Positions 1 through 64,000 of a DNA stretch of 64,000 bases are shown here, piece after piece. The translations under genes and the position numbers were made by a program. Location of the stretch: NCBI RefSeq assembly GCF_011170125.1, contig NZ_BLLN01000003.1, positions 1,054,001 to 1,118,000 on the forward strand, written 5' to 3'. The stretch comes from Streptomyces diastaticus subsp. diastaticus. GTDB taxonomy: Bacteria > Actinomycetota > Actinomycetes > Streptomycetales > Streptomycetaceae. The notes beneath the pieces are model-generated. The model saw only the letters and a program-made list of their open reading frames with translations, did not search any database and had not been told where the DNA came from. The first letter of the stretch is position 1. Every line of letters starts with the position of its first letter.

Positions 1-533
1 GCGGCGTCTTCGCCGACGTGGACCGGGCCATCTCCGAGCGGCGCCGGCTGTGGCTGCGCTACTACTCGCCGGCCCGCGACGAGCTGACCGAGCGCGAGGT
101 CGACCCGATCCGCCTCTTCACCGTCGGCCACACCTACATGGAGGCGTGGTGCCGCCTCTCCGAGGACCGGCGCACCTTCCGCCTCGACCGGGTCGCCGAG
201 ATCCGCGTCCTCGACGAGGCGTCCGCCCCGCCCGAGATCGAGGTCCGCGACCTCTCCGCAGGCCTGGTCCAGCCCTCCGCCGACGACCCCGAGGTCGTCA
301 TCGAGGTCGGCCCGGGGGGCCGCTGGGTCGCCGAGTACTACCCGCACGACAGCGCCGAGGAACTTCCCGACGGCGGGCTGCGCATCACCCTGCGCACGCC
401 CGACCCGGCCTCGCTGCGGCGCCTCGCGCTGCGGCTCGGCCGCGACGGGCGGATCGCCGCTCCCGCCGCCCTCGCCGACAGCGCCCGCGAGGCCGCCCGC
501 GACGCGCTCGCCGCCTACGAGGCCCAGCCGTGA
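1..533 (+). CDS. pafC: WYL-domain regulator PafC, 3' part
   Basis: The window opens inside this gene, so the N-terminal HTH part is missing. The visible 170 or so residues contain a WYL domain (LRYYSPARDELTEREVDP, then a GHTYMEAWCRLSEDRRTFRLDR core that matches the usual Y-x-x-A-W-C-R pattern) followed by a WCX-like C-terminal extension. PafB and PafC act as a pair that activates the mycobacterial DNA-damage response and are encoded beside the proteasome accessory genes. The downstream order tatA, tatC, helicase is the conserved actinobacterial neighbourhood of pafBC and supports PafC over another WYL protein. The stop overlaps the GTG start of the next gene by 3 bp, suggesting coupling. Confidence 0.82.
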   Translation, partial: GVFADVDRAISERRRLWLRYYSPARDELTEREVDPIRLFTVGHTYMEAWCRLSEDRRTFRLDRVAEIRVLDEASAPPEIEVRDLSAGLVQPSADDPEVVIEVGPGGRWVAEYYPHDSAEELPDGGLRITLRTPDPASLRRLALRLGRDGRIAAPAALADSAREAARDALAAYEAQP

Positions 534-823
534 ACGGGGTCCTCTTCAAGGCCGCCTGCCCGGACTGCCGCTCCCGCTTCGAGCTGGCCGCCGGGGCGCT
601 GCGGCTGGCCATCGGCGGCAGCCGCCGCACCACCTTCTACTCCTTCACCTGCCCGGCCTGCGACCGCGCCGTCCGCAAGCCGGCGGGGGAGCGGATCGTG
701 GAACTGCTGACCCGCGGCGGCGTGCGGACCCTGCGGCTGACCGCCGGGGCGCCGCAGCCACCCGGCGCGGGCACCTCCGGGGCGCACCCGGCGGGCACGG
801 GACTGACGCCGGTGAGGAACTGA
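530..823 (+). CDS. Small zinc-ribbon-like protein, function unknown
   Basis: A 97-residue protein starting at a GTG that overlaps the pafC stop. It has two CxxC pairs (CPDC near residue 13 and CPAC near residue 42) about 30 residues apart, the spacing of a zinc ribbon, and a disordered Pro/Gly/Ala-rich tail. No enzyme motif is visible. The overlap with pafC and the 5-bp gap to the next gene suggest it belongs to the paf-tat transcription unit. A structural or nucleic-acid-binding role is possible but is only inferred from the cysteines. Confidence 0.6.
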   Translation: MNGVLFKAACPDCRSRFELAAGALRLAIGGSRRTTFYSFTCPACDRAVRKPAGERIVELLTRGGVRTLRLTAGAPQPPGAGTSGAHPAGTGLTPVRN

Positions 824-828
824 CGGGG

Positions 829-1023
829 ATGACGGACATGGTCTGGCCGATGGTGGCGGTGGTGCTCGGGTTCGCCGGCCTGGCGGTCCTCGGGGTGCTC
901 GCGGTACGCGTCTTCCTGGAGGTGCGCCGCCTCGCCCGCCAGGTCGCGGAGACCTCCGCACGGATCAACACCGCCGCCGAGGAACTGGAACGGGCCGCGA
1001 CGCACCTGCCGCCGCACCCCTGA
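829..1023 (+). CDS. Small single-pass membrane protein
   Basis: A 64-residue protein with one hydrophobic segment at about residues 5–28, followed by an amphipathic helix rich in Arg, Glu and Ala (EVRRLARQVAETSARINTAAEEL) that could form a coiled coil. The layout resembles short DUF948-type proteins. It sits directly between the pafC-linked zinc-ribbon gene and tatA, so a membrane-associated role is plausible, but nothing in the sequence shows function. An internal GTG or ATG at about residue 4 is an alternative start. Confidence 0.55.
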   Translation: MTDMVWPMVAVVLGFAGLAVLGVLAVRVFLEVRRLARQVAETSARINTAAEELERAATHLPPHP

Positions 1024-1138
1024 TCAGGTCTTTTCCCAGGCCTGACGCCCCCTGCTGCGGCAAGCGGGCCAGGAGTACCCTGAGGTGTCGGCGGCCGGGA
1101 CCGAGGCACTCGGCCGCGACCTGGTGTCTGCACGGGCA

Positions 1139-1169
1139 TTGCCCCGCGTTTACCCACGCGGGTTACGAT
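1139..1169 (+). promoter_or_regulatory. Candidate tatA promoter with a hairpin in the spacer
   Basis: A TTGCCC box (1139–1144) and a TACGAT box (1164–1169) are separated by 19 bp and lie about 80 bp before tatA. The spacer holds a perfect 7-bp inverted repeat, CCCGCGT (1143–1149) and ACGCGGG (1156–1162). The wide spacer weakens the promoter call. The rest of 1024–1249 shows nothing else clear. Confidence 0.35.
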
Positions 1170-1249
1170 CGCTGCGCGCGACGGCCGGACCCCGTCCAGC
1201 CGTGTGCGGCAGTTCCACCCCCCAGCCGCCTCGGTGAGAAGGAATCGCA

Positions 1250-1546
1250 ATGATCGGCAACCTGAAGCCCCTAGAGATCCTCCTGATCGTCGTCGTCATC
1301 CTGCTTCTCTTCGGAGCCAAGAAGCTGCCCGACATGGCGCGTTCCCTCGGCAAGTCCGCCCGCATCCTCAAGAGCGAGGCGAAGGCGATGAAGAAGGACG
1401 GCGGCGAGCAGAACGCCCAGTCCGACGCCGCCGCCCCGGACGCCCAGACCCCGCAGTCGACGACGGCCCGCACCATCCAGGCGGCTCCGGGCGACGTCTC
1501 CAGCTCGCGCCCGGTCAACGAGCAGAACCACACCCCGCAGAGCTGA
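1250..1546 (+). CDS. tatA: Twin-arginine translocase subunit TatA
   Basis: A 98-residue protein with the TatA/E signature: a short N-terminus, one transmembrane helix (about residues 8–22, [14 protein letters not shown]), the conserved [16 protein letters not shown] hinge and amphipathic helix, then a polar, disordered Gln/Ser/Thr-rich tail. TatA multimerises to form the pore of the Tat pathway that exports folded proteins. A GAGAAGGAATC ribosome site lies just before the ATG. tatC follows 59 bp later and completes the minimal TatA-TatC system of this cluster; tatB is usually elsewhere in Streptomyces. Confidence 0.96.
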
Positions 1547-1605
1547 CTCCACCATCACGGCGGTCCGCAGGGGCCGTCTGTTCGTAACGAGACGAGGGAC
1601 GTGGG

Positions 1606-2580
1606 TTGCTCGGGTCTGCCCGCAAGCCGAAGCAGGAGAAGGACACCGAGGGGCGGATGCCTCTCGCCGAACACCTGCGCGAGCTGCGTAACCGTCTGCT
1701 GAAGTCCGTACTGGCGGTCGTCGTCATCACGATCGCCGCCGCGTTCTTCTACACCGAACTGATCGAGTTCCTGCTGCGGCCGGTCCAGGAGTCGGTGGGC
1801 TGCCTCGACGGATCGCCGACCCAGGACAACGGCAATCCGTGCGCCGACATGACCTTCAACGGCCTGGTCGCGCCCTTCACCATCGCGCTGAAGGTCTCCC
1901 TGGTCGCCGGCGTGGTCATCGCGAGCCCCTTCTGGCTCTACCAGCTCTGGGCCTTCCTCGCCCCGGGCCTGCACCGCAACGAGAAGAAGTACGCCCTCTC
2001 GTTCGTCGGCATCGGCGTCCCGCTCTTCGTCGGCGGCGCCGTCCTCGCGTACAAGATCCTGCCGCAGACGGCGACGATCCTGCTCGACTTCACCCCCGAG
2101 AACGTCGTCAACCTCCTCCCGGTCGACGACTACCTCGACCTGGTGATGCGGATGGTGATCGTCTTCGGTATCGCCTTCGAGCTGCCGCTGATCCTCGTCC
2201 TCCTCAACATCACCGGTGTGCTCTCCGCCAAGCGCCTGGGCTCCTGGTGGCGCGGGATGGTCCTGGGCATCACCATCTTCGCCGCCGTCGCCACCCCCAC
2301 CGGCGACCCGTCCAGCATGCTGATGCTGGCAGCCCCCATCTGCCTGCTGTACTTCCTCGCCCTCGGCATCTGCCTCCTCAACGACCGCAGGCGGCGCCGT
2401 GCGAACCCCGACGCCGAACTCGGCGACGACGAGGCGTCCGAGATCGACCTGACCCCCGAGCCGATCCACTCCGTCGAGCCGGCCGGCGCCCCGCCCGTCC
2501 TGCCCGAGCAGACGAACCGCGGCGAACAGGGACGTGACGGCGGTCGCAAGGAACTCGGCGGTTACGACGACGCGACCTGA
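1606..2580 (+). CDS. tatC: Twin-arginine translocase receptor subunit TatC
   Basis: A 324-residue protein with six predicted membrane helices. The conserved MPLAEHLRELRNRLLKS cytoplasmic N-terminus, FWLYQLWAFLAPGLHRNEKK loop and FGIAFELPLILVLL segment identify TatC, which binds the twin-arginine signal peptide. The start chosen is the TTG at 1606, behind a GAGGGA purine stretch; an ATG at 1657 is the alternative and would still include the conserved domain. The last 70 residues form a charged cytoplasmic tail. One likely client in this window is the molybdoenzyme at 15047–16645, which has an internal RR motif. Confidence 0.96.
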   Translation: MLGSARKPKQEKDTEGRMPLAEHLRELRNRLLKSVLAVVVITIAAAFFYTELIEFLLRPVQESVGCLDGSPTQDNGNPCADMTFNGLVAPFTIALKVSLVAGVVIASPFWLYQLWAFLAPGLHRNEKKYALSFVGIGVPLFVGGAVLAYKILPQTATILLDFTPENVVNLLPVDDYLDLVMRMVIVFGIAFELPLILVLLNITGVLSAKRLGSWWRGMVLGITIFAAVATPTGDPSSMLMLAAPICLLYFLALGICLLNDRRRRRANPDAELGDDEASEIDLTPEPIHSVEPAGAPPVLPEQTNRGEQGRDGGRKELGGYDDAT

Positions 2581-2586
2581 ACCTTG

Positions 2587-2592
2587 TAGGGT
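2587..2592 (+). promoter_or_regulatory. -10 box for leaderless lipid kinase mRNA
   Basis: TAGGGT lies 6 nt before the GTG start of the lipid kinase, the spacing expected when transcription starts at the first base of the start codon. The box lies after the tatC stop. No clear -35 is visible. Confidence 0.45.
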
Positions 2593-2598
2593 CCCGCC

Positions 2599-3489
2599 GT
2601 GACCAGCGAGATCATCCTCTTCGTCAACCCCACGGCGGGCCGCGGACGCGGCGCCCGGGCGGCCCTGCCCGCCTCCCGGGTCCTGCGGAACGCCGGGTAC
2701 CGGGTCAGGACGGTCCTCGGCGCCGACGCCGACGACGCCGCCGCGCGGCTGCGTGCCGCCCTCGCCGAGGGGCCCGCCGCGGTACTGGCGGTCGGCGGTG
2801 ACGGGCTCGCGGGGCTGGCGCTCCAGGCGCTGGCCGGCACCGGCACCCCGCTCGGCCTGATCGCGGTCGGCACGGGGAACGACTTCGCCCGCACCCTCGG
2901 TCTTCCGGTCCGCGACCCGGCGGCCGCCGCCCGGCTGGCGGTGAGCCTCCTCCAGGGGCCCGGCCCGCGCCCTCTCGACCTCGGCCAGGTGGGCGAGCGC
3001 TGGTTCGGCACCGTCCTCGCCTGCGGCTTCGACTCCCGGGTCAACGACCGCGGCAACCGCATGAGGCTGCCGGCGGGCCGCTTCAAGTACGACCTCGCGA
3101 TCGTCGCCGAGCTGGCCGCCTTCCGCCCCGTCCCGTTCAAGCTGACCCTGGACGACGGGCCGGTGATGGCTCTGGACGCCACCCTCATAGCCGTCGGCAA
3201 CGGCACCTCGTACGGTGGTGGCCTGCGGATGTGCGCCGAGGCGCGGCTCGACGACGGCCTCTTCGACGTGGCCGTGGTGGGCGGGGTGAGCCGCGCCGAA
3301 CTGGTCCGGGTCTTCCCCCGGGTCTACCGGGGTACCCATCTCAGCCACCCGGCCGTCACCGTGCACCGCGCCCGCACGGTCACCGTCGAGGCGCCGGACA
3401 CCACCGGCTACGCCGACGGCGAGCCGCTGGGCGTCCTGCCGCTGACCGCCCGCTGCGTCCCCGGGGCCGTCCTGATGCTCGCTCCGTGA
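2599..3489 (+). CDS. Diacylglycerol/lipid kinase family protein
   Basis: A 296-residue protein of the DAGK catalytic family. It shows the N-terminal FVNPTAGRGRG nucleotide-binding loop, the AVGGDGLAG motif (GGDG, about residue 66) and AVGTGNDFARTLG, the second signature of the family. Members phosphorylate diacylglycerol, sphingoid or related lipids with ATP at the membrane face. Length matches the YegS/BmrU/DgkB type. The GTG start fits a leaderless transcript. The gene lies 18 bp after tatC and 75 bp before the helicase. The lipid substrate cannot be read from the sequence. Confidence 0.88.
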   Translation: MTSEIILFVNPTAGRGRGARAALPASRVLRNAGYRVRTVLGADADDAAARLRAALAEGPAAVLAVGGDGLAGLALQALAGTGTPLGLIAVGTGNDFARTLGLPVRDPAAAARLAVSLLQGPGPRPLDLGQVGERWFGTVLACGFDSRVNDRGNRMRLPAGRFKYDLAIVAELAAFRPVPFKLTLDDGPVMALDATLIAVGNGTSYGGGLRMCAEARLDDGLFDVAVVGGVSRAELVRVFPRVYRGTHLSHPAVTVHRARTVTVEAPDTTGYADGEPLGVLPLTARCVPGAVLMLAP

Positions 3490-3564
3490 GGCGGACCGGA
3501 CGCCGCGGGCGGTGGTGATTATCGATCGTCCGGTGTCGGAGCCTGCGGGTAGGCTCGCATCACG

Positions 3565-6372
3565 ATGACAGAGGACCTCTCCCCGGCCGAGCGGTACGCG
3601 GCGGCGCGGCAGCGCGCCGTCGAGGAGGCGACCGCGCTCGCCTCCTTCCGCGAGATGTACGACTTCGGCCTCGACACCTTCCAGCTCGACGCCTGCCGCT
3701 CCCTGGAGGAGGGCAAGGGCGTCCTGGTGGCCGCACCCACCGGTTCCGGCAAGACGATCGTCGGCGAGTTCGCCGTCCACCTGGCGCTCGGCCAGTCCAA
3801 GAAGTGCTTCTACACCACACCGATCAAGGCGCTCTCCAACCAGAAGTACGCCGACCTCGCCAAGCGGTACGGCGCGGACAAGGTCGGTCTGCTCACCGGT
3901 GACAACAGCGTCAACCCGGACGCCCCCGTCGTGGTCATGACCACCGAGGTCCTGAGGAACATGCTGTACGCGGGTTCCCGGACGCTCATGGGCCTCGGTT
4001 ACGTGGTGATGGACGAGGTGCACTACCTCTCCGACCGCTTCCGGGGCGCCGTCTGGGAAGAGGTGATCATCCACCTGCCCCCGTCGGTGACGCTCGTCTC
4101 CCTCTCGGCCACCGTCTCCAACGCCGAGGAGTTCGGCGACTGGCTCGACACCGTCCGCGGCGACACCGACGTGATCGTCTCCGAGCACCGCCCCGTCCCG
4201 CTCTTCCAGCACGTGCTGGCCGGGCGCCGGATGTACGACCTCTTCGAGGAGGGCGAGGGCGCCAAGAAGGCGGTCAACCCGGACCTGCTGCGGATGGCCC
4301 GGCTGGAGTCCAGCCGCCCCACCGGCCCGAAGGACCGCCGCCGCGGACGGAACATGCGCGAGGCCGACCGGGAGCGCGAGCGCCGCCAGCGCTCCCGCAC
4401 CTGGACGCCGAGCAGGCCCGAGGTGATCGAGCGGCTCGACGCGGAGAACCTCCTGCCCGCCATCACCTTCATCTTCAGCCGGGCCGGCTGCGAGGCCGCC
4501 GTCCAGCAGTGCCTCTACGCCGGCCTGCGGCTCAACGACGAGGCGGCCCGCTCGGCCGTCCGCGAGATCGTCGAGGAGCGCACCGCAGCCATCCCCGACG
4601 AGGACCTGCACGTCCTCGGGTACTTCGAATGGCTGGAGGGGCTGGAGCGCGGCATCGCCGCCCACCACGCCGGGATGCTCCCCACCTTCAAGGAGGTGGT
4701 CGAGGAGCTGTTCCTGCGCGGCCTGGTCAAGGCCGTCTTCGCCACCGAGACGCTCGCCCTCGGCATCAACATGCCGGCCCGCTCGGTCGTCCTGGAGAAG
4801 CTCGTCAAGTGGAACGGCGAGCAGCACGCCGACATCACCCCCGGCGAGTACACGCAGCTCACCGGCCGGGCAGGGCGGCGCGGCATCGACGTCGAGGGCC
4901 ACGCCGTGGTCCTGTGGCAGCGGGCCATGAACCCGGAGCACCTGGCAGGGCTCGCGGGCACCCGGACTTACCCGCTCCGTTCCAGCTTCAAGCCGTCGTA
5001 CAACATGGCGGTGAACCTGGTGCACCAGTTCGGGCGGCACCGCTCGCGCGAGCTGCTGGAGACCTCCTTCGCCCAGTTCCAGGCCGACCGCTCGGTGGTC
5101 GGCATCTCCCGACAGGTCCAGCGGAACGAGGAGGGCCTGGAGGGGTACGCCGCCTCGATGACCTGCCACCTCGGTGACTTCGAGGAGTACGGCCGGCTGC
5201 GCCGGGAACTGAAGGACCGCGAGACTGAGCTGGCCCGCCAGGGCGCCGGCCAGCGCCGTGCCGAGGCCGCCGGGGCCCTGGAGAAGCTCCGGCCCGGCGA
5301 CATCATCCACGTCCCCACCGGCAAGTACGCGGGGCTCGCCCTGGTCCTCGACCCGGGCCTGCCCGCCGGCCGGAGCAACGGCCACCGCGGCTTCGACCAC
5401 CACGACGGGCCGCGCCCGCTGGTGCTCACCGCGGAGCGGCAGGTCAAGCGGCTGGCCGCGATGGACTTCCCGGTCCCCGTGGAGGCCCTGGACCGGATGC
5501 GCGTCCCCAAATCCTTCAACGCCCGGTCGCCGCAGTCCCGCCGCGACCTGGCCTCCGCCCTGCGCACCCGCGCCGGGCACCTGGAGCCCAAGCGCCACCG
5601 CAAGGGCCGCGCGGCGGCCGCCGACGACCGGGAGATCGCCCGGCTGCGCACCGCCATCCGCGCCCACCCCTGCCACGGCTGCGACCAGCGGGAGGACCAC
5701 GCGCGGTGGGCCGAGCGCTACCACCGCCTGAAGCGGGACACCCGGCAGCTGGAGCGCCGGATCGAGGGCCGCACCAACACCATCGCCCGCACCTTCGACC
5801 GCATCGTCAACCTCCTCACCGAACTCGGCTACCTCCGGGGGAACGAGGTCACGGAGGACGGGCAGCGGCTGAGCCGCCTCTACGGTGAGCTGGATCTGCT
5901 CGCCTCCGAGTGTCTGCGGGAGGGAGTCTGGGAGGGGCTCGGCCCGGCCGAGCTGGCCGCCTGCGTCTCCGCCCTGGTATTCGAGGCGCGGCAGGCGGAC
6001 GACGCGGTGGTGCCGAAGCTGCCCTCGGGCGCGGCCAAGGCGGCACTGGGCGAGATGGTCCGCATCTGGGGCAGGCTCGACGCCCTGGAGGAGCAGCACG
6101 GCATCAGCCAGACCGAGGGCGTGGGCCAGCGCGAGCCGGATCTCGGCTTCGCCTGGGCCGCCTACATGTGGGCCTCCGGGAAGGGACTGGACGCGGTGTT
6201 GCGGGAGGCGGAGATGCCGGCCGGTGACTTCGTCCGCTGGTGCAAGCAGGTCATCGACGTGCTCGGCCAGATCGCGGCCGCCGCCCCCGAGGGCTCGACC
6301 GTCACGCGCAGCGCCCGCAAGGCCGTGGACGCGGTGCGCCGGGGGGTCGTCGCGTACTCCTCGGTGGGCTGA
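3565..6372 (+). CDS. Ski2-like DExH-box RNA helicase (HelY type)
   Basis: A 935-residue superfamily 2 helicase. Walker A is AAPTGSGKTIVGEFA (about residues 53–67), Walker B is MDEVHYLSD, motif III is SLSATVSN, and motif VI is QLTGRAGRRGID. After the RecA-like domains there is a basic insert (DRRRGRNMREADRERERRQ) and a C-terminal region with CHGCDQREDHARW, like the DSHCT part of Ski2/Mtr4 helicases. The actinobacterial homologue HelY follows tatC in the same order. It is expected to unwind structured RNA during turnover or ribosome maturation. A TAGGCT box (3550–3555) lies 9 nt before the ATG. Confidence 0.93.
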   Translation: MTEDLSPAERYAAARQRAVEEATALASFREMYDFGLDTFQLDACRSLEEGKGVLVAAPTGSGKTIVGEFAVHLALGQSKKCFYTTPIKALSNQKYADLAKRYGADKVGLLTGDNSVNPDAPVVVMTTEVLRNMLYAGSRTLMGLGYVVMDEVHYLSDRFRGAVWEEVIIHLPPSVTLVSLSATVSNAEEFGDWLDTVRGDTDVIVSEHRPVPLFQHVLAGRRMYDLFEEGEGAKKAVNPDLLRMARLESSRPTGPKDRRRGRNMREADRERERRQRSRTWTPSRPEVIERLDAENLLPAITFIFSRAGCEAAVQQCLYAGLRLNDEAARSAVREIVEERTAAIPDEDLHVLGYFEWLEGLERGIAAHHAGMLPTFKEVVEELFLRGLVKAVFATETLALGINMPARSVVLEKLVKWNGEQHADITPGEYTQLTGRAGRRGIDVEGHAVVLWQRAMNPEHLAGLAGTRTYPLRSSFKPSYNMAVNLVHQFGRHRSRELLETSFAQFQADRSVVGISRQVQRNEEGLEGYAASMTCHLGDFEEYGRLRRELKDRETELARQGAGQRRAEAAGALEKLRPGDIIHVPTGKYAGLALVLDPGLPAGRSNGHRGFDHHDGPRPLVLTAERQVKRLAAMDFPVPVEALDRMRVPKSFNARSPQSRRDLASALRTRAGHLEPKRHRKGRAAAADDREIARLRTAIRAHPCHGCDQREDHARWAERYHRLKRDTRQLERRIEGRTNTIARTFDRIVNLLTELGYLRGNEVTEDGQRLSRLYGELDLLASECLREGVWEGLGPAELAACVSALVFEARQADDAVVPKLPSGAAKAALGEMVRIWGRLDALEEQHGISQTEGVGQREPDLGFAWAAYMWASGKGLDAVLREAEMPAGDFVRWCKQVIDVLGQIAAAAPEGSTVTRSARKAVDAVRRGVVAYSSVG

Positions 6373-6384
6373 TCCCGGTCACCG

Positions 6385-6439
6385 CCGCGCCGCCCGTGCC
6401 GCCGTCCCCCGACCGGGGACGGCGGCACGGGCGGCGCGG
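6385..6439 (+). terminator. Strong terminator after the helicase
   Basis: Perfect 25-bp inverted repeat (6385–6409 and 6415–6439) with a 5-nt loop, followed by TGTTTT. It begins 13 bp after the helicase stop. Confidence 0.9.
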
Positions 6440-6647
6440 GTGTTTTCGGAGTTCCGCGCGACTTCGAAGCCCCCTGGGCGGCTCTGAAGGGGCGCGGAGC
6501 GGGGGCGAGCCGGGGCGCTGGTTTTCGGTTCCGGCCAACTCCCTTACAGGCTAAGGCGCTTGATGATCTCCTCGTGGCCGGGCGTGGCAGAATGCGCCGC
6601 GAGCCGCCGGTGACCGGCGGTGCGCCGCCGGGAGGGGAGTGCGCGTG

Positions 6648-8027
6648 ATGACCGCAGGCACCGGAGCCGCCGAGCAGGGCCGGCGGGGGGAGGCCCCCGT
6701 CGTCGTACCGGGCCCCAAGGGCGTCCCGCTGCTGGGGAGTCTGCCGGAGTTCGGCAAGGACCCGCTCGCCTTCTTCGAGCGGCTGCGCGATCACGGGGAC
6801 GTGGTGAGCTGGAACTTCGCGGGCAAGCCCAGCCTCTTCGTCGCCGACCCGGAGCTCGTCGGGGAGCTGCTGCGCGAGGTGGAGTCCACCTTCGACCAGC
6901 CGGACCTCGGCGTCGCCTTCCGTGCCGTCCTCGGCAACGGCGTCACCGTGGCGCGTGGCCGGGACTGGCGCCGCAAGCGCTCCCTGGTCCAGCCCTCCGT
7001 CCGCCCCAAGCAGGTCAAGTCCTACGCGGCCACCATGGCCTCCTGCGCCGTGGACACCGCCGACGGCTGGCGTGACGGGCAGCGGATCGACATCAAGCGC
7101 GAGATGGCGGCGCTCACCCAGCGGATCGCGGTGCGCACCATCTTCGGGACCGACGCGCAGGGCGACGTGGAGGCGATCGGCCGGGCCATGGACATCGCCC
7201 AGCGGGAGATCGGAGCGGAGTTCAGCGGGATCGGCGCGGTCCTGCCGGACTGGGTGCCGACCCCGGGGCGCCGCCGGGTGAAGCGGGCCGCCGCCGTCAT
7301 CGACCGGGAGGTGGGCCGGGTCGTCGCCGCCCACCGCGAGGACGGCGAACGGCCGGACCTGCTCAGCCGCCTTCTCGCCGCGCAGGACGAGACCGGCACC
7401 CGCCTCTCCGAGGAGGAGATCCGCGACGAGACGGTCACGCTGTACATCGGCGGCCACGAGACGACCAGCAGCACGCTGGTGTGGGCCTGGTACCTGCTCG
7501 CCCGCGAGCCGCGCGTGCGGGCCGCCCTCGCCGGGGAACTGGACCGGGTGCTCGGCGACCGGGAGCCGGGTTTCGACGACTTCGCCCGCCTGCCGTACGC
7601 CCAGGCGGTCGTCCAGGAGACACTGCGCCTCTACCCGATCCTGTGGCTGCTGACCGGTATCGCCAAGGAGGGCGCGTCCCTCGGCGGGCTGCCCGTCGCA
7701 CCGGGCACCCGGGTGTGGACCAGCCAGTGGGCGGTCCACCGCGACCCGCGCTGGTACGGCGACGCCGAGGTGTTCCGGCCGGAGCGGTGGCTTGAGGGCG
7801 CCGACGAGTCGGTCCCCGAGTACGCCTGGTTCCCGTTCGGCGGCGGCCCCCGGGTCTGCGTCGGCGCCCGGTTCGCCACCGTGGAGGCGGTGCTGATCCT
7901 CGCGGTGCTGGGCCGGCGGTACTCCCTCGACGTGGACCCCGGCGAGATCCGGCCGATGACGACACTCACCCTTCAGCCCGACCGCGCCATGCTGGCCACC
8001 GTCCGCGTCCGGGGGGACGCGGCCTGA
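6648..8027 (+). CDS. Cytochrome P450 with intact catalytic motifs
   Basis: A 459-residue P450. The proline-rich hinge VPGPKGVPLLG starts the catalytic domain. The I-helix motif is YIGGHETTSSTL, the K-helix EXXR motif is ETLRLYP, the PERF-like region is FRPERW, and the heme loop is FPFGGGPRVCVGARFA with the Cys thiolate ligand. Length and motifs fit a soluble class I enzyme that needs separate ferredoxin partners; none is adjacent. It is more like the CYP4-clan or terpene-oxidising Streptomyces P450s than the short CYP105 type. ATG 6648 is chosen because GGAGGGGAG ends 8 nt upstream; GTGs at 6639 and 6645 are alternatives. It lies upstream of a conservon that has its own P450. The substrate is unknown. 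Confidence 0.9.
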   Translation: MTAGTGAAEQGRRGEAPVVVPGPKGVPLLGSLPEFGKDPLAFFERLRDHGDVVSWNFAGKPSLFVADPELVGELLREVESTFDQPDLGVAFRAVLGNGVTVARGRDWRRKRSLVQPSVRPKQVKSYAATMASCAVDTADGWRDGQRIDIKREMAALTQRIAVRTIFGTDAQGDVEAIGRAMDIAQREIGAEFSGIGAVLPDWVPTPGRRRVKRAAAVIDREVGRVVAAHREDGERPDLLSRLLAAQDETGTRLSEEEIRDETVTLYIGGHETTSSTLVWAWYLLAREPRVRAALAGELDRVLGDREPGFDDFARLPYAQAVVQETLRLYPILWLLTGIAKEGASLGGLPVAPGTRVWTSQWAVHRDPRWYGDAEVFRPERWLEGADESVPEYAWFPFGGGPRVCVGARFATVEAVLILAVLGRRYSLDVDPGEIRPMTTLTLQPDRAMLATVRVRGDAA

Positions 8028-8051
8028 GCCGCGTGCGGGAGGGCCGGCGCG

Positions 8052-8082
8052 AAGGGCCGCACCCCTCGGGGGTGCGGCCCTT
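8052..8082 (+). terminator. Terminator after the first P450
   Basis: A 14-bp perfect stem (8052–8065 and 8069–8082) with loop TCG and a TTT end, extendable by four more pairs across one bulged base. The rest of the gap to 8511 holds no supported gene. Confidence 0.85.
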
Positions 8083-8511
8083 TCGCGTACCCGCCCTGCC
8101 ACTCGTCCGAGTGAAGCCGAAAGGCTGTGCGTCATACGGGGGTTGAAGGACGAAGGTATTTTGCCGCCGGCCGCCGGGCCGGACGCCGGACGGCCGGGGC
8201 GACGGCGCCGGGATGTCGTACGAGGTCACGGCGGCGGGTGGGGACGTGTGATCCGGGTGCCCCGACCGGGAGGGGCCGATTCCCGCCCAGAGCGTCACTC
8301 TGCGTGCGCGGGCGGAGGCGTAGGGTGCGAAAGGGGTCGAGTGTAGGGCCTGCCAAGGGTCGATGTGCGGCCTTGGGGAATATGCCGCACGGCGGTTTCC
8401 GCCGGCACTAAGCTCGCCCGCAGCGCACCGAGTTGAGAACTTCGTGCGCCTTCATCCCCATCTCCCCAATGGTTCGCACAACTCCCGAGCCGATTGTTCT
8501 GAGGGCAATAC

Positions 8512-10098
8512 ATGGTGAGTGTCCAATCGCCTCCCGGTGGCCGAGAGACGTCATTCGCACGGGTGCTGCTCCTGCCGGCCGTGCTGATGGCGGCCGCCAC
8601 CGGAGCCGCCGCGGCCCTGGTCGCCGAGCCCGCCCGGATACCGGTCGCCGTCACCGGAGCCGCCGCCACCCTCGTGGTGATCGCCGTCGCGGCCGAAGCG
8701 GTCCGTCGCGGCCGTGCCGCCGCCGCCCAACGCCTGGCGCACGCCCGCGAGATCGCCCAGCTGGAGCAGCGGCTCGCCGCACACGACGACGACATCCTGC
8801 ATCTTGCCCAGGAGCTCATGCCGGCCTGCGTCCGGCGGCTCCAGGTGCACGACGAGTCCCCCTCCGAGGTCATGCGCACCATGATCGACGGCAGCGAGGT
8901 CCACCGCGGACTGCCGCACCCTCAGCGGGTACTGCTGCGCAACGTGCTGCGCATCGTCGACCGTGAGGAGGCCCTGCGCGACTCCGCGCAGCGCGCCTTC
9001 GTCAACGTCGCACGCCGCGTGCAGACCATCGTGCACAAGCAGTCCGCCGACCTGCGCGACATGGAAGAGGACCACGGCCGTACGCCGGAGGTCTTCGACG
9101 ACCTGCTGCGGATCGACCACGGCACGGCCCTCATCGGCCGTCTCGCCGACAGCATCGCCGTCCTCGGCGGCGCCCGGCCGAGCCGTAAGTGGCCCAAGCC
9201 CGTACCGCTCTTCAGCGTCCTGCGCGGCGCCATGTCGCGGATCATGGACTTCCCCCGCATCGACCTGCACTCGGTCGCCAAGGTCAACGTCGACGGCATC
9301 TCCGTCGAACCGCTCATCCACGCCTGTGCCGAGCTGTTCGACAACGCCACCCGCTACTCGCCGCCGCACACCCGCGTCCACGTCACCGCCCACGAGGTCC
9401 AGACCGGCGTCGCCATCGAGATCGAGGACGCGGGCATCAGCCTCAACGACGTCGTCCGTGAGCGCGTCGAACGCAAGCTGGAGGAGGCCAAGGCCGGCAT
9501 CGACGTGGACGACCTCGGTGAGACGCCCCGCCTCGGCCTCGCCGTCGTCGGCCGCCTGGCGCGGATGTACGACATGCAGATCGCGCTCCGCCAGTCCGCC
9601 TACGGCGGCGTCCGCGCGGTCCTCATCGTCCCGCGCGACATGCTCACCGACGAGCCCGCCCCCGCCGTCGCCCACGGCATCGGCGCCGCGGCCGTGCAGC
9701 GCATCGACGACGACGGCAACCTCATCGCCGACGAGCGGCCCTACCGCAGGCGCCGGCCCACCTCCGGCCCGCCGCTGCACTCCTCCCGCTCGATGTCCCC
9801 GCCGCCCGAGGACGACGTACCCGTCGTCACCGAGTGGACCCCCGAGGGACTGCCGCAGCGGCGCAGCCGCCTCCGCGGCGGCTTCCCGCACAGCGTCCCG
9901 GCGCCGGCGCCCGCCGCCGACGACTGGAGCCACCCGGCTCCCGCGCCCCAGAAGAAGAAGGAGGAGCCCCAGCCCGGCATCTGGCTGGAGGCGTTCACGA
10001 AGGCAGCCAACGGTGTGGACGTCGACTCCGGTGCCGCCGCCGGGGACAGCCGCCCGCCCTCCCACGGACACCAGGACAACGAAGGGGACCGGACGTGA
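8512..10098 (+). CDS. cvnA: Conservon sensor-like ATPase CvnA
   Basis: A 528-residue protein with two N-terminal membrane helices (about residues 18–65), a helical linker and a histidine-kinase-type ATPase domain: N box HACAELFDNATRYSPP near residue 275, then EIEDAGISLND. The C-terminal 130 residues are disordered and rich in Pro, Arg and Ser. CvnA proteins resemble sensor kinases but lack a clear phospho-acceptor His box; they are thought to form a membrane complex with CvnB, CvnC and CvnD, like a G-protein-coupled receptor system. In S. coelicolor the conservon cvn9 (rarA–E) lies near tat genes and affects aerial mycelium formation; the same order is seen here. The stop overlaps cvnB by 4 bp. 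Confidence 0.9.
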   Translation: MVSVQSPPGGRETSFARVLLLPAVLMAAATGAAAALVAEPARIPVAVTGAAATLVVIAVAAEAVRRGRAAAAQRLAHAREIAQLEQRLAAHDDDILHLAQELMPACVRRLQVHDESPSEVMRTMIDGSEVHRGLPHPQRVLLRNVLRIVDREEALRDSAQRAFVNVARRVQTIVHKQSADLRDMEEDHGRTPEVFDDLLRIDHGTALIGRLADSIAVLGGARPSRKWPKPVPLFSVLRGAMSRIMDFPRIDLHSVAKVNVDGISVEPLIHACAELFDNATRYSPPHTRVHVTAHEVQTGVAIEIEDAGISLNDVVRERVERKLEEAKAGIDVDDLGETPRLGLAVVGRLARMYDMQIALRQSAYGGVRAVLIVPRDMLTDEPAPAVAHGIGAAAVQRIDDDGNLIADERPYRRRRPTSGPPLHSSRSMSPPPEDDVPVVTEWTPEGLPQRRSRLRGGFPHSVPAPAPAADDWSHPAPAPQKKKEEPQPGIWLEAFTKAANGVDVDSGAAAGDSRPPSHGHQDNEGDRT

Positions 10099-10502
10099 TC
10101 CAGCAACGTGCCAACTTTGACTGGATGCTCAAGGAACTGGACGAGGGCGTCCCCGGCGTCCAGCAGATCGTGGTGCTCTCCGCCGACGGCCTGCGGATCG
10201 CCCGCTACGGCGGCGACCCGGACGGTGCCGACCGCATCGCCGCCGCCTGCGCCGGACTCCAGAGCCTGGCGGCGGCGGTCGCCACCGAGATCCCGGACTC
10301 CGACGGGCGGATGCGGATGGTCGTCATCGAGATCGACGGCGGCTTCTTCTACCTGATGGCCGCCGGCGCCGGCGCCTACCTCGCGGTGCTCACCGACGAG
10401 ACCGTCGACGCCGGACTCATCGGCAACCGTATGCGCGACCTGGTCATCCGTATCGGCTCCCACCTCACCAGCCCACCGCGCCACGGCGGGTCGACCGGAT
10501 GA
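10095..10502 (+). CDS. cvnB: Conservon roadblock/LC7 protein CvnB
   Basis: A 135-residue roadblock/LC7-fold protein (ANFDWMLKELDEGVPG, then VVLSADGLRIA and VVIEIDGGFFYLMAAG). This family regulates small GTPases and, in conservons, connects the sensor-like CvnA with the GTPase CvnD. The GTG start overlaps the cvnA stop and the gene's own stop overlaps cvnC, so the unit is translated in tandem. Confidence 0.93.
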   Translation: MIQQRANFDWMLKELDEGVPGVQQIVVLSADGLRIARYGGDPDGADRIAAACAGLQSLAAAVATEIPDSDGRMRMVVIEIDGGFFYLMAAGAGAYLAVLTDETVDAGLIGNRMRDLVIRIGSHLTSPPRHGGSTG

Positions 10503-10873
10503 CCCCTCCCCAGCGCGAGCGCGGGAAACAGGAACCGGAAGGCTCCAACCCCGAGCGGCTGTACGTCCTCACCGGTGGCACCGACGGTGCCGAGCGCGCT
10601 CCGATCGATCTGGTCACGCTCATCGTGGCCAGGTCGGGGCCGCCGCCTCCGACCGCCCAGCCCGAACAGGCGGCCGTCCTGCGGCTGTGCCGCAGGCCGC
10701 TCTCCGTGGCCGAACTCTCCGCCTACCTGGCCCTGCCCTTCAGTGTGGTGACGATCCTGCTCACCGATCTGCTCTCCGCCGAGCTGATCGAGTCCCGGGC
10801 GCCGATCACCCGCGCGACGCTCCCGGACCGTTCCCTTCTCGAAGCGGTGATGCATGGACTTCAAAAGCTCTGA
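10499..10873 (+). CDS. cvnC: Conservon DUF742 protein CvnC
   Basis: A 124-residue DUF742 protein. The family's typical segments are visible: RLYVLTGG near the N-terminus, IDLVTLIV, and a winged-helix-like C-terminal half containing LCRRPLSVAELSAYLALPFSVV and DLLSAELI. DUF742 proteins always accompany roadblock and GTPase partners in conservons, but their biochemical role is not settled. ATGA overlap with cvnB, and 20-bp overlap with cvnD. Confidence 0.92.
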   Translation: MTPPQRERGKQEPEGSNPERLYVLTGGTDGAERAPIDLVTLIVARSGPPPPTAQPEQAAVLRLCRRPLSVAELSAYLALPFSVVTILLTDLLSAELIESRAPITRATLPDRSLLEAVMHGLQKL

Positions 10874-11468
10874 CACGATCACAGGACCCCGGAGCGAGGA
10901 CGTCCTGCCCGACACGGCCACCGCCGCCGTCAAGATCGTGATCGTCGGAGGATTCGGCGTCGGGAAGACCACCATGGTCGGTTCGGTCAGCGAGATCCGT
11001 CCGCTGACCACCGAGGAGACCATGACGCAGGCGGGTGTCGGCGTCGACGACAACCGGGGCGTCGAGTCGAAGACCGCGACCACCGTCGCGATGGACTTCG
11101 GCCGCATCTCCATCACCGACCAGCTCGTCCTCTACCTGTTCGGCACCCCAGGACAGGAGCGGTTCTGGTTCCTGTGGAACGGCCTGTTCGAAGGCGCGCT
11201 CGGCGCGGTCGTCCTCGTCGACACCCGGCGGCTCGAGGTGAGCTTCGACGTCATCGGGCGGCTGGAGGAACGCGGTGTCCCCTTCGTCGTCGCGATCAAC
11301 AGCTTCCCCGAGGCGCCCCGACACAACCTCGACGACCTGCGCCGCGCCCTCGACCTGCCCGAGTACGTCCCCCTCTTCGACTGCGACGCCCGCTACCGCG
11401 AGTCCAGCCGGGACGCACTGATGACCCTCATGCGCCACCTGCACGAGATGACCCCGGCCCACGCCTGA
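10854..11468 (+). CDS. cvnD: Conservon small GTPase CvnD
   Basis: A 204-residue Ras-like GTP-binding protein. The P-loop is GGFGVGKTTMVG (about residues 32–43), and the switch II region is LFGTPGQERFWFLW. The usual G4 NKxD motif is INSF here, a feature shared with the MglA/CvnD branch. It is the signalling output of the conservon complex. The start overlaps the end of cvnC by 20 bp, so expression is coupled. Confidence 0.93.
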   Translation: MDFKSSDTITGPRSEDVLPDTATAAVKIVIVGGFGVGKTTMVGSVSEIRPLTTEETMTQAGVGVDDNRGVESKTATTVAMDFGRISITDQLVLYLFGTPGQERFWFLWNGLFEGALGAVVLVDTRRLEVSFDVIGRLEERGVPFVVAINSFPEAPRHNLDDLRRALDLPEYVPLFDCDARYRESSRDALMTLMRHLHEMTPAHA

Positions 11469-11473
11469 CCGCC

Positions 11474-11508
11474 CGCCGCCCGGCCCGGAAGCCTCCGGCC
11501 GGGCGGCG
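11474..11508 (+). terminator. Hairpin between cvnD and the P450 gene
   Basis: Perfect 12-bp stem (11474–11485 and 11497–11508) with an 11-nt loop that can pair further, 5 bp after the cvnD stop. There is no T-run. It may reduce read-through into the P450 gene or protect mRNA ends. Confidence 0.6.
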
Positions 11509-11588
11509 CGGGCCCCCGTACCCGGCTGAGGCCGTCGCACCGCCGTGCCGCCCGCCGCCCCGCCCGACCCTTCATCGGAGCATCCACC

Positions 11589-13085
11589 GTGACGACCCCC
11601 TCGACCCCTCACCCCCTGCCCGGAACCCCCGACGGGCCCCCTCCCGGGTGCCCGGCCCACGGCGCCGGCCCGGCCGGACCGCTCGGAGCCGGCGGGCTGC
11701 GCCGTCTCTACGGGCCCGAGGCCGAGCGCGACGCCCCCGCGCTCTTCGAGAAGCTCCGGGCCGAGCACGGCCCGGTCGCCCCCGCCCTGCTCCACGACGA
11801 CGTGCCGGTCTGGGTGGTCCTCGGCCACAGCGAGAACCTCCACATGTTGCGGACCCACTCCGTCTACACCCGCAACTCCCGGCGCTGGCGGCTGATCCAG
11901 GACGGCACGATCGCCCCCGACCACCCGCTCACGCCCCTCTTCGCGTGGCAGCCGATCTGCTCCTTCGCCGAGGGCGCCGAGCGGGAGCGGCTGCGCGGCG
12001 CGGTCAACAAAGCGATGAGGAAGATCGACCAACGCGGGGTGCGCCGCGCCATCAACCGGCACAGCAACCGCCTGGTCAACGAGTTCGGGCGGGACGGCCG
12101 CGCCGACCTGGTCAGCCAGTTCACCGACCACCTGCCGATGCTGGTGATGCTCGACGTCCTCGGCCTGCCCGAGGAGTACAACGAGGAGATGGTCGACGCC
12201 GCCCGCGACATGCTCCAGGGCACCGAGACCGCCAACGCCTCCAACGCCGCCATCATGGGCATCCTGGAGCGCCACGTCGCCCGCCGCCGGGCCAAGCCCG
12301 ACGACGACTTCGCCAGCAGCCTCATCGAGGACGAGGCACGCCTCACCGACGACGAGGTGGCGCAGCACCTGCGCCTGGTCCTCATCGCCGCGTACGAGGC
12401 GACCTCCAACCTCACGGCCAACGTCCTCCGGATGGTCCTCACCGACCCGCGCTTCCGCGCCCAGCTCAACGGCGGGCAGATGACCGTGCCGGAGGCGGTG
12501 GAGCAGACCCTCTGGGACCAGCCGCCGTTCAGCGCCATGCTCGGCTACTTCGCGGTCCAGGACGCCGAGCTGGGCGGCCAGCGGATCAGGAAGGGCGACG
12601 CGCTGCTGCTCAACATCGCGGCGGCCAACGTCGACCCGGTGGTCCGCCCGGACCTGGAGGCCGGTATGCAGGGCAACCGGGCCCATCTCGCCTTCGGCGG
12701 GGGTGTCTACGAGTGTCCGGGCGACGACCTCGGTCGGGCCATCGCCGACACCGGTGTGGACGCCCTGCTGATGCGGCTGCCCGATGTGGAACTCGCCGTC
12801 CCCGAGACGGAGCTGCACTGGACCAACTCGCTGATCAGCAGTCACCTGAAGGAACTGCCGGTGGTCTTCAGCCCCCGCCGGCCGGTGGCGCTCAGCGGCG
12901 TCCCCGGCAAGGCCGCCGCCGGCTCCGACTGGGAGATCACCTCGCCCGTCCCCGGCACCGCGGCGGCGGGGACGGCCACGCCGCGGGCCACGCCGCCCGC
13001 CGCCGGCCCGGCCGGACCGGCGCCCACGGTGCCGGCGCAGCGCGGTGGCTGGCGCCGACTCCTGGAGTGGGTGCGCGGGGACTGA
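11589..13085 (+). CDS. cvnE: Conservon-linked cytochrome P450 lacking EXXR
   Basis: A 498-residue P450-like protein. The heme loop is present (HLAFGGGVYECPGDDLG, with the Cys ligand) but the K-helix EXXR motif reads EQTLW (E305 to W309), and the I-helix has AAYEATSN. The CYP157 family of Streptomyces is known to replace EXXR with EQSLW, so this is a CYP157-like enzyme. It has an extra 70-residue Pro/Ala/Thr-rich tail and a proline-rich, Cys-containing N-terminus (PGCPAHGAG). Conservons often end with one or two P450s of this class. Whether it is a working monooxygenase or a heme sensor for the conservon is unknown. Confidence 0.88.
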   Translation: MTTPSTPHPLPGTPDGPPPGCPAHGAGPAGPLGAGGLRRLYGPEAERDAPALFEKLRAEHGPVAPALLHDDVPVWVVLGHSENLHMLRTHSVYTRNSRRWRLIQDGTIAPDHPLTPLFAWQPICSFAEGAERERLRGAVNKAMRKIDQRGVRRAINRHSNRLVNEFGRDGRADLVSQFTDHLPMLVMLDVLGLPEEYNEEMVDAARDMLQGTETANASNAAIMGILERHVARRRAKPDDDFASSLIEDEARLTDDEVAQHLRLVLIAAYEATSNLTANVLRMVLTDPRFRAQLNGGQMTVPEAVEQTLWDQPPFSAMLGYFAVQDAELGGQRIRKGDALLLNIAAANVDPVVRPDLEAGMQGNRAHLAFGGGVYECPGDDLGRAIADTGVDALLMRLPDVELAVPETELHWTNSLISSHLKELPVVFSPRRPVALSGVPGKAAAGSDWEITSPVPGTAAAGTATPRATPPAAGPAGPAPTVPAQRGGWRRLLEWVRGD

Positions 13086-13105
13086 CCGGGCCGGGCAGCG
13101 CCCGA

Positions 13106-13147
13106 CGGCGGGTGGCGCGCCGGATGTGTCCGGCGCGCCACCCGCCG
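13106..13147. terminator. Bidirectional terminator between convergent genes
   Basis: Perfect 19-bp stem (13106–13124 and 13129–13147) with loop TGTG, between the P450 and the convergent pseudouridine synthase gene. Confidence 0.85.
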
Positions 13148-13173
13148 ATCTCCTGCCCGGCCACGCGCCCCGG

Positions 13174-14154
13174 TCAGGCCGGCCAAGGCCCGGAACCGTC
13201 CGCAGGCTCCGGCCCGCCGTGCGCCCACCGGTCGTACGCCGTCCACGCGGTCAGCTTGCGGGTGCTGGTGAAGCGACGCTCCTCGCCGGTCAGAGGATCG
13301 GTGAACTCAAGGACGCGGGAGAGGAGTTGCAGGGGCCGGCGGAAGTCGTCCGGCGCGGGGTCGGTGACGTCCGGGTAGACGGGGTCGCCGAGGATCGGCA
13401 GGCCCAGCGAGTTCAGGTGGACCCGCAGCTGGTGGGTGCGGCCGGTGCGGGGCAGCAGGCGGTAGCGGCCCAGGCCGCCTCGGTGGCCGAGCAGTTCGAC
13501 GCGGGTCTCGGCATTGGGCTCCCCCGGGACCTCGCGGGCGGCGATCACCCCGCGTTCCTTGACGACACGGCTGCGGACGGTGCGGGGCAGCGCCACCGCG
13601 GGGTCGTACCCGGCCACCGCCTCGTACTCCTTGTGGACCAGGCGGTCGCTGAAGAGCCGCTGGTAGGCGGCGCGTTCGGTGGGGCGGACGGTGAAGAGGA
13701 CCAGTCCCGCGGTGAGGCGGTCCAGGCGGTGGGCGGGGCTCAGCTCCGGCAGCCGCAGGCGGGTGCGCAGCAGTGCCAGCGCGGTCTGGGTGACGTGGCG
13801 GCCGCGGGGTGTGGTGGCGAGGAAGTGCGGCTTGTCGACCACCACGAGGTGCTCGTCGCGGTGGAGCACCACCGGCGGGTACGGCGCCGGGACCTCCTCG
13901 GCCGGCCGGCGGTGGAACCAGACCTGCCCGCCGGGCGGGTACGGCGCGTCGGCGGCGACCGGCCGCCCGTCGGCGGTGACCACCCCGCCCTCGGCGAACA
14001 ACGCGTCGACCTCGGCCGCCGGTACCGGCAGCCGCTCCACCAGATGGTCCCGGACCGTCGCCCACGGCCCGTCCGGCGGCAGGCGCACCCGGACGGGGCC
14101 GATGCCGTCGCGCTGCGGCAGCGGGGCGGGGGTACGGCGGGATCTTCGGCTCAT
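13174..14154 (-). CDS. RluA-family pseudouridine synthase
   Basis: A 326-residue enzyme with the RluA/RluC/RluD active-site motif SPAHRLDRLTAGLVLF, which contains the catalytic Asp, and the later RTGRTHQLRVHLNSLGLPILGDP segment. An N-terminal S4-like portion precedes it. Such enzymes isomerise specific uridines in 23S rRNA or tRNA. The exact target cannot be assigned because this branch has the diverged start MSRRSRRTPAPLPQRDG. The gene lies convergent to the conservon P450 and downstream of the fasciclin gene on the same strand, but separated by a hairpin. Confidence 0.9.
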   Translation of the reverse strand: MSRRSRRTPAPLPQRDGIGPVRVRLPPDGPWATVRDHLVERLPVPAAEVDALFAEGGVVTADGRPVAADAPYPPGGQVWFHRRPAEEVPAPYPPVVLHRDEHLVVVDKPHFLATTPRGRHVTQTALALLRTRLRLPELSPAHRLDRLTAGLVLFTVRPTERAAYQRLFSDRLVHKEYEAVAGYDPAVALPRTVRSRVVKERGVIAAREVPGEPNAETRVELLGHRGGLGRYRLLPRTGRTHQLRVHLNSLGLPILGDPVYPDVTDPAPDDFRRPLQLLSRVLEFTDPLTGEERRFTSTRKLTAWTAYDRWAHGGPEPADGSGPWPA

Positions 14155-14190
14155 CCGGCCAGCCTACGAGGCCCGGGGGCGGCGCGCGGA

Positions 14191-14224
14191 AGGGCGGAGG
14201 GCGCCCGCGGGCCCCCTCCGCCCT
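14191..14224 (-). terminator. Terminator after the fasciclin gene
   Basis: Perfect 11-bp stem (14191–14201 and 14214–14224) with a GC-rich 12-nt loop, between the fasciclin stop and the pseudouridine synthase start. Confidence 0.65.
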
Positions 14225-14238
14225 CGGCCGGTCAGGAC

Positions 14239-14904
14239 TCAGCCGGCCTTCGGCATCAGCACGGTGTCGACGATGTAGACGGTGGCGTTGGCGGTCGGCA
14301 CGTTGCCGCAGACGACCTCGGAGTCGTCGTTGACGGTGTAGTCCGTGCCGGAGCCCATGGTGGTGAGCTTGCTCTTCTCCAGCGTCTCGAAGGAGCCGTC
14401 CTCCAGCTGCTTCGGGGTCAGCTTCTGGCCGACCACGTGGTAGGTGAGGACCTTGGTCAGCTCCTCCTTGTCGGCGAGGAGCTTGTCGAGGTCGGCCTTG
14501 GGAATCTTGGCGAAGGCGTCGTTGGCCGGCGCGAAGACCGTGATGTCCTCGGCGTTGTTCAGGGTGTCGACCAGACCGGCCTTCCTGACCGCGGTGACCA
14601 GTGTGGACAGCTCGGGGTTGTGCGACGCGGCGGTGGCGACCGGGTCCTTGGCCATGCCGTCGAAGCTGCCCGCGCCCTCCTTCGGCACCGAGGAGCACGC
14701 CGGGCCGAACGGCTCGGCCGGGACCTGCGCCTTGTCCGCGCCCTCGGAGCCCGTGGACTTCTCCGGACTCTCCTGCGAGGCGGCCGACGACGGCGACTCG
14801 GCCGCCTTGTCGCCGCTCTCGCCGGAGCAGGCCGCGAGACTCACGGGCAGGACCACGGCGGCGGCGACGGCGACGGCGGTACGGCGGACACGGGTGGTGA
14901 ACAT
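14239..14904 (-). CDS. Fasciclin (FAS1) domain lipoprotein
   Basis: A 221-residue secreted lipoprotein. The signal peptide RRTAVAVAAAVVLPVSLAAC ends in a lipobox LAAC. A Ser/Glu/Ala-rich linker follows (residues 25–65), then one FAS1 domain (NPELSTLVTAVRKAGLVDTL, the VFAPANDAFAKIP motif H1, and the YHVVGQKL and VYIVDTVLMP parts). FAS1 proteins act in surface adhesion. The M. tuberculosis relatives MPT70 and MPT83 belong to the SigK regulon, and here the gene shares a strand with sigK, rskA and the molybdoenzyme, so it is a likely member of the same regulon. I see no SigK-type promoter directly before it, so it may be read from the molybdoenzyme promoter. Confidence 0.93.
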   Translation of the reverse strand: MFTTRVRRTAVAVAAAVVLPVSLAACSGESGDKAAESPSSAASQESPEKSTGSEGADKAQVPAEPFGPACSSVPKEGAGSFDGMAKDPVATAASHNPELSTLVTAVRKAGLVDTLNNAEDITVFAPANDAFAKIPKADLDKLLADKEELTKVLTYHVVGQKLTPKQLEDGSFETLEKSKLTTMGSGTDYTVNDDSEVVCGNVPTANATVYIVDTVLMPKAG

Positions 14905-15046
14905 GGGGGAGCTCCTTGTCGGTGAACCGCTGGGCGGCTCTCGTGTACTGCGGATCTGTGCACCGCGGATACGGGCGGACCCGGTCAGAACGGGTCTCCG
15001 GGGGCCCGGGGAAGGTCCTCACAGGTCCCGGAAGGCGGTCGGTCGC

Positions 15047-16645
15047 TCAGTCCACGCTGACCACCACCGAATGGAGGCCGGTCGCGCCGTCGGGCACGGT
15101 GCCCTGACGGCGGGAGGTCTGCCGGGCGCCGGTGGCGTCGGTGGCCCGCACCTCGAGGGTGTGGCTGCCCCGGGTCGCGGGCCAGTCCCAGACCCACTGG
15201 CGCCAGGTGTCGGGACTGGCCTGGGCGGCGAGACGCGCCTCCTGCCACGGGCCGCCGTCCACGCGCGTCTCGACCCGGCGGATGCCGCGGTGCTGCGCCC
15301 ACGCCACCCCGGCGACCCGCACGGTGCCCGCGCGGAGCCGGGCGAAGGCGCGCGGTGTGTCGATCCGCGCCTGGGTCTTGACGGGCGCCTCGCGGGCCCA
15401 GTTGCGCTCGACCCAGTACGGGTCGAAGGCGTCGAAGGTGGTCAGCTCCAGCTCCTGGAGCCACTTGCAGGCGGAGACGTAGCCGTACAGGCCCGGCACC
15501 ACCATGCGGAGCGGGAAGCCGTGCCGGAAGGGAAGCGGTTCACCGTTCATGCCGACCGCGAGCATCGCGTCCCGGCCGTCCATGACGGTGTCGACCGGGG
15601 TACCGATGGTCATGCCGTCGACCGACCGGGAGACGAGTTGGCCGGCGGGGCCGCCCCGGGACGGCGGCCGGACCCCGGCCTCCTCCAGCAGCGGACCCAG
15701 CGGTACGCCGAGCCAGCGGGCGCTGCTCACGTACGGGCCGCCGACCTCGTTGGAGACACAGGTCAGGGTGATGTCCCGCTCGATCAGGTCGCGGCGCAGC
15801 AAGGTGGGGAGGTCCAGCTCCAGCGGGCGGCGGACCCCCTCGCCGTGCACCTTGAGCCGCCAGCTCCCGACGTCCACGCGCGGGACGACCAGGGCGGTGT
15901 CGACGCGGTAGAAGTCGCGGTTCGGGGTGGTGAAGGGGCTCAGGCCGGCCACCCGGGGGCGGGCCCGGGCCGGGACCGGCCGGGCGGGCGAGGCCGGCCT
16001 CGGCAGTCGTACCCCGGCCCGGGACGCCTCCGCGTCGGCGGCGCCCGAGCCCCCGAGCCGGCGCCCGGCGAACCCGGCCCCGGCCGACACCGCCGCCGAC
16101 GCCCCGGCCGCCAGGACGAAGCCGCGCCGGTCGAGGGCGGCCCGGCCGCCCGGAGGTTCCGTCGTGCCCGCACCCGACGGGGTGAGGCGGCCGGCGAGCA
16201 GCCACAGCACACCGGCGCCCGCCACCGCGCCACCCGCCGAGGGGAGCGCGTCGAGCCATCCGGCACCGGGCCGGCTGAGCGCCGCCACGGTGCCGAGGAG
16301 GCCGAACAGCAGGACTCCCGCGACTCCCGCGGGGCGGTGACGGCGGGCCACCAGCCCGACGGCGGCGGCGAAGAGAGCCAGCAGGACGAGGATGCCGCCG
16401 AGCAGCACCAGCTTGTCGTCGTCGCCGAAGGCGCGGATCGCCCAGTCCTTGACCTCCACCGGCGTCCGGTCGACCACGGCGCCGCCGACGGCGGTGACGG
16501 GGCTCGACTCGGGGCGTACGGCCGCCGAGAGGAGTTCGCCCGCGCAGAGGGCCGCGAACGCGGCGAGCACCCCGGACAGGGCGGCGAGCGCGGCCCGGGC
16601 CGGCCGGGTGCGCCTGAGCGGTGCGGTGCTCGTCTCCTGGTTCAC
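15047..16645 (-). CDS. Membrane-anchored molybdopterin oxidoreductase, sulfite-oxidase fold
   Basis: A 532-residue protein in two parts. Residues 1–170 hold about four to five hydrophobic helices. They are followed by DRRGFVLAAGASAAVSAG (near residue 172), a twin-arginine-like stretch and helix, then the catalytic domain: RVDTALVVPRVD, WRLKVHGEG, and ITLTCVSNEVGG, where the Cys is the expected molybdenum ligand. A C-terminal Mo-co dimerisation domain follows (GVAWAQHRGIRRVETRVDGGPW). It is expected to face outside and reduce or oxidise sulfur compounds, possibly MsrP-like. GTG start is 6 nt after a CGAATA box of SigK type. It sits between sigK-rskA and the fasciclin gene. Confidence 0.92.
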   Translation of the reverse strand: MNQETSTAPLRRTRPARAALAALSGVLAAFAALCAGELLSAAVRPESSPVTAVGGAVVDRTPVEVKDWAIRAFGDDDKLVLLGGILVLLALFAAAVGLVARRHRPAGVAGVLLFGLLGTVAALSRPGAGWLDALPSAGGAVAGAGVLWLLAGRLTPSGAGTTEPPGGRAALDRRGFVLAAGASAAVSAGAGFAGRRLGGSGAADAEASRAGVRLPRPASPARPVPARARPRVAGLSPFTTPNRDFYRVDTALVVPRVDVGSWRLKVHGEGVRRPLELDLPTLLRRDLIERDITLTCVSNEVGGPYVSSARWLGVPLGPLLEEAGVRPPSRGGPAGQLVSRSVDGMTIGTPVDTVMDGRDAMLAVGMNGEPLPFRHGFPLRMVVPGLYGYVSACKWLQELELTTFDAFDPYWVERNWAREAPVKTQARIDTPRAFARLRAGTVRVAGVAWAQHRGIRRVETRVDGGPWQEARLAAQASPDTWRQWVWDWPATRGSHTLEVRATDATGARQTSRRQGTVPDGATGLHSVVVSVD

Positions 16646-16651
16646 ATCGGG

Positions 16652-16679
16652 TATTCGGCGCCCCGGCTGCCAGGGATTG
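16652..16679 (-). promoter_or_regulatory. SigK-type promoter before the molybdoenzyme
   Basis: On the minus strand CAATCC (16679–16674), a 16-bp spacer, and CGAATA (16657–16652). The published mycobacterial SigK consensus is CCATCC, 16–17 bp, CGAATA. The -10 ends 6 nt before the GTG start, so the mRNA is probably leaderless. Confidence 0.7.
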
Positions 16680-16785
16680 GTCTGTCACCCGACGGAGTGA
16701 GGACTTTCTTCCCGTGACCGCCGCGACCTGCTGCTTCCTCAGGTCGTGGCGTGCCTCGCGGAGCTGACGGCGCGGAGAGTCGGAA

Positions 16786-16824
16786 CCGCCCCCGTCCACC
16801 GGGACAGCGGGTGGACGGGGGCGG
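16786..16824 (-). terminator. Terminator after sigK-rskA
   Basis: Perfect 15-bp stem (16786–16800 and 16810–16824) with a 9-nt loop, just after the rskA stop. It separates the sigma operon from the molybdoenzyme promoter. Confidence 0.8.
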
Positions 16825-16844
16825 CGGCGGAGGCTGCCGACGGG

Positions 16845-17600
16845 TCAGGCCGGCAGGTCGAGCAGGCCGATCGGGTCGGAGGACGGCCGGCGGGAGCCGC
16901 CCGGCGGTTCGACGGTGATGCCGACACCGGACGCCTCGCCGACGCCGCCCTCCAGGCGGACGGCCTCGACGCCGTCGCCCCGGGAGGGCGGCATCACTCC
17001 GGCGGAGCGCATGGTGCCGCCGTCGTCGAACCAGAGCTGGTAGACCTTCCCCGCGGGCGGCGCGGGCAGGCCGGCCGCGAGCAGCACCGCCTCGTCCAGC
17101 GAGGCCGAGACGACGACCGTGGCGCGGCTGCCGGAGTCCAGCCGGGCCGACTGCGAGCGGGCGTCGGGCGCGGCCAGCACCCGGGCCACCGAGGCGGCCT
17201 GGCGCTCCGCCGCCTCGGCCCGCTGCCGCGCCTGCTCGGCCTCCTGGTGCTGCCAGACGGCGACACCGCCGAGCCCGGCCGCGACGGCGAGGCAGGCGGC
17301 GAGCGCCAGGCCGGTGAACCGGCGGGCCCGGCCGGGCCGTCGCGCGGAGTCCACGGCGGTCGTGCGAGGCGGCTCCTGGCGCACCTCGCCGATGCGGCGC
17401 ATCACCCGGTCCTTCATCTCCGGCGGCGCGTCGGCGGTCTCGGCGAGCCCCAGCCGGGCCGCCGTGGCGGTGAGCTCGGCGACCTCGGTGGTGCAGGCCG
17501 GGCAGTCCGCGAGGTGACGGTCGAAAGCGGCCCGCTCCTCGTCGTCCAGGGCGTGCAGCGCGTAGGCGCCGGTCAGCGTGTGGAGTTCGGCGGTGGTCAT
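16845..17600 (-). CDS. rskA: Membrane anti-sigma factor RskA
   Basis: A 251-residue anti-sigma factor. The N-terminal cytoplasmic ZAS domain has the motif FDRHLADCPAC (His-x3-Cys-x2-Cys), followed by an amphipathic region. One transmembrane helix lies near residues 92–112 (FTGLALAACLAVAAGLGG), and the rest is an extracellular RskA C-terminal domain (KVYQLWFDDGGTMRSAGVM). It holds SigK inactive until regulated proteolysis releases it. It overlaps the sigK stop by 4 bp (ATGA), fixing sigma and anti-sigma in near-equal synthesis. Confidence 0.93.
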   Translation of the reverse strand: MTTAELHTLTGAYALHALDDEERAAFDRHLADCPACTTEVAELTATAARLGLAETADAPPEMKDRVMRRIGEVRQEPPRTTAVDSARRPGRARRFTGLALAACLAVAAGLGGVAVWQHQEAEQARQRAEAAERQAASVARVLAAPDARSQSARLDSGSRATVVVSASLDEAVLLAAGLPAPPAGKVYQLWFDDGGTMRSAGVMPPSRGDGVEAVRLEGGVGEASGVGITVEPPGGSRRPSSDPIGLLDLPA

Positions 17601-18181
17601 ACGCTCACCCCCAGGCAGTCGCGCAGCCGGATCAGGCCGTCGCGCAGGCGGGTCTTCACGGTGCCGAGCGGCACCGTGAGCAGTTCGGCGACCTCGCGGT
17701 AGGCGAGGCCGCGGTAGTACGCGAGGCTGACCGACTCGCGCTGGAGCTCGGTGAGGGCGCGCAGGCAGCGGCGCACCTGCTCACGCTCCAGCCGGGTCTC
17801 GACCTGCTCGGCGACCTCGTCGAAGGCGGGGGTGCGGTCGAGCAGGGCGGCCCGCTCCTCGCGGTCGGCGGCGGCCTGCGCGGAGCGGACCCGGTCGACG
17901 GCGCGGCGGTGCGCCAGCGTCAGAACCCACGTCATCACGGATCCCTTGGCGGGCCGGTAGCGCGCGGCGGTGCGCCACACCTCGACCAGCACCTCCTGGG
18001 CGACCTCCTCCGACTGGGCCGGGTCGCGCAGCACCCGGCGGACCAGACCGAGGACCGGTCCCGCCACCGCTTCGTACACGGTGGTGAAGGCGTCCCGGTC
18101 GCCGACGGCGACCTGGCCCATCAACGCCTCCAGGTCGGGCGCCGCCGAGGGGGGCGGGCCGATGTGGACGGGTTCCTTCAC
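17597..18181 (-). CDS. sigK: ECF sigma factor SigK
   Basis: A 194-residue ECF sigma factor of the SigK/SigL group. Region 2 spans about residues 30–95 (VLRDPAQSEEVAQEVLVEVW and GSVMTWVLTLAHRRAVDRVR), and region 4 about residues 130–185 (LTELQRESVSLAYYRGLAYREVAELL, PLGTVKTRLRDGLIRLR). The GTG start has GGAG 5 nt upstream. A SigK-consensus promoter lies about 50 bp before the start, so it should activate itself. The operon with rskA and the neighbouring molybdoenzyme and fasciclin genes matches the SigK–RskA–MPT70/83 logic known from mycobacteria. Confidence 0.94.
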   Translation of the reverse strand: MKEPVHIGPPPSAAPDLEALMGQVAVGDRDAFTTVYEAVAGPVLGLVRRVLRDPAQSEEVAQEVLVEVWRTAARYRPAKGSVMTWVLTLAHRRAVDRVRSAQAAADREERAALLDRTPAFDEVAEQVETRLEREQVRRCLRALTELQRESVSLAYYRGLAYREVAELLTVPLGTVKTRLRDGLIRLRDCLGVSV

Positions 18182-18228
18182 GCGTACTCCTTCGCCGGGT
18201 CCGGGCGCAGCAGGGCCACTGCTCGAGG

Positions 18229-18256
18229 AATTCGGGGCGGAGGGCGAGGCGGATGG
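18229..18256 (-). promoter_or_regulatory. SigK-type promoter before sigK
   Basis: On the minus strand CCATCC (18256–18251), 16-bp spacer, CGAATT (18234–18229). The -35 matches the mycobacterial SigK consensus exactly and the -10 at 5 of 6 positions. The position fits autoregulation of sigK-rskA. Confidence 0.7.
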
Positions 18257-18442
18257 GCCGCGACAGGAGGTTTTGCCGTTCTGTGACCTTCGGGCCCGGT
18301 GCGCCGTCCGCCCGCCCGGATCAGGAGCGGCGGGCGGTGGACACGGCGGCGACCCGGACCCGGGACGCGGCCGTGTCCGGCCCGGGGCGGGCCCGGCCCG
18401 CGCGGCTCTCCGGCCGGCTCCGGAGCTACGCGGGACGCAGGG

Positions 18443-18479
18443 CCCGGGGTACGGACGGCTCTGGTGCCCGTACCCCGGG
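18443..18479 (-). terminator. Terminator after the siderophore flavoprotein
   Basis: Perfect 12-bp stem (18443–18454 and 18468–18479) with a 13-nt loop, 34 bp beyond the stop of the gene at 18514. The remainder of 18182–18442 apart from the SigK promoter shows no gene. Confidence 0.7.
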
Positions 18480-18513
18480 AGTGCGAGGCCGCCCGCCGAG
18501 GGGCGGCGTGGGG

Positions 18514-19365
18514 TCAGGCCGCGGGGACGGCCTGCTCCTGCTCGGCCTCGACCTGGGCGTTCCAGTCGCGCTTGGACGCCTGCCAGCCGTCCTCGTCGTG
18601 GCCGAGGCGCCAGTAGCCGGAGATGGAGAGCTGGTCGCGTGTGATGCCGCGCTCCATCCGCAGGTGGCGGCGGAGCTCCTTGACGAAGCCGGCCTCGCCG
18701 TGGACGAAGGCGTGCACCTCGCCCTCGGGGAACTCCAGGGTGCGCACGGCCTCGGTGAGCAGGGAGCCGACCGGAGCGTCGCCCCGGTGCAGCCAGACCA
18801 CGTTGTCGCCCTGCGGTCCGCTGATCCGCTGCTCCTCCTCGGGCCCGGCGATCTCGACGAAGGCGCGGACCTGCGCGCCTTCGCCGAGCGCCTCCAGGGC
18901 GGCGGCGATGGCCGGCAGGGCGCTCTCGTCACCGGCCAGCAGGTGCCAGTCGGCCTGGCCGCCCGGGGCGTAGGCGCCGCCGGGGCCGAGCAGGCGGATC
19001 TCGTCGCCGGGAACGGCGGCCGAGGCCCACGGCCCGGCCAGTCCCTTGTCGCCGTGGACGACGAAGTCGACCGTGATCTCCCGGGCCTCGGCGTCCCAGC
19101 GGCGGACGGTGTAGGTCCGGGTCACCGGCCACCGGTCGCGCGGCAGTTGCGCGCGGATCGCCGCGATGTCGAAGGGCTCCGGGTAGGTCACGCCCTCGGG
19201 CGGGAAGAGCACCTTGACGTAGTGGTCGGTGAACTCCCCGGCCGAGAAGTGCGCCAGGCCCTCACCGCCGAGCACGATCCGCTGCATGTGCGGGGTGAGC
19301 CGTTCGGTCCGCACCACCCGCGCGAGATGGGTCTGCGGAGCCTTGCGAGCCGGACGGTCCGCCAT
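18514..19365 (-). CDS. Siderophore-interacting flavoprotein (ferric reductase)
   Basis: A 283-residue SIP/ViuB-family protein. The N-terminal FAD-binding barrel is visible (RTERLTPHMQRIVLGGEGL, then DRWPVTRTYTVRRWD, the RxYTxR FAD motif), and the C-terminal SIP domain contains WHLLAGDESALPAIAAALE and the acidic GHDEDGWQASKRDWN ending. These cytoplasmic enzymes reduce ferric siderophores to release iron using NADPH. An iron box 26 bp upstream predicts repression by DmdR1/IdeR when iron is plentiful. No siderophore synthesis or transport gene is adjacent. Confidence 0.94.
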   Translation of the reverse strand: MADRPARKAPQTHLARVVRTERLTPHMQRIVLGGEGLAHFSAGEFTDHYVKVLFPPEGVTYPEPFDIAAIRAQLPRDRWPVTRTYTVRRWDAEAREITVDFVVHGDKGLAGPWASAAVPGDEIRLLGPGGAYAPGGQADWHLLAGDESALPAIAAALEALGEGAQVRAFVEIAGPEEEQRISGPQGDNVVWLHRGDAPVGSLLTEAVRTLEFPEGEVHAFVHGEAGFVKELRRHLRMERGITRDQLSISGYWRLGHDEDGWQASKRDWNAQVEAEQEQAVPAA

Positions 19366-19390
19366 GAGGGGCCTCCCTGATCAGGTGCGG

Positions 19391-19409
19391 TTAGGTGAGC
19401 CTAAGCTAA
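19391..19409 (-). promoter_or_regulatory. DmdR/IdeR iron box
   Basis: On the minus strand it reads TTAGCTTAGGCTCACCTAA, one base from the Streptomyces DmdR1 consensus TTAGGTTAGGCTCACCTAA. It lies 26 bp before the siderophore-interacting protein gene, well placed to block its promoter. Confidence 0.88.
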
Positions 19410-19459
19410 CACCTGGGCGGGGGCGGGTGGAGAGGGCGCGTCCGGCGTCCGGCCCGAGC

Positions 19460-20389
19460 TCAGCCACGCAGCACCGCGAGCAGCCGCTCCAGCGAGCCGC
19501 CCAGGTTCCACCGCTCCGACAGGGCGGCCAGGGCCTCGGGGTGGCGCGGGGCGCGCGGCAGGGCGGGGTCGAAGGGGGGCAGCTCGACGTCGGTGGCGAC
19601 ACGCACCACCTTCGGTGCGACGGCCAGGTAGGGGCGGGCCTCCAGCAGCCTCCGGCGCTGGGCGGGCGTCACCTTGGAGCGCGGGTCCTCGGCGGCCGCG
19701 ACGATTCCGGCCACGTCGCCGTAGGTGGCGAGCAGCTTGGCCGCCGTCTTCTCGCCGACGCCGGGGACGCCGGGCAGGCCGTCGCTGGGATCGCCGCGCA
19801 GCAGGGCCAGCTCCGCGTAGCCGGGCCCGTCGACGCCGTACTTCTCGCGGAGCAGATCCTCGTCGGTGTGCTGGAGGGTGCCGACGCCCTTGAGGGGGTA
19901 GAGGACGCGCACGCCGCGGGCGTCGTCCACCAGTTGGTACAGGTCGCGGTCGCCGGTGACGATGTCGACCGGGCCGTCCGCCGCGGTGGCCAGGGTGCCG
20001 ATGACGTCGTCCGCCTCGTAACCGGCGGCCCCGGCGCGGGCGATGCCCAGCGCGTCGAGCACCGCCTCGATCACCGGCACCTGCGGCGAGAGCGTGTCCG
20101 GGGTCTCCTCCACGTCCGGGCCCTCGGTGCTCTCCTCCGCCACCCGGTGCGCCTTGTACGTCGGGATCAGCTCGACCCGCCAGGCCGGGCGCCAGTCGGC
20201 GTCCATGCAGGCGACCAGAGTGTCCGGACGGTGGTCCTGGACCAGGCGGGCGATGAAGTCGAGCAGGCCCCGCACGGCGTTGACCGGAGTGCCGTCGGGC
20301 GCCCGGACCGTGTCGGGGACGCCGAAGTAGGCCCGGAAGTACAGGGACGCGGTGTCCAGGAGCATGAGGCGCGGTGTTGGCTGAGTCAC
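19460..20389 (-). CDS. 5'-3' exonuclease (PIN/FEN family)
   Basis: A 309-residue protein like the 5' nuclease domain of DNA polymerase I, free of a polymerase. It has the acidic metal-binding pattern: MLLDTASLYFRAYFG, VACMDADW, GYEADDVIGTLA, DIVTGDRDLYQL, and the helix-hairpin-helix GLPGVPGVGEKTAAKLL. It should remove flaps or RNA primers in replication and repair. GTG 20389 is chosen because it gives a short N-terminus before the first catalytic Asp; the ATG seven codons later is possible. It is divergent from the betaine transporter. Confidence 0.92.
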   Translation of the reverse strand: MTQPTPRLMLLDTASLYFRAYFGVPDTVRAPDGTPVNAVRGLLDFIARLVQDHRPDTLVACMDADWRPAWRVELIPTYKAHRVAEESTEGPDVEETPDTLSPQVPVIEAVLDALGIARAGAAGYEADDVIGTLATAADGPVDIVTGDRDLYQLVDDARGVRVLYPLKGVGTLQHTDEDLLREKYGVDGPGYAELALLRGDPSDGLPGVPGVGEKTAAKLLATYGDVAGIVAAAEDPRSKVTPAQRRRLLEARPYLAVAPKVVRVATDVELPPFDPALPRAPRHPEALAALSERWNLGGSLERLLAVLRG

Positions 20390-20673
20390 CTCGGCATCAT
20401 CGCGTACCCGGGGGGCGGATGCGGCGGACGGGCGGGGCGCGGCCCACGGGTCCGCCGGGGCGTTGAGTGGCCAAAAGGGGACCTTCCGCACCCTGACCAT
20501 GTCACGTAGAGTAGTCAAAGTGCGCCTGCGTGCGAGTTTCGTGCACAGAAAGTGAGCCGCCTCACTCCCTTGTTTGATTCTTTTGAGTCCGGGCAGGCGC
20601 GCAGGCGGAGCAGACCCGGGCGCGGCGCCTTCGCGCCATTTTCCCGGGGCGCGGGCGGAACCGTGCCGCTCCA

Positions 20674-20700
20674 CGGCCCGCCGGCGGGGGAGGCGGGCCG
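20674..20700 (+). other. Hairpin in the betaine transporter leader
   Basis: A 9-bp stem (20674–20682 and 20692–20700) with a 9-nt loop, ending 26 bp before the GTG start. The 336-bp gap 20390–20726 also holds an AT-richer patch (20555–20590) that may carry the promoter, but no box is convincing. No known riboswitch pattern is recognised. Confidence 0.4.
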
Positions 20701-20726
20701 TCGTCGTGACAAACCGAGAGGTGTAT

Positions 20727-21872
20727 GTGTCCAGGCTGCAAGCCGAGCATCTGTACAAAGTGTTCGGAAGACGACCCGATGAAGCGGTGCAACGACTGGA
20801 GAAGGGAGCCGACCGGGACGAGCTGCGTGCCGAGGGCACCACGGCCGCGGTGATCGACGCCTCCTTCTCCGTCGAGCCTGGCCAGATCTTCGTCGTCATG
20901 GGGCTCTCCGGCTCCGGCAAGTCGACGCTGCTGCGTATGCTGAACGGGCTCCTCGAGCCCACCGCCGGGCACGTCCGCTTCGACGGCCAGGACCTGACCG
21001 AACTGGCCCCCGCCGACCTGCGCGCCGTCCGCTCGCAGAAGATCAGCATGGTCTTCCAGCACTTCGCGCTCTTCCCGCACCGCAGCGTGCTGGAGAACGC
21101 CGCGTACGGCCTGGAGGTCCAGGGCGTGCCGCGTGCCGAGCGGGAGCGCCGCGGGCTGGAGGCGCTGGAGCTCGCCGGGCTCGCCGGCTGGGAGAAGTCC
21201 TGGCCCGACGAGCTGTCCGGCGGTATGCAGCAGCGGGTGGGCCTCGCCCGCGCGCTGGCCACCGACGCCGACCTGCTGCTGATGGACGAGTCGTTCAGCG
21301 CGCTCGACCCGCTGATCCGCCGCGACATGCAGGACCAGCTCCTGGAGCTCCAGAAGCGGCTGAAGAAGACCATCGTCTTCATCACCCACGACCTCAACGA
21401 GGCGATGCGCCTCGGGGACCGCATCGCCGTCATGCGGGACGGCCGCATCGTCCAGATCGGCAGCTCCGAGGACATCCTCGTGACCCCGGCCAACGACTAT
21501 GTCGCCTCCTTCACCCAGGACGTCGACCGCTCCCGCGTGCTGACCGCCGCGGCGATCATGGCCGACGCGGGCACCGTGACGGACGCCCCCGCCGCCACCG
21601 GCGGGAAGAGCCTCGGTGGCAGCGGCACCCGATCCGAGCGGGAGATCCTCGACGCCGCCCCCGCGGTGGTCGCTGAGGACACGCCCATCATCGAGCTGTT
21701 CACCCCCTGCGCCACCAGCGCCGAGCCGGTCGCGGTGACCGACGCCGGCGGCAAGCTGGTCGGTGTCGTCCCCCGTGAACGACTGCTCGCCGTGCTCGGC
21801 GAGCCGATGTCCCCCTCGGCGCCGCGTGACGCCGCCGACGAGGACGAGGGCAAGGTGAGCGCCCATGCCTAG
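20727..21872 (+). CDS. Glycine betaine/proline ABC transporter ATPase
   Basis: A 381-residue ATPase of the ProV/OpuAA type. Walker A is GLSGSGKSTLLRMLNGL, the Q-loop is SMVFQHFALFPHR, the signature is LSGGMQQRVGLARAL, Walker B is LLLMDESFSALDP, and the switch His is in IVFITHDLNEA. The C-terminal part carries a CBS-like region (EDTPIIELFTPCATSAEPVAVTDAGG), typical of osmoregulated members. GTG 20727 follows GAGAGG by 5 nt; upstream GTGs at 20706 and 20721 are less likely. The stop overlaps the permease gene by 8 bp. Confidence 0.93.
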   Translation: MSRLQAEHLYKVFGRRPDEAVQRLEKGADRDELRAEGTTAAVIDASFSVEPGQIFVVMGLSGSGKSTLLRMLNGLLEPTAGHVRFDGQDLTELAPADLRAVRSQKISMVFQHFALFPHRSVLENAAYGLEVQGVPRAERERRGLEALELAGLAGWEKSWPDELSGGMQQRVGLARALATDADLLLMDESFSALDPLIRRDMQDQLLELQKRLKKTIVFITHDLNEAMRLGDRIAVMRDGRIVQIGSSEDILVTPANDYVASFTQDVDRSRVLTAAAIMADAGTVTDAPAATGGKSLGGSGTRSEREILDAAPAVVAEDTPIIELFTPCATSAEPVAVTDAGGKLVGVVPRERLLAVLGEPMSPSAPRDAADEDEGKVSAHA

Positions 21873-24492
21873 GCTGCCCTTCGGCGAGTGGGTCGACTCC
21901 GGTGTCGACTGGCTCCAGAACAACCTCTCCTGGCTCTTCGACGCCATCAGCGCCGTCGTCAAGGGCCTGGACACCGGCATCAACGCGGTTCTCACCGCCC
22001 CCGAGCCGCTGCTGCTCGCGGGGATCTTCGCCGTCATCGCCTGGTGGCTGCGCGGCCTGCTGGCCGGCGCCCTGAGCTTCGTCGGATTCGGCCTCATCAT
22101 CTCGATGGAGCTGTGGGACGACGCGATGGCGACGCTGTCGCTGGTGCTGGTCGCCACCCTGGTCGCGATCGTGGTCTCCGTGCCGCTGGGCATATGGGCG
22201 GCCCGCTCCCGCACGGTGAGCGCCGCGCTGCGACCGGTCCTGGACTTCATGCAGACCATGCCCGGCATGGTCTACCTGCTGCCGGCCGTCATCTTCTTCG
22301 GCCTCGGCGCCGCCCCCGGCATCGTCGCCACCATCATCTTCGCGATGCCTCCGGGCGTCCGGATGACCGAGCTGGGCATCCGGCAGGTCGACGGAGAGCT
22401 GGTGGAAGCGGCCGAAGCCTTCGGCACGACGCCACGCAACACCCTGCTGCGGGTGCAGCTCCCGCTGGCGCTCTCCACGATCATGGCCGGTGTCAACCAG
22501 GTCATCATGCTGGGCCTGTCGATGGTCGTCATCGCGGGCATGGTCGGCGCGGCCGGCCTCGGCAGCTCGGTCTACGAGGGCATCAGCCAGCTGAACATCG
22601 GCCTCGGCTTCGAAGCCGGTGTCTCCATCGTCATCCTCGCGATCTACCTGGACCGCCTCACCAGCGGCCTGGGCCAGCAGGTCTCGCCGGTCGGCCGCCG
22701 CGCCATAGCCAAGGCCCGCGCCACGGCCGCCGGCAGCAAGAAGATCTGGAGCTACCGCCCCCAGACCGCCGTCGCCATGATCGGCGTCGTCGTGCTCGCG
22801 CTGGTCGCCGGCGGCATGGGCGCCCTCGGCTCCTCGGACGACGAGGCCCGCGCCGACGCCGGGAACGTGGGCCAGGGCCGTGAGATCAACATCGGTTACA
22901 TCCCTTGGGACGAGGGCATCGCTTCCACGTATCTGTGGAAGGAGATGCTGGAGCAGCGCGGTTTCAAGGTCAACGCTCAGCAGTACGAGGCCGGTGCCCT
23001 GTACACGGGTATGGCCAGCGGTGAGATCGATTTCGAGACGGATTCGTGGCTTCCGACCACGCATGAGTCGTACTGGAAGAAGTACGGCGACAAGTTGGAG
23101 GACATGGGTTCGTGGTACGGCCCGACGTCTCTTGAGGTCGCGGTTCCCTCGTATGTGAAGGGGATCGAGTCGATGGAGGATCTGAAGGGTCAGGCGGACA
23201 AGTTCAAGGGCCGGATCGTCGGTATCGAGCCGGGTGCCGGTGAGATGCAGCTCCTGAAGAGCAAGGTGCTGAAGGAGTACGGCCTGGACAAGGAGTTCAA
23301 GGTCGTCGACGGTTCGACGCCGGCGATGCTGGCGGAGCTGAAGCGTGCCTATGCGAAGAAGGAGCCGGTCGCGGTCACTCTGTGGTCGCCGCACTGGGCG
23401 TACAACGAGTTCGACCTGACGAAGCTCAAGGACCCGGAGGGTGCCTGGGGCGAGGGGGACGAGATCCACACGCTGGCGCGTAAGGGTTTCTCGTCGGACT
23501 TCCCCGAGGTGGGTAAGTGGCTCAAGGACTTCAAGATGTCCGAGGAGCAGCTGACCAGCCTGGAGGCGGAGATCCAGGGTGCGGACAAGGGCAAGGAGCA
23601 GGACGCCGTCCGCGCCTGGCTGAAGGACCAGCCCAAGGCCCTCGACACCTGGGCCCCCGTCTCCGCCGACGGCGACAAGAAGAAGGACATCGCCGCCGAG
23701 GCCGAGCGCACCATGGAGGTCGCCTGGTTCCCGTGGGAGGAGGACATCGCCGCCACGTACCTGTGGAAGCACGTCCTCGAGGAGCGCGGCTACAAGATGA
23801 ACCTGCGCCAGTTCGAGGTCGGGCCGATGTACGCGGCGATGTCGCGCGGCCAGATCGACGTGCAGTTCGACGCCTGGCTGCCGAACACCCAGAAGAAGTA
23901 CTGGGACAAGTACCAGGACGAACTGGTCGACCTCGGTGACTGGTACGGCCCCACCTCGTTAGAGCTGGCCGTCCCCGACTACGTGAAGGACGTCAAGTCC
24001 CTCGCCGACCTCAAGGGCAAGGGCGAGCAGTTCGACGGCCGCATCGTGGGTATCGAGGCCGGTACCGAGACGATGGACATCCTGAAGAACAAGGTCGTCC
24101 CCGGATACGGTCTGAGCGACGAGTACAAGGTCGTCGACAGCTCCACCCCCGGCATGCTCGCCGAGCTGAAGCGCGCGTACGCCAAGAAGGAGCCGATCGC
24201 GGTCATGCTCTGGACGCCCCACTGGGCGTACAACGAGTACAAGCTGAACAAGCTGGAGGACCCGAAGAAGCTCTTCGGCGAGGGCGACCGGCTGCGGACC
24301 GTGGCGCACAAGTCGTTCACCGAGAACTACCCGGTGGCCTCCGACTGGTTCCGCGACTTCAAGCTCAGCGAGGAGCAGCTCGCCGGGCTGGAGAACGAGA
24401 TCCAGAAGCGCGGCACGGGCAAGGAGGAGCAGGCCGTCGACGCCTGGCTCAAGAAGCACCCGGAGCTGGTCGACGAGCTCGCACCCGTGTGA
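21865..24492 (+). CDS. Betaine ABC permease fused to two substrate-binding domains
   Basis: An 875-residue fusion. Residues about 45–330 form a ProW/OpuAB-type permease with several membrane helices and the EAA loop (GELVEAAEAFGTTPRNTLLRVQLPLA). Two tandem OpuAC-type binding domains follow (about 345–600 and 612–873), about 60% identical by eye, each with a WY/W-rich pocket (GSWYGPTSLEVAVP and GDWYGPTSLELAVP; PHWAYNEF and PHWAYNEY). It imports betaine or a similar quaternary amine, probably under osmotic stress. Codon use differs sharply between the two domains, and residue 699 is encoded by TTA (23959–23961), a bldA-dependent codon. Overlaps the ATPase gene by 8 bp. Confidence 0.93.
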   Translation: MPRLPFGEWVDSGVDWLQNNLSWLFDAISAVVKGLDTGINAVLTAPEPLLLAGIFAVIAWWLRGLLAGALSFVGFGLIISMELWDDAMATLSLVLVATLVAIVVSVPLGIWAARSRTVSAALRPVLDFMQTMPGMVYLLPAVIFFGLGAAPGIVATIIFAMPPGVRMTELGIRQVDGELVEAAEAFGTTPRNTLLRVQLPLALSTIMAGVNQVIMLGLSMVVIAGMVGAAGLGSSVYEGISQLNIGLGFEAGVSIVILAIYLDRLTSGLGQQVSPVGRRAIAKARATAAGSKKIWSYRPQTAVAMIGVVVLALVAGGMGALGSSDDEARADAGNVGQGREINIGYIPWDEGIASTYLWKEMLEQRGFKVNAQQYEAGALYTGMASGEIDFETDSWLPTTHESYWKKYGDKLEDMGSWYGPTSLEVAVPSYVKGIESMEDLKGQADKFKGRIVGIEPGAGEMQLLKSKVLKEYGLDKEFKVVDGSTPAMLAELKRAYAKKEPVAVTLWSPHWAYNEFDLTKLKDPEGAWGEGDEIHTLARKGFSSDFPEVGKWLKDFKMSEEQLTSLEAEIQGADKGKEQDAVRAWLKDQPKALDTWAPVSADGDKKKDIAAEAERTMEVAWFPWEEDIAATYLWKHVLEERGYKMNLRQFEVGPMYAAMSRGQIDVQFDAWLPNTQKKYWDKYQDELVDLGDWYGPTSLELAVPDYVKDVKSLADLKGKGEQFDGRIVGIEAGTETMDILKNKVVPGYGLSDEYKVVDSSTPGMLAELKRAYAKKEPIAVMLWTPHWAYNEYKLNKLEDPKKLFGEGDRLRTVAHKSFTENYPVASDWFRDFKLSEEQLAGLENEIQKRGTGKEEQAVDAWLKKHPELVDELAPV
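23959..23961 (+). other. In-frame TTA leucine codon
   Basis: The second binding domain's GPTSLEL segment uses TTA for leucine. TTA is very rare in Streptomyces and needs the developmentally controlled bldA tRNA, so full-length transporter may depend on bldA. Confidence 0.9.
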
Positions 24493-24586
24493 GCCGGCCG
24501 TACGCCGCGTGAGAGCGTCCGCGCCCCGGCGCCGGACGACTCGACGTGAGCGGACCGTCACCTGACGGCGCGCCTCCGGCGCGTCC

Positions 24587-24632
24587 GGCGAAGGGGCGGA
24601 CCCCACCGTGAAGTGGGGTCCGCCCCTTCGCC
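24587..24632 (+). terminator. Terminator after the betaine transporter
   Basis: Perfect 20-bp stem (24587–24606 and 24613–24632) with loop CGTGAA, about 95 bp after the permease stop. The remaining gap to 24822 shows nothing else supported. Confidence 0.85.
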
Positions 24633-24822
24633 ATGCGCCCCCGTGCGCCCGGCGATCCCGCCGGTCACGGCTTTCCACTCGCCACGGACCGGGTCCGTCG
24701 GGCAGGGTTACCAGGAGGGGATGCCTCCGGACGCCCGTCCGGAGGAACCACTGACCGCCGGGCTTTGCGTAGGGTGCCGGAACACCCACGGGAGCCGAGG
24801 AACACGAGGGGGCGCCGCAGCG

Positions 24823-25380
24823 ATGGACGAGAAAGTGACCCTGCGGGTCGGGCCGGCCGTCCGGCGGCGGCGCCGTGCCCTGGAGCTGACACTGGCGGCC
24901 GTCGCGGAGCGCAGTGGCCTCTCCGTGCCCTTCCTCAGCCAGGTGGAGAACCAGCGGGCCCGCCCCAGCCTGCGCTCGCTGGAGGCCGTCGCCGACGCGC
25001 TGGAGACCACCGCCGTCGAGCTGATGGACTCCGTCGACCCCGCCCACACCGTGGAGGTGGTCCGCGCGGACCCCGAGGACAGGGGCGGCAAGGAGATCCG
25101 CACCCTCGTCCCCGGGCACCACCAGCTGGAGGCGCTGGAATTCACCGGCGACCACGACGAGGGCCGCGAGCAGCTCCACCGCAACGACGAACTGCTCTAC
25201 GTGGTCGAGGGCACCGTCGAGGTCGAGGCCGAGGGCCGGGCCCACCGCCTCGGCCGGGGCGACACCCTCTACCTCACCGGCGGGGTCCGCCACCGCTGGC
25301 GCGCCACCGGGCCCGACACGCGCATCCTCCTCGTCACCGTCGCCGATCACGTCGACACCGAGGCCGACACCCGCGACTGA
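24823..25380 (+). CDS. XRE-family regulator with cupin domain
   Basis: A 185-residue regulator. Residues about 8–62 are an XRE helix-turn-helix (RRRRALELTLAAVAERSGLS, then VPFLSQVENQRARPSL). The C-terminal cupin_2 domain contains LHRNDELLYVVEGTVEVEAEG and GDTLYLTGGVRHRWRATG, a ligand- or metal-binding barrel. Such proteins usually repress nearby uptake or catabolic genes, often for amines or sugar acids. It lies downstream of the betaine transporter's terminator and convergent to the TDT transporter; its target is not evident. Longer upstream starts in the same frame exist but would add a low-complexity extension. Confidence 0.9.
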   Translation: MDEKVTLRVGPAVRRRRRALELTLAAVAERSGLSVPFLSQVENQRARPSLRSLEAVADALETTAVELMDSVDPAHTVEVVRADPEDRGGKEIRTLVPGHHQLEALEFTGDHDEGREQLHRNDELLYVVEGTVEVEAEGRAHRLGRGDTLYLTGGVRHRWRATGPDTRILLVTVADHVDTEADTRD

Positions 25381-25410
25381 CCGCGTCCCGCCCCGGCCTT
25401 CCCCGCGCGC

Positions 25411-26544
25411 TCAGGCGGGGGGCGCCGGCAGCCGGCCGGAGACCAGGCGGCGGACGGTGCCGGTGCCCGCCACCAGCCAGGCCGTCACCAGCAGCCCGTA
25501 CAGCCCGGCCGCCCCGAGCGCGAACGCGCCGAGGCCGGTCTGCCGGGCCAGCCCCGTCAGGCCGGTCACGCAGGTGCCCACGGGGAAGGTGAACCCCCAC
25601 CAGGTCAGCGAGAAGCCCATGCCGCGCCGTAGCGCGCGCACCACCAGCGCCCCGGCCAGCCCCAGCCACAGCGCCGCGAACCCCATCACCGGCACCCCGA
25701 ACAGCACCGCCAGCACCGTGAAACCCCGCGCGTACGGCTCGGGCACGACGCCCGGCGCCGCCTCGGCGAGCTGGTGGACGGCGGTGGTGGACTGCCCGAG
25801 CGGGCCGAGTACCAGGAAGAGGGTGGGTGTCAGCGCCGGCGCGGGCGGGCCGCCGGTCAGCAGGCGGCCCAGGATCAGCGGCAGCATCACCAGCGCCCCG
25901 AGCAGGCTCAGCCCGAAGAGGCCGTAACAGCCGTACAGCAGCGTGCGGCGGAGTTGGCCGGACGCCAGGTGCGGCACCAGCAGCGGCCCCAGCGCCGCCG
26001 AGACCATCGGGGCCACCACCGGCAGCAGCCAGACCGGGGAGGCCGTCGCCATCGCGGGCCGGTGCCGGACCACCATGAGGTACGGCACGGCGACCGCGGC
26101 CAGGACGCCAGTCACCGTCCCCGCCGTGAACAGCACCAGGTCGACGGCGACGGCCGCCCGCAGGCCGATCCAGTCGACACCCACCACCAGCGTCGCCCCG
26201 CCGACCGCCAGCAGCGCCATCGCCAGGCAGCCGTAGAACGGGGCCATCGCGGCGTCCATCAGGTGCGCGCGGGCCTGATCCCGGTGGCGCGCCCAGTGCA
26301 GCGTGCGGGCGGCGAGCAGCACCAGCAGCAGGAGTGCGGAGAGCGCCCACACCACCGTGAGCACCGTCCGCAGCCCCGGCGGCTGCCAGGGCAGCCCCGC
26401 CCCGGCGGTCGCCACGATGGCGGTACCCATCACCGAGGCGTACCAGTTCGGGCCCAGATGGCGCAGGGCGGGCAGGCGGCGCACCGGGGCGGGGCCGGAG
26501 GCGACGGCGGGCGGGACGGGGGAACGCGTGGTGAGGGCAACCAT
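25411..26544 (-). CDS. TDT-family (tellurite/C4-dicarboxylate/sulfite) transporter
   Basis: A 377-residue membrane protein with about ten hydrophobic helices. The start HLGPNWYASVMGTAIVATAG and later WWGFTFPVGTCVTG match the TDT family (TehA, Mae1, SSU1). These move anions such as malate, chloride or sulfite. The ATG at 26544 is chosen because GTGAGGGG stands just before it; an upstream ATG at 26565 would add seven residues. It is divergent from a LysR regulator whose start is 71 bp away, which suggests that LysR controls it. Substrate cannot be decided from the sequence. Confidence 0.85.
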   Translation of the reverse strand: MVALTTRSPVPPAVASGPAPVRRLPALRHLGPNWYASVMGTAIVATAGAGLPWQPPGLRTVLTVVWALSALLLLVLLAARTLHWARHRDQARAHLMDAAMAPFYGCLAMALLAVGGATLVVGVDWIGLRAAVAVDLVLFTAGTVTGVLAAVAVPYLMVVRHRPAMATASPVWLLPVVAPMVSAALGPLLVPHLASGQLRRTLLYGCYGLFGLSLLGALVMLPLILGRLLTGGPPAPALTPTLFLVLGPLGQSTTAVHQLAEAAPGVVPEPYARGFTVLAVLFGVPVMGFAALWLGLAGALVVRALRRGMGFSLTWWGFTFPVGTCVTGLTGLARQTGLGAFALGAAGLYGLLVTAWLVAGTGTVRRLVSGRLPAPPA

Positions 26545-26603
26545 CCCCTCACTCTGCCCTTCCACCGGCCGGGCCCACCAGCCTGCCGCCGGTCATGGGC
26601 TCA

Positions 26604-26609
26604 TAACCT
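26604..26609 (+). promoter_or_regulatory. -10 box for leaderless lysR mRNA
   Basis: TAACCT lies 6 nt before the ATG of the LysR gene, in the short intergenic region shared with the transporter gene. Confidence 0.45.
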
Positions 26610-26615
26610 GGCCCT

Positions 26616-27599
26616 ATGAGCACCGACGAGCCCGCCGTCCCGGAACCCGCCGTACCGGAGTCCGCCGATGCGGCCCCGGCCGTTGTGGCCCCGGCCGATC
26701 CGGGCCTGGCCCGCCGAATGCCTCCCTTGGGCTCGCTCCAGCTACTGCTGGCGGTGGCCCGCCTCGGCAGCCTGGGCCGGGCCGCCGAGGAACTCGGCAT
26801 CAGCCAGCCGGCCGCCAGCGGGCGAGTCCGGGTGATGGAGCGCGACCTGGGCCTCGCCCTGGTCGACCGTTCACCGCGTGGCTCCCGGCTCACCCCGGCC
26901 GGGGCCCTCGTCACCGACTGGGCGGGACGCGTGGTGGAGGCGTCGGCCGCCTTCGACGCCGGCGTCCAGGCGCTGCGCGACCGGCGGGACGCGAGGCTGC
27001 GGGTCGCCGCCAGTCTGACCATCGCCGAGTACCTGCTGCCCGGCTGGCTCATCGGGCTGCGCGCGCTGCGGCCGGCCACCGCCGTCTCGCTGCGCGCCGG
27101 GAACTCCGAGGCGGTCGCCGCGCTGCTGCTGGACGGCGAGGCCGACCTCGGGTTCGTGGAGGGGCCCGCGGTGCCCGCCGGGCTCGACGCCGTGACCGTC
27201 GCCCGGGACCGGCTGGTCGTCGTCACCGCCCCGGGCCACCCCTGGACGCGCCGGGCCGCCCCCTTGGACGCGGCCCAGCTCGCGGGCCGGCCGCTGATCC
27301 TCCGGGAGGAGGGCTCCGGGACGCGCCAGGTGCTGTCCCGGGCGGTCGGCGGACTGACGGCACCGCTGCTGGAGCTCTCCTCGACCACCGCTCTGAAGGC
27401 CGCCGTAGCCAGTGGCGCGGGCCCGGCCGTCCTCAGCGAGCTGGCGGTCGGCGACGAACTGGCCGCCGGGCGCCTGGTCAGGATCCCCGTCGAGGGCGTC
27501 CGGCTCACCCGCGACCTGCGCGCCGTCTGGCCCACCGGGCACCCTCCCGTCGGCCCCGCCCGGGATCTGCTGGGGCTGACGCGGGGCGGGCGGGGCTGA
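26616..27599 (+). CDS. LysR-family transcriptional regulator
   Basis: A 327-residue LysR regulator. After an Ala/Pro-rich N-terminal extension of about 25 residues comes the winged helix-turn-helix (LQLLLAVARLGSLGRAAEELGISQPAASGRVR), then the effector-binding domain (RLRVAASLTIAEYLLPGWLI; ADLGFVEGPAVPAGLDAV; LILREEGSGTRQVL). It resembles CysB/CbbR-like regulators of anion transport. It is divergent from the TDT transporter, the usual arrangement of a LysR activator and its target. Confidence 0.91.
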   Translation: MSTDEPAVPEPAVPESADAAPAVVAPADPGLARRMPPLGSLQLLLAVARLGSLGRAAEELGISQPAASGRVRVMERDLGLALVDRSPRGSRLTPAGALVTDWAGRVVEASAAFDAGVQALRDRRDARLRVAASLTIAEYLLPGWLIGLRALRPATAVSLRAGNSEAVAALLLDGEADLGFVEGPAVPAGLDAVTVARDRLVVVTAPGHPWTRRAAPLDAAQLAGRPLILREEGSGTRQVLSRAVGGLTAPLLELSSTTALKAAVASGAGPAVLSELAVGDELAAGRLVRIPVEGVRLTRDLRAVWPTGHPPVGPARDLLGLTRGGRG

Positions 27600-27606
27600 A
27601 GCCCGG

Positions 27607-28314
27607 TCAGCCGGACCACCGCCGGCCCCTCGTGGCGGCCGCCTCCACCAGGGCGCGCATCACCCGGGTGTCCTCGCCCATCTCCGGATGCCACTGGACC
27701 CCGAGCACCCAGGGCTCGCCGGCCGTCTCGATGGCCTCCACCGTGCCGTCGTCGGCCTGCGCCGAGACGGACAGGCCCCGGCCCAGCTCGTCCACGCACT
27801 GGTGGTGGTAGGCGGGGACCACCGACTCCTCCGGCACGGCCGCCGCGTACCGGCTGCCCGGGACCGGTTTGACCGGGTGGGAGCCGAATACCCCGGTGCC
27901 GCCCGTGTGCCCGTCGAGATGCTGGACGAGCGTGCCGCCGAGGGCGACGTTGAGCAGTTGCATGCCCCGGCAGATCCCGAGCAGCGGGGTGCCGAGCGAG
28001 AGCGCCGCGTCGATCAGCGCCAGCTCCCACGCGTCCCGGGCCGGAGCCGGGGGGCCGGTACGCGGGTCGCGCTCCGCACCGTAGCGGGCCGGCTCCACGT
28101 CGGGGCCGCCCGCGATCACGAGGCCGTCGACACGGGCCACCACGGCGCCGGCCCGCTCCGGCGCGTCGGGCGGCAGCATCGCGACGAGGCCGCCCGCCGC
28201 CCGGACCAGTGCGGCGTACCCGGCGGGCAGCAGCGCGGCCGGCATCGTCCACACCCCCCAGCCGGCCTCGTCCTCCAGGTAGGTGCTGACGCCGATCAGC
28301 GGTGGGACGTCCAT
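27607..28314 (-). CDS. Class I gamma-glutamyl amidohydrolase (PuuD-like)
   Basis: A 235-residue glutamine-amidotransferase-like hydrolase of peptidase family C26. The nucleophile elbow is LLGICRGMQLLNV and the His-Glu pair is GVQWHPEMGED. PuuD hydrolyses gamma-glutamyl-GABA. Here the nearby glutamine-synthetase-like gene suggests it splits the gamma-glutamyl conjugate at the end of a polyamine or ethanolamine route, releasing glutamate. It is on the same strand as the decayed permease and the GntR regulator, so these three probably formed an operon before the permease decayed. Confidence 0.9.
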   Translation of the reverse strand: MDVPPLIGVSTYLEDEAGWGVWTMPAALLPAGYAALVRAAGGLVAMLPPDAPERAGAVVARVDGLVIAGGPDVEPARYGAERDPRTGPPAPARDAWELALIDAALSLGTPLLGICRGMQLLNVALGGTLVQHLDGHTGGTGVFGSHPVKPVPGSRYAAAVPEESVVPAYHHQCVDELGRGLSVSAQADDGTVEAIETAGEPWVLGVQWHPEMGEDTRVMRALVEAAATRGRRWSG

Positions 28315-28385
28315 GGACCGTACTCCTCACGCGCGGGGGTGGTGCCGGACAACAGGCCGCCCGGACGGGCCGGACGGCCGGGGCC

Positions 28386-29075
28386 TCAGCCCCGGTCGAG
28401 TGCGGCCTCGGCGGCGGCCAGGGCCGCGAACTCCTCCTCGGGGGCCTTCGCCACCGGATGGTGGCGGCTGGGGAGGCCGAAGCAGGCTACCGCCACTCCG
28501 TGGACGACCAGCGCGATCACGTCGGCGGCCACGTCGACCAGGAAGGCCGCCACCAGCGCCGCGCAGGCCGGCGTCAGCGCCACCGAGGAGGTCACGACGC
28601 CGCCCGTGTGCGGTGGGGCCGGTGCGGTTCCGGCTCCCGGCGGCGCGGCACGACGGGGAGAGCGACAGCAGGGCGTAGCTGATGGCGTCGCCGAGGACGG
28701 CGACGTCGAGCATCCGCGCCCCGTCGCCGGTGGCGGCGTCGAGGCCGGAGCCGATGGCGTCCCGGAGCAGCCGCCCCGGACAGGGGGCTTGGCGGCGGCT
28801 GGTCAGGAGGGAGGAAAGCGGGGCAGGTCTCCGGGCCGGGAGCGGAGAGCGGGCGGGTGCCTGCACAGATCAACGAGAGGAACGAGGCGAGGAGTCCGGC
28901 CGGGCCCGCGTAGGTGACGGTCCGGACCAGGACGGTCGGCTCGCCGCCCGGCTGGAGCGCCCCCACCAGCGGGTCACCCGCGTCCTGGAGGGCCGCGGTG
29001 CCGCGCGAACCGGTCGAGGGGAAGAAGGTGAGCGGCACCAGCACCGCCAGGGCCGCCGTCGAGTACCGGGTTCGC
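28386..29075 (-). pseudogene. Decayed APC-family (ethanolamine/amino acid) permease
   Basis: Read on the minus strand, the C-terminal half of an APC-family permease appears in pieces across all three frames. Frame A gives AALQDAGDPLVGAL and GPAGLLASFLSLI (about 29020–28860). Frame B gives GDGARMLDVAVLGDAISYAL (about 28745–28680). Frame A returns with PRRREPEPHRPHRT, and frame C ends with TSSVALTPACAALVAAFLVD and RHHPVAKAPEEEFAALAAAE before the stop at 28386. At least three frameshifts occurred and the N-terminal half is missing. The pieces resemble ethanolamine permeases, which fits the gamma-glutamylethanolamide cluster. No protein can be made. No other gene is seen in 28315–29221. Confidence 0.85.
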
Positions 29076-29221
29076 GGGTCATGCGCGACTCCCACGGACC
29101 CGGTGGAGGCGCAAAGGAGTGAGGCCATACCTTTGCGTCGCCCGTGCCCGGGGAGCAAGACCCGTGGCCGCACGGGGTCCGGTCCTCGGGCGAGACCCCC
29201 GCGGGCCGGGGTCGGGACCGT

Positions 29222-29983
29222 TCAGGTCAGGAAGCCCCGCAGCAGGGCCGCCGTGCCCGCGCAGTGTTCGCGCATGATCTCCCGGGCCGCGTCCGGCCGG
29301 CCGTCGAGCACCGCCTCCACCACCGCCGCGTGCTGCCGCTGGGAGTGCTCCAGGTTCCGCACCAGGAGGGGGATGCCGTCGAGGAGGCCGTTGACCTCGG
29401 CGCGGACCGCCGCGTACCGGGCCGTCAGGGAGGGGGAGCCGGCGAGTTCGGTGAGGGTGAGGTGGAACAGGGTGTCCTGGCGCCGGTAGTCGTCGAACGG
29501 GGTGTCACCGGTGCGCTCCAGGGCCTCCCGCAGCCGCCGCGCGCCCCCGGCGTCGAGCCCGTGCGCCGCGCACAGCTCGGCCGCGCCCACCTCCAGAACC
29601 TCCCGGAACCGCAGCGTGTCCTCCAGCTCGGCCACCTCCGTGCGTCCGCGCACCGGACCCTCCCCGGCGCCGGGCGCGCGGACGAACGTACCGCCGTACC
29701 TGCCCCGCCGCGGCTCCACGAGCCCCTGGTCCTGGAGGGCCTTCAGGACCTCGCGCAGCGTCCCCCGGCTCACCGCGAGCCGCTCGGCGAGATTCCGCTC
29801 CGAGGGCAGCCGCCCGCCCGCCGGCACCAGACCGAGCCGGATCACCTGGAGGAGCTGCTCCAGCGCCTCCTCGAAGCCGTTGCCCGCCCGCACCGGGCGC
29901 AGGACGGCGGCGAGGCGGTCGTCGCGCGCCCCCGGCGCGCGCTCCCCGTCGGCGCCTCGCGGCGACGCGCTGGCGTCCGTCAT
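29222..29983 (-). CDS. GntR/FadR-type transcriptional regulator
   Basis: A 253-residue regulator. The winged HTH is at about residues 32–98 (PSERNLAERLAVSRGTLREVLKAL, then QGLVEPRRGRYGGTFV), and the C-terminal FCD helical domain contains ELEDTLRFREVLEVGAAELC and DTLFHLTLTELAGSPSL, whose Asp/His residues bind metal or ligand. It is divergent from glnA4 with 74 bp between starts, so it is the likely local regulator of both operons. The ATG at 29983 gives the better start; an ATG seven codons earlier is possible. Confidence 0.92.
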   Translation of the reverse strand: MTDASASPRGADGERAPGARDDRLAAVLRPVRAGNGFEEALEQLLQVIRLGLVPAGGRLPSERNLAERLAVSRGTLREVLKALQDQGLVEPRRGRYGGTFVRAPGAGEGPVRGRTEVAELEDTLRFREVLEVGAAELCAAHGLDAGGARRLREALERTGDTPFDDYRRQDTLFHLTLTELAGSPSLTARYAAVRAEVNGLLDGIPLLVRNLEHSQRQHAAVVEAVLDGRPDAAREIMREHCAGTAALLRGFLT

Positions 29984-30057
29984 CCGGCGGTATCCCCTTC
30001 CCAATCAATGGTCGCTCCCCATACCTTATGGCCCTCGGTGGCGAAGGAGGAATTCCC

Positions 30058-31422
30058 GTGGTACACCGCACACCCCCGCTCTCCGTCGAGGAGCTGCGCG
30101 GCCTGGTCGGCGCCGGAGAGATCGACACGGTGGTCCTGGCCTTCCCCGACATGCAGGGACGCCTCCAGGGCAAGCGGTTCGCCGCCCCCTTCTTCCTCGA
30201 CGAGGTCCTCCAGCACGGCACCGAGGGGTGCAACTACCTCCTCGCGGTCGACGTCGAGATGAACACCGTCGACGGCTACGCGATGGCCTCCTGGGACCGG
30301 GGCTACGGCGACTTCGCCCTGCACGCCGACCCGGCCACCCTGCGCCGCGTCCCCTGGAACGACGGCACCGCGCTGCTCATGGCCGACCTCGCCTGGACCG
30401 ACGGCTCACCCGTGCTCGCCGCCCCGCGGCAGATCCTGCGCCGCCAGCTCGACCGGCTCGCCGAACGCGGACTCACCGCCCAGGTCGGCACCGAGCTGGA
30501 GTTCATCGTCTTCCAGGACAGCTACGAGAGCGCCTGGGACCGCAGCTACCAGGACCTCACCCCCGCCAACCGCTACAACATCGACTACTCCGTCCTCGGC
30601 ACCGGCCGAGTCGAGCCGCTGCTGCGCCGCATCCGCAACGAGATGGCCGTCGCCGGCCTCACCGTCGAGTCGGCCAAGGGCGAGTGCAATCCCGGCCAGC
30701 ACGAGATCGTCTTCCGCTACGACGACGCACTCACCACCTGCGACCAGCACGCCGTCTACAAGACCGGCGCCAAGGAGATCGCCTCCCAGGAAGGCGTCTC
30801 CCTCACCTTCATGGCCAAGTACGACGCCCGCGAGGGCAACTCCTGCCACATCCACCTCTCCCTCACCGACCAGGACGGCACCCCCGTCCCACCCGGCGAC
30901 GGCCCCGACGGCATGTCCGGGCCGATGCGCCACTTCCTCGCCGGACAGCTCGCCGCCCTCGGCGACTTCACCCTCCTCTACGCCCCCAACATCAACTCCT
31001 ACAAGCGGTTCCGGCCCGGTTCCTTCGCCCCCACCGCCGTCGCCTGGGGCCACGACAACCGCACCTGCGCGCTGCGCGTCGTCGGCCACGGCCCCGCCAC
31101 CCGCTTCGAGAACCGCCTGCCCGGCGGCGACGTCAACCCCTACCTCGCCGTCGCCGGCATGGTCGCCGCCGGGCTGCACGGCCTCGATCACCGCCTCGAA
31201 CTCCCCGACGCGTGCACCGGCAACGCCTACACCGCCGGCCACGACAGCGTCCCCACCACCCTGCGCGAGGCCGCCGACCGCTGGGAGCACAGCCCGATCG
31301 CCCGCGCCGCCTTCGGCGACGAGGTGGTCGCGCACTACCTGAACATGGCCCGCGTCGAACTGGACGCCTTCGACGCCGCCGTCACCGACTGGGAGCTGCG
31401 CCGCTCCTTCGAACGCATGTGA
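30058..31422 (+). CDS. glnA4: GlnA4-like gamma-glutamylamide synthetase
   Basis: A 454-residue glutamine-synthetase-fold enzyme. Visible GS motifs: ELRGLVGAGEIDTVVLAFPD (N-terminal beta-grasp), GTELEFIVF, NPGQHEIVFRYDDAL (metal and ATP), GNSCHIHLSL, and RTCALRVVGHG with ENRLPGGDVNPYLAVAG. It is not a main GlnA: the S. coelicolor relative GlnA4 makes gamma-glutamylethanolamide, and the following dehydrogenases and the PuuD-like hydrolase fit that pathway. Start GTG 30058 has GAAGGAGG 7 nt before it. Eight bp separate it from the aldehyde dehydrogenase. Amine specificity is inferred from family and context. Confidence 0.88.
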   Translation: MVHRTPPLSVEELRGLVGAGEIDTVVLAFPDMQGRLQGKRFAAPFFLDEVLQHGTEGCNYLLAVDVEMNTVDGYAMASWDRGYGDFALHADPATLRRVPWNDGTALLMADLAWTDGSPVLAAPRQILRRQLDRLAERGLTAQVGTELEFIVFQDSYESAWDRSYQDLTPANRYNIDYSVLGTGRVEPLLRRIRNEMAVAGLTVESAKGECNPGQHEIVFRYDDALTTCDQHAVYKTGAKEIASQEGVSLTFMAKYDAREGNSCHIHLSLTDQDGTPVPPGDGPDGMSGPMRHFLAGQLAALGDFTLLYAPNINSYKRFRPGSFAPTAVAWGHDNRTCALRVVGHGPATRFENRLPGGDVNPYLAVAGMVAAGLHGLDHRLELPDACTGNAYTAGHDSVPTTLREAADRWEHSPIARAAFGDEVVAHYLNMARVELDAFDAAVTDWELRRSFERM

Positions 31423-31430
31423 GGCACCGC

Positions 31431-32828
31431 ATGTCCGACCCCGCCCCCGCCCACGGCCCGGCGGAACTCCCCGTCCTGAACCCGGCCACCGGGGAACTCC
31501 TCACCACCGTCCCCGCCGCCACCCCCGGCGACATCGACGCCGCCGTCCGCCGCGCCACGGCCGCCCAGCGCGGCTGGGCCGCCCTCGCGCCCGCCGACCG
31601 CGCCCGGCTGCTGCGCCGGTTCGCCGCCGCCGTCGACAGCCACGCCGAGGAACTCGCCCTCCTGGAGGTGCGCGAGGCCGGGCACCCGGTCGGCAACGCC
31701 CGGTGGGAGGCGTCCAACGTCCGCGACCTCCTCGACTACGCGGCCGGGGGCGTCGAACGCCTCACCGGACGCCAGATCCCCGTCGCGGGCGGCGTCGACG
31801 TCACCTTCCTCGAACCGCTCGGCGTGGTCGGCGTCATCGCCCCCTGGAACTTCCCCATGCCGGTCGCGGCCTGGGGCACCGCCCCGGCGCTCGCCGCGGG
31901 CAACGCCGTGATCCTCAAACCGGCCGAGACGACTCCGCTGACCGCGCTGCGGCTCGCCGAGATCGCCCTCGACGCCGGGCTGCCCGAGCATCTCTTCCAG
32001 GTGCTGCCCGGCACCGGACCGGTCGCCGGGGAGGCGCTGGTCGACCACCCCGGCGTCGCCAAGATCGTCTTCACCGGCTCCACCCGCACCGGGAAACGCC
32101 TCATGGCCCGCTGCGCCGACCAGGTCAAACGACTCACCCTCGAACTCGGCGGTAAGAGCCCCAACATCGTCTTCGCCGACGCCGACCTCGAACAGGCCGC
32201 CGCGCGCACCCCGATGTCCTTCCTCGACAACTCCGGCCAGGACTGCTGCGCCCGCACCCGCATCCTCGTCCAGGAGAGCGTCCTCGACCGCTTCCTCGAC
32301 CTGCTCGCCCCCGCGCTGGCCGCCGTCACCGTCGGCGACCCGGCCGACGAGGCCACCGACATGGGCCCGCTCATCTCCCGGACCCAGCTGGACCGGGTCC
32401 GCGGCCACGTGCCGGACGGCGCCCCCGGCCTGCGCGGCACCGCCCCCGACGGGCCCGGCTTCTGGTTCCCGCCGACCGTGCTGACCCAGGCCGGCGAGCG
32501 CGACGCGGTCGCCGTCGAGGAGGTTTTCGGGCCCGTCGCGGTCGTCCTGCCCTTCCGCGACGAGGAGGACGCCGTCCGCCTCGCCAACGACACGCGGTAC
32601 GGGCTCGCCGCCTCCCTGTGGACCCGCGACGTCGGCCGAGCCCTGCGCGTCTCCCGCGCCGTGCGGGCCGGCAACCTCTCCGTCAACTCGCACTCCGCCG
32701 TCCGGCACGCCACCCCCTTCGGCGGCTACGGCCACTCCGGACTCGGCCGCGAACTCGGCCCCGACGCCCTCACCGCCTTCACCGAGACCAAGAACGTCTT
32801 CCTCAGCACGGAAGGTCCCGCCCAGTGA
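31431..32828 (+). CDS. NAD(P)-dependent aldehyde dehydrogenase
   Basis: A 465-residue ALDH. The cofactor site shows APWNFPMPVAAWGTAPALAAGN and FTGSTRTGKRLM, the general base Glu is in LTLELGGKSPN, and the nucleophile is Cys272 in GQDCCARTR. Later NLSVNSHSAVRHATPFGG and GYGHSGLGRE match. It probably oxidises the aldehyde formed from a gamma-glutamylated amine or amino alcohol to the acid. It follows glnA4 by 8 bp and overlaps the SDR gene by 4 bp (GTGA), so the three are translated together. Confidence 0.93.
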   Translation: MSDPAPAHGPAELPVLNPATGELLTTVPAATPGDIDAAVRRATAAQRGWAALAPADRARLLRRFAAAVDSHAEELALLEVREAGHPVGNARWEASNVRDLLDYAAGGVERLTGRQIPVAGGVDVTFLEPLGVVGVIAPWNFPMPVAAWGTAPALAAGNAVILKPAETTPLTALRLAEIALDAGLPEHLFQVLPGTGPVAGEALVDHPGVAKIVFTGSTRTGKRLMARCADQVKRLTLELGGKSPNIVFADADLEQAAARTPMSFLDNSGQDCCARTRILVQESVLDRFLDLLAPALAAVTVGDPADEATDMGPLISRTQLDRVRGHVPDGAPGLRGTAPDGPGFWFPPTVLTQAGERDAVAVEEVFGPVAVVLPFRDEEDAVRLANDTRYGLAASLWTRDVGRALRVSRAVRAGNLSVNSHSAVRHATPFGGYGHSGLGRELGPDALTAFTETKNVFLSTEGPAQ

Positions 32829-33637
32829 CCCAGCCCAGCCCCCCGCGCCCCGACGCCGCCGAGCAGCCCCTCTGCCGCCGCCTGGTCGGCCGTACCGCCG
32901 TCGTCACCGGAGCGGGCAGCGGCATCGGCCTCGCCACCGCCCGCCGGTTCGCCGCCGAGGGCGCCCACGTGGTCTGCGGCGACATCGACGAGGCCGCCGG
33001 ACAGGCCGCCGCCGAAGCCACCGGGGGCCTCTTCGTCCGCGTCGACGTCACCGACCCCGACCAGGTCGACGCCCTCTTCCGGGCCGCCCACGCCACGTAC
33101 GGATCGGTCGACGTCGCCTTCAACAACGCCGGGATCTCCCCGCCCGAGGACGCCTCCATCCTGGAGACCGGCCTGGAGGCGTGGAGGCGGGTCCAGGAGG
33201 TCAATCTCACCTCCGTCTACCTCTGCTGCAAGGCCGCGCTGCCGTACATGAGGCGCCAGCGCCGGGGGTCGATCATCAACACCGCCTCCTTCGTCGCCGT
33301 CATGGGCGCCGCCACCTCGCAGATCTCCTACACCGCGTCCAAGGGCGGCGTCCTCGCCATGTCCCGCGAACTCGGCGTGCAGTTCGCCCGCGAGGGCGTC
33401 CGCGTCAACGCCCTGTGCCCCGGCCCGGTCAACACTCCGCTCCTGCGGGAGCTGTTCGCCGAGGACCCTGAGCGCGCCGCCCGCCGACTCGTCCACATCC
33501 CCGCCGGGCGGTTCGCCGAGGCCGACGAGATCGCCGCCGCCGTCGCCTTCCTCGCCAGCGACGACGCCTCCTTCGTCAACGCCACCGACTTCCTCGTCGA
33601 CGGCGGTATCGCCGGGGCCTACGTGACACCGCTGTAG
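32825..33637 (+). CDS. Short-chain dehydrogenase/reductase
   Basis: A 270-residue classical SDR. The cofactor motif is VVTGAGSGIGLATARRF, NNAG is at AFNNAGISPPED, and the active site is Ser in NTASFVAVMG with Tyr-x3-Lys in YTASKGG. The Asp in VVCGDIDEAAG suggests NAD preference. In context it may oxidise the alcohol group of gamma-glutamylethanolamide to an aldehyde for the upstream ALDH. The GTG start overlaps the ALDH stop. Substrate is inferred only. Confidence 0.92.
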   Translation: MTQPSPPRPDAAEQPLCRRLVGRTAVVTGAGSGIGLATARRFAAEGAHVVCGDIDEAAGQAAAEATGGLFVRVDVTDPDQVDALFRAAHATYGSVDVAFNNAGISPPEDASILETGLEAWRRVQEVNLTSVYLCCKAALPYMRRQRRGSIINTASFVAVMGAATSQISYTASKGGVLAMSRELGVQFAREGVRVNALCPGPVNTPLLRELFAEDPERAARRLVHIPAGRFAEADEIAAAVAFLASDDASFVNATDFLVDGGIAGAYVTPL

Positions 33638-33687
33638 CCCCCCACCCTCCTCGGGCGGGCACGTGCCCGGGCCCGCCGGAGAAGCTC

Positions 33688-33693
33688 TAGGGT
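33688..33693 (+). promoter_or_regulatory. -10 box for leaderless DUF2510 mRNA
   Basis: TAGGGT lies 7 nt before ATG 33701. It decides the start: GTG 33692 would fall inside the box. Confidence 0.5.
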
Positions 33694-33700
33694 GTCGGGC

Positions 33701-34747
33701 ATGAACACGCCGACGCCCCCACCCGGCTGGTACGTGGACCCGGCCGCGCCGCCGCCCGCCGTCGAACGCTGGTGGGACGGCACCGGTTGGACCGCACACA
33801 CCCGGCCACCGGCCGCGGAGGACGCCCCTGGCCCGGCCGCCCCGCCGCCCGGCGCGCCCTCCGTGGCGGGAGCGGGCGGCGGTTTCGGCCCGCCGCCCGG
33901 CGCCCCCGCCCCGCGAGGAGCCTTCGGCCCCGGCGGCTTCCGGCCGCCCGCCCCGGCCCCCGGCCCCGCCCCCCGGCGCGGCACGACCGCCGTGCTGGTG
34001 GCCGCCGCCGTGGTGGTGGCCGCCTGTGCCGTCGGCGGTGTCGTCCTGCTGGGCGGCGGCACACCGGACGACGCGAGGCCCCCGGCCAGCCCCTCCACCT
34101 CCGCCTCCGAGGCGGCGGTGACCGCCACGCCCACCCCGGAGGAGGAGCAGACCCGGGACCCCGACCCCCGGGTGCTCACCGACGATCTCAACGGCATCAC
34201 CCTGCCGGTGCCCGAGGGCTGGGTGAAGTCCGACCGCCTCACCGTCGGCGACGTGGCGATGGTGACCGACCCGTCCTACGACTGCCCCGGCGGCTCCGGC
34301 TCCGGTTTCTGCTTCCACGGCCGCATCATCTCGGCCACCGTCACCGGCAGCGACGAGACCGACCCCAGAGCCGTCGCCGAGGCCGACATCGCCGACGCCG
34401 TCGACGACCTGTACGACCGCGACGTCCTCGACCGCCGCCCCTACGAGGGCGTCACCGCCGAACGGAAGGCCGCCGCCGGGCAGGTCGCGGTGGCGGGCCG
34501 CGCCGGGTACTACGTGCGGTGGCGGGTCACCACCGGAGCCGGGGAGGGCGGCTGGGTGCAGTCGCTGGCCTTCCGCTCCTCGGCCGGCAGCGAGGCGATG
34601 GTCGTCGTCCGCTTCGCCTTCGACGCCGGCTCCGAGGGACCGCCACTCAGCCTGATGGACACCGTCGTCAAGGGGATCGAGCCGCTCGGCGGCTCCGGCG
34701 GCTCCGGCGGCGTCGGGGAAGGGCTCACCCCCGCGCCGGGCGGCTGA
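33701..34747 (+). CDS. DUF2510 single-pass membrane protein
   Basis: A 348-residue protein. The N-terminal DUF2510 motif is PPPGWYVDPAAPPPAVERWWDG and GTGWTAHTRP. A 60-residue Pro/Gly/Ala-rich linker follows, then one membrane helix near residues 98–122 (TAVLVAAAVVVAACAVGGVVLL), and an extracellular domain of about 200 residues with two Cys (PSYDCPGGSGSGFCFHG) that may form a disulfide. The function is unknown; DUF2510 is common in actinobacterial membrane proteins and may bind partners in the cytoplasm. Confidence 0.82.
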   Translation: MNTPTPPPGWYVDPAAPPPAVERWWDGTGWTAHTRPPAAEDAPGPAAPPPGAPSVAGAGGGFGPPPGAPAPRGAFGPGGFRPPAPAPGPAPRRGTTAVLVAAAVVVAACAVGGVVLLGGGTPDDARPPASPSTSASEAAVTATPTPEEEQTRDPDPRVLTDDLNGITLPVPEGWVKSDRLTVGDVAMVTDPSYDCPGGSGSGFCFHGRIISATVTGSDETDPRAVAEADIADAVDDLYDRDVLDRRPYEGVTAERKAAAGQVAVAGRAGYYVRWRVTTGAGEGGWVQSLAFRSSAGSEAMVVVRFAFDAGSEGPPLSLMDTVVKGIEPLGGSGGSGGVGEGLTPAPGG

Positions 34748-34780
34748 CCGCGTTCCGCCGCCCGGCGGCTTCCGCCCGGG

Positions 34781-35983
34781 TCACAGGAACGTCTGTCCCT
34801 CGCCCCGGTAGGTCGGCACCGTGTCCACCACGGCGTCGCCGGCGACCAGGTGCAGGGCGGCGAACCGCTCGCACAGCTCACCGGCCTTCGCGTGCCGGAA
34901 CCACACCTTGTCGCCGATCAGCAGGTCGTCGGCGGGCGGCCCGAGCAGCGGCGTCTGCACCTCGCCCGCCCCTTCCCGCGGGTCGTACCGCAGTCCCTCG
35001 GGCAGGTACGGCACCGGCGAGCGGTCCGGCCCGGCCGCGCCGGAGGCCGGGTAGCCGCCGCCGAGCACCGTCACCACGCCCACGCCGGGCCGGCGCACCA
35101 CCGGCTGCGCGAAGAGCGCCGCCGGACGGCCGGTGAACGAGGTGTAGTTGTCGAACAGGCGCGGCACGAACAGCCCCGAACCGGCCGCCACCTCCGTCAC
35201 CGACGGCTCGGCCACGGTGTGCTGCACGCTGCCCGTACCGCCGCCGTTGACGAACTCCAGCTCCGGCACGACCTCACGCACCGCCCGCACCACCGCCGCC
35301 CGGCGCGCCGCCAGCTCCCGGCGCGCCGTCCGCTGCATCAGCCGGATCGCCCGGGACCGCAGCGGACTGCCCGCCACATCGTCACCGACACCCGCCACAT
35401 GGCCCTCGTACGCCATCAGTCCCACCACCCGGAAACCCGGCCTGCGCGCCACCAGCCGGGCCAGGTCGGCCATCTCGGCGGGCGAGCGCAGCGGTGAGCG
35501 GCGCGCCCCGACGCGTACCCGGCCGCCCAGCAGAAGCAGTGACGTGTCCAGCTCCAGGCAGACCCGGATCTCCTCCGTGCCCCCTCCGCGCGCGTCCTGG
35601 ATCAGCCGCAACTGCGCCGGGTCGTCGACCATGACCGTGACGGCCGCCGCCAGCTTCGGATCGGCCGCCAGTTCCGCGTACCCGTCCCGGTCCGCCGACG
35701 GGTAGGCCAGCAGCACGTCCTCCACCCCGGACCGGGCCAGCCACAACGACTCCGCCAGCGTGTACGACATCACCCCGGCGAACCCGTCGCGGGCCAGCAC
35801 CCGCTCCAGCAGCGCGCGACAGCGGACCGACTTGCTGGCCACCCGGACCGGCTTGCCCGCCGCCCTGCGTACGAGGTCGTCGGCGTTGGCGTCGAAGGCG
35901 TCCAGGTCCACCAGGGCCAGCGGTGCGTCGAGATGAGCCGTCGCCCGGTCGTACCGGGCGCGGGCGGAGGCGAGGGGCGTCAT
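34781..35983 (-). CDS. PLP-dependent amino acid deaminase/aldolase-like enzyme
   Basis: A 400-residue fold-type III PLP protein (alanine racemase N-terminal domain; D-threonine aldolase or D-serine dehydratase type). The cofactor lysine is in VRVASKSVRCRALL, and FVNGGGTGSVQHTV is the phosphate-binding loop. The C-terminal D-serine-dehydratase-like domain shows DDLLIGDKVWFRHAKAGELCERF, with His and Cys that could bind a metal. It probably acts on a D-3-hydroxy amino acid. It is convergent with the DUF2510 gene and has no obvious operon partner. Confidence 0.85.
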   Translation of the reverse strand: MTPLASARARYDRATAHLDAPLALVDLDAFDANADDLVRRAAGKPVRVASKSVRCRALLERVLARDGFAGVMSYTLAESLWLARSGVEDVLLAYPSADRDGYAELAADPKLAAAVTVMVDDPAQLRLIQDARGGGTEEIRVCLELDTSLLLLGGRVRVGARRSPLRSPAEMADLARLVARRPGFRVVGLMAYEGHVAGVGDDVAGSPLRSRAIRLMQRTARRELAARRAAVVRAVREVVPELEFVNGGGTGSVQHTVAEPSVTEVAAGSGLFVPRLFDNYTSFTGRPAALFAQPVVRRPGVGVVTVLGGGYPASGAAGPDRSPVPYLPEGLRYDPREGAGEVQTPLLGPPADDLLIGDKVWFRHAKAGELCERFAALHLVAGDAVVDTVPTYRGEGQTFL

Positions 35984-36199
35984 GCCCGCAGCCTGCCAGA
36001 GAGCCCTACTCAGGGGTAGGGGGTGACCAGGGATCCCCCCGCGTCACCGGCCCCCTCCGGGGCCGCCCGGGATCATCCGGGCAGAACCGGCCGCACGGCA
36101 CCGGGCGTTCCCTCTCCGGCCGCGCCAACCCGTAGAGTGACGCGCACGGAGGGCGCGCGAGGGCCCCTGCCGGGCCGCGTGAGGGAAAACGGGGGGCGC

Positions 36200-37360
36200 A
36201 TGAGTACGCAGGCACGCCGCCCGGCCGTACCACCGAGGCCGGTCCGCCGCCCGCAGGAGGCCACCGGAGCCGTCGCCGACGACAGCGCCCCGCCGCCGCG
36301 CCCCACCACCCCGCCCCGGCCCGCCACCCCGCCGAGACCCGCCGCGCCCCCGGCCGCCCGGCCCGTCGGCCCGCCCCCCGCCGAGGACGGCGCCGCACCG
36401 CCGAAGGACCCGGCCCGCCGCATCTTCCCGGCATTCCCCGCACCCCGCACCACCCCGCCCGCCCCGGCTCCGCCCGAGCCGGGCGCCGCCCGCGGCCGCC
36501 GAGGCACGGGCGCCGTCGACCTCGCCCCGCGCCCCGGTGCCGGGGCCCCGTTCGCCGCCGCCCCGAGGGGACCCGGGCAGGACCAGGCCACCACGCGGCT
36601 GCGCCCCGTGCCCCGCTCACCGCGGCGCACCGCGGCCGCCGCCGTCTGCCTCGTCCTCGGCCTCGGCCTGGTCGCGGGCGGCGCCACCGGGACCTGGCTC
36701 ACCGGCGACTCCCCGGACGCCGCCGCCGACAGCTTCACCGCGGGTGCCGCCCTCTGGCACGAGGCCCCCGTCGACCGCCTCTTCCCGCCGACGGTCAGGG
36801 GGAGGAAGGCGGGGCCCGGCGGCGCCGACCGCGCCTGGACCCGGATCGCGGTCGCCCCCGACAGCGGCTGCGCCAAGGCATTCGACCCGCTCCTCGCCTC
36901 CGTCCTCGAACCGGCCGGCTGCGCCCGCCTGCTGCGCGCCACCTACACCGACGCGACCCGCAGCGAGGTCGTCACCGTCGGACTCCTCTTCACCCGCGCC
37001 GACCGGCAGGCCATGACCGATCTGCGCACCCGCTTCCGCACCGAGAAGCTCGGCCAGCGGCGCGACCTGATGCCCCGCCCGTACCCGGCGGAGGACACCC
37101 CCGCCGAGGGGTTCGGCGACGCCCAGCGCGCCTCCTGGTCGCTCTCGGTCCTGGACGACCTGCCGGCCGTCGTCTACGCGGTCAGCGGCTTCGCCGACGG
37201 CCGGGAGATCACCGAACCCCAGTCCGCCGCCTCGGCCACCGCCGACGGCGCCACCAGCGCACCCGCCCAGGCGGGCCTCGGCCACACCGCGCTCGCCCAC
37301 ACCGAGCGTGCCGCCGCCCGCCTGCGCGCGCTCTCCCAGCCCGCCACCGAGGAGCCGTGA
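36200..37360 (+). CDS. Proline-rich membrane protein coupled to mycosin
   Basis: A 386-residue protein. Residues 1–145 are disordered and Pro/Arg/Ala-rich (PPPRPTTPPRPATPPRP). One membrane helix lies near residues 150–175 (AAAVCLVLGLGLVAGGATG), then an extracellular domain of about 210 residues with Cys at AVAPDSGCAKAF and EPAGCARLLRA that could pair. It resembles no enzyme I know. The GTGA overlap with the following mycosin gene suggests the two work together at the membrane. The 4 bp before the ATG lack an obvious strong ribosome site, though AAAACGGGGGG is close. Confidence 0.75.
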   Translation: MSTQARRPAVPPRPVRRPQEATGAVADDSAPPPRPTTPPRPATPPRPAAPPAARPVGPPPAEDGAAPPKDPARRIFPAFPAPRTTPPAPAPPEPGAARGRRGTGAVDLAPRPGAGAPFAAAPRGPGQDQATTRLRPVPRSPRRTAAAAVCLVLGLGLVAGGATGTWLTGDSPDAAADSFTAGAALWHEAPVDRLFPPTVRGRKAGPGGADRAWTRIAVAPDSGCAKAFDPLLASVLEPAGCARLLRATYTDATRSEVVTVGLLFTRADRQAMTDLRTRFRTEKLGQRRDLMPRPYPAEDTPAEGFGDAQRASWSLSVLDDLPAVVYAVSGFADGREITEPQSAASATADGATSAPAQAGLGHTALAHTERAAARLRALSQPATEEP

Positions 37361-38517
37361 CCGTGCCCGCAGCCCGCCGCGCCCTCCTCGCCCCGGCCCT
37401 CGCCGCCTGCCTCGTGCTGCTGCCGACGGCCGCGCACGCCGACGGCATCCGCGCCCAGCAGTGGGGCCTGGAGGCACTGCACGCCGAGGACGCCTGGCGC
37501 ACCACCAAGGGCAAGGGGGTCACCGTCGCCGTCCTGGACACCGGCGTCGACGCCGATCACCCGGACCTGGAGCGCAACGTCCTGCCCGGCAAGGACCTCA
37601 TAGGGTTCGGCGCCGGTCCCGGTGACCGGAGCTGGGCCCGCCACGGCACCGCCATGGCCTCGGTCATCGCCGGTCACGGCCACGGACCCGACGACGGCGA
37701 CGGCGTCCTGGGCGTCGCCCCCGAGGCCAGGATCCTCCCGGTCCGGGTGATCCTGGAGGACGGCGACCCCGGCCGCAAGAAGGCCCGCTCCACCCGCGGC
37801 GGCGCTCTCGCCGAGGGCATCCGCTGGGCCGCCGACCAGGGCGCCGACGTCATCAACCTCTCCCTCGGCGACGACAGCGAGTCCGCCCACCCCGAGGCCG
37901 CCGAGGACGCCGCCGTGCAGTACGCCCTGAAGAAGGGCGCCGTCGTCGTCGCCTCCGCCGGCAACGGCGGCGAGAAGGGCGACCACGTCTCCTACCCGGC
38001 GGCCTACCCGGGCGTCATCGCCGTCACCGCCGTCGACCGGTTCGGCGAACGCGCCGCCTTCTCCACCCGCCGCTGGTACGCCACGGTCAGCGCCCCCGGC
38101 GACGACATCGTCCTCGCCGACCCCGACCGCCGCTACTACGAGGGCTGGGGCACCAGCGCCGCCGCGGCCGCCGTCTCCGGGGCCGTCGCCCTGGTCCGCG
38201 CCGCCCACCCGCACCTCACCCCCGCCCAGGTCAGGCGGCTGCTGGAGGACACCGCCCGGGACAGCCCCGGTGGCGGTCGCGACGACTCCCGGGGGCGGGG
38301 CCTGGTCGACGTGGCCGCCGCCGTGGCGGCCGGAGGGCGGCTCGGCCCCGACGAGCTGAAGCCCGCCGCCCACTCCGCCACCCACTTCGGCCCCGGTCCC
38401 GGCCCGCACGGCACCGGCTCCGGCGCCGGCTGGGCCGGGCCCGCCGCGGGCGGCCTCGGAGTGCTGCTGCTGGCCGCCGCCGTCCTGCTCTGGCGCGGCC
38501 GCGCGCCGCTGCGCTGA
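37357..38517 (+). CDS. Mycosin-type S8 serine protease
   Basis: A 386-residue subtilase. A signal peptide (ALLAPALAACLVLLPTAAHA) precedes the catalytic domain with the triad Asp in VAVLDTGVDADHPDLE, His in RHGTAMASVIAGHGHG, and Ser in GWGTSAAAAAVSGAVAL. A C-terminal helix near residues 357–380 anchors it in the membrane. This matches mycosins (MycP), which belong to type VII secretion in mycobacteria. In this window no EccC, EccD or WXG100 gene is present, so it is an orphan or partner of the upstream proline-rich protein. Confidence 0.92.
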   Translation: MTVPAARRALLAPALAACLVLLPTAAHADGIRAQQWGLEALHAEDAWRTTKGKGVTVAVLDTGVDADHPDLERNVLPGKDLIGFGAGPGDRSWARHGTAMASVIAGHGHGPDDGDGVLGVAPEARILPVRVILEDGDPGRKKARSTRGGALAEGIRWAADQGADVINLSLGDDSESAHPEAAEDAAVQYALKKGAVVVASAGNGGEKGDHVSYPAAYPGVIAVTAVDRFGERAAFSTRRWYATVSAPGDDIVLADPDRRYYEGWGTSAAAAAVSGAVALVRAAHPHLTPAQVRRLLEDTARDSPGGGRDDSRGRGLVDVAAAVAAGGRLGPDELKPAAHSATHFGPGPGPHGTGSGAGWAGPAAGGLGVLLLAAAVLLWRGRAPLR

Positions 38518-38566
38518 GCCACCCGGCACCGGCCCGCCCCGCACCGGCCCGCCGGCACCGGGTCGA

Positions 38567-38572
38567 TAGGCT
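38567..38572 (+). promoter_or_regulatory. -10 box for leaderless sseB-like mRNA
   Basis: TAGGCT lies 6 nt before the GTG start at 38579. Confidence 0.45.
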
Positions 38573-38578
38573 CGCCGC

Positions 38579-39316
38579 GTGGCGAACAAGAACATTCCCG
38601 ACTCCCCCTTCTCCGACGACGACGGCACCGCCGACCCGGCGCTGAGCGCCGCGCTGGCAGCCTGGGCCGAGGACCGCTCCCGGCACCGGCCGGTGCTGGA
38701 AGCCCTGCGCTCCACCCGGCTGCTCGTCCCGGTCGTCGCCGTCCTCGGCGAGAGCGAGGTGGACGAGAACGGGCTGCGCCGCGAGAAGACCAGCGACATG
38801 GCCGTCCCCACCCTCAAGGCCGGCGAGCGCACCGCGCTGCCCGCCTTCACCTCCACGGAGGCCCTCGCCCGCTGGGACCCCGGCGCCCGCCCGGTCGCCG
38901 TCGCCCTCCACCAGGCCCTGGAGGCGGCCGCGCACGAACGCGCCGACACCGTCGTCCTCGACCTCGCCGGGCCCGTGCCGTACGAGCTGACCGGTCCGGC
39001 ACTGCGGGCGCTCGCGGAGGGTCGCACCGACCCCGACCCGCTCGCCGACCCGGCCGTCACCGGGGCCGTCCGCGCGGTGCTGGCCGCCGAGCCGGAGGTG
39101 GTCCGCGCCCATCTGGCCCGCTCGACCGGGGCCACCGACGGGGTGCTCGCCGTCGTGCTGTCCCGCGGCGCCGACCCCGCCGCCACGCTGGACCGGGTCG
39201 CCCGGGCGCTGGCCGGCGCCGAGCCGCTCCGCGCCCGCCTGGTCCGCGGCCTCGACCTGGCCGTCCTGCCCGCCACGGCCGACGGACCGGCCGAAGAACC
39301 CGTCTACCAGCGCTGA
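38579..39316 (+). CDS. SseB-family protein
   Basis: A 245-residue protein with an SseB N-terminal domain: LSAALAAWAEDRSRHRPVLE, TRLLVPVVAVLGESEVDENG and AVPTLKAGERTALPAFTSTE, ending about residue 125. A second, less conserved domain follows. The length is typical of the Streptomyces family found close to infC. The role is unknown in actinobacteria; the E. coli SseB name comes from serine sensitivity. It is a separate unit by its own -10 box. Confidence 0.85.
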   Translation: MANKNIPDSPFSDDDGTADPALSAALAAWAEDRSRHRPVLEALRSTRLLVPVVAVLGESEVDENGLRREKTSDMAVPTLKAGERTALPAFTSTEALARWDPGARPVAVALHQALEAAAHERADTVVLDLAGPVPYELTGPALRALAEGRTDPDPLADPAVTGAVRAVLAAEPEVVRAHLARSTGATDGVLAVVLSRGADPAATLDRVARALAGAEPLRARLVRGLDLAVLPATADGPAEEPVYQR

Positions 39317-39453
39317 CCGGGCGCCGCCCGCGTACGGGGCCGCTCCGGGGGAGCGGGCCCGGCGCCGACAGGCAGGGTGGGGGAACCGGGGGCACAATCA
39401 GCGATGGAACCGGAACGCATCATCCCGAACCGGAAGTGACGCGAGGTGTGCCC

Positions 39454-40164
39454 ATGTCTACGCGTGCGCTCATATCGGAGTTCACCGGCACCGCGCTGCT
39501 GGTGTTCTTCGCCGTCGGAGCGGCGGTCCTGGCCGGGGACTTCATCGGTACCGTCGGTATCGCCCTGGCCTTCGGCTTCGTCCTGCTCGCCCTCTCCTAC
39601 GCGCTCGGCCCCGTCTCCGGCTGCCACGTGAACCCGGCGGTCACCCTGGGGATGCTCGCCGCCCGCCGGATCGATCCGCGGACCGCCGTCGGCTACTGGG
39701 TGGCGCAGGTGCTGGGCTGTATCGTCGGCGCGGCCGTGCTGTTCCTGCTGGCCAAGCAGGTGCCGGGACTCCAGACCCACGCGCAGTTCGGCACCAACGG
39801 CTTCGCCGACCGCTCGGCGGTCGAGCTGGGGACGGGCGGCGCCTTCCTCGCCGAGGTGGTGCTGACCTTCCTGTTCGTCTTCGTCTACCTCTCGGTCACC
39901 CACCGGGTCGCCGTGGTCGGCTTCGACGGCCTGCCGATCGGACTGGCCCTCGCCGCGGTCCACATCGTCGGCATCCCGCTGACCGGCACCTCGGTCAATC
40001 CGGCGCGCAGCCTGGGCCCCGCCCTGTTCGCGGGCGGCGCGGCCATCACGCAGCTCTGGCTCTTCATCCTGGCGCCCCTGATCGGCGGCGGCCTCGCCGC
40101 GCTGGCGCAGCGCTTCACCCACCCGCCGGGCGGTCGCCTCAGGGAGGCCGACCGGGTCGTCTGA
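39454..40164 (+). CDS. Aquaporin (MIP family, AqpZ-like)
   Basis: A 236-residue channel with six membrane helices and both NPA boxes, SGCHVNPAVTLGM and GTSVNPARSLGPALF. The absence of the glycerol-facilitator Asp after the second box and the short length favour a water channel. ATG 39454 is chosen because GCGAGG lies 7 nt upstream; an in-frame GTG at 39448 is possible. The gene ends at a shared terminator with the convergent DUF1844 gene. Confidence 0.93.
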   Translation: MSTRALISEFTGTALLVFFAVGAAVLAGDFIGTVGIALAFGFVLLALSYALGPVSGCHVNPAVTLGMLAARRIDPRTAVGYWVAQVLGCIVGAAVLFLLAKQVPGLQTHAQFGTNGFADRSAVELGTGGAFLAEVVLTFLFVFVYLSVTHRVAVVGFDGLPIGLALAAVHIVGIPLTGTSVNPARSLGPALFAGGAAITQLWLFILAPLIGGGLAALAQRFTHPPGGRLREADRVV

Positions 40165-40192
40165 CCGTGGGCCGCCTACCACGCGTGCGGGC

Positions 40193-40238
40193 GCGCGGCG
40201 AGGGGCGGGCCCCCTTGGGTGCCCGCCCCTCGCCGCGC
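40193..40238. terminator. Bidirectional terminator
   Basis: Perfect 18-bp stem (40193–40210 and 40221–40238) between the convergent aquaporin and DUF1844 genes. Confidence 0.85.
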
Positions 40239-40257
40239 CGCCGTCCGGCTTCTCGGG

Positions 40258-40620
40258 TCAGCCGAAGACCGGCCCGGTGTACTTCTCGCCCGGCCCCTTG
40301 CCCGGCTCGTCCGGAACCGCGGACGCCTCGCGGAAGGCGAGCTGGAGGGACTTCAGGCCGTCGCGCAGCGGAGCCGCGTGGAAGGAGCTGATCTCGGTGG
40401 CCCCCGCGTCCAGCAGCCCGGCCAGGGCGTGGATGAGCTTGCGTGCCTCGTCGAGGTCCTTGTGGTCCTCGCCGCCCTCGGCCAGCCCCAGGTTGACGGC
40501 GGCGGCACTCATCAGGTGCACGCCCACCGTGGTGATGACCTCGACCGCGGGGACGTCGGCGATGTCGCGGGTCATCTCGTCGAAGCCGGGGCCCTCGCCC
40601 GCGGGGGTGGCGTCGCTCAT
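40258..40620 (-). CDS. DUF1844 protein
   Basis: A 120-residue protein with the DUF1844 pattern: ADVPAVEVITTVGVHLMSAAAVNLGLAE and DLDEARKLIHALAGLL. It is placed divergently next to infC in Streptomyces, as in most relatives. It is soluble and small with no catalytic motif; the function is unknown. Confidence 0.9.
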   Translation of the reverse strand: MSDATPAGEGPGFDEMTRDIADVPAVEVITTVGVHLMSAAAVNLGLAEGGEDHKDLDEARKLIHALAGLLDAGATEISSFHAAPLRDGLKSLQLAFREASAVPDEPGKGPGEKYTGPVFG

Positions 40621-40778
40621 GGCAGCTTGTCTTCTTCCCTTGTTCTCTGGGGGTGTCCCGCACGGCGTGGCCTGGCGGAACCCACTCCGGTACGCCGTCG
40701 GAGGCGACCGGCGCGGACCAGCCTAGGGGGTGGTCGCCGCCCCCCGGCGGGCCGGGCGGCGGGCGGTGCGGACGCTGG

Positions 40779-41066
40779 TATGCTTGGGAGTCGACCGGCC
40801 GGGCACCTGTGTCCGGCCACAAGTGGAGGCTCCGATCTCCCACCTGGCCGTCCTCCGGGACGGCGGGTCACCGGTCAGGCGGCCGCGCCACGAGTGCGGC
40901 AGGCCCGATGTGCGCCCCGCGTCCACGCGGCGGTGCTCCGGTAGTCCAGGAGCCCCGCGTGTGATCGTCCGGGGCATTTTTCGCGTTCCGGCTCGGTTGG
41001 TCCGATTGAGACAGACGTAACGCGGCAGCCCGCCAGGCTGTCGTGTGGTGCTACCGAGGAGGATCC
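40779..41066 (+). other. infC leader with attenuator-like structure
   Basis: A TATGCT box (40779–40784) may be the -10 of infC, giving a leader of about 275 nt. It holds a CCGCGT/ACGCGG hairpin (40917–40930), a GCTCC/GGAGC hairpin (40935–40953), then a terminator stem GCCCCG/CGGGGC (40952–40975) with a T-run. The second and third stems share 40952–40953, so they are partly exclusive. The leader appears built for premature termination upstream of infC-rpmI-rplT. Confidence 0.6.
40952..40981 (+). terminator. Intrinsic terminator inside the infC leader
   Basis: Six-bp perfect stem GCCCCG (40952–40957) and CGGGGC (40970–40975), 12-nt loop, then ATTTTT (40976–40981). It stands about 85 bp before infC in the sense direction, hence an attenuator. 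Confidence 0.7.
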
Positions 41067-41711
41067 ATCAGCGCCGAGCCCCGCATCAACGACCGGATTC
41101 GCGTTCCCGAGGTCCGACTTGTCGGTCCCAGCGGCGAGCAGGTCGGCATTGTGCCGCTTGCCAAGGCCCTGGAGCTTGCGCAGGAGTACGACCTCGACCT
41201 CGTCGAGGTCGCGGCGACCGCCCGTCCGCCCGTGTGCAAGCTCATGGACTACGGAAAGTTCAAGTACGAGTCGGCCATGAAGGCCCGTGAGGCGCGCAAG
41301 AACCAGGCGCACACGGTCATCAAGGAGATGAAGCTCCGGCCGAAGATCGACCCGCACGACTATGACACCAAGAAGGGTCATGTCGTCCGGTTCCTCAAGC
41401 AGGGCGACAAGGTCAAGATCACGATCATGTTCCGCGGCCGTGAGCAGTCCCGGCCGGAGCTCGGCTTCCGGCTGCTCCAGCGGCTGGCGGAGGACGTCCA
41501 GGACCTCGGGTTCATCGAGTCGAACCCGAAGCAGGACGGTCGCAACATGATCATGGTCCTCGGTCCGCACAAGAAGAAGACCGAGGCAATGGCCGAGGCG
41601 CGCGAGGCGCAGGCCGCCCGCAAGGCCGAGCGCCAGGGCCGCAGTGCCCAGGACGACGCCGAGGACGCCGAAGGCGCCGAAGGTGCCGAGCAGGCCCCTG
41701 CCGAGGCATGA
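41067..41711 (+). CDS. infC: Translation initiation factor IF-3
   Basis: A 214-residue IF-3. The N-domain begins [21 protein letters not shown] and the C-domain has [33 protein letters not shown] and [12 protein letters not shown]-3 binds the 30S subunit and checks the start codon. The start is taken as the rare codon ATC (41067), 3 nt after GAGGAGGA (41056–41063); the GTG at 41043 would place the ribosome site inside the gene. Rare starts in infC let IF-3 repress its own translation. An acidic Ala/Glu/Asp tail of about 30 residues is added at the C-terminus. Confidence 0.93.
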
Positions 41712-41817
41712 TCCGGGACGCGAGTCCCGCGATCGTCAACCGACACATATGACGTTCCGGACCGCCCGTTCGCGAGAACGGGCCCCAGGACGCCACTGAC
41801 GAGGAGAGAACGGCGCT

Positions 41818-42012
41818 ATGCCGAAGAACAAGTCGCACAGCGGTGCCAGCAAGCGCTTCAAGATCACCGGCTCCGGCAAGGTGCTCCGTGAGCGCGCCGG
41901 CAAGCGCCACCTGCTCGAGCACAAGTCGTCCCGTGTGACGCGTCGCCTCACCGGCAACGCCGAGATGGCCCCGGGCGACGCCAAGAAGATCAAGAAGCTT
42001 CTCGGCAAGTGA
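41818..42012 (+). CDS. rpmI: Ribosomal protein L35
   Basis: A 64-residue basic protein matching L35 over its full length ([20 protein letters not shown] and [18 protein letters not shown]). It is a structural part of the 50S subunit. GAGGAGAG lies before the ATG. The gene lies between infC and rplT as in most bacteria. Confidence 0.97.
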
Positions 42013-42114
42013 CGTCGCGGCCTCCGCCACCACGGAGGCCGGACGCCGAGACCGGGACCCATTCGAACCGGGCCGCGTGAACACCACCGCGGCCCCGCTA
42101 CAAGGAGTCAACAA

Positions 42115-42501
42115 GTGGCACGCGTCAAGCGGGCAGTCAACGCCCACAAGAAGCGCCGGGCGATCCTCGAGCAGGCCAGCGGCTACCGCGGGCAGCGCTC
42201 GCGCCTGTACCGCAAGGCGAAGGAGCAGGTCACCCACTCCCTCGTCTACAACTACAACGACCGCAAGAAGCGCAAGGGCGACTTCCGCCAGCTGTGGATC
42301 CAGCGGATCAACGCCGCGGCCCGCGCCAACGGCGTCACCTACAACCGCTTCATCCAGGGTCTGAAGGCCGCCAACATCGAGGTCGACCGCAAGATCCTCG
42401 CCGACCTCGCCGTCAACGACGCCCCGGCCTTCGCCGCGCTCGTCGAGGCCGCCCAGAAGGCGCTGCCGAGCGACGTCAACGCCCCGAAGACCGCCGCCTG
42501 A
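42115..42501 (+). CDS. rplT: Ribosomal protein L20
   Basis: A 128-residue L20 ([62 protein letters not shown]). L20 assembles early on 23S rRNA and in some bacteria represses the infC operon leader. The GTG start follows AAGGAGT. The upstream leader with a terminator is therefore a possible target of L20 here. Confidence 0.97.
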
Positions 42502-42614
42502 TCTCCTTCGCGGGAACAGGCACCCCGTCTTCACCCGGACCCGCAGGCGCCAGCCGCCTGCGGGTCCGATGCGTCCTCCCGCACGTACTCCCACACGAAG
42601 GTGGACCCCGAACC

Positions 42615-43442
42615 ATGGGCACCCCCGAGCTGATCTCCCTGCGCTCCACGCGGGTCACGGCCGCCAAGCGGCTGGCCCGCCGCAACGTCCGCGGCAAGGA
42701 GCGCAGATTCCTCGCCGAGGGGCCCCAGGCCGTCCGGGAGGCGCTCGGCCACCGCAGCGGCGACGAGCCGACCCTGGTGGAGCTGTTCACCACCGTGGAG
42801 GCCGCCGACCGGTACGCGGAGATCACCGCCGCCGCCCGCGCCGAGGGCGCCCGGGTCCACCTCGCGGACGAGTCGACCATCGCGGAGATCGCCACCACCG
42901 TCACCCCGCAGGGGCTGGTCGGCGTCTGCCGCTTCCTCGACACCCCCTTCGCCCGGATCATCGCCGCCCGCCCCCGGCTCGTCGCCGTCCTCTCCAACGT
43001 CCGCGACCCCGGCAACGCCGGTACGGTGCTGCGCTGTGCGGACGCGGCCGGGGCCGACGCCGTGGTGCTGACCGACGCCTCGGTGGACGTCTACAACCCG
43101 AAGGCCGTCCGCGCCTCCGTCGGCTCCCTCTTCCACCTGCCGGTCGCCGTCGGCGTCCCCGTGGAGACCGCCGTCGCCGGCCTCCGTGACGTGGGCGTAC
43201 GCGTCCTCGCCGCCGACGGCGCGGGTGAGGACGACCTCGACACCGAACTCGACCGCGGCACCATGGGCGGCCCCACCGCCTGGATCTTCGGCAACGAGGC
43301 CTGGGGGCTCCCCGAGGAGACGAGGGCGCTCGCCGACGCCGTCGTCCGCGTCCCCATCCACGGCCGGGCCGAGTCGCTCAACCTCGCGACCGCCGCCGCC
43401 GTCTGCCTCTACGGCTCGGCGCGCGCCCAGCGCCACGGCTGA
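42615..43442 (+). CDS. SpoU/TrmH-family RNA methyltransferase
   Basis: A 275-residue SPOUT enzyme. An N-terminal substrate-binding part (RRNVRGKERRFLAEGPQAV) is followed by motifs 1–3 of the SpoU family: NVRDPGNAGTVLRCADAAGA, IFGNEAWGLPEETRALADA and VPIHGRAESLNLATAAAVCL. It should add a 2'-O-methyl group to rRNA or tRNA with S-adenosylmethionine. It is 113 bp after rplT and in many Streptomyces follows it directly. Confidence 0.93.
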   Translation: MGTPELISLRSTRVTAAKRLARRNVRGKERRFLAEGPQAVREALGHRSGDEPTLVELFTTVEAADRYAEITAAARAEGARVHLADESTIAEIATTVTPQGLVGVCRFLDTPFARIIAARPRLVAVLSNVRDPGNAGTVLRCADAAGADAVVLTDASVDVYNPKAVRASVGSLFHLPVAVGVPVETAVAGLRDVGVRVLAADGAGEDDLDTELDRGTMGGPTAWIFGNEAWGLPEETRALADAVVRVPIHGRAESLNLATAAAVCLYGSARAQRHG

Positions 43443-43476
43443 AGGAGATCCGGGCGGACACCACCGGGAGCGGCGC

Positions 43477-43842
43477 ATGAGCGACACGCTGGCGGAGGGC
43501 GGCTGGGCCCTGGCCGCCGGGAGCCTGACCGTCCTGCTCGCCCTGTTGCTCAGGGGGAGAGCCACCCGCCCGTGGTGGCGTGCCAGGGCCGAACGCGCAG
43601 CCCTGGCCCGCCGCCCCCGGGAACTGGGCCGCGCCGCCGACATGGCGATCGCCACGGCCCGCCGGGCCGCGGGCCCCGGCGAACCCGCGCTGGTGCGCGT
43701 CGCCGCCGTCCGCGAGGTGGCCGTCAGCCACTTCGGGCACCGCCACGTCAGCCACCCCGAGGCCGCCGCCGCGCTGCGGGCCCGTTACGAGCGGTCCGGA
43801 TGCGCCCGGGACTGCTTCACCGACGCCTACGACACGACCTGA
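43477..43842 (+). CDS. Small membrane protein, function unknown
   Basis: A 121-residue protein with one N-terminal membrane helix ([17 protein letters not shown], about residues 9–26), then a basic region and an alpha-helical Ala/Arg-rich part ending [13 protein letters not shown]. It lies between the methyltransferase and a PAS kinase and may be co-transcribed with the methyltransferase (34-bp gap). I do not recognise the family. Confidence 0.55.
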
Positions 43843-44048
43843 CCGGGCGGGCCGTACCCACGCGCACCGCGCGCCCCGATGTGCGCTGAACTGCGCCCCT
43901 GGTGCGCCCCTGCGCGGAGTGGATGTCCCGGTGGGGGACAGTAGAGTGGCCAACTCGGGGGCCCACACCACGGGTTCGACTTCGCCGAGCAGTGCGTGGG
44001 GCCAAGGCGGCCGGGCGGCCCGAGCAGCCCGAGAGGTGGGACACGGGG

Positions 44049-45164
44049 ATGGCAGCCGGTTCGAGTGGACCGCCCGCGCCGCGCGGCACGACGCGCGAAC
44101 ACGGCACCGGCGGACCGGCGCTCGCGCCCGACGACCTGCCCGACGGCCTGGTCGTGGCCGACCACCACGGCCGCGTCGTCTGTTTCAACCGCGTCGCCGC
44201 CCGCATCTGCGCCGTCCGCGCCGAGGACGCCCTCGGCCTTCCGCTGGAGAGGGCCCTGCCACTGGAGGACCTGAAGGGCCGGCGCTGGTGGGAGCTGACC
44301 GACCCCTTCGGCGGCCTCGCCATCCGGCACGGCCAGCCCGAGCGGAACCTGCTGCTGCCCGGCGGCCGCGAGGTCCTGGTCAGCGCCCGCTATGTGCGCG
44401 AGCAGCCGCTCGGCCCGGTGCGCAGCGTCGTCGTCAGCCTCCGCGACACCGAGGCCCGGCGGCGTACCGAACGCAGCCACGCCGAACTGATCGCCACCGT
44501 CGCCCACGAACTGCGCTCGCCGCTGACCAGCGTCAAGGGGTTCACCGCCACCCTGCTGGCCAAGTGGGACCGGTTCACCGACGACCAGAAGCGGCTCATG
44601 CTGGAGACCGTCGACGCCGACGCGGGACGGGTGACCCGGCTCATCGCCGAACTGCTCGACATCTCCCGCATCGACTCCGGGCGGCTGGAGGTCCGCCGTC
44701 AGCCGGTCGACCTCGCCGCCGCCGTCGGCCGCCACGTCCAGGCCCTGGTCGCCGCGGGCCAGCCGCCGGAGCGCTTCCTCGTCCGGCTGCACCGGCCGCT
44801 GCCCGCCCTGTGGGCCGACCCCGACAAGATCGACCAGATCCTCAGCAACCTCCTGGAAAACGCCGTGCGCCACGGCGAGGGTACTGTCACCATCGACGTG
44901 GCACCCGCGCCCCTGAAGAGCGACACCGAAGGAACGGCCGTCACCGTGAGCGACGAAGGACCCGGCATCCCCGAGGAATCGGTGAACCGCGTCTTCACCC
45001 GCTTCTGGCGCGGCAGCAAGCGCGGCGGCACCGGCCTCGGCCTGTACATCGTCAAGGGCATCGTCGAGGCCCACGGCGGAACCATCAGCGTGGAGCGCGC
45101 CCGCGGCGGCGGCGCCCGGTTCCGATTTACGTTGCCCGTGGCGGCCCCGGCCTATCTGGCCTGA
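44049..45164 (+). CDS. Soluble PAS-domain sensor histidine kinase
   Basis: A 371-residue kinase without membrane helices. A PAS domain spans about residues 30–135 ([26 protein letters not shown]), followed by the HisKA domain with the H-box [18 protein letters not shown] (phospho-His) and the HATPase domain: N box [17 protein letters not shown]1 [11 protein letters not shown], and G2 [13 protein letters not shown]. It probably senses a cytoplasmic or redox signal. No response regulator is adjacent, so its partner is elsewhere. An in-frame upstream start at 43902 would add a low-complexity extension. Confidence 0.92.
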
Positions 45165-45257
45165 CCCGCCCCGGGCGCCCCGCGGTCCCGCCTCCGCGCC
45201 GGCCGAGCCCCCGAGGGCGCCCCGGGTCCGGGGGAAGGACCTCCAGCTCACCCCCGT

Positions 45258-45388
45258 TAGACTCGGTCTCCGGCACATTTTTGCGCCCTTGGCCTCTGCG
45301 GGGACCCACAGCCAGGCCCCACCATCCGGTACCCGCGCCCGCGACACGTACCGGGTGCGGGGCGGAGCAATCGGAAGCACGGGAAGAG
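45258..45388 (+). other. pheS leader with alternative hairpins
   Basis: TAGACT (45258–45263) may be the pheS -10. Between it and pheS lies a 7-bp inverted repeat CCGGTAC (45326–45332) and GTACCGG (45348–45354); the loop's CCCGCGCCC can alternatively pair with GGGTGCGGG just downstream, overlapping the region before the ribosome site. No T-box motif was found. Confidence 0.35.
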
Positions 45389-46525
45389 ATGTCGGCACCG
45401 AACAAGTCGTACGACCCAGTAGAGGTCGAGGCACTGAAACCGGAAAACATCGAGCGCATGCGGGACGAGGCGCTCGCCGCCTTCGCCGCCGCGGCGGACC
45501 TCGACGCCCTCGCGCAGGCCAAGACCGCGCACGCCGGCGGCACGTCGCCGTTGTCGCTGGCCAACCGGGAGATCGGCGCCCTGCCCCCGCAGGCCAAGGC
45601 TGAGGCGGGCAAGCGCGTCGGCATGGCCCGCGGCCAGGTCAACAAGGCCCTCGCGGCACGGCAGGCCGTCCTGGAGGCCGAGCGGGACGAGCGGGTCCTG
45701 GTCGAGGAGGCGGTGGACGTCACCCTGCCGTACGACCGCGTGCCGGCCGGCGCCCGCCACCCGCTGACCACCATGATGGAGCGGGTCGCCGACGTCTTCG
45801 TCGGCATGGGGTACGAGATCGCCGAGGGACCCGAGGCCGAGGCCGAGTGGTTCAACTTCGACGCGCTCAACTTCACCCCGGACCACCCGGCCCGGCAGAT
45901 GCAGGACACCTTCTTCGTCCGGGGCGAGGGCCAGGAGCCCGGCTCCCGCGAGGACGAGTCCGGCATCGTGCTGCGCACCCACACCTCGCCCGTGCAGGCC
46001 CGCACCCTGCTCGACCGCGAGCCGCCCGTGTACGTCGTCTGCCCCGGCCGGGTCTACCGGACCGACGAGCTGGACGCCACGCACACCCCGGTCTTCCACC
46101 AGATCGAGCTGCTCGCCGTCGACGAGGGCCTGACCATGGCCGACCTCAAGGGCACCCTCGACCACATGGTCCAGGCGCTCTTCGGCCCGGACATGAAGAC
46201 CCGGCTGCGCCCCAACTTCTTCCCCTTCACCGAGCCGTCCGCCGAGATGGACATGGTCTGCTACGTCTGCCGCGGCGCCTCCGTCGGCAACCCGGAGCGG
46301 CCCTGCCGCACCTGCGGCAGCGAGGGCTGGATCGAGCTGGGCGGCTGCGGCATGGTCAACCCGAAGGTCCTGGTGGCCTGCGGCGTCGACCCCGAGAAGT
46401 ACAGCGGATTCGCCTTCGGGTTCGGCATCGAACGGATGCTGATGTTCCGCCACAACGTCGAAGACATGCGAGACATGGTCGAGGGTGACATCCGGTTCAC
46501 CCGGCCGTTCGGGATGGAGATCTGA
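45389..46525 (+). CDS. pheS: Phenylalanyl-tRNA synthetase alpha subunit
   Basis: A 378-residue class II synthetase subunit. The N-terminal coiled coil (residues 1–95) binds tRNA. Motif 2 is in [19 protein letters not shown] and motif 3 in [14 protein letters not shown]. The Cys pair region [20 protein letters not shown] shows four Cys, a zinc-site-like insert. With PheT it forms the heterotetramer charging tRNA-Phe. The ATG start follows GGGAAGAG. The stop overlaps pheT by 1 bp. Confidence 0.96.
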
Positions 46526-49053
46526 TGCGGGTCCCGCTTTCCTGGCTGCGGGAGTACGTCGACCTCCCCACCACCGAGACCGGCCGCGACGTGCAGGCCA
46601 AACTGGTCGCCGCCGGCCTGGAGGTCGAGACGGTCGAGCAGCTCGGCGCCGGCCTCACCGGCCCCCTCGTCGTCGGCGAGGTACTGACCATCGAGGAGCT
46701 GGAGGGGTTCAAGAAGCCCATCCGCTTCTGCACCGTCGACGTCGGCACCGCCAACGGCACCGGCCTGCCGCAGGAGATCGTCTGCGGCGCCCGGAACTTC
46801 GCCGTCGGCGACAAGGTCGTCGTCGTGCTGCCCGGCGCCGTCCTCCCCGGCGACTTCGCCATCGCCGCCCGCAAGACCTACGGCAAGGTCTCGCACGGCA
46901 TGATCTGCTCCAGCGACGAGCTGGGCATGGGCTCCGACGGCGACGGCATCATCGTGCTGCCCCCGGAGTACGAGCCCGGCACGGACGCCATCGAGCTGCT
47001 GGAGCTGGTCGACGAGGTCCTCGACATCGCCGTCACCCCCGACCGGGGCTACTGCCTGTCGATGCGCGGCGTCGCCCGCGAGACCGCCACCGCCTACGGC
47101 CTGCCGCTGCGCGACCCGGCCCTCCTCGACGTCCCCGGCCCCAACACCGAGGGCCACCCCGTCGAGGTCGCCGACCCCTTCGGCTGCGACCGCTTCACCG
47201 CCCGCACGGTCAGCGGCCTCAACCCCGAGGCCCGCTCGCCGGTCTGGCTGCGCCGCCGCCTCCAGAAGGCCGGTATGCGGCCGATCTCGCTCGCCGTCGA
47301 CATCACCAACTACGTGATGCTCGAACTGGGCCAGCCGCTGCACGCCTACGACCGCTCCCGCGTCCAGGGTGCCCTCGGCGTCCGCCGCGCCGAGCCCGGC
47401 GAGAAGCTCACCACCCTCGACGGCGTCCGCCGCACCCTCGACCCCGAGGACCTCGTCATCACCGACGAGCGCGGCGTCATCGGCCTCGCCGGGGTCATGG
47501 GCGGCGCCGACACCGAGATCGCCGACGCGGTCCCGGACCAGGAGACCGGCCGTGTCACGGGCACCACCGAGGTGGTGATCGAGGCCGCGCACTTCGACCC
47601 GATCGCCATCGCGCGCGCCGCCCGCCGCCACAAGCTGCCCTCCGAGGCGTCCAAGCGCTTCGAGCGCGGCGTCGACCCGCTGGCCGCCCCCGCCGCCGCC
47701 CAGCGCACCGTCGACCTGCTGGTGCTGCTCGCGGGCGGCACCGCCGGAGCCGGGGTCACCGAGGTCATCTCACCCTCGGCCCCGCACACCGTGGCGATGC
47801 CCGCCGGCCACCCCGCCGAGGTGGCCGGGGTCGCCTACGACCGGGAGACCGTCGTCCGCCGCCTCCAGCAGGTCGGCTGCGACGTCTACGGCCAGGACGA
47901 CCTGGTCGTCACCGTCCCCTCCTGGCGCCCCGACCTGCGCGCCCCCAACGACCTCGCCGAGGAGGTCATCCGGCTGGAGGGGTACGAGAACCTGCCCTCC
48001 ACCCTGCCGAAGCCGCCCGCCGGCCGCGGTCTCACCGGCCGCCAGCGGCTGCACCGCCGCATCGGCCGCGCGCTGGCCGGCGCGGGCTACACCGAGGCGC
48101 TGAACTACCCGTTCATCTCCGAGCAGGTCCTCGACCAGCTCGCTCTGGCCGCCGACGACCCGGCCCGCCGCGTCGTCACCCTGGTCAACCCGCTCTCCGA
48201 CGAGGAGCCGGCACTGCGCACCACGCTGCTGCCCGGCCTCCTCGGCGCGCTCCGCCGCAACGACGGCCGGGGCAGCCACGACCTGGCCCTCTTCGAGACC
48301 GGCCTGGTCTTCCACCCGAGCGCGGACCAGGCGGCCGCGGGTGAGCGGCTCCCGGTCGACCACCGGCCCACCGACGAGCAGCTCGCCGCGGTCACCGCCG
48401 CCCTGCCCGTCCAGCCCCGGCACGCCGCCGTCGTCCTCGCGGGCGCCCGCGAGCAGGCCGGCTGGTGGGGCAAGGGACGCCCGGCCGACTGGGCCGACGC
48501 GATCGAGGCGGCCCGCCTGATCGCCCACGAGTCCGGTGCCGAACTCCTCGTACGCGCCGGCCAGTACGGCCCGTGGCACCCCGGCCGCTGCGCCGAACTG
48601 GCCGTCGTCGTCGACGGCGAGGAGCGCGTCGTCGGCCACGCCGGGGAGCTGCACCCGCGCGTCCTGAAGACGCTCGGCCTGCCCGCGCGCACCTGCGCCA
48701 TGGAGATCGACCTGGACGCCGTCGAGGCGGCGGGTACCTCCGCCGTCGAGGCGCCGCGTATCGCCACCTTCCCGGTCGCCACCCAGGACGTCGCCCTCGT
48801 CGTCGACGCCGGCGTCCCGGCCGCCGACGTGGAGGCCGTCCTCCGCGAGGGCGCGGGCGAACTCCTGGAGTCCGTCCGCCTGTTCGACGTCTTCACCGGC
48901 GAGCAGCTCGGCGAGGGGCGCAAGTCGCTCGCCTACGCGCTGCGTTTCCGCGCCCCGGACCGGACACTGACCGTCGAGGAGGCCAGCGCCGCCCGCGACG
49001 CGGCCGTCGCCCTCGCGGCCGAACGCACCGGCGCCGTTCTGCGCGGAGCCTGA
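46525..49053 (+). CDS. pheT: Phenylalanyl-tRNA synthetase beta subunit
   Basis: An 842-residue subunit. In order: tRNA-binding OB domain (residues about 40–155), B3/B4 editing domains (about 210–390), B5 domains, the catalytic-like core ([16 protein letters not shown]) and the C-terminal anticodon-binding FDX-ACB domain ([18 protein letters not shown] to [19 protein letters not shown]). The editing domain removes mischarged tyrosine. It starts on the last base of the pheS stop, so the two subunits are translated together. Confidence 0.96.
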
Positions 49054-49085
49054 CACAGCGGGGTGCGCCGGTCGCACCGCCGAGG

Positions 49086-49120
49086 GTGAGGGGCCCGTCC
49101 AGCCTGGGCGGGCCCCTCAC
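49086..49120 (+). terminator. Terminator after pheST
   Basis: Perfect 12-bp stem (49086–49097 and 49109–49120) with an 11-nt loop, 32 bp after the pheT stop. Confidence 0.85.
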
Positions 49121-49268
49121 TCGTTCGGGTGGGAACGAGTTCCACCCCGGCCGCGTCGCCACCATCGCCGGACACAATCAGTCCGGCCGCAAGGGGTGGG
49201 CCCCACCGGGTACGGTGCGCGGTGCACCGGCTCCCCGACCCCCGGCCACCCCTCAGGGAGGCCGTCGG

Positions 49269-50357
49269 ATGTTCCGTACCAAGCCTGGCAGCCGCGCCGC
49301 GCGGTCCCGAGCGGCCGGCGGAACCCGGCCGCCCCGGCACCACCCCCTCGTCTCGCTCGCCCCCGCCCTGCTCTGGGGCGCCGCCGTCCTGGGCTACAAG
49401 TACGCCTGCCCGCTCGCGCGACGCGACGACCTGCCGACCCGGATCGGCACCAGCGCCGTCCTCCTCGTGGCCGGAGCTCTGCTCATCCTGCTCATCCGCC
49501 GCAGCCTGCTGCGCGAACTGCGGCGGATCGACGAGGTCGCCGGGGCCGCCCAAGGCGTGGTGCTCCGCCCGCTCCCCGCCCGCCTGGACGGCCTGGCCCT
49601 CGCCGCCCGTCGCTTCTCGGCCCACCCGGCCGCCACCGTCGGTGGCGACCTCTACGAGGCGGTCGCCACCGATCACGGCGTCCGTGTCGTCATCGGCGAC
49701 GTACGCGGCTCGGGGCTGAACGCCCTCGGCACCGTCGCCACCGTGCTCGGCAGCTTCCGTGAGGCGGCCCACGACGAACCGGCCCTCGGCGGCGTCCTGC
49801 GGCGCCTGGACCGGACTCTCACCCGCGAACTGGTCCGCCGCGCCCGGCTGGAGCACCCGGCCGACCCCGAGAACCCTCTCGTCGAGGAGTTCGTGACCCT
49901 GCTCCTGCTGGAGATCCGCCGCGACGGCACCCTCCTCACCGTCAACTGCGGCCACCCTTGGCCCCACCTGCTCTCCGCCGACGCCGAACCCCTCTGCCGC
50001 GCCGACCCGCTGCCGCCGCTGGGGCCCTTTCCGCTCCCCGCCGACCTGCCGCTCCGCCACTGCGGCCGTCTGCTCCCCGGCCAGGCCCTGGTCCTGCACA
50101 CCGACGGGATCGAGGACGCCCGCGACCCGTCCGGCCGGTTCTTCCCGCTCGTGGACACCCTCCGCCGTGTCGCGAGCGGCCCGTTCACCGCCCAGACGGC
50201 CGCCTCCGACATCCGCTCGGCTCTGGTCGCCCACAGCCAGGGCCCACCCGGCGACGACGCGGCGGTCCTGGTGCTGCACGCGGAACGCGCTCGCACGGTG
50301 CCGCCGCAGGGCGGTGGCCGGGAACGCCGGCCGGCGCCGGCACCTTCGGCGCAGTGA
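49269..50357 (+). CDS. SpoIIE/PP2C-family serine phosphatase
   Basis: A 362-residue membrane phosphatase. Two hydrophobic helices near residues 28–45 and 60–80 precede the SpoIIE domain with GGDLYEAVATDHGVRVVIGDVRGSG (metal-binding Asp), NCGHPWPHLL, VLHTDGIEDARD and GDDAAVLVL. Such proteins dephosphorylate anti-anti-sigma factors in partner-switching systems, which are abundant in Streptomyces; no partner gene is next to it. A Pro/Arg-rich tail ends the protein. Confidence 0.93.
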   Translation: MFRTKPGSRAARSRAAGGTRPPRHHPLVSLAPALLWGAAVLGYKYACPLARRDDLPTRIGTSAVLLVAGALLILLIRRSLLRELRRIDEVAGAAQGVVLRPLPARLDGLALAARRFSAHPAATVGGDLYEAVATDHGVRVVIGDVRGSGLNALGTVATVLGSFREAAHDEPALGGVLRRLDRTLTRELVRRARLEHPADPENPLVEEFVTLLLLEIRRDGTLLTVNCGHPWPHLLSADAEPLCRADPLPPLGPFPLPADLPLRHCGRLLPGQALVLHTDGIEDARDPSGRFFPLVDTLRRVASGPFTAQTAASDIRSALVAHSQGPPGDDAAVLVLHAERARTVPPQGGGRERRPAPAPSAQ

Positions 50358-50451
50358 CACCCGGCTCCGGCGATGTCACCGGAAACAGGGTCAGCACGGT
50401 CCGGGGAGTGCGCAACTCGGCGCTGGTGTGACGAACTGAGGAGTTCTGCCC

Positions 50452-51161
50452 ATGGCGACAACTCCCCACGGTGACGGCCCGGTTCCCGGCGAGACGCGTG
50501 GGCCGCGTGCCCTCGATCCGCTGGACACGGCCATCGCCCGCCAGACGCCCCCGGTACGCAAGAACATCGCCCGGGCCCGTCGGCGGAACCCGGACGCGAA
50601 CCCGGCCGAGGTGATCCGCGGGCTGGAGCGGAGGTACGTCGGCTCCCTGACGGGGACGGGTGCCGTGGTCCGGGGCACCGCGGCCGCGCCCGGAGTCGGC
50701 ACGGGAGCGGCCCGGGCGCTGTCGACGGGTGAGGCGCTCTCCTCCTTGGAGCTGAGCGCCGTCTTCGCCCTCTCGCCGGCCGAGGTGCACGGAGTCCCCG
50801 TGGACGAGATCGAGCGCCGTCGCACGCTCGTGAGGGGCCTCATGCTCGGCGGGTCCGGCTCCGCCACCGTCGCCAAGGTCGCCGAGCGGGCGGGGCGGCA
50901 CTGGGGGCGCCAGGTGGTCGCCAAGGTGTCCGTCGAGACCTTGCGGCAGATCAACAAGGTGCTGGGAGGGACTTCGTCACGAAGTACGGGACCCAGCAGG
51001 GCATCGTCGTCCTCGGCCCGGTGGCCCCGTTCGGCATCGGCGCGGTGATCGGCGGTGGCGCCAACGCCGCCCTCGCCGCACTGGCGGTGCGCGCGGGCCG
51101 CCGCACCTTCGGCCCCGCCCCGGCCACGTGGCCGCCGGCCCTGGGGGACGTCCTCGGCTGA
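50452..51161 (+). pseudogene. EcsC-like protein gene with a frameshift
   Basis: Frame 1 from ATG 50452 runs well (ARRRNPDANPAEVIRGLERR, TGTGAVVRGTAAAPGVGTGA, KVSVETLRQINKVLG), then at 50962–50970 the sense sequence moves to another frame: from 50970 it reads DFVTKYGTQQGIVVLGPVAP, FGIGAVIGGGANAALAALAV and ends FGPAPATWPPALGDVLG with TGA at 51159–51161. One missing base near CTGGGAGGG explains it. The full protein resembles actinobacterial EcsC-like proteins of unknown function. Without the shift, the first frame ends at 51048 with a Ser/Arg-rich nonsense tail. It could be a sequencing error in a short homopolymer-like stretch. Confidence 0.75.
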
Positions 51162-51369
51162 TCACCGTTCCCGTCCGGCAGAGGCCCGGGGGCCGCCGGC
51201 CGGTGTGCGGGTGGCGCCGCGGGCCGCGAGGCGGCGTCCCGTCGTCCGGCGGAGCGGTGAGTGCGCACCGCTCCGTGCGCGTGCCTGCCCGGCGGGCGAC
51301 CAGGCGGTGGCCGGGGTGGCCTCGGCAGGCCGGGAGGCCGCGCGCCGAGGGCCATGGCCGGGAGGGTCC

Positions 51370-52017
51370 TCACCCCGGCTGGGCTTGCCGTGACCGTTGC
51401 TCGGCGGCGTCGAGCGCCGGGGCGAGTGGGGCGATCGTGGCGCGGAGCAGGTCGGGGAGGGAGCCCGACGGGACGACCAGCCCCCCGTTCCCGGAGGAGG
51501 TCTCGCTCACTGCGCCGAGCCACTGGTGCAGCGCGATGCGTACGGCGGCCGCCACACTCGCCGCCAGGACACGGGCGGTGGGCGCGGCGGTGTCGCCCAG
51601 GCGCAGGCCGATCGCTTCGGCGAGGGGGTGCTCGATCTCCGTCACCGCCTCCAGGAAGGCGTCGCGCAGGGGCGGGGTCGCGGTGATCAGGAGCCGTTCG
51701 GTGTCGCCGGGCTCGGTGTACCGCGCCAGGACCGCGTCCGTCAGGGCGTCCGCGAGGCGGGCCCCGGCGGGCGCGGCGGCGACCTCCGCCGCGATCCGGG
51801 CCTCCCGTTCGGCCGTGATGGCGGCGACGATCGCCTGTTCACGGCTGGAGAAGTAGTTGTTGTAGGTCCTGGGGGAGACCCCGGCGGCCTCCGCGATGTC
51901 GTCCACCCGGACGTTGTCGGGTCCCCGCTCCAGGGCCAGCTTCAGGGCCGCTTCGCGCAACGCCACCCTGGTCGCCCGCTTCTTCTGCTCACGCAGTCCG
52001 GTCCGCCTCGTCGTCAC
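51370..52017 (-). CDS. TetR-family transcriptional repressor
   Basis: A 215-residue TetR regulator. The N-terminal HTH is RVDDIAEAAGVSPRTYNNYFSSREQAI within RATRVALREAALKLALERGPDNV, followed by an all-helical ligand-binding domain. GTG 52017 (VTTRRTGLREQKK) is chosen; a longer frame to 52080 would run into the operator. It is divergent from the TIM-barrel gene, and palindromes between the two make local control of both genes very likely. Confidence 0.92.
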   Translation of the reverse strand: MTTRRTGLREQKKRATRVALREAALKLALERGPDNVRVDDIAEAAGVSPRTYNNYFSSREQAIVAAITAEREARIAAEVAAAPAGARLADALTDAVLARYTEPGDTERLLITATPPLRDAFLEAVTEIEHPLAEAIGLRLGDTAAPTARVLAASVAAAVRIALHQWLGAVSETSSGNGGLVVPSGSLPDLLRATIAPLAPALDAAEQRSRQAQPG

Positions 52018-52062
52018 GCCCGCAGTCTCCCAGCTCAGGTACGGGGACGCAAAAATACGTGA

Positions 52063-52085
52063 GCGCAAACTTGCGCGCACGCAAG
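52063..52085. promoter_or_regulatory. Overlapping palindromic TetR operators
   Basis: Two perfect palindromes overlap: GCGCAA-AC-TTGCGC (52063–52076) and CTTGCG-CGCA-CGCAAG (52070–52085). They lie between the divergent TetR and TIM-barrel genes and cover the -35 of the latter. Confidence 0.75.
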
Positions 52086-52099
52086 ATGGGGGTTATTCT
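52071..52099 (+). promoter_or_regulatory. Promoter of the TIM-barrel gene
   Basis: TTGCGC (52071–52076), 17-bp spacer, TATTCT (52094–52099), 27 bp before the GTG start. The -35 is buried in the operator, the expected design for repression. Confidence 0.65.
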
Positions 52100-52125
52100 C
52101 GAATCCCGACAGAGAGGTCATATCC

Positions 52126-53154
52126 GTGCGTGCCAAAGGCATCTGTTACGACACCGGCTTCGTCCACCCCGGGAGCAACTCGCGGGCGTCGTACGATCCG
52201 GACCTGGTCAGAAGAGAGCTGGCCGTCATCCGCGACGACCTCCACTGCGACGCGGTCCACCTCACCGGTGGTGACCCGGAGCGCCTGGAGCTGGCTGCCC
52301 GGCACGCGGCCGACCTGGGGCTGGAGGTGTGGTTCTCGCCCTACCCGCTGGAGTTGACCACCGAAGAGATGCTGCGCCTGTTCGCCGACTGTGCCGAGCG
52401 GGCCGAGCGCCTGCGGGAGGGTGGCGCCGAGGTCGTGTTCGTCACGGGCGTCGAACTGAGCGTCATGAACCAGGGCTTCCTCGACGGCACCGGTACGGAG
52501 GAGCGTCTGGCCTGGCTGCTGGCCGATCCGGCGTCGAGGCCCGAGCGGATGGCCACGGCGAGCGCCCGGGTCAACGCCTTCCTCCGTGACGCGGTGACGG
52601 TCGTCCGCGAACGCTTCCACGGCAAGGTCACCTACGCCGCCATCCAGTTCGAGGGCGTCGACTGGGGCCCGTTCGACTTCGTGACCTACGAACTCATCCG
52701 TTCCGCCGAGGTCGCCGACCGCTTCCGGGCGGGGGTGCGCAGCCTCACGGCCCAGCCGAAGCCGGTCGCCGTCACGGGCTTCGGCACCGCCACCTGGCGA
52801 GGGGCGGCGGACGTGGCACCGCGCAGCATGGAAGTGCTGGAGAACGACCCGGCGACCGGCGCACCGCTGCGGCTGACCCGCGTCTGCGAGCGCGACGAGG
52901 AAGGTCAAGCAGCCTACCTGCGGGAGCTGTTGGAGATATTCGACAGCGAGGGCGTGGACAGCGCCTTCGTCTTCCTCTTCGCCCTCCACAACCTGCCGCA
53001 CCGCCCCGACGGAGACCCGCGCGACGACCTCGATCTGGCCAGCCTCGGCATCGTCAAAGTCCTCGAAGGGGGCCGTGGCGTCACCTACCCCGACATGCCC
53101 TGGGAGCCGAAGGCGGCGTTCGCGGCGGTGGCCGGTCACTATCGGACCGAGTGA
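52126..53154 (+). CDS. TIM-barrel glycosidase-like protein
   Basis: A 342-residue cytoplasmic protein that reads as an (alpha/beta)8 barrel: beta1 RAKGICYDTGF, beta2 CDAVHLTGGD, beta3 GLEVWFSPYP, beta4 AEVVFVTGVELSV (Glu110 at the usual acid/base position of clan GH-A), beta6 VTYAAIQFEGVDWG, beta7 KPVAVTGFGTATWRG, beta8 VDSAFVFLFALHNL. At beta7 the nucleophile Glu expected in GH-A is Gly218. Start GTG 52126 has GAGAGG 8 nt upstream. It is controlled by the divergent TetR. No secretion signal. I know of no assigned function for this actinobacterial family. Confidence 0.7.
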   Translation: MRAKGICYDTGFVHPGSNSRASYDPDLVRRELAVIRDDLHCDAVHLTGGDPERLELAARHAADLGLEVWFSPYPLELTTEEMLRLFADCAERAERLREGGAEVVFVTGVELSVMNQGFLDGTGTEERLAWLLADPASRPERMATASARVNAFLRDAVTVVRERFHGKVTYAAIQFEGVDWGPFDFVTYELIRSAEVADRFRAGVRSLTAQPKPVAVTGFGTATWRGAADVAPRSMEVLENDPATGAPLRLTRVCERDEEGQAAYLRELLEIFDSEGVDSAFVFLFALHNLPHRPDGDPRDDLDLASLGIVKVLEGGRGVTYPDMPWEPKAAFAAVAGHYRTE

Positions 53155-53368
53155 GTGGGTGAGCCGGTGATTCGGTGGTGGGTGGCCCGGCAGGGCGGGG
53201 CCGGCCCGTACCAGGCCGTCGGCGTCGCCCGGTCTTGCCGCAGCAGTGCTCGTGGAGCGTGCGAAACGCGAAGAGCCGCCCCCTCGCGATGGAAGGAGCG
53301 GCCTCGGTGCCTCGCGGGCCCGGGCGATCAGGCCCGGGGTGGCCGGGCCTCGTACGGGCCCGGCCAGG

Positions 53369-54229
53369 TCACTGGTACGCGTAGAACCCCGAGCCGGTCT
53401 TGCGGCCCAGGCGGCCCGCGTCGACCATGCGCTGGAGCAGCGGGGGAGCGGCGTACAGGGGCTCCTTGTACTCGGCGTACATCGAGTCGGCGACCGAGGC
53501 GACCGTGTCGAGGCCGATGAGGTCGGAGAGCTTGAGCGGGCCCATGGGGTGGGCGCAGCCCAGTTCCATGCCGTTGTCGATGTCCTCGCGGCTGGCGATG
53601 CCGGACTCGAACATGCGGATGGCGGAGAGGAGGTAGGGGATCAGCAGCGCGTTGACGACGAAGCCGGAGCGGTCCTGGGCGCGGATCGCGTGCTTGCCGA
53701 GGATCTTCTCCACGACGGCCTGGGCGCGGCTGATGGTGCCCTCGGAGGTGGTCAGCGCCGGGATCAGCTCGACCAGACTCTGGATGGGCGCCGGGTTGAA
53801 GAAGTGGATACCGATGACCTGGTCCGGGCGGGAGGTCGCCACGGCCAGCTTGACCAGCGGGATGGAGGAGGTGTTGGAGGCCAGGATGGCGTCCTCCCGG
53901 GTCACGACCTGGTCCAGGACCTGGAAGATCTCCGTCTTGACCTGCTCGTTCTCCACCACGGCCTCGATCACGAGGTCGCGGTCGGCGAACTCCCCGAGGT
54001 CGGTGGTGAAGGTCAGCCGCTCCAGCGTCTCGGTCAGCTCGTCCTCAGTGATCTTTCCGCGCGCCGCTGCCTTGGTGAGGGAGTTCTGGAGGCGGGTCCG
54101 GCCGATCTCCAGGGCCTCGCCGGTGGTTTCGGCGACCATCACGTCGAGTCCGGCGCGGGCGAACACCTCGGCGATGCCCGCTCCCATCTGGCCGCAGCCG
54201 ACTACGCCGACGCGTGCGATATCCGCCAT
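53369..54229 (-). CDS. 3-hydroxybutyryl-CoA dehydrogenase
   Basis: A 286-residue enzyme. The NAD-binding site is VGVVGCGQMGAGIAEVFARAG, and the catalytic parts are NTSSIPL, the His in GIHFFNPAPIQSLVELI, and GFVVNALLIPYLLSAIRM. The C-terminal domain DNGMELGCAHPMGPLKLSDLIGLD is typical of bacterial FadB2/Hbd. It reduces acetoacetyl-CoA or oxidises (S)-3-hydroxybutyryl-CoA, linked to butyrate, PHB or ethylmalonyl-CoA metabolism. It stands alone here. Confidence 0.95.
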   Translation of the reverse strand: MADIARVGVVGCGQMGAGIAEVFARAGLDVMVAETTGEALEIGRTRLQNSLTKAAARGKITEDELTETLERLTFTTDLGEFADRDLVIEAVVENEQVKTEIFQVLDQVVTREDAILASNTSSIPLVKLAVATSRPDQVIGIHFFNPAPIQSLVELIPALTTSEGTISRAQAVVEKILGKHAIRAQDRSGFVVNALLIPYLLSAIRMFESGIASREDIDNGMELGCAHPMGPLKLSDLIGLDTVASVADSMYAEYKEPLYAAPPLLQRMVDAGRLGRKTGSGFYAYQ

Positions 54230-54385
54230 CGAGTCCGTCCTCGTGTCTCTCGCTGATCTTCGGACCGGCTACGTCCAGGGTGTGGACGTGCGCCTGAACG
54301 CTGAACGTTACTCCGGATGAGTGCTCGCCTGCCGAGGCGGGGCCTACGCACCGGACCATGAACACCCCCGTAAAGGAGCAAGAGG

Positions 54386-54688
54386 ATGGAAAAGGTGCCG
54401 AACGGTCAAAAGTGGCATCCGGTGCCCAGGGGTGAGGTTCGGCCCGGTCTCGGCCGGGTGTGTCGATCGGCTGGTTCCGTGCGAGGGGGCCAGCCGGGTT
54501 GTGAGTATTCGCACGCCGTGCGTCGCCGCGCGGCCTCCGGGCGCATCCCGGACGGAGGTGGGTGCGCCGCCCGAGTGCGGCTTTCCGCGACCATGGGGCC
54601 CCCGCGCAAGGTAGGGAGAGGCCCGGGTGCCTCGGCGTCGACCGGAAAGGGACAGCCGCGGACGCTCAGTCGCGGGCGCGTTGGGTGA
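54386..54688 (+). CDS. Doubtful small ORF with a good ribosome site
   Basis: A 100-codon frame begins at ATG 54386 just after AAAGGAG and GAGG. The N-terminus MEKVPNGQKWHP looks protein-like, but the rest is Arg/Gly/Ser-rich and its end overlaps the 3' end of the DMT gene on the other strand. It may be a short peptide or noise. No other gene is seen in 54230–54665. Confidence 0.2.
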   Translation: MEKVPNGQKWHPVPRGEVRPGLGRVCRSAGSVRGGQPGCEYSHAVRRRAASGRIPDGGGCAARVRLSATMGPPRKVGRGPGASASTGKGQPRTLSRGRVG

Positions 54689-55574
54689 CGGCGATGCAGA
54701 TCAGTACGCCCGCCGCCGCCAGTGGGGCCGCCCAGGTCAGTTCCTCGCCGAGCAGCCCGTACGACCAGGCCAGCGTCATCAGAGGCTGGGCCAGCTGGAG
54801 CTGGCTGGCCCGGGCCACGCCGATCCCGGCCATGCCCCGGTACCAGACGTACAGCCCGAGGAAGGTCGATCCGGCGGCGACCCAGGCCAGGCCCACCGCG
54901 CCGTGCGCGCTCCAGTGGACCGGCTCCAGCGCGAGGGCGACCGCCGACCCGGCGACCGTGACGGGCAGGCAGAGCACCAGTGCCCAGCCGACCACCTGCC
55001 AGCCCGGCATCCGGGAGGCGAGCCGGCCGCCCTCCGTGTAGCCGGCGGCGCAGACCAGCAACGCGCCGAACAGGTACAGGTCGCCGACGGACAGAGCGCC
55101 GCCGCTCTGCTGCCAGGTGAAGGCGGCCACCACCGCCGCACCCGCCACGGCGGCCGCCCAGAAGGGGCGTGAGGGGCGGCGGCCGGTGCGCAGCGCCGCG
55201 AAGAGGGCCGTGGTGAGCGGCAGCAGGCCCACCACCACGGCCGCGTGCGCGGTCGACGAGGTGCCCAGCGCCAGCGTCGTCAGCAGCGGGAAGCCGATCA
55301 CCACGCCTCCGCCGACAACCGCGAGTCCGGCCCAGTGCCGCCGGTCCGGCAGGGGTACTCGCCACATCAGCAGGAACGCCCCGGCGACGGCGGCGGCCAG
55401 TACGCCCCGCAGGGCCACCAGCGACCACGGGCCGAAGCTCTCCAGCCCCCAGACCGTGGAGGGGAAAGTCAGCGAGAAGCAGAAGACGCCCGACAGGGCG
55501 AGGGCGGTGCCGGCGCCGGTCCCGGCGCCTCGGCCCGCCGGCCGAGCTGAAGAGGGGGCGTGCGGGGGAGTGAC
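54666..55574 (-). CDS. EamA/DMT-family exporter
   Basis: A 302-residue membrane protein with ten helices in two EamA repeats (GTALALSGVFCFSLTFPSTV and ALLVCAAGYTEGGRLASRMPG). DMT members export amino acids, purines or drugs. GTG 55574 gives the usual short N-terminus; an ATG at 55616 is possible and would share the CATG with the start of the MocR gene. It is divergent from the MocR regulator and is probably its target. Confidence 0.88.
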   Translation of the reverse strand, partial: VTPPHAPSSARPAGRGAGTGAGTALALSGVFCFSLTFPSTVWGLESFGPWSLVALRGVLAAAVAGAFLLMWRVPLPDRRHWAGLAVVGGGVVIGFPLLTTLALGTSSTAHAAVVVGLLPLTTALFAALRTGRRPSRPFWAAAVAGAAVVAAFTWQQSGGALSVGDLYLFGALLVCAAGYTEGGRLASRMPGWQVVGWALVLCLPVTVAGSAVALALEPVHWSAHGAVGLAWVAAGSTFLGLYVWYRGMAGIGVARASQLQLAQPLMTLAWSYGLLGEELTWAAPLAAAGVLICIAVTQRARD

Positions 55575-55593
55575 CGCTTTCGCGGTGCGGCCG

Positions 55594-55606
55594 GTAGCGC
55601 TACTCT
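55594..55606. promoter_or_regulatory. Palindrome and -10 box at the mocR/DMT divide
   Basis: GTAGCGCTAC (55594–55603) is a perfect 10-bp palindrome, overlapping TACTCT (55601–55606), which lies 8 nt before mocR ATG 55615. It may be the autoregulatory site and leaderless promoter. Confidence 0.45.
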
Positions 55607-55614
55607 GTGCTCTC

Positions 55615-57102
55615 ATGGCTGAGCGTAGCAGTGTGGCGGAGTTGGCGGGCATCCTGCGCAAGGAGATACACCGCTACTCTCCGGGCGAGCGTCTTCCGTC
55701 GAGCAGGGAGCTGGTCGAGCGGCACCGGGTCAGCCCGGTCACCGTCTCCCGGGCCCTCGCCCAGCTCGCCGCCGAGGGCGCCGTCGTCACCCGGCCCGGC
55801 GCCGGCGCCTACCGGGCAGAGCCGCGCGGCGGAGCCGTCCCGGCGCCCGGGGACACCTCCTGGCAGGAGGTCGCCCTGTCGGCCCAGACCGGCGCCGGAC
55901 CCGTACCCCGCTCGGTCGACGCCTCCGGCGTCCTCGCCACGCTGGCCGCACCGCCTCCGGGCGTCGTCGAGTTCAGCGGTGGCTACCTCCACCCCTCGCT
56001 CCAGCCCGAACGGGTGCTGGCCACCGCCCTCGCCCGTGCCGGACGCCGGCCGGGGGCGTGGAACCGGCCGCCCACCGACGGGCTTCCCGAGCTGCGGGCC
56101 TGGTTCGCCCGGGAGATCGCCGGGGCCGGCGGGGAGAGCGGCCCGACCGGCGCGGACGTACTGATCACGGCGGGCGGTCAGTCGGCACTGACCACGGCTC
56201 TGCGGGCGCTGGCTCCGCCGGGCGCCCCCGTCCTCGTGGAGTCGCCGACCTACCCGGGCATGCTCGCCGTCGCCCGGGCGGCCGGGCAGCGCCCGGTCCC
56301 CGTGCCCGTCGACGCGGACGGCCTGCGGCCCGAGCTGTTCGCGGCGGCGCTGCGGGCCACCGGCGCCCGCGTCCTCGTCTGCCAGCCGCTCTTCCAGAAT
56401 CCGACCGGCGCCGTGCTGGCGCGGGAACGGCGCCGCGAAGTGGTGCGCGTCGCCCGCGAGGCGGGGGCGTTCGTCATCGAGGACGACTTCGCTCGGAGCC
56501 TGGCCCACGAGGACGCCGGGCCGCTGCCGCCACCGCTCGCCGCCGACGACCCGGACGGCGTCGTGGTCCATCTCCGTTCCCTCACCAAGATCACCTCGCC
56601 GAGCCTGCGGGTCGGCGCGCTCGCCGCCCGGGGGCCGGTGATGGAGCGGCTGCGCGCCATCCATGTGGTCGACCAGTTCTTCGTCCCGCGTCCTCTCCAG
56701 GAGGCCGCCCTCGAACTGGTCGGCTCCCCGGCCTGGCCCCGCCACCTGCGCGCCGTCGCCGCCGCGCTGCGGCCGCGCCGCGACCACCTGGCCGCCGGAC
56801 TGCGCCGCTGGGTGCCGGCCCTTTCACCCGTCGCCGTCCCGCGTGGCGGTTTCCACCTCTGGGTCCGCGCCCCCGAGGGCACCGACGAGGCCGTCCTGGT
56901 CGGGGCGGCGTTGCGGGCCGGTGTCGCGGTCACCCCCGGCAGGCCGTACTTCTGCGCCGAGCCGCCCGCCGTCCATCTGCGTCTGGGATTCGCCGCCACC
57001 GCCGGTACGGCGGAGATCACCGAAGGGGTCCGCCGCCTCCGTACCGCCTGCGCCCAGGCGCTGCCCCGCGGCACCGGGGAAGGGGAGCCGGTGTCCGCGT
57101 GA
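55615..57102 (+). CDS. MocR-type GntR regulator with aminotransferase domain
   Basis: A 495-residue regulator. Residues 1–75 are a GntR winged helix (LRKEIHRYSPGERLPSSREL, VSPVTVSRALAQLAAEGAVV). After a linker comes a fold-type I aminotransferase domain (about 120–485): GGQSALTTALRALAPPG, QPLFQNPTGAVLARE, DDFARSLAHE, and HLRSLTKITSPSLRVGAL with the PLP lysine. MocR proteins sense PLP or an amino compound. The ATG start is shared by a CATG with the upstream ATG of the divergent exporter gene, which suggests joint control of export. Confidence 0.93.
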   Translation: MAERSSVAELAGILRKEIHRYSPGERLPSSRELVERHRVSPVTVSRALAQLAAEGAVVTRPGAGAYRAEPRGGAVPAPGDTSWQEVALSAQTGAGPVPRSVDASGVLATLAAPPPGVVEFSGGYLHPSLQPERVLATALARAGRRPGAWNRPPTDGLPELRAWFAREIAGAGGESGPTGADVLITAGGQSALTTALRALAPPGAPVLVESPTYPGMLAVARAAGQRPVPVPVDADGLRPELFAAALRATGARVLVCQPLFQNPTGAVLARERRREVVRVAREAGAFVIEDDFARSLAHEDAGPLPPPLAADDPDGVVVHLRSLTKITSPSLRVGALAARGPVMERLRAIHVVDQFFVPRPLQEAALELVGSPAWPRHLRAVAAALRPRRDHLAAGLRRWVPALSPVAVPRGGFHLWVRAPEGTDEAVLVGAALRAGVAVTPGRPYFCAEPPAVHLRLGFAATAGTAEITEGVRRLRTACAQALPRGTGEGEPVSA

Positions 57103-57143
57103 TTCGGCTGCGCGCTCCCCCTCCCGCCTGCCAACCTCGCCCT

Positions 57144-57617
57144 GTGATCGACACCCAGGAACTTCTCGACGCCACCGCCCGCCACCCGCTGCCCCCGGAG
57201 TACGTCTGCTCCGCCGACCCCGGCCGCTTCGACGCGGACCTCGTCCACCACTGGCTCTCCACCGACGCCTACTGGGCGTTGGGCCGCACCCGCGAGGCCC
57301 AGGCGCAGATGCTCGACGGCTCGCTCGTCTACGGGGCGTACGAGAAGGAGTCCGGCGCGCAGGTGGGATGCGCGCGGGTCGTCACCGACCTGGCCGCCTT
57401 CGCCTACCTCTGCGACGTCTACATCGCGCCGGGCGCCCGGGGGCGTGGGCTCGGCACCTCCTTCGTGGCCGCTGTTCTCGCCGACGTGGCCGGGCGGGCG
57501 CCGCACGGTGTGCGCCGCGTCCTGCTCGCCACCGACGACGCACACGGGGTCTACGCCAAGCTGGGCTTCACCCCGCTGCCGCACCCCGAGCAGTGGATGG
57601 TCCTCGGCAACTCCTGA
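57144..57617 (+). CDS. GNAT-family N-acetyltransferase
   Basis: A 157-residue GNAT. Acetyl-CoA binding is shown by LCDVYIAPGARGRGLGTSFV (R/Q-x-x-G-x-G/A), and the C-terminal part ATDDAHGVYAKLGFTPLPHP is typical of the YhbS/ArgA-like branch. It has a substrate such as an amine or a small metabolite; this cannot be stated. GTG start with a CAACCT box 6 nt upstream suggests a leaderless mRNA. Confidence 0.9.
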   Translation: MIDTQELLDATARHPLPPEYVCSADPGRFDADLVHHWLSTDAYWALGRTREAQAQMLDGSLVYGAYEKESGAQVGCARVVTDLAAFAYLCDVYIAPGARGRGLGTSFVAAVLADVAGRAPHGVRRVLLATDDAHGVYAKLGFTPLPHPEQWMVLGNS

Positions 57618-57716
57618 CCCGGCGTGCGGCGGCGGCCCGTGAGGCGGTCTTGAGCCCCAACTCCCCCTGGCGTAGGCCCTCTTGACCGGAGGAGCGATTG
57701 CCCCGACGATCGCCGC

Positions 57717-58292
57717 ATGCATGTTCGGGTGACGCTCGTCACAGCCCCGCTCGGTGCCACGGGCCTCGCCGAGCGGTTCGCCGACGACCGCCCGCTGGAC
57801 CAGGCCGCCTGGCACGCCGTGCAACTCGCCGCCCACGCCCTGGTCCCGCTCAGCGCCGCCGGCCTCCGCTACTGCTCCCCGACCCACCGCAGCCGGGCCA
57901 CCGGGGACGCTCTGGGCTTCGCGCCGCTCGTCCAGCCGGCCCTCAGCGACTGGGACATGGGGACCTGGCGAGGACTGACACTCGCGGAGGCGGCCGCGCA
58001 CGACCCGCGCGCCGTCGACGCCTGGTTCCGCGACCCGCGTGCCGCGCCGTACGGCGGGGAGAGCCTGCTCGACTTCGTCACCCGGGTCGGCGGCTGGCTC
58101 GACACCCGCCCCTTCGAGGACGGCGGCGTCCTGGTCGCCGTCGCCGAGCCGGCCGTCGTCCGCGCCCTGCTCGTGTACGCCCTGAAGGCGCCCCCGGCGA
58201 CCTACTGGAGCCTCGACCCCGGCCCCTTGTCCACCGCCACCCTCACCGGCCACCCCGGCCGATGGATCCTGTGCCTGGAGCCCCCGCGCTGA
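57717..58292 (+). CDS. Degenerate histidine-phosphatase-like protein
   Basis: A 191-residue protein with the histidine phosphatase fold but without its catalytic residues: the family RHG motif at the N-terminus is replaced by LVTAPLG, and the second catalytic His (usual VTHxxxxR) by VAEPAVVR. Family features that remain include RYCSPTHRSRATGDALGF, LSDWDMGTWRGLTLAEA and APYGGESLLDFVTRVGGWL. It is probably an inactive or repurposed member, similar to phosphatase-like proteins that accompany cobalt/CbtA genes in Streptomyces. ATG 57717 is chosen. Confidence 0.82.
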   Translation: MHVRVTLVTAPLGATGLAERFADDRPLDQAAWHAVQLAAHALVPLSAAGLRYCSPTHRSRATGDALGFAPLVQPALSDWDMGTWRGLTLAEAAAHDPRAVDAWFRDPRAAPYGGESLLDFVTRVGGWLDTRPFEDGGVLVAVAEPAVVRALLVYALKAPPATYWSLDPGPLSTATLTGHPGRWILCLEPPR

Positions 58293-58306
58293 GCGGATGT
58301 CCCCGC

Positions 58307-58312
58307 TACCCT
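58307..58312 (+). promoter_or_regulatory. -10 box for leaderless P-loop kinase mRNA
   Basis: TACCCT lies 6 nt before the GTG start 58319. Confidence 0.45.
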
Positions 58313-58318
58313 CGCCGG

Positions 58319-58843
58319 GTGATCATCTGGCTGAACGGCTCCTACGGCGCGGGCAAGACCACCACCGCCCGCGAACTGGCCGCGCTCCTGCCCGACGCCC
58401 GGGTCTTCGACAGCGAGACGGTGGGGGCCCTGCTCCGGCCGGTCCTCGCCGGTGTGCCGGTGGGCAACTTCCAGGACTGGCCGCCGTGGCGCGGCGTGGT
58501 CGTCGCCACCGCCACCCAGGTCCTTTGGTACACCGGCGGCACCCTGCTCGTTCCGCAGACCGTGCTCAGTGAGGAGTACTGGGTGGAGCTGTCGGCGGGC
58601 TTCGCCGAGCAGGGCGTACCGGTCCGGCACGTCCTGCTCCACTGCGACCCCGACACCCTCACCCGGCGCATCCGCACCGACACCGCGCCCGAGAGCGCCA
58701 CCGCCGGGCCCTGGCGCCTGCGCCACCGCGAGCCCTACCGCGAAGCCCTGCCTTGGCTGCGCCGCGCCGCCGAGGTGGTCGACACCACGGACCTGACCCC
58801 GGCTCAGACGGCGGCGGTGATCGCGGCGGGCCGGGAAGCCTGA
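58319..58843 (+). CDS. Small P-loop ATPase/kinase, TmrB-like
   Basis: A 174-residue AAA_33-type protein. Walker A is LNGSYGAGKTTTARELA and a Walker-B-like DSETVGALLRPV follows. The lid region is HCDPDTLTRRIRTD, with LRHREPYREALPWL near the end. It resembles TmrB tunicamycin-resistance ATPases and shikimate/gluconate-kinase-like proteins. It may act on a small metabolite or an antibiotic. The last codons overlap nothing; the MFS remnant follows on the other strand. Confidence 0.8.
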   Translation: MIIWLNGSYGAGKTTTARELAALLPDARVFDSETVGALLRPVLAGVPVGNFQDWPPWRGVVVATATQVLWYTGGTLLVPQTVLSEEYWVELSAGFAEQGVPVRHVLLHCDPDTLTRRIRTDTAPESATAGPWRLRHREPYREALPWLRRAAEVVDTTDLTPAQTAAVIAAGREA

Positions 58844-58852
58844 CGGCGGACG

Positions 58853-59430
58853 CCTCCTCCCGCGCCGGCCGCCCCGGCAGGTACCAGCAGGCCGCCCCGG
58901 TCGGCAGGGACAGGCCCGCGATCCCCGCGCTCCAGCCGAAGGCGGCCGGGACGGCGGCGCCCGGTCCCCCGCCCGCCCTGTTGTACGGGATGAGCGGGAG
59001 AGCCGGCCCCACCGCGCCGACGGTCAGCGCGGCCTGGAGGAGGCCGGCGCGACACCCCTGTTCTCGCGCCGGGTGGCGGTGAGGACCGTCGGACTGACCG
59101 GGACGACCGCCAGGCCCCCCCCCGATGCCGAGCGGGGTCATCGGCTCCGGCACCCCGGCGGTGCGACCGCTGCCCTCGTGCAGCCGGGTGAGCCAGGGAA
59201 CCGCCGGCGGAACGACGGTGAGCCCCGGTGACGGCGCGGAGGCGGTGGCCGAAGCCCGCCGGGCAGCGGTCCAGGAGCTGGGTGGTGACCGGGTTGCGCA
59301 GGCCGAACGCGGGATCAGGAGCCCGGTGCCGAGCGGGCTGAGACCGAGGACGGCGTCGAGGTGCTGGACCGCGAGGAAGACGAACGAGGTCAGCACGGAG
59401 GCCAGGGGCACGAGCCCGATGGCCGCGAAG
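58853..59430 (-). pseudogene. Decayed DHA2-type MFS transporter, C-terminal part
   Basis: The minus strand shows pieces of a 14-helix MFS drug transporter: PLASVLTSFVFLAVQHLDAV with LGLSPLGTGL, then a change of frame (FGLRNPVTTQLLDRCPAGFG), WLTRLHEGSG, PMTPLGIGGG, GCRAGLLQAALTVGAVGPAL, IPYNRAGGG, FGWSAGIAGLSLPTGAACWY. The frame is broken at several points, one next to a run of nine C (59115–59123). The N-terminal helices are absent. It is not expected to make a transporter. Confidence 0.75.
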
Positions 59431-59784
59431 CGCCGTCCGGCACATCAGCGTCCTCCGCGGCCTGGGCGGCATCCTCAGCGAGGCGATGTACGACGAGGGC
59501 GCCCCCCCTCGCACGCGGCCTGCGCCGCCATGCGCCTGGGCGCCGTCGCGATGCTCACGGCCGCCCGGGAGACGGGGGGCCGGCCCCGCCTCACGCCGGC
59601 GAACTGTCCGACCTGCTCACGGGCGGCGCCTGGATCCGCGAGCACGTCACCTTTCGGCCGGAGGCGGGCCCACGGGCGCTGGAACGGATGGCGGCGAGGA
59701 GCACGACAGGACCCGCCGGCCGCTCCTGCACCCGCTCCCGTAAACGGCTTGGCTCCCGTGGCCCGCCGATGGTGGAGTCCCGCC
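59431..59784. other. Unexplained gap beside the MFS remnant
   Basis: About 350 bp without a convincing gene. Plus-strand pieces such as SVLRGLGGILSEAMYDEGA and GELSDLLTGGAWIREHVTF look protein-like but lie in different frames. It may hold the remnant of another gene; I cannot name it. Confidence 0.3.
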
Positions 59785-60687
59785 ATGGACATCCCGCCGC
59801 GCACCGACGCCCCCGCCGCCCCGAGCCCCGGCGAACTGCGGACCTACCACGACCTGCGCATGCGGCGCGAGGCCCGTCCGGACGGTCCCGGCGCCGTGGT
59901 CGAGCGGGTCGGCGAGAGCCTGCGCCAGACCGGCGGGCCCGACGGGTGGGACGGTGTGGTCTGGTCCGGGCTGGACGTCTGCGGGGCCGATGCCGTCATC
60001 GCCGCGCACGTGGCCCACTTCGCGGCGCTGGGACGGTCTTTCGAGTGGAAGCTGTACGGGCACGACCGGCTGCGGCCCGCCGGGGGCCGGCCCGGCGAGG
60101 ATGCCGAGGGGCTCGCGGTCCGGCTGCGCGCGGCGGGCTTCGTGGCCGAGCCGGCGGAGAGCCTGATGGTGGCCGAGGCCGGCCGACTGGAGCACCGGGT
60201 CCCGCTGCCCGAGGGGACGCGGCTGCACCGTCTGACCCGTCCCGAGGAGGCCGACCTGGTCGCCGAGGTCCACCAGGCCGCCTTCGGCGACGACCGTGCC
60301 CGGACCCGCGCCTGGGTGCGCGACCTGCTCACCGACCGCGCCGACAGCAGCGCCGTCCTGGTCGTCCTCGACGGCGACCGGCCGCTGAGCGCGGGCCGGC
60401 TGGAGTGGGACGAGGGCAGGGAGTTCGCGGGACTGTGGGGCGGCGGGACCGTCCCGGCCGCCCGTGGCCTCGGCCTGTACCGGGCCCTGGTCGCCGAGCG
60501 CGCCCGGATCGCCGCCGCACAGGGGGTGCGCTGGGTCCAGGTGGACGCGACCGACCGCAGCAGGCCCGTCCTGGACCGTCTCGGCTTCGGCACGCTCACC
60601 ACCACGACCCCGTACGTGTGGACGCCGCCCGCCGGCCGACCACCGGCCGTGCGCGGTGGCGGGCGCACGGGGCCGCGCCTAGCGTGA
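59785..60687 (+). CDS. GNAT-family acetyltransferase with N-terminal extension
   Basis: A 300-residue protein. Residues 1–150 form a first, degenerate GNAT-like part (CGADAVIAAHVAHFAALGRSFEWKLYGHDR). Residues 150–285 are a standard GNAT domain with acetyl-CoA motif GGGTVPAARGLGLYRALVAERARIAAAQG and DATDRSRPVLDRLGFGTLT. Its substrate is unknown. ATG 59785 is preceded by GGTGGAG at 8 nt. A Pro/Gly/Arg tail follows. Confidence 0.87.
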   Translation: MDIPPRTDAPAAPSPGELRTYHDLRMRREARPDGPGAVVERVGESLRQTGGPDGWDGVVWSGLDVCGADAVIAAHVAHFAALGRSFEWKLYGHDRLRPAGGRPGEDAEGLAVRLRAAGFVAEPAESLMVAEAGRLEHRVPLPEGTRLHRLTRPEEADLVAEVHQAAFGDDRARTRAWVRDLLTDRADSSAVLVVLDGDRPLSAGRLEWDEGREFAGLWGGGTVPAARGLGLYRALVAERARIAAAQGVRWVQVDATDRSRPVLDRLGFGTLTTTTPYVWTPPAGRPPAVRGGGRTGPRLA

Positions 60688-60755
60688 GGCCGGCGGACCG
60701 CGGCAGCCCACGCGGCCGCCGGCGAAGGAGTCCGCGGCCCGGGAAAGGACCTCCG

Positions 60756-60806
60756 ATGAGCAGAGCCGCCGCCGAGCGCGGCGCCCCCGGACGGAGAGGC
60801 CGGTGA
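60756..60806 (+). CDS. Candidate 16-codon upstream peptide
   Basis: ATG 60756 has GGAAAGG 7 nt upstream and reads MSRAAAERGAPGRRGR before a TGA that overlaps the GTG start of the reductase (GTGA). It may couple translation of the reductase. It is short and basic and could equally be chance. Confidence 0.3.
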   Translation: MSRAAAERGAPGRRGR

Positions 60807-61423
60807 ACCTCACCGTCTTCGGCGCCACCGGCCGCGCCGGACGCGCCCTGCTCACCGCCGCGGGCGCCGCCGGCCTCGCCACCACCGCCCACGTCCGCGA
60901 CCCGGCCCGCCTCGCCGGAGCCCCCGCCGGGCGGATCGTCACCGGGTCGGTCTTCGAACGGGACACCGTGCTGGACGCCCTCGACGGAGCCGACGCCGTG
61001 GTCGTCGCCTTCGGCCTGCGCCGCCGCGAGCGCCGCACCCCGCTCTACGCCCAGGGCACCCGCCACGTCGTCGACGCCATGCACCTGCTCGGCGTCCACC
61101 GCCTCCTGGTCGTCTCCGAGGCCGCCTACGGTGACCATGTGCAGGGCGCCGTCCAGCGCGGGCTCGCCAAGCTGTACGGCACCGTCGCCGCCCCGGCCGT
61201 GCGCGGCCGCCGGGAGCAGGACGCCGTGGTCACCGCCAGCGGCCTCGACTGGACCGTGGTCCGGCCCACCGTGCTCACCGAGGGACCTCCGCGCGGGTAC
61301 CGCCCGCCCGCCACCGCCCCGCGCCGGGCCGACACCTACCGCCTCACCTACGCCGACCTGGCCGAGCTGATCCTCCAGGCGCTGCCCGACCCCGCCACGT
61401 ACCGCCGCAGCCTCTACCCCTGA
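60803..61423 (+). CDS. NmrA-like NAD(P)-binding reductase
   Basis: A 206-residue atypical SDR. The cofactor motif is LTVFGATGRAGRALLTAAG, and the later GADAVVVAFGLRR and GLDWTVVRPTVLTEGP, with LTYADLAELILQAL, match the NAD(P)H-binding, flavin-reductase-like YwnB branch. It may reduce a quinone or act as a redox sensor. GTG 60803 has GGAGAGG before it and overlaps the TGA of a 16-codon frame. Confidence 0.88.
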   Translation: MNLTVFGATGRAGRALLTAAGAAGLATTAHVRDPARLAGAPAGRIVTGSVFERDTVLDALDGADAVVVAFGLRRRERRTPLYAQGTRHVVDAMHLLGVHRLLVVSEAAYGDHVQGAVQRGLAKLYGTVAAPAVRGRREQDAVVTASGLDWTVVRPTVLTEGPPRGYRPPATAPRRADTYRLTYADLAELILQALPDPATYRRSLYP

Positions 61424-61434
61424 GGAGGGCGGAG

Positions 61435-61457
61435 GGCCCCTTCGAGAGGAAGGGGCC
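61435..61457 (+). terminator. Terminator after the reductase
   Basis: GGCCCCTT (61435–61442) and AAGGGGCC (61450–61457), perfect 8-bp stem with a 7-nt loop. Confidence 0.65.
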
Positions 61458-61463
61458 GACGAG

Positions 61464-63731
<2,268 letters not shown>

Positions 63732-63754
63732 CCCCGTACGGTCTCCGGACCGCA

Positions 63755-63807
63755 CAGGAACGCCGCCCCGCCCCGGACCTGGTGTCCGGGGCGGGGCGGC
63801 GTTCCTG
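63755..63807. terminator. Very strong terminator after isocitrate dehydrogenase
   Basis: Perfect 24-bp stem (63755–63778 and 63784–63807) with loop CTGGT, between convergent genes, so it can serve both. Confidence 0.9.
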
Positions 63808-63884
63808 GCGACCGGAAGGGCGGGCTCGCGCCGAGGGCGCGGCCCCTCCGGACCGCGCCCTCGCGCCTCACCCGCGTGGGGCGC

Positions 63885-64000
63885 TCAGTCCTCCGCGCCC
63901 GCCGCCTTCTCCGCTCGGGCCGCGTCGCGCTCCTTGAGGCGGGCCGCCTCCTTGCGGACCTCGGCCTGGGTGGCGCGTTCCTTCTCCAGCCACTCGGGGC
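63885..64000 (-). CDS. 3' end of an unidentified gene
   Basis: The last 38 codons are visible, ending at TGA 63885–63887. The residues PEWLEKERATQAEVRKEAAR, then LKERDAARAEKAAGAED, form a charged helix or coiled coil. The family cannot be told from this part. Confidence 0.6.
   Translation of the reverse strand, partial: PEWLEKERATQAEVRKEAARLKERDAARAEKAAGAED

Follow-up and report, generated by a model that had tools for sequence, protein, structure and literature searches.

Among the described systems closest to the locus analysed here are the mycobacterial SigK/RskA regulon, comprising sigK-rskA, the Rv0449c operon and mpt70/mpt83/dipZ, and the sigma-E/ChrR (ECF11) regulon of Rhodobacter sphaeroides. 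According to passages of PMC7509140, the SigK-RskA pair of M. tuberculosis is redox-sensitive via two cysteines, the signal that activates SigK is unknown even in mycobacteria, and Actinobacteria conserve SigK sites (with Veyrier 2008 given as the source). The regulon table passage of PMC7074977 assigns rpoE-chrR, cfaS, phrA, RSP_1090/1091 and the fasciclin protein RSP_1409 to sigma-E. A link between SigK and a molybdoenzyme appeared in none of the titles and abstract beginnings of the literature searched, and an earlier mention is possible, likeliest in Veyrier 2008; PMC5885015, the one paper found to contain both ‘SigK regulon’ and ‘molybdopterin’, has the second only in a reference title (passages).

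We analysed a 64,000-nucleotide stretch of Streptomyces diastaticus subsp. diastaticus DNA (the window), which carries sigK, rskA, a fasciclin lipoprotein gene and the gene of a membrane-anchored molybdopterin oxidoreductase of the sulfite oxidase fold (MoOx). Our main reading, to which we give a probability of roughly 0.86, is that two SigK-type motifs in the window would be working promoters driving sigK-rskA and MoOx-fasciclin, with MoOx an old core target.

Two SigK-type sites within 1.6 kb

Both sites lie on the minus strand and have a spacer of 16 nt. CCATCC-N16-CGAATT (18229..18256; matrix score 24.3) stands upstream of sigK, suggesting autoregulation, and CAATCC-N16-CGAATA (16652..16679; matrix score 27.6, the window maximum) stands upstream of MoOx. 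The initial annotation had written both motifs with this spacing, and they are found exactly so. Our motif consensus was built in the present analysis and may differ from the mycobacterial one. Across the 7.08-Mb genome CMATCC-N15..18-CGAAT matches twice, at the sigK and MoOx sites only, and the reversed control pattern has no match. Under an independent-base estimate a genome would hold about 7 matches for N15-18 and 1.9 for N16, and the window would hold 0.07. Since two matches stand against about two expected for N16, the number of motifs alone is not evidence, and we set it aside as proof. What is above chance is their placement in front of sigK and the adjoining gene, inside a span of 1.6 kb, and their recurrence in relatives. 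A chance resemblance of short strings in a GC-rich genome would fit the roughly two N16 matches that base composition predicts, but it is contradicted by position, conservation and geometry with their controls, and we regard it as extremely improbable.

The sigK gene (17597..18181, minus strand; GTG start with a Shine-Dalgarno run of 6) encodes an ECF sigma factor of group ECF19, 194 aa long, that passes the curated NCBIfam model NF007228 (294 bits, cut-off 226) and matches M. tuberculosis SigK (4nqw) with E 2e-49 and 49% identity. After SigK itself, its closest solved relative is R. sphaeroides sigma-E (2q1z). Aligned with 4nqw, both redox cysteines of the M. tuberculosis protein (C133/C183) are kept, as C139 and C189; a pattern search finds the pair in 79 of 80 SigK relatives (the best 80 of 409), and the exception has both in its sequence. 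The anti-sigma-K factor gene rskA (16845..17600, minus strand; Pfam RskA_C, RskA_N and zf-HC2) overlaps sigK by 4 nt, and its N- and C-terminal domains (PF22618, PF10099) score above cut-off. RskA and its relatives carry an HxxxCxxC motif. Its helix 1 reads HTLTGAYALHAL, which by eye shares 10 of 12 letters with HTLAGAYALDAL, the anti-sigma helix-1 motif of the AS19-1 group in a passage of PMC7406223. Behind rskA lies a hairpin of 16 consecutive pairs (16785..16825, minus strand); the 83-nt stretch containing it has a z of −3.58 against shuffles, none of 200 being equally stable, and it is a probable terminator separating sigK-rskA from MoOx.

Conservation of the sites in Streptomycetaceae

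For Streptomycetaceae we used 80 named loci, selected because they have sigK and taken as the best 80 of 409; the locus counts in this section refer to them. Among CMATCC-Nn-CGAAT pairs, scanned with n from 10 to 24, the spacer is 16 in 94/101, 17 in 7/101 and of no other length. Strict sites between −300 and +60 precede SigK in 50/80, MoOx in 20/32, Fas (fasciclin) in 4/21 and the flavoenzyme FADox, discussed below, in 20/30 cases. The same scan gives 0/79 for RskA, 0/36 for DUF1365, 0/40 each for CMAS and DUF1295, 0/34 for photolyase and 1/29 for a siderophore-interacting protein. We then scanned relatives for the motif at the same place with a matrix trained on sigK and FADox promoters, MoOx being left out. 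At a score threshold of 15 it places a site before MoOx in 29 of 32 cases, leaving three MoOx genes without one, compared to 1 in 3000 control windows from which the regions of true sites had been excluded. The lone scoring control window (L040, score 30) may itself be a real site.

Another ECF sigma factor of overlapping specificity might also use these sites, with SigK not the main regulator in vivo. Many ECF factors are encoded per Streptomyces genome. In S. coelicolor, moreover, SigB-like sigma factors share promoters according to a passage of PMC9205884, whose ‘SigK’ is a SigB-like protein different from the SigK discussed here. Against such a regulator, a matrix site stands before sigK itself in 77/80 loci (the matrix being partly trained on these), site and SigK co-occur across genomes, and the motif, SigK and DUF1365 are jointly absent from one of 150 Streptomyces genomes (G133), in which we find no motif, no SigK at 1e-30, no DUF1365 and weak MoOx matches only. 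We consider this explanation improbable.

A predicted leaderless start for MoOx and the fasciclin gene behind it

The MoOx gene (15047..16645, minus strand; 532 aa, GTG start; Pfam Oxidored_molyb) begins exactly 6 nt downstream of the −10 hexamer, as it does in 28 of 29 Streptomycetaceae sites (best 80 of 409 loci); in the same loci ATG or GTG stands at +6 in 1/29 for FADox and 3/77 for SigK. The window MoOx start lacks a Shine-Dalgarno sequence, and all 28 MoOx genes with the +6 start have a run of 3 or less, compared to a run of at least 4 in 53/61 SigK genes and in 11/11 Fas genes whose start could be placed (again the best 80 of 409). A +6 start of this kind without Shine-Dalgarno leads us to predict a leaderless mRNA, with transcription beginning at position 16645, on the first G of the GTG.

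The fasciclin-domain lipoprotein gene (14239..14904, minus strand; Pfam Fasciclin) follows 142 nt behind MoOx. Its product resembles MPT70/83 (E 6e-34 against MPT70, 1nyo), and the lipobox LAAC can be read in its sequence. A promoter of its own was rejected, the gene having no SigK site (best matrix score −16.4). Among the best 80 of 409 loci the fasciclin gene has a site in 5/5 cases when it is not directly behind MoOx and in 0/16 when it is, and from this either/or pattern we infer co-transcription, the window gene probably being served by the MoOx promoter. At two of these five separate loci (L013 and L083) the site itself has GTG at +6, in the manner of a MoOx promoter, and so may not belong to fasciclin alone. 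No structure beyond that of shuffles is found in the MoOx-fasciclin gap. A candidate terminator behind fasciclin was set aside (z only −1.49, with 16/200 shuffles equally stable). The initial annotation had placed the fasciclin protein in the regulon: its likeness to MPT70/83 stands, but it has no site of its own and its membership is probably through the MoOx promoter.

MoOx across the class and on plasmids

For the class we took 30 loci and 60 stretches from among the best matches, some of similar score being left out. Removal of 10 Streptomyces, of one locus without MoOx (L215) and of two with a short upstream region (L172 and L206) reduced these 90 to 77 MoOx loci, of which 33 have a site at score 12 and 24 at score 15. 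At score 12 a site is found in 26/32 loci with Fas or SigK nearby versus 7/45 without (Fisher p 7e-9, overstated because related sequences are not independent), and the best-scoring window, with no threshold applied, has ATG, GTG or TTG at +6 in 29/32 versus 5/45. Counted per genome, a MoOx site occurs in 31/47 with SigK compared to 1/14 without; for five of these 14 the absence of SigK comes from a survey of 146 genomes (148 in the MoOx survey) and for nine from a separate search (0/9). In the other 16 of the 47 none of the MoOx copies retrieved is preceded by a site at score 12, and five of these genomes, all of family f28, carry degenerate versions with the +6 start. FADox in other class loci has a site in 0/3.

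Plasmid MoOx genes of Rhodococcus and Arthrobacter YC-RL1 carry sites by pattern, both without the +6 start, and those of Streptomyces NBC_01558 (19.6) and SAT1 (18.5) carry sites by matrix, both with GTG at +6. Four of the seven first read have no site at the plasmid-record MoOx (Nonomuraea, Nocardia, Arthrobacter StoSoilB13 and M. abscessus), the gene starts in the first three being estimates. The sigK-like loci of Frondihabitans (two plasmids), Arthrobacter MN05-02, Gordonia and Croceicoccus show no module in the stretches read.

Families, site conservation with its controls, co-occurrence with SigK and geometry support the proposal that a SigK/RskA regulon with MoOx exists in Streptomyces. 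That MoOx is a Streptomyces extension of it, as also proposed, is contradicted: since site-bearing MoOx genes occur on one plasmid each of Arthrobacter and Rhodococcus and in many but not all of the other class members examined, MoOx looks like an old core SigK target in actinomycetes. Features added to the initial annotation are the candidate operon in trans described next, the hairpin that follows rskA and the predicted leaderless MoOx start.

A fatty-acid cassette in trans and the possible signal

A third candidate target lies in trans on another contig, a flavoenzyme (FADox)-DUF1365-CMAS-DUF1295 operon that we take to correspond to Rv0449c-Rv0446c of mycobacteria. The site before FADox in the source genome is degenerate (N17, CGAAGA), and SigK probably reads the operon from this weaker site. 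A fourth site in the same genome (G000:C2:813641, score 18.7) has no convincing gene start behind it and is not claimed. Plasmids of three alphaproteobacteria (Ensifer, Rhizobium and Azospirillum) carry FADox-DUF1365-methyltransferase cassettes in whose neighbourhood a sigma factor and an anti-sigma factor ChrR are encoded; these cassettes were seen among five neighbourhoods of 74 DUF1365 plasmid records, partly chosen by annotation, with Tsukamurella added via SigK. RSP_1091/1090 are presumably DUF1365/CMAS. Photolyase follows rskA in 25 of the 34 family loci that have one (best 80 of 409); in the source genome it is found away from sigK (G000:C5:1069157), with no site above score 5 in its 3.6-kb locus.

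We tentatively suggest, at somewhat less than even odds, that the SigK/RskA regulon of actinomycetes, that of mycobacteria included, is the counterpart of the sigma-E/ChrR singlet-oxygen regulon. The signal would be photo-oxidative or lipid-peroxide stress, sensed via the HxxxCxxC of RskA, via what the fatty-acid cassette produces, or via both, and MoOx and fasciclin, on their predicted leaderless mRNA, would form an extracytoplasmic repair or detoxification arm. In M. kansasii under light, a passage of PMC9861118 reports two fasciclin genes as weakly induced (6- and 3-fold) and no response of dipZ, which lies between them; its light-response table passage lists neither sigK and rskA nor the fatty-acid operon. 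All three observations count against a photo-oxidative reading.

The module could instead serve mainly sulfur or protein repair, MoOx acting outside the membrane to oxidise sulfite or to repair S-oxides such as oxidised methionine, and SigK answering general or disulfide redox stress rather than light. The redox cysteines described for M. tuberculosis SigK-RskA (PMC7509140, in part), which are kept here, and the HxxxCxxC of RskA would suit this alternative. So would the likeness of MoOx to sulfite dehydrogenases: solved structures match it by sequence and also by Foldseek on a low-confidence model, whose mean pLDDT of 68.8 and pTM of 0.40 mean that the fold match adds little to the sequence. 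However, MoOx falls below the curated family cut-offs of SorA (107 of 600 bits), SoxC (98.5 of 420), SorT (74 of 570) and MsrP (37 of 207), and sulfur repair alone does not account for the photolyase and FADox-DUF1365-CMAS genes that accompany the module. We judge it unlikely, if still worth weighing.

Proposed mechanism and comparison with known systems

Sites, conservation, geometry and co-occurrence with SigK were computed, and the mechanism built on them, from SigK binding to physiological role, is as follows. Release of SigK by RskA would make SigK RNA polymerase active at both window sites. From the distal site sigK-rskA would be read, in autoregulation, as far as the hairpin terminator behind rskA; from the second, a leaderless MoOx mRNA would begin at the G of GTG and continue by read-through into the fasciclin lipoprotein gene. 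The weaker site on the other contig would probably also be read by SigK, into the flavoenzyme-DUF1365-CMAS-DUF1295 operon. The role of the response may be defence against envelope and membrane oxidative, probably photo-oxidative, stress. If photo-oxidative defence holds, light plus a photosensitiser offers a simple test of the SigK signal in harmless Streptomyces, and there would be a definite hypothesis on what the MPT70/MPT83-like fasciclin proteins do. For the uncharacterised membrane molybdoenzyme family the analysis proposes a regulon and partner genes and predicts a leaderless mRNA.

MoOx shares with sulfite oxidase, SorA and MsrP the Oxidored_molyb domain, the fold and a cysteine at the aligned position, Cys296, which is invariant in 24 sequences, but differs in its predicted membrane-anchoring N-terminal helices and in scoring under their cut-offs. 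With the sigma-E/ChrR system of R. sphaeroides the locus has in common a fatty-acid cassette and a fasciclin protein among the targets (PMC7074977, in part). The anti-sigma factor here is however of RskA type, with no ChrR-type C-terminal domain by Pfam, RskA_C being found instead, and with 22.7 bits against the ChrR model, below its cut-off of 124.5, and MoOx, a target here, is absent from the regulon table passage of that source. Unlike in the mycobacterial regulon, the fasciclin gene here lies behind MoOx without a site of its own, RskA carries HxxxCxxC where its M. tuberculosis counterpart reportedly does not depend on a zinc motif (PMC7406223, in part), and the targets include a membrane molybdoenzyme whose mRNA is predicted to be leaderless. 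What the two regulons share is a SigK of 49% identity, related RskA proteins, a site before sigK itself and a fasciclin protein as target.

Two SigK-type promoters at the sigK–molybdoenzyme locus

On the minus strand of the window the gene order is sigK (18181..17597), rskA (17600..16845), the gene for a membrane-anchored molybdoenzyme of sulfite-oxidase fold (MoOx, 16645..15047) and a fasciclin lipoprotein gene (14904..14239). The sigK product scores 294 bits with the curated SigK model, above its cut-off of 226, and has M. tuberculosis SigK as its nearest solved protein, and both RskA domains were found in rskA. MoOx carries an Oxidored_molyb domain and is nearest to solved bacterial sulfite dehydrogenases; comparison with curated models placed it in none of the families that it matched. 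Among solved proteins, the fasciclin domain of the lipoprotein best matches the TGF-beta-induced protein ig-h3, with MPT70 next as the best bacterial match.

The sequence confirms both motifs described in the initial annotation, with their N16 spacers: CCATCC-N16-CGAATT (18256..18229, minus strand) precedes sigK and CAATCC-N16-CGAATA (16679..16652, minus strand) precedes MoOx. We put at roughly 85% the probability that both are SigK promoters, one for sigK autoregulation and one for a leaderless MoOx message running into fasciclin. The pattern CMATCC-N15..18-CGAAT has two matches in the 7.08-Mb genome, both at this locus, and a reversed control pattern has none. These numbers mean little, since some two N16 matches would be expected in a genome from a plain estimate on base composition; the case for the motifs rests on their placement and conservation, not on their count. 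Across the genus, 149 of 150 genomes (this one included) contain the pattern, mostly several times, compared to 0–3 matches for the control. The sole genome lacking it also lacks SigK at 1e-30 and DUF1365, and its MoOx matches are weak (best 1.8e-20).

Conservation in Streptomycetaceae and a probable third target

Using 80 named Streptomycetaceae loci, we scored strict sites (CMATCC-Nn-CGAAT) upstream of SigK (50/80), MoOx (20/32), fasciclin (4/21) and FADox (20/30), a flavoenzyme whose gene is followed by DUF1365, CMAS and DUF1295. There were none upstream of RskA (0/79), DUF1365 (0/36), CMAS (0/40), DUF1295 (0/40) or photolyase (0/34), and one upstream of the siderophore-interacting protein (1/29). 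The spacer was 16 nt in 94 of 101 strict pairs and 17 nt in the other seven, with no pair at 10–15 or 18–24 nt. A weight matrix was trained on the strict SigK and FADox sites, leaving MoOx as the independent test, which SigK and FADox are not. At score 15 it found sites for 29/32 MoOx, 77/80 SigK and 29/30 FADox genes and in 1/3000 control windows; the two sites of the window are its top scores (27.6 and 24.3; next 10.3). The same motif is thus found in the same place in relatives, and family assignments together with these controlled sites support the proposal of a SigK/RskA regulon conserved in Streptomyces that includes the membrane molybdoenzyme. SigK sites conserved in Actinobacteria, and an mpt70 promoter read by the SigK of other species, are described in the available part of PMC7509140; the molybdoenzyme as a core target is new as far as our literature search reached. 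One control window contained a SigK-type site scoring 30 (L040:9810), a possible further target.

Eight loci have one strict site before FADox and another before MoOx, and in these the FADox site is directed away from that of MoOx. In the genome of the window the FADox operon lies on a different contig, behind a degenerate site, CAATCC-N17-CGAAGA (G000:C2:1090715; L114:4716; score 19.6). A further site in this genome (G000:C2:813641, stretch L256; score 18.7) has no clear gene start behind it. A photolyase gene lies directly 3' of rskA on the same strand in 25 of 34 photolyase-bearing family loci; that of the window's genome is away from sigK-rskA, with no site at its locus.

A predicted leaderless MoOx message that may include fasciclin

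A hairpin of 16 consecutive pairs lies 3' of rskA (z −3.58 for the stretch). Because it would terminate the sigK-rskA message, MoOx would require a separate promoter. An ATG or GTG follows the −10 hexamer at a distance of exactly 6 nt (+6) at 28/29 MoOx sites, 1/29 FADox sites and 3/77 SigK sites, a geometry that would place the MoOx transcription start at the start codon itself. None of the 28 MoOx genes with a +6 start has a Shine-Dalgarno run longer than 3 nt; among starts that could be placed, runs of at least 4 nt precede 53/61 SigK and 11/11 fasciclin genes. From the +6 start codon and the absent Shine-Dalgarno run we predict that MoOx is made from leaderless mRNA.

Fasciclin has a site of its own at 5/5 loci where it is not directly behind MoOx and at 0/16 where it is (all scores from an earlier matrix version). 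In the window it has none, and the MoOx–fasciclin gap contains no structure beyond that of shuffled sequences. This either/or pattern and the siteless, unstructured gap suggest that one promoter probably serves both genes. The fasciclin neighbour may therefore be kept in the regulon, as initially proposed, via the probable MoOx promoter, not via a site of its own. At two of the five loci (L013 and L083) the fasciclin site carries GTG at +6 like MoOx sites, and may be shared with, or a relic of, another reading frame. Fasciclin and molybdopterin-oxidoreductase domains are fused in some secreted enzymes, according to the part of a survey available (PMC1949818). Within the same literature search, the leaderless geometry and the either/or fasciclin promoter are new.

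MoOx as a probable SigK target in other genera

The gene order fasciclin-sigK-rskA-MoOx occurs on an Arthrobacter plasmid (L119:3962-7885) with CAATCC-N16-CGAAT before both fasciclin and MoOx; this plasmid is typed as mobilizable, so the module may travel. On a Rhodococcus plasmid divergent CCATCC-N16-CGAAG sites precede MoOx and fasciclin. The sites on these two plasmids score 20.7 to 24.0, and the +6 start is absent at both loci. In a Tsukamurella plasmid CCATCC-N16-CGAATG precedes FADox, the first of a gene run reaching sigK-rskA. Four other MoOx genes on plasmid records (Nonomuraea, Nocardia, another Arthrobacter and M. abscessus) have no site. In the M. abscessus stretch (L120:6350-10251) the genes behind MoOx encode an epimerase, a different sigma factor and a Rieske protein, and MoOx there is perhaps a related enzyme under a different regulator.

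In a class-wide sample of 77 MoOx loci from other genera, a site was present at 33/77 at score 12 and 24/77 at score 15 (controls 6/3000 and 4/3000 windows). Sites were found at 26/32 loci with fasciclin or SigK nearby compared to 7/45 without (p 7e-9, a value that ignores kinship), and the best window at any score had a +6 start at 29/32 compared to 5/45. Per genome, a MoOx site accompanied SigK in 31/47 cases and occurred in 1/14 genomes without SigK, the exception being listed as 80% complete. Since many MoOx loci of the class have a site, and these sites track SigK and fasciclin, MoOx is more likely an old target of SigK than the extension of the regulon in Streptomyces that was first suggested. 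Among the other genes at these loci, a site precedes sigK in just 2/16, fasciclin in 14/31 and FADox in 0/3; at several, sigK sits behind fasciclin and could be read together with it. One family (f28: L137, L144, L146, L150, L153) has changed hexamers before MoOx, for example CAGTCC, with the 6-nt start distance kept, which suggests a shifted SigK specificity.

Likeness to the sigma-E/ChrR regulon

After SigK itself, the closest solved relative of the window's SigK is R. sphaeroides sigma-E. Three alphaproteobacterial plasmids that we examined (L249, L250, L251) encode a sigma-70 factor and a ChrR anti-sigma factor close to a FADox-DUF1365-methyltransferase cassette, an arrangement resembling the singlet-oxygen response; the methyltransferase of the third has no annotation more specific than SAM-dependent. 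The link of this cassette to sigma/ChrR is likewise new within our search. On a Salinivibrio plasmid the cassette is accompanied by a photolyase and a MerR regulator, the stretch viewed showing no sigma factor; a Rhodococcus plasmid has it with neither, and in Tsukamurella it precedes sigK.

The SigK-activating signal is stated as unknown in the part of PMC7509140 available. Excerpts of other reports describe weak light induction of M. kansasii mpk83 and mpk70, which have putative SigK sites, and not of dipZ between them (PMC9861118), and reduction of RskA by UV in Nesterenkonia (PMC8965627). RskA keeps HxxxCxxC at 79/79 family and 14/14 class loci; the window's RskA and its L004–L083 relatives in this respect differ from M. 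tuberculosis RskA, which is said not to depend on a zinc motif (PMC7406223). Fast reaction of the ChrR zinc site with singlet oxygen is reported in PMC6432622. Given the ChrR-linked cassettes, the light and UV reports and the RskA motif, we favour by analogy a role of the SigK module in photo-oxidative or lipid-peroxide defence. That the whole actinomycete regulon is the counterpart of the sigma-E/ChrR singlet-oxygen regulon, with MoOx and fasciclin as its extracytoplasmic arm, is a tentative reading to which we give somewhat less than an even chance. The missing +6 start at two plasmid loci and the weak M. kansasii light response slightly lowered our estimates for this and for the SigK-promoter reading.

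We take RSP_1091 and RSP_1090 to be the DUF1365 and CMAS counterparts. The R. sphaeroides RpoE/ChrR singlet-oxygen regulon comprises, in the part of PMC7074977 available, rpoE-chrR, cfaS, phrA, RSP_1090/1091 and the fasciclin protein RSP_1409, and furan-fatty-acid synthesis genes belong to its conserved core in the corresponding part of PMC6852236. The fatty-acid cassette and a fasciclin protein thus occur in both the sigma-E/ChrR and the SigK settings.
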